NCBI GenBank assembly: GCA_900617975.1
Contig: UZAE01014973.1
Location: forward strand, 1-10,900
From: Rodentolepis nana
Taxonomy: Eukaryota; Platyhelminthes; Cestoda; Cyclophyllidea; Hymenolepididae
Direction: 5' to 3'
DNA: 10,900 nt
Made by a program: the position numbers and the translations under genes. Below the pieces are notes generated by a model. That model was not told where the DNA came from, made no database searches, and saw only the letters and a list, made by a program, of their open reading frames with translations. Positions 1-10,900 of this stretch are shown here, in pieces (the stretch's first letter is position 1; each line of letters opens with the position of its first letter).

Positions 1-311
1 TGAGTTTAGACTACGTACCGGACACGATTGCTTGGCAAAACACCTTCACAGATTGGGAGTATGCACTCAACCCACATGCCCTCTATGTAACCTACAGGAG
101 GAAATGGAGAAGACCCACCTGATTTGGTGTCCAGCTCTAAAGACAAGGACGGAAAGCCAAAGATACTGGGAAGCAAGAAGACAGCTAATGAATTGCTATT
201 AATTAACTGCTATAAATGTACCCCCCTCACTCTTGGGGGAAGCTGAAGTCAAAGATTAAGAGCTAATGATAAATATCACAAAGCCTGCCATTTGAAATAA
301 ATAAATAAATA
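1..311 (+). mobile_element. 3' end of an RNase-H-type LINE (non-LTR retrotransposon), cut by the window edge
   Basis: This is the tail of a non-LTR retrotransposon. It holds the last codons of the polyprotein (2-202), a 3' UTR of about 90 bases, and a terminal tandem A/T tail of AAAT units at 295-311. The 3' UTR part from about 216 to 294 (ATGTACCCCCC ... CCTGCCATTTG) matches the 3' ends of the short elements at 4925-5000 and 9240-9295, and the second LINE fragment at 8011-8089. The short tandem tail is typical of LINEs that prime by target-primed reverse transcription and lack a long poly(A). Compared with the 8-kb copy, this one has an extra ~15 bases around the stop codon (a near-duplication of AATTGCTATT/AATTAACTGCTAT). 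The 5' part lies outside the window. I judge the clade to be in the I/R1-like, RNase-H-bearing group; that is an inference from the C-terminus only. Confidence 0.8.
2..202 (+). CDS. LINE reverse-transcriptase polyprotein, C-terminal zinc-knuckle fragment
   Basis: The frame is open from the window edge to a TAA at 200-202 and gives 66 residues. It starts EFRLRTGHDCLAKHLHRLG, a motif found just after the RNase H domain of many RNase-H-bearing LINE polyproteins. A CCHC-like knuckle follows: Cys26-x2-Cys29, then His39-x3-Cys43 in THLIWCPAL. The C-terminus is basic and aromatic (QRYWEARR). In the family this tail is thought to help hold nucleic acid for target-primed reverse transcription. The window cuts off the endonuclease, reverse transcriptase and RNase H domains, so whether this copy is intact cannot be judged; the visible part has no frameshift. 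Its stop is followed almost directly by the 3' UTR shared with the short elements in this window. The alternative, a domesticated host gene, has no support here. Confidence 0.72.
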   Translation, partial: EFRLRTGHDCLAKHLHRLGVCTQPTCPLCNLQEEMEKTHLIWCPALKTRTESQRYWEARRQLMNCY

Positions 312-1108
312 AGTAATTTGAGAAAAAGTAGCACTGTATATTGGAATTGGCCGCAATCTAGGGTGCAAAAGTAGTTCATTTAATGAAAACTCAAATGAAG
401 TGTGAAGTGAGTTAATGTTTTGATTTTTCATTATTTTGAGTGGCTTTTAATCGAAAGGTTTGGCATTACCGTTGGTCATAAAGCAGATGATGAGATGAAC
501 TTGATTGCCTGGAATTAAGGTTTCTCATTAATTGCTCTTAAAAATTTCTCAAAGCCGATGGATGGTATTTTCAAGCAGAGTGCTTAATTACGTTATCTTC
601 ACTTGGAAAGGAATTTCTAGTGCTCTGCATCCAAACAGTTTTTGTCCACTTTCTCAAAGTCGTATTTCATCATCGCTAACCATATTGCTTAATTCGTGAA
701 GGATAAAATTTTGCATTTCCTCTAAATTCATTTAATTTGGTTTCAAATGCTTCACATCTACCAGCACTAGAACTCGGAGAGGCAATCAAAAGCGCGATCC
801 GAGGGCCAGGGCTTGGGAGAGTCAAGCAAAATTAATCTCTCTCTACCTCCCTCTCTCTTTTTCAGCTCTTGGGAATGTTATCTTTGCTCTGGCTATTGAC
901 AAATCTAATCACGTGCCCCTACCAAAATTCTAAACTTACACGCCGCCTCCTGCAGGACACATTTGGTGGCAACGCGAAAACAGTTAGAGACAGGTGGCTG
1001 TTGTAGTATTTACCTACTTGTGCCAAATATGCAATTGCAGAGTTCTTGGGAATTAACTCCATAGTTATAGAATCTAAGAATAGTGGCTGATAAGGGTTTT
1101 CTTTTCTA
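312..1108. other. Unassigned AT-rich sequence
   Basis: I see no gene here. The only notable local structure is a pyrimidine-rich run at about 836-863 (repeated CT) ending in TTTTTCAG at 858-865. It resembles a splice acceptor, but no convincing open frame follows it. A 65-codon open frame on the - strand (919-1116) has no recognisable motif and overlaps the tail of the adjacent repeat. Confidence 0.5.
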
Positions 1109-1415
1109 TGCATCAAATTTCAGGGCGTTGTGATAGTCATTTTTAACAAGTTAGTTGACTTCAGGCTTCACAGAGGGGAGTAGCATCAAAGTAACAAAAA
1201 TTCTATAGGGAGGGGGAACAGAAGAGTGTGTCACCGATTTAAAAGAGACAGACGCAGAGGTTGAGAAAAATTTAAGGTGAGGTAAGTACTGTGAAAGTGG
1301 TCGAATATGACACAGTTTGGAGTCAGAAGTCAAATTTCAGTTTATAGACTTCTCTGCTGTATGAGTTTACGATGCCTAGGGTTCGCCACATGAAGATTAG
1401 TCCATTGCCCACTCA
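1109..1415 (-). mobile_element. Short non-autonomous retroelement, copy A (near full length)
   Basis: On the - strand this copy follows copy D along its whole length. Its 5' end lies at about 1415, a decayed ribozyme region spans 1344-1415, and then come the shared body motifs: GACTTCTGACT, CATATTCGACCACTT, CACAGTACTTACCTCACC and CACTCTTCTGTTCC. It ends with the LINE-like 3' segment GTGAAGCCTGAAGTCAACTA and a degenerate CTGAAATTTG. It has no coding capacity; the open frame at 1151-1333 is a by-product of the pyrimidine-rich body. No clear target-site duplication is visible, so it is probably an older insertion than copy D. Confidence 0.8.
1344..1415 (-). ncRNA. Decayed HDV-like ribozyme of copy A
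   Basis: This is the same 5'-terminal position as in copies C, D and E. On the - strand it aligns with them through the joiner (AGGCATC for GGGCAAC), the P4 segment CGTAAACTCATA, a conserved C at 1356 where the catalytic cytosine is expected, and the closing P2 strand AAGTCTAT (1351 down to 1344). P1 is badly mismatched and the outer P4 pair is lost, although the inner P4 pair has become G-C. It is very probably inactive. I call it only by alignment to the better copies. Confidence 0.5.
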
Positions 1416-2411
1416 TGAAATAAATATATTATATGATTTAATGCTAAGTTTCTATGTTCCGCATCATAGAATTGTTAAGAGGTGCTTATTATAGCCTAAA
1501 ATTGCTGCTATAGAATATCAATTGAAAGGTGTATATATCCAAATCACAATATTTTCTGGCCAAATCTAGATTGGAGCCAATTGCCCGTTATTAGCTTAAA
1601 ATTATTTCAATTTAATCCGAATGAAAATATTAGTACAAGTAATTATTGATAGGAAAGAGACTTTGCATAGTCAATATCCCAGAAAACAAATAAAAAATTG
1701 TCGAGTATCCATGGCCTTCAATGAGATAGATACCATGTTCAAATCCTTCAGCTTTTGGTGGATTATTCAAATGATGAATCCAGTTTATTCCATTTCTTTA
1801 AGAATCAATACCATTTATTGGCACTTATGCCAATGAACCGACTGTTGAAAGTGTGGTAGGCGTATTCTTCAATGCATGACCAGTTTTATCTACAGTCCAT
1901 GCTCAAAGTTTTAATTACGGTGAATAAACAGTTTTGGGTTGGCTTTCCACCCTGGGTCTATAATTTAGTAGTTAAGTGTTGTGGACTTACCATTTGGTAC
2001 CAAGAAGTCCATGAAAATTGAAACTAATGCACTCTAAAAACTAAATTTGGCTAATATTGAATTATTTTCAATGCGAGGTTCCATAAAGTTGCTCTGTAAG
2101 TTCTTTTATCCCTTGGTGATATGCGCACCTATACGTATAAAATTTACACTTAAACTACATAGAAATAGCTTCACGATTCGTGACCTAAATATCTATCCAA
2201 AGGAAACATTGGCGAATTGGCCTGATATCCCATAAGCAGAGCTCTGTAGTCCACCGTTGACAACATGTCTTGTAATAAGGCAAATTAAATTTCAGCAAAG
2301 TGAAATTAAAAATTACTTCAAAACAACACACTTCGCACGAACAAAGCAAACAAAGTGGCGAAAAAATTAAAAATATGATTAAATATGGTTAAAAAAGGAA
2401 TACGCTAAATA
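1416..2411. other. Unassigned AT-rich sequence
   Basis: About 1 kb with no recognisable gene, RNA or repeat. Open frames on the + strand at 1621-1836 and 2047-2235 are 60-71 codons. They show no domain motif or compositional sign of coding, and such lengths are expected by chance in DNA this AT-rich. Confidence 0.5.
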
Positions 2412-2697
2412 TCATTTATTTATTAATTTATATCAAATGGCAGCGTTTTGATAGTTACCATTGGCCTTTTAATTGACTTTGGTCTTCACAGTGGGGAGGA
2501 ACATTGAATTCGCAAAAAGTCGAGGATAAAGGGGGTGGGGGGTACAGAAGAGTTTTACAAAGATATAAAAGAGACGGACACAAAGGTAGGAAAAAGGTGA
2601 GGTGAGTACTGTGGAAGTGGTAGAATATGGCATACAGTGGGGTCATGGTAGTTTGAAGTCAGAAGTCAGCTGCCGGTTAATAGACATTTTTTGCGCA
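2412..2697 (-). mobile_element. Short non-autonomous retroelement, copy B (5'-truncated)
   Basis: On the - strand this copy begins near 2697, just before the ribozyme J4/2 region (GCGCAAAAAATGTCTATTAA). It therefore lacks P1, P3 and the first P2 strand. The body is well preserved: ACCGGCAGCTGACTTCTGAC, then CCACTGTATGCCATATTC, CACAGTACTCACCTCACC and CTCTTCTGTACCCCCC. It ends in the LINE-like segment (AAAGTCAATTAAAAGGCCAA ... GCTGCCATTTG) and an A/T tail with TAAATAAAT units. Truncation at the 5' end with an intact 3' end is the usual product of incomplete target-primed reverse transcription. No clear target-site duplication is visible. Confidence 0.82.
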
Positions 2698-2740
2698 AAT
2701 GAAAAATAAGAGTATTCGCTATTGGACGATGACTTTAGAT

Positions 2741-2779
2741 AGACGTAAAGTATAATCCGAAGGATTATACTTTACGTCT
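2741..2779. repeat. Perfect 18-bp inverted repeat with a 3-base loop
   Basis: AGACGTAAAGTATAATCC (2741-2758) is followed by GAA (2759-2761) and its exact reverse complement (2762-2779). Pairing stops on both sides (T at 2740 and T at 2780). It has no T-run suggesting a transcription terminator, and terminators of the bacterial kind are not expected in this genome. Its origin is unknown; a fold-back event during DNA synthesis or repair is one explanation. Confidence 0.9.
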
Positions 2780-2986
2780 TAAGCCATTAGGACTCAACTA
2801 TATCTGCTTTATTTTGATGGATCTTTCGACTTTTTTTAATTTCTCCCCCTGTAGCACTTAAAAATCATCTGCGACCATATGCTCACCTGAGTTATTGTCC
2901 AAATGCGTCGTATAAATTGTCATTGTATTTCCAATCACAACTGAACTCAAACGATGTTTGGCAAAAATTTGCCCGCAAACTGACCT

Positions 2987-3012
2987 CCCCCCCCCCCCCC
3001 CCCCCCCCCCCC
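2987..3012. repeat. Homopolymer tract of 26 C
   Basis: There is an uninterrupted C run from 2987 to 3012, preceded by TGACCT and followed by ACCC. Runs of this length can form i-motif or G-quadruplex structures and are prone to sequencing error, so the exact length is uncertain. Confidence 0.9.
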
Positions 3013-3285
3013 ACCCTTCTTCCTCTTACATTTGCATTGCGGCTTATCAATTCACTCTGACATAAGAAGTTGTAGTGTTCTACTTTTGTTAAACCAGTGT
3101 TTCCTGCCATCCATAGTTTTATCTTCAATTATCTGATACGCTAGTTCCTACAAGTCGGTGACCCCGTAAGCATTCACACATCTGCTCAAACAATGGCCAC
3201 TCTACCATCCAGTTATATGTTTGTTTTCAGAATTTACCAATTCTTGTCGAAAAGGACTTGACTTAATATATATGATCATCAACAT

Positions 3286-3357
3286 GGGGTGTGCAATAGA
3301 CTTACTTCTACGTGTTGCACCCCGGGCAACGTAAACTCATATGGCAAAAAGTCTATT
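3286..3357 (+). ncRNA. HDV-like self-cleaving ribozyme, copy C (best P1, P2 and P4)
   Basis: Folding by hand gives these elements. P1 is GGGGTGT (3286-3292) with GCACCCC (3317-3323), all seven positions paired with one terminal G-U. P2 is AATAGACTT (3295-3303) with AAGTCTATT (3349-3357), nine Watson-Crick pairs. P3 is ACT (3304-3306) with GTT (3314-3316), mismatched here. L3 is TCTACGT (3307-3313), the joiner GGGCAAC (3324-3330), and P4 is CGTA (3330-3333) with TATG (3340-3343). J4/2 is GCAAA with the candidate catalytic C at 3345. The strand order P1-P2-P3-P3'-P1'-P4-P2' is the HDV double pseudoknot, and the joiner GGGCAAC is the one found in the HDV ribozyme. The known family cleaves just before P1, here before 3286. 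The P3 mismatch may weaken this copy. Confidence 0.8.
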
Positions 3358-3429
3358 AACCGGCAGCTGACTTTTAACTGCAAACTACCATCACCCCACT
3401 GTATGTCATATTCGACCCCTTCCACAGTA
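3286..3429 (+). mobile_element. Short non-autonomous retroelement, copy C (5' part only)
   Basis: This copy begins GGGGTGTGC at 3286 and follows copy D through the ribozyme region and the body motifs AACTACCATCACCCCACTGT, CATATTCGACC and CCACAGTA, where clear similarity stops at about 3429. The rest of the body and the LINE-like 3' end are missing or too diverged to recognise. The sequence that follows (ATATATCCGCTTTAAATAAA) might be a distant remnant after an internal deletion, but I cannot support this. A retained 5' end with a lost 3' end is the opposite of ordinary retrotransposon truncation, so a later deletion or rearrangement is likely. Confidence 0.78.
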
Positions 3430-4678
3430 AGGAATTCATATATCCGCTTTAAATAAAACACACATTCAAAAATGGCCAATTTTATGGGGGGGGGGTGTAA
3501 AATATCTTCATGTCTATGAAATGCCACTTTCTAATGTTTGATGGAAGTCATGATAGAACGCGTCATTCAAAGAGAACGATGATAAGACGATGAAACGGAA
3601 AAAATTGAAAATTGAAAAATTTCTACATTTCATTATCGAAAATCTAATTTTTCGGCATGGAATAAAGGTCGATAATTACGTTAATGGAGACGGGAGAGCA
3701 ATAAAGAGTCTACTACCATCTGTGTTATTAAATTGGGCTATTAGCATGGGATTTCACAAAAATATATGCACTTTATTTCTGTTTATGCGTTTATCAAAGT
3801 AGGCCATCAAATCTATAAAACTTCAATTAATTATAAAAGTACATTGGATTGTTTGATTTTTATTTCTGGGATCACGCTATTGCAATAGATTTGAATTTCA
3901 CAATTTAAGGACAAGGGAATGAACAGATAAATGGGAGAATTAGTTAGCAGAATAAATAAATGCGTTTTTTTGTTTAAACAATGAAATCTCAAATTCCAAT
4001 ATGCAAAAGTCTTAATTGCAAAAACAACCGCCTATTTTTTAATATAAACTCTTAAAAAGAAGCAAATTGCGTAGGCATTCAATTAAGTAATTACCTTTAC
4101 CCAACAAGTGCGCTAGTAGCGCGATTATTCCGCAATCGAAAGGGGCCATTGGCCGTCAAGGCATTTGGCTGAAATCGATTTTCTCACAAGGGAGGCTAAA
4201 TGCTGCCATCTATCTCGTAGCACAAGGCGTAAGGCTAAATCGTCGCGGAGGTGGCATTATATACCATTAAATGCAATAACCCAAAAAAGGCTGGAGTGGG
4301 TTAAAAGACTTCCTATTATTGTGCATCCAGCAAGCAGTAGAGCGTGAATGGCTCTTACACTAGGTGAGATTAGGAAGACAGCGAAGTTCAAAGCTTCAAT
4401 TAGGATTTATGAATTAAAGGAAACGCTTATCCTCGGTGATGGATAACACAATCACAGGGTTAATGGACGCATTTAAGTCAATAAATGTGGCACCATATGG
4501 GGTAATTAGGATAATTAAGTACCTATCATGGAAAGCATTGAAGAAATTTCTAAAGTAAGACATTTCGATTGAAATCCTTTAGTTAATGATACGTCACCCT
4601 AAACCTCACGCACATAAAGTAAAGTAAGATAAGTTATGACAACTTAGTGTGCATTTGTAGTCTATTAACCATGATCTT
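3430..4678. other. Unassigned sequence between copies C and D
   Basis: No gene is recognised in this 1.25 kb. A run of 10 G lies at 3486-3495. Open frames at 3590-3802 and 4165-4347 on the + strand (60-70 codons) have no known motif; the second lies in a locally more GC-rich patch (about 4110-4350) rich in Arg and Lys codons. AGTCTATTAACC at 4660-4671 matches the P2' strand and following bases of the short element, but it is too short to call another copy. Confidence 0.45.
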
Positions 4679-4692
4679 ATTTTATGTATCCA
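4679..4692. repeat. Left 14-bp target-site duplication of copy D
   Basis: ATTTTATGTATCCA at 4679-4692 is repeated exactly at 5005-5018. The bases on either side of the match differ (T against A before it, G against C after it), so the repeat is exactly bounded. The length fits target-primed reverse transcription of a LINE-type machinery. It ends immediately before the first G of the ribozyme at 4693. Confidence 0.93.
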
Positions 4693-4762
4693 GGGGTGTG
4701 CGATAGACTTACCTCCACGTGGTGCACACTGGGCAACGTATATTCATAGGCAAAAAGTCTAT
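4693..4762 (+). ncRNA. HDV-like self-cleaving ribozyme, copy D (at a TSD-defined 5' end)
   Basis: P1 is GGGGTGT (4693-4699) with GCACACT (4724-4730): a G-U closing pair as in HDV, one mismatch (G4695 with A4728), the rest paired. P2 is ATAGACTT (4703-4710) with AAGTCTAT (4755-4762), all eight paired. P3 is ACC (4711-4713) with GGT (4721-4723), perfect. L3 is TCCACGT (4714-4720), opening UCC as in HDV, whose C residues could form P1.1 with the GG of the joiner GGGCAAC (4731-4737). P4 is weakened by a one-base deletion relative to copy C. J4/2 is GGCAAA with the candidate catalytic C at 4751. P3 joins P1' and P1' joins GGGCAAC with no spacer, as in the HDV fold. The predicted cut before 4693 coincides with the element boundary. 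Confidence 0.83.
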
Positions 4763-5004
4763 TAACTGGCAGTTGACTTCTCACTTCAAACTACCATCAC
4801 CTCACTCTATGCCATATTCGAATATTTTCACAGTACTTACCTCACCTTTTTTCTACCTTTGTGTTTGTCTCTTATATCTTTGAAACACTCTTCTGTCCCC
4901 CCCTCTCGACTTTTTTTTCAATTTAATGTTCCTCCCCCTCTGTGAAGTCCTAAGTCAACTAAAGGGCCAATGATAACCATCAAGACGCCTGCCATTTGTC
5001 ATAA
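4693..5004 (+). mobile_element. Short non-autonomous retroelement, copy D (full length, 312 bp)
   Basis: The flanking 14-bp duplication defines the element exactly. From 5' to 3' it holds a ~70-base HDV-like ribozyme, a non-coding pyrimidine-rich body (about 4763-4920, with T runs and a C run), and a 3' segment from about 4925 shared with the LINE 3' UTR (ATGTTCCTCCCC ... CCTGCCATTTG). Over 48 ungapped positions this segment matches the 8-kb LINE copy at 38. It has no open frame of interest. Clear RNA polymerase III boxes are lacking, and internal runs of 6-8 T would stop that polymerase, so this is not a classical tRNA-derived SINE. It is better described as a LINE-dependent element released by its own ribozyme, similar in plan to the NARTc/L1Tc pair of trypanosomes. 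It could equally be an internally deleted derivative of the LINE. Confidence 0.9.
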
Positions 5005-5018
5005 ATTTTATGTATCCA
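5005..5018. repeat. Right 14-bp target-site duplication of copy D
   Basis: An exact repeat of 4679-4692 (ATTTTATGTATCCA) that marks the 3' boundary of copy D. Because the element ends in A/T-rich bases (CATAA), the first A or two of the repeat could belong to the element instead. Confidence 0.93.
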
Positions 5019-5128
5019 CACCTTATAGACTGTTTTGAATCGGGAATCTTGTGTAAAACATGACTTTCAATTGAGAATTCCTCTTTTATTCAAAGCTAAT
5101 TCAATTGTTGTGAATGGACTAGAATGGT

Positions 5129-5145
5129 GGGGGGGGGGGGGGGGG
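5129..5145. repeat. Homopolymer tract of 17 G
   Basis: An uninterrupted G run at 5129-5145, preceded by AATGGT and followed by TAAAATC. The G10 run at 3486-3495 is also followed by TGTAAAAT, a slight resemblance that may be chance. The true length is uncertain because homopolymers are error-prone. Confidence 0.9.
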
Positions 5146-5809
5146 TAAAATCTAAACTGGGTAATATGCATCTGTTCTGAAAATCTGGAAGGTCAGATGT
5201 TAAATACCCTAGTTCATTAAATATGGTGTTTCATATCTGAAAGTAGAGACATCAGAAAGACTAAATGTTCTTCTACAGTGGCATTAAGATCAACCAGCGT
5301 TTAGGATTAAACCAGCACCTCAGTACTGCGTACTTTACGCCACTTCTCCCGCTCTACGAAAGTTGTATGCGGGCAAACCTTATAAGAGCTATAAAGATGA
5401 GCAGATGAGTACTAGAGTTAGAGGGCGGCATTAAAAAACTCTGCCCTGGCAGACTTTTGATGGGAATTTTAAAAACAATACACCGCACGAGTCATTGTAG
5501 TTATGTGGGAGATGAGATAGCATCAAACTGTCTGGATTTAAGTTTAAATAATGATTATCAGTGCGATCAAATGCATTTTTAAATAAGTAAATAAAGGTAA
5601 AATCTTTAAAATTGAGTTAACTTGGTGTAAATTTAATTTTGTACTATAATTTCTTTTGTATTTTAGGTGATAGTTGGAAATTGTAGCGTAATATGACCTT
5701 TCTATAAAATATCACGCAATTTCGACATTTCTTTTCTGGATGGACAGTGAGAAAGGCGATGTTTTTTACAAGTAGAAATTTTGCTGGGAAAATACTTTTA
5801 TCATAAATC

Positions 5810-5812
<3 letters not shown>

Positions 5813-5840
<28 letters not shown>
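5813..5840. repeat. (AT)14 microsatellite
   Basis: A perfect alternating AT run of 28 bases between TTC and CTTTTC. No associated gene or element is seen. Confidence 0.95.
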
Positions 5841-6813
5841 CTTTTCAAAGAAATGATCTATATTTAAGAAAATTCAGCATGGGTGCGGGTCTTATTATAA
5901 TTAGAAGCCCAACCCAATTTATGATAACCTTTCCAAGTCCCCATGAACAGAGTACATTTCCACCATTCTATGTCAACACAGAAATTTACAAAATATCTGA
6001 CTGATGTAATTATGCTAGCTGAGTAAACTTTCTTTAAGGGATGTCCAATAGTATGTAAAGTCTTTGCCTCAATTATTGGAGAAAAAGTAGTGTAGTCTTC
6101 TTATTGATTTTTTTTGCTTCAAATTTTCCACAGACTGTATTGCAAGAAAACGGTATTATGCGTGTGTTCTTAGCAATTTCCTTCATGAAATTGAATAACT
6201 CTTTCTCACAGTGCTGCTTTCCACCTCTACACGAAAGCTTAACGGTGTTTAAATCAAGATTTACCCAACATATTTTCATAAAAGTGGTTTTCACTTCAAC
6301 TTCTCATCCTTTTTTTTATTACTTCACACATATTTAGGGTTTTTATCGATCAACTTAAGGACCTCAAAATTCGTTGAATTCATCGCCAATAAATCACGAA
6401 ATAATTGGTTTAACGCTTTTAAGTAATTGTTTTTTCTCCTTTATATACATTGATATGATACAATATGCCTATGTTTATAACATTTCGAAAATCTAGTTAT
6501 CTATTCATCCAAAATTTGTTTATTAATACTGATAATCTAATTAAAAATTGGGGGAATATTGTTTGAATTTATTGCTATTAAAGCTTTTAGAATCACCTGT
6601 GCGGGCTAATAATTGGAAATAAATCATCCAACCTTTTAATTAAGGGAATTTCTTCTCCTATCCGAAATAATTACTAAAAAAAGAGGATTTATAAACTATA
6701 ATCGAACGCAAAACATCTCAATTGTTAACTTATACTCGGTATAATGCCTACTTAATTGATTTAAAAATTAAAATCAATCAACTGTTTCTAGTCGTAAAGG
6801 TCAAATCATATGC

Positions 6814-7242
6814 CTAATAGATTACAATTCTCCCAATCTTCCATCTTGGAGTCTGCCTTAATATGATTCGCGGAATGCCTCTTCTACTATCCTCAAAATT
6901 ACATAACTTTTCGAAGGTCGCCTTAACAACCGAATCATCCAAGACGTCGGTAAATGGCAAATTGTAAGATAGAATGAAGTATTTGGTATTCTAAACGGAG
7001 TGTCGTTTACGTGGTCTTAAATTAACTTATTCGAATATTAAAAAAATAGGATAATTGCGCTTGGGCTTCTCAATCTTCCCTTGAAATTGACGAATGAGGG
7101 TATCTTTACGGTCCTCATTGATTTTTTCTGCATTTCCAATCAACCTTGCTCGGCTCGAATAGCTGAGAGTATTCCCAATACTTTTCGCTTCCTTTAATCT
7201 CAATGGCAAGAGCGAAATGGTTTTTTTTAACTGAAGAAAATA
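6814..7242 (-). pseudogene. Possible decayed coding frame of unknown origin
   Basis: One - strand frame runs about 143 codons with only two internal stops (TAA at 7027-7029, TAG at 6991-6993), ending at TAG 6814-6816. The two long open parts look protein-like: SRARLIGNAEKINEDRKDTL in the first, and DDSVVKATFEKLCNFEDSRR then RQTPRWKIGRIVIY at the end. The upstream limit is a TGA at 7243-7245; a CAG at 7231-7233 after a pyrimidine-rich stretch could be an old splice acceptor. The segment between the two stops (36 bases) is too short for a normal intron, so a broken gene or transposon remnant is the simpler reading. I recognise no family and assign no function. Chance cannot be excluded in AT-rich DNA. 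Confidence 0.3.
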
Positions 7243-7245
7243 TCA

Positions 7246-8010
7246 CTTGATGGTGTTAATTGAACATTTACATAATTTAAGTTAAGCCCTAGTTATGTGC
7301 GGAAAAATTTGAAAATGCCCCTTCAATTGTGAACTGTAAAAGCTGATTTTCTAGACTCTTATAAACTTTAAATAAAAGTACTGGTTTCCGACTCTGCACT
7401 ATTTGGTAGTTTAATGTAATGAGTAAATGAACAGTATGTTAAATGTGCACAATGGCCCGTTCGAGTGGCCCAGTTGTCACCTTACACGTAAATTAAATCA
7501 ATAGGAGGTCAGGTTGATTCTTGTATACTTCAAAGTGAAGTACCTCCCTTTTCTATAGTCAAAATAGGTGTCATTTATTTTTCTTCTAAATCAAATATAT
7601 ATTTAATGGAACTGATTTACCTCATTTTCCTATCTAAAACGTACATAACTATCACTAAATCTGATGAAATGTAATCAGATCCATTAAAGCTTTAATAAAA
7701 TAAGGAAAGAGTAAAATATCCTGTCCACATAAACGGCAACTGATTTAAAATCTACAGAAACGCATCTGGACTAAATCTTTGTCATAAGTGAACATATGCG
7801 GAAAGCATTTCTCAAAATGATTATATCGTGTTCTTACTTTTTGATAAAACTGTCATGCAAACATTTAAATTTCCCAACCTATGTGCCGTATTATTGACCG
7901 AAAGATGAACTAGAGTTTGAGTTATTTGTCTAAAATATACTTTATTCAACAAAATACAATAAGTGTTGGTGATTTTACATCTTTTCTAACCATCTAGGGG
8001 AAAAAAGTTC
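7246..8010. other. Unassigned AT-rich sequence
   Basis: No gene or known repeat is seen. Small inverted repeats occur (for example ATCTGAT at 7659-7665 with ATCAGAT at 7674-7680, and TACTTC/GAAGTA near 7535-7551). They are short and common in such sequence. Confidence 0.5.
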
Positions 8011-8268
8011 ATTATTATTATTATTTCAAATAGCAGACTTTATGATATTTATCACTAGCCCTTTAGTTGACTTCAGGTNGGGGGGAACATATATAGCAGT
8101 TAATTAATTGTCTTCTGGCTTCCCAGTATCTCTGGGTTTTCAACGTTGCCTTTAGGGCTGGATACCGAATCAGGTGGGTCTTCTCCATTTCCTCCTGTAG
8201 GTTACATGGGGGAGCATGTTGATTGAGTGTATACTCCTAATCTGTGAAGGTGTTTTGTTAGGTAATCG

Positions 8269-8338
8269 TGTCCGGTACGTAGTCTAAACTCAGCAACGGC
8301 TTCTGTCCGATACGTAGTCTAAACTCAGCAACGGCTTC
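8269..8338. repeat. Tandem duplication, two 35-bp units
   Basis: Units at 8269-8303 and 8304-8338 are identical at 34 of 35 positions (G against A at the seventh base). The unit covers the LINE codons for the AVAEFRLRT motif. Because 35 is not a multiple of three, the duplication shifts the frame. The LINE copy at the left edge shows only one unit, but its upstream side is cut off at that point. Confidence 0.92.
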
Positions 8339-8397
8339 GATTCTCGCCAGCCGGGTATGTCGGAGAGTGCCACTGTCCACTATTTCTCCTCTATGTG

Positions 8398-8510
8398 GTA
8401 GAGTGCCACTCTCCACTGTTTTTCCTTTGTTCGAACTTTAAGTTCGTTGCAACCGGAGAGTGCCGCTGTCCACTGTTTCTCCTTTGTTTGAGCTTTGAGT
8501 TCGTTACACC
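8398..8510. repeat. Tandem repeat, two ~57-bp units plus a partial third
   Basis: Units at 8398-8454 and 8455-8510 share GAGAGTGCC-(A/G)-CT-x-TCCACTGTTT and end in AGTTCGTTxxAACC-like sequence. A shortened third unit lies at about 8361-8397. On the - strand the period is 19 codons, so the LINE frame is kept through two units (CNELKAQTKEKQWTAALSG, then CNELKVRTKEKQWRVAL). Confidence 0.85.
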
Positions 8511-8583
8511 TTGAGGTCTGGAATTCTTTCCTGATTAAGGTCTTCATTGTGTGGAAAGACATCGGCCAGTCTATGTCTTTCAT

Positions 8584-8974
8584 CTGGATGAAAACGAAAT
8601 TTTATATCAATAGCTTACAAAACTATAGAGGATGTCTCCGCGTTTACCAAGCTCCTTTTTTGTTAAATGTAATGTCTACATTGAAGACAGTTTGGCGTGA
8701 ATTGAACGGATCAAATTCCGTTGCTTGGTGCCATTCATAACTGAAATTTTAAATTTCTCAAAATCTGTGAAACATGATGTGTCTGCGCTGCAGTGGTCAA
8801 CATGCACGCATGCCAATCCAGAGGTCTCGCGATTTATGCTCAACAAGTGCCAAACGGGTTGGTTAATTCTGATCAGCCAGAGAGGTGAATACGGGACGAC
8901 TTCATCTTAAAACGTTCCGAAATGGCTGTGCAAATTTTCAAATTAGCATAGAGAGTTTTTATCTATGTTACGTA
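8584..8974. other. Unassigned stretch between the LINE fragment and copy E
   Basis: Neither strand gives a recognisable protein. On the - strand a frame from about 8907 to 8670 is open for roughly 75 codons but contains no RNase H motif, which an uninterrupted LINE would have at this place. Three overlapping + strand open frames (8495-9082) have no motif. The LINE therefore appears truncated near 8583. Confidence 0.45.
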
Positions 8975-9045
8975 GGAGAGTGCGATGGACTTACCTCCAC
9001 GTTGTGCACCCTGGGCCACGTTTATACATACGTCAAAAAGTCTAT
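8975..9045 (+). ncRNA. HDV-like ribozyme, copy E (P4 kept by changed bases)
   Basis: P1 is GGAGAGT (8975-8981) with GCACCCT (9006-9012), with two mismatches. P2 is ATGGACTT (8985-8992) with AAGTCTAT (9038-9045), all paired counting one G-U. P3 is ACC (8993-8995) with TGT (9003-9005), one mismatch. L3 is TCCACGT (8996-9002), identical to copy D. The joiner GGGCCAC (9013-9019) has one change. P4 is ACGT (9018-9021) with ACGT (9030-9033). Compared with copy C, the G-U pair became G-C and a new A-U pair formed at the base, while the inner pair was lost. The candidate catalytic C is 9034, followed by AAA. The damaged P1 makes activity of this copy unlikely. Confidence 0.72.
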
Positions 9046-9320
9046 AAACCGCCAGTTAACTTCTGACTTCAAATTACCATGATCCAGAACGCCTTATAGG
9101 ACCACTCCTACGGTACTCACTTCATCTTACCTTTTTTCTGTGCCTTTGTGTCAGTGGGCTCTTTTATATCTGTGAGTTACTCTTCTGTTCCACACCCACC
9201 CCCTCCTCAAACTTTTTGTGACGTTGTCTGTCCCTCCCATCTCTGAAGCCCAAAGTCAGCTAAAGGTACTTATCAAAAAAAACCTGTCATTTGATGAAAA
9301 TGACTAAATAAATAAATTTA
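8975..9320 (+). mobile_element. Short non-autonomous retroelement, copy E (near full length)
   Basis: Starts GGAGAGTGCGATGGACTTACC at 8975 and follows copy D throughout. It has the ribozyme region, AACTTCTGACTTCAAATTACC, ACGGTACTCACTTCATCTTACC, a T run, CTTTTATATCTGTGAGTTACTCTTCTGTTCC, and the LINE-like end (CTGAAGCCCAAAGTCAGCTAAAGG ... CCTGTCATTTG). The tail contains AAAT units (TAAATAAATAAAT, 9305-9317). The body is more diverged than in D and no clear target-site duplication is seen, so this is probably an older insertion. It has no coding capacity. Confidence 0.85.
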
Positions 9321-10093
9321 TTTAAAGAAATGACACTTTGGATCCGATTGGTTATTTCTTGACCTCTAATACTCTTCTTTAATCGTTGCAAAATATTGTA
9401 TTTAAAAAAGAAGATGTTAGCGAGTATTTGATACTTTGAGAGTAGTTTCAAAATCTTTAAAACACTTGCCTTTGCTAACAGCAAATTGCTGTGTTCAATT
9501 TTGTCTATTTTAAGTCCTTTAATCGCCAAAACTGTTGACCCGTCATACATTACGTTATCCTTCTCAATATGATTATCGTATTCCAGTACAAGTCTCTTCA
9601 GTATATTTTTGGTAAACTATCGGCGTGTTCTTTGGGTTGTAAAGGGAAAAAATTTATAATCTTCAATTCCCCCCCCCTTTTCACTACTCTTCCTCAAAGC
9701 TGTTTCTCCTCTGTTGGAGAAATTCACCCGCATCTCGATTGCTACACTGGTTAATACGATTTTTTCAAAAAGACGCCCAGCTTCAAGGCATAATCTGGGG
9801 GGCTGAATGGAATAGCATTTACGAAGTGCTAAATTCAACTTCCTCAAAGCTGAGCCTTATACGGAATTCCGGCAATTTTTGATAAGGAGTGCATTCTGGT
9901 CTAGAAAAAAATTTTCGATATTTTTTTCTATATTTTCATAGTTTAACTGTTCAAGAATATGTCTACGAGAGGATTTTTCAAAATTCAAATTAGTTTTGGA
10001 GATATAAATATTTTGCTGAGCAGGCATCCAAATCGGTTGGGCTGCAACTAATCGAGCAAAAGACATAATGATTTCTCCGACTACCTGAATCTA
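9287..10093 (-). other. Long quasi-open frame, two stops in about 268 codons
   Basis: One - strand frame starts after a possible acceptor (ATTCAG, ending near 10094) and reads VVGEIIMSFARLVAAQPIWM and onward. It meets only TAA at 9857-9859 and TAG at 9617-9619 before ending at 9287-9289, inside the tail of copy E. The three open parts are about 78, 79 and 109 codons. I recognise no domain. A 14-base direct repeat (CTTCCTCAAAGCTG at 9689-9702 and 9839-9852) lies exactly 150 bases, or 50 codons, apart within the frame. The frame overlaps the left inverted repeat at 9886-9905, so this call or the transposon call may be coincidental there. It could be a gene remnant cut by copy E, a transposon coding remnant, or chance in AT-rich DNA. 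Confidence 0.28.
9669..9677. repeat. Homopolymer tract of 9 C
   Basis: A C run at 9669-9677 between CTTCAATT and TTTTCAC. If the quasi-open frame on the - strand is real, this run encodes GGG in it and is a weak point for frameshift or sequencing error. Confidence 0.85.
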
Positions 10094-10130
10094 TATTTCT
10101 TAGTAATCCCTTTTGTTCCGTTATATCTAT

Positions 10131-10146
10131 CTATATATATATATAT
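10131..10146. repeat. Short (TA)n run in an AT-rich tract
   Basis: A TA alternation follows TATCTATC and leads into TTTTTACATATATTTATG. It lies inside the candidate DNA transposon and has no other apparent role. Confidence 0.7.
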
Positions 10147-10197
10147 TTTTACATATATTTATGTATATCTATTTTTAGAGAGTCTTCTTTAGAAACT

Positions 10198-10362
10198 TGG
10201 CTATGTCCGGAACCACGAACATTTAAAAATTTTAATTTTTACTTTTTTTAAAAAATCGAAGAATGTTCAAAAATGTGGTGCAAAAATGTTTTTTCATTTA
10301 CACAGTCGCCATTTTGTAAAAGAAATATAGCTAAAACTTTTCCGTAGTTCCGGACATAGGCA
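10198..10362. repeat. Inner inverted-repeat pair, 20-bp arms
   Basis: The left arm (10198-10217, core CTATGTCCGGAAC) and the right arm (10343-10362) match as reverse complements at 18 of 20 positions. The 125 bases between them are AT-rich with several A and T runs. The pair is either part of the larger element at 9886-10633 or a second small element nested in it. No duplicated flank was found. Confidence 0.75.
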
Positions 10363-10637
10363 CATCATTGTAGATTGATAATCTTTTTTATTTTTTGATT
10401 TCAGATTGCTTGGAGGGCTAAAATCGTGGGTATGGTCATGCACCATATTTTTGGGACGCCCTACTCCATCAGCTGATAAATAACAAAATTTAAAATTTTT
10501 TAGTTTTTAGTTTTTTGTCTGCTTCTAAGGTGAATAAATAATGTATAAAAAATTTATAATAAAAATATTGCTTGTTTTTATACAGCACTTTAAAAATGAC
10601 CTAATATTCATGCCTCTAGACCAGAATACCCCCTTAA

Positions 10638-10900
10638 ATGAGGGAACGAATCAAACACGTTGATCGTCGATGCATTGTAGAGATAATGGCAATTTTGCTT
10701 TAGGGATCTTGAAAATAAAAGATCACACCTTGCAAATAAAATTCATTATTCTCATTTGAGTAAGAAACATCCCAAGAGGTAAATCGAAAACCTACCATCC
10801 ACTTCCATTGCAGACGCTAAAAATGTCGACTTCAAGTGCAGAAGTAATTTGTATTGAGTTGGCAACTAAGTCATTCCCGTTTTTGTTGACGGATTCACTC
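10638..10900. other. Unassigned right edge
   Basis: No gene, repeat or RNA is recognised between the candidate transposon and the window end. Confidence 0.5.

Follow-up and report, generated by a model that had tools for sequence, protein, structure and literature searches.

A self-cleaving ribozyme of the hepatitis delta virus (HDV) type very probably heads both a short, non-autonomous retroelement of the tapeworm Rodentolepis nana and the LINE that belongs to it, and the RNA of working copies would cut itself before its first G. Well over a hundred of the short copies examined open with an HDV-like sequence, and those that keep function would trim their own RNA at the exact first base. An earlier note on one stretch of 10,900 nucleotides (the window) had placed an HDV-like ribozyme at the 5′ end of the short element. 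This is supported by Rfam matches, by the strands of the family majority and by target-site duplications at the predicted site.

Ribozyme copies in the window

Short-element copies A to E and fragments of the partner LINE lie in the window as follows.

1..305, + strand: 3′ end of the partner LINE with the end of its ORF (2-202), the shared 3′ UTR and the AAAT tail (LINE family search)
1341..1415, − strand: copy A, heavily decayed ribozyme remnant (model R1, 53.4 bits; pair counts)
2439..2690, − strand: copy B, 5′-truncated (inverted repeats with C, D and E; outer bound set by eye)
3286..3356, + strand: copy C, ribozyme (RF02682, 25.8 bits; direct repeat with D)
4679..4692, + strand: copy D, 5′ target-site duplication, ATTTTATGTATCCA
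4693..5004, + strand: copy D, whole short element, SINE-like (bounded by the 14-bp target-site duplication; 3′ end common to the LINE)
4693..4762, + strand: copy D, ribozyme (matches of RF02682 and RF00094)
4692/4693: copy D, predicted cleavage between these bases
4693-4699 and 4724-4730: copy D, P1 GGGGTGT and P1′ GCACACT
4703-4710 and 4755-4762: copy D, P2 ATAGACTT and P2′ AAGTCTAT
4711-4713 and 4721-4723: copy D, P3 ACC and P3′ GGT
4714-4720: copy D, L3 TCCACGT
4731-4736: copy D, joiner GGGCAA
4737-4741 and 4746-4749: copy D, P4, one base lost
4751: copy D, candidate catalytic C, before a run of A
5005..5018, + strand: copy D, 3′ target-site duplication
8021..8640, − strand: second, rearranged 3′ fragment of the partner LINE (inverted repeats with 1-300; ORF 8380-8601; bounds approximate)
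8975..9046, + strand: copy E, ribozyme with mismatches in P1, P3 and P4 (RF02682, 19.9 bits; model R1, 72.9 bits)

The HDV strand order claimed for copy D was borne out base by base at these positions. The target-site duplication of this copy is perfect over 14 bp, and the last base of its 5′ part (4692) lies immediately before the first base of the element, G1. The helix defects that had been ascribed to individual copies were confirmed by pair counts. In copy D, P1 contains a single mismatch (G4695 against A4728) and P4 is one base short; copy C is mispaired once in P3 and once in P4, and its L3 begins UCU; in copy E, two mismatches in P1 and one each in P3 and P4 occur together with the joiner GGGCCA; copy A has broken pairs in P1 (four), P2 (one), P3 (one), P1.1 (one) and P4 (two). 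Copy C is also truncated at its 3′ end, where similarity to D stops near position 3430 of the window. Copy B retains the end of P2′ and the body of the element. Adjoining it, at 2741-2779, AGACGTAAAGTATAATCC and GGATTATACTTTACGTCT pair perfectly over 18 bp as a hairpin whose loop has 3 bases (found by eye).

All Rfam families were run against the window with a permissive threshold, the curated cut-offs being 44 bits for RF02682 (HDV-F-prausnitzii) and 50 bits for RF00094 (HDV_ribozyme). The best of the six window matches was copy D with RF02682, at 4695-4762, with 35.9 bits and E = 9.5e-4; RF00094 matched the same copy at 4693-4763 (28.6 bits, E = 0.73). The RF02682 matches to copies C and E had E-values of 0.21 and 4.8, respectively, and the cut-off of either model was reached by none of the window copies. 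Copy A gave no match to any Rfam model and was recovered by similarity and by the family model R1, built in this analysis with copy A among its training rows. No ribozyme was matched in copy B when the window was scanned with the Rfam models and R1.

Distribution in the genome and the partner LINE

The genome searched comprises 107 Mb in 4701 contigs, of which the window is one (C4642). With E-values up to 10, RF02682 listed 61 places, 37 of them above the curated cut-off, with a best score of 54.5 bits; RF00094 listed 71 matches, none above the cut-off, the best at 44.0 bits. Among 14 control genomes, RF02682 found some match in 8 and none above the cut-off in any; the eight named control genomes are all prokaryotes, which makes this a mild control only. 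Forty loci were cut out around the best 30 matches of RF02682 and the best 10 of RF00094. All 40 bear a copy of the short element at the match, and the signal therefore belongs to the family and not to copy D alone. Covariance-model hits, the lack of which would have counted against the ribozyme according to the earlier note, thus exist both genome-wide and, below the cut-offs, in the window. A pattern scan for the ribozyme core in viral contigs, a set that may omit records of the R. nana genome, gave no matches, and a search for the ribozyme as a translated peptide in proteins of other species gave no candidate.

The majority head of the family, taken from copies found by similarity to D, reads GGGGUGU-GCG-AUAGACUU-ACC-UCCACGU-GGU-GCACCCU-GGGCAA-CGUAU-AYUC-AUACG-GCAAAA-AAGUCUAU. 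It forms the full HDV double pseudoknot, with P1 of 7 bp (including G1-U38), P2 of 8 bp, P3 of 3 bp, P1.1 of 2 bp and P4 of 5 bp, L3 UCCACGU, the joiner GGGCAA and a C followed by an A-rich J4/2.

The short element resembles a SINE in having target-site duplications and a 3′ end in common with a LINE from this genome. Its head is the 5′ end of that LINE, and Rfam gave no tRNA, 5S or 7SL match within the window with E-values of up to 5. The LINE likely mobilises the short element. Flanks of loci chosen for one copy contained 41 further heads in 150 kb, and loci chosen by the LINE protein contained 10 in 63 kb, one of them inside the window. The density of the short family is thus 0.16-0.27 copies per kb, a rough value from flanks of loci picked for other reasons. 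It would correspond to about 1.7-2.9 × 10^4 short copies in 107 Mb if these flanks are typical, which they may not be.

LINE heads were sought with the N-terminal endonuclease stretch as the query, which gave 150 scored places; 39 heads were retrieved from the highest-scoring of these. In 34 of them, whose flanks are unrelated, the element opens at G1 with GGGGUGCGCGAUAGACUUACCUCC or a closely similar sequence, and the other five are without part or all of P1. A long-ORF LINE copy fetched apart (C3214; loci L119 and L161) has another upstream sequence, without the ribozyme. At locus L120, the ORF has its in-frame ATG at base 105, counted from G1, with 32 bases separating it from the ribozyme. 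Twenty whole heads, hand-picked from 40, were compared with Rfam; all 20 match RF02682 or RF00094, with the best score per head ranging from 26.4 to 40.9 bits, and none reaches a cut-off. The majority heads of the LINE and of the short element differ at 5 of the 68 ribozyme positions compared, namely one in P1, where the change keeps the pair, one in the joiner, two in L4 and the last pair of P4. In the LINE majority, the joiner reads GGACAA, an A replacing the G of HDV, and P4 is without its last pair. Likeness between the two elements covers the ribozyme and, weakly, about 30 bases further, is followed by divergence and returns in about the last 70 bases and the AAAT tail. The short element therefore carries the 5′ and 3′ ends of the LINE. 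The view that the ribozyme is a property of the short family only is overturned, because the LINE sharing both ends bears the same ribozyme. Ribozymes near LINE fragments at loci L075 and L076 were rejected as LINE heads, as the body of the short element comes next.

The LINE encodes an APE-type endonuclease (PF14529) near the N-terminus of the ORF (L120) and an RNase H (PF00075) towards its C-terminus (L076). A reverse transcriptase stretch was recognised by eye at L075, and some R. nana relatives of the LINE protein carry PF00078. Among the 114 relatives of this protein listed, the best are from R. nana itself (88% identity over 83% of the query; 90-91% over 34-51%), followed by Hymenolepis microstoma (65-77%) and by metagenome proteins (up to 53%). 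Arthropod relatives come from spiders (26-47%), psyllids (42-44%) and a cockroach (43-45%). The family had been called spider-type in the earlier note; given the ranking of R. nana and H. microstoma above the spiders, this designation does not hold. Outside the hymenolepidids, the closest named relatives of the protein (window 1-305; L076:5970-7403) are those of spiders, psyllids and the cockroach, at about 39-47% identity, a distribution that could stem from an ancient horizontal transfer out of arthropod hosts or from uneven sampling.

Several further features were observed in LINE copies and their surroundings. At L121:2865-2936, a LINE copy has its ribozyme fused in frame to the endonuclease ORF via an internal deletion. 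A mariner-like transposase frame of 227 aa (by eye) lies beside the LINE at L076:2292-2975 on the − strand. The rearranged LINE fragment of the window contains a 35-base direct duplication, 97% identical, at 8269-8338.

Conservation of the fold and the 5′ ends of the elements

An alignment of 117 heads (87 short, 30 LINE or LINE-like) was assembled without structure-based selection, identical heads being counted once and seven rearranged short copies being excluded by eye. The candidate catalytic C at the start of J4/2 is present in 105 of the 117 copies and is followed by A in 114; copy D scored as a miss in the former count only through a column shift caused by its P4 deletion. Both P1.1 pairs, between the CC of L3 and the GG after P1′, are formed in 72/87 short copies and 28/30 LINE heads. 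By a strict list, all features are whole in 16/30 LINE heads and 35/87 short copies, and the true share of the latter is slightly lower on account of the seven excluded copies. Window copies D, C, E and A fail this list. Across 37 copies met incidentally, conservation is highest in the ribozyme part, with a mean pairwise identity of 0.856 against 0.772, 0.735 and 0.654 downstream, a difference that may be inflated, as the copies were recovered by a match beginning at the 5′ end.

Standard pairs occupy 2732 of 2925 cells in the 117 copies, the mean of 1000 shuffles being 2731, and 3 double changes were counted against a mean of 3.5 in 1000 shuffles, i.e., no signal of covariation. Hence, of the pairing conservation looked for across genomic copies, the high share of paired cells was found and covariation was not, and with paired cells at the shuffle level pairing across copies adds no support. 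The absence of covariation fits neutral decay after insertion and speaks neither for nor against the structure. At L010:2961 and L016:1572 (both − strand), part of the L3-P3′-P1′-joiner segment is repeated after P4, in a manner resembling the double signature of SIDER2.

The lack of covariation would also agree with a ribozyme that was active in an ancestor and whose present LINE and short families are dead remnants, as would the restriction of whole feature sets to 35/87 short copies and 16/30 LINE heads and the deviation of the LINE joiner and P4 from HDV. We regard this as unlikely, however: decay after insertion leads one to expect such defects, 37 places exceed the Rfam cut-off, and copies exist that combine a perfect target-site duplication with a whole ribozyme structure, as at L079 and some other loci.

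The position of element 5′ ends was assessed without reference to the head by searching with the 3′ part only (4800-5005). This gave 40 places, of which 38 were fetched with upstream DNA, the window itself and one place cut by a contig start being excluded. Thirty-five of these loci align from the first three bases, 32 of them from base 1; of the remaining three, one is without the first six bases and two have no head that could be found. Over all distinct short copies located, 112 of 140 start at base 1. Among the 128 copies aligning from base 1 to 3, 63 include both ends, and 43 of these 63 show target-site duplications of 11-18 bp, against 6 of 315 when tails were shuffled among copies; a stricter count of exact matches gave 35/66 against 3.2% in the control. 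The duplication abuts G1 directly in 32 of the 43 copies, and 1, 2 or 5 extra bases intervene in the other 11. Element starts and duplications thus meet at G1, which makes the predicted cleavage site the 5′ end of the element.

G at base −1 is not enriched, being found in 11% of 111 short copies and 20% of 30 LINE heads, with a background in the 19 bases before −1 of 5-24% and 0-27%, respectively. Capped RNA templates often leave an excess of G at this position, and its lack is what would be expected if the copied RNA were uncapped. This bears on the idea that the 5′ block is a DNA-level internal promoter starting at G1, the HDV shape being a relic or secondary, which we consider somewhat less probable still than dead remnants. 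A fixed transcription start would likewise yield beginnings at G1 in unrelated flanks, and the trypanosomatid Pr77 is described in a portion of PMC4035085 as both promoter and ribozyme. Such a promoter nevertheless leaves unexplained the 37 places above the curated HDV cut-off and the presence of all helices and the candidate catalytic C in the majority, and, by the general argument on caps, it does not sit well with the missing excess of G. A chance resemblance inside an ordinary repeat, with which only the sub-threshold scores of the individual window copies would agree, is for practical purposes refuted by the match counts, as two HDV models match, 37 places exceed the cut-off against 0/14 control genomes, all 20 LINE heads submitted match HDV models and the predicted cleavage site coincides with the element 5′ end.

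With an HDV-type ribozyme at the head of both elements, the preferred reading, a plausible cycle can be outlined. The element would be transcribed within longer host transcripts or from an internal promoter, and the ribozyme would free an RNA with a 5′-OH at G1. The endonuclease and reverse transcriptase of the LINE would then copy the freed RNA, starting at the 3′ end that both elements share, so that each new copy would begin at G1 regardless of the sequence upstream. Release of element RNA out of longer transcripts, with the 5′ end of new copies fixed in this way, is described for fruit fly R2 (PMC3774820) and for L1Tc/NARTc (PMC4035085). By analogy with Pr77, a promoter may coexist with the ribozyme at the same place. 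Cleaved LINE RNA would have a 104-base 5′ UTR consisting of the ribozyme and 32 bases before the ATG. The LINE ribozyme may also have a role in translation, to which the title of Ruminski et al. (2011) and the short spacer before the ATG point.

Relation to known systems and significance

HDV-like ribozymes at the 5′ ends of LINEs and their short partners are already known. In the trypanosomatid L1Tc/NARTc and ingi/SIDER elements (Pr77, or L1TcRz), a 5′ block of about 77 bases is, according to sections of PMC4035085, an HDV-like ribozyme cutting just upstream, and the short partners are internally deleted with both LINE ends kept. The LINE and short partner described here also share the ribozyme head and both ends; the host, in contrast, is a tapeworm, the ribozyme block has its own sequence, and no dedicated Rfam family matched the tapeworm heads better than the bacterial and viral models. 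R2 of the fruit fly type has a 5′ HDV fold, cleavage at the junction and extra bases at some 5′ junctions, as excerpts of PMC3774820 relate. Extra 5′ bases likewise occur in the tapeworm short copies (11/43). R2, however, targets 28S genes, whereas the tapeworm elements lie in unrelated sites with duplications of 11-18 bp, and the tapeworm LINE has an APE-type endonuclease and RNase H.

The tapeworm heads align with RF02682 and RF00094 along the full length of both models, including the order of the helices, L3, the joiner and J4/2. The two models take their names from a gut bacterium and hepatitis delta virus, respectively, whereas the tapeworm ribozyme heads retroelements and has a P4 of 4-5 bp. 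Retrozymes and other hammerhead retroelements are also short, non-autonomous and equipped with a self-cleaving ribozyme (part of PMC7229834), but they have a hammerhead fold, tandem repeats and circular RNA instead of an HDV fold, single copies and target-site duplications. The flatworm ribozymes described in the same part of that source are hammerheads, and a section of a mite study (PMC6275457) gives HDV-like matches by RF01787 in one chelicerate genome.

The new finding is that this ribozyme also stands at the 5′ end of the LINE with which the short element has both ends in common, 32 bases ahead of the ATG. A literature search, with subscription papers mostly outside its scope, returned no report joining Hymenolepis with a ribozyme or tapeworms with HDV-like ribozymes. 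Cyclophyllidean genomes are described in PMC12471100 as compact with inactivated retroelements. We see an even chance that the elements form the first flatworm HDV ribozyme system, in which a LINE and a short partner not derived from tRNA, 5S or 7SL RNA have a self-cutting head replacing a fixed start, and that this head let the partner reach some ten thousand copies in a lineage described as transposon-inactivated.

The preferred reading would add a tapeworm LINE that has an RNase H domain to the elements with HDV-type 5′ processing. Cyclophyllidean elements are "inactivated" in that description; the short family itself reaches 0.16-0.27 copies per kb at the loci examined. The compact pair of LINE and short partner, with its many duplication-bounded insertions, would offer a testbed for linking ribozyme cleavage to exact 5′ ends.
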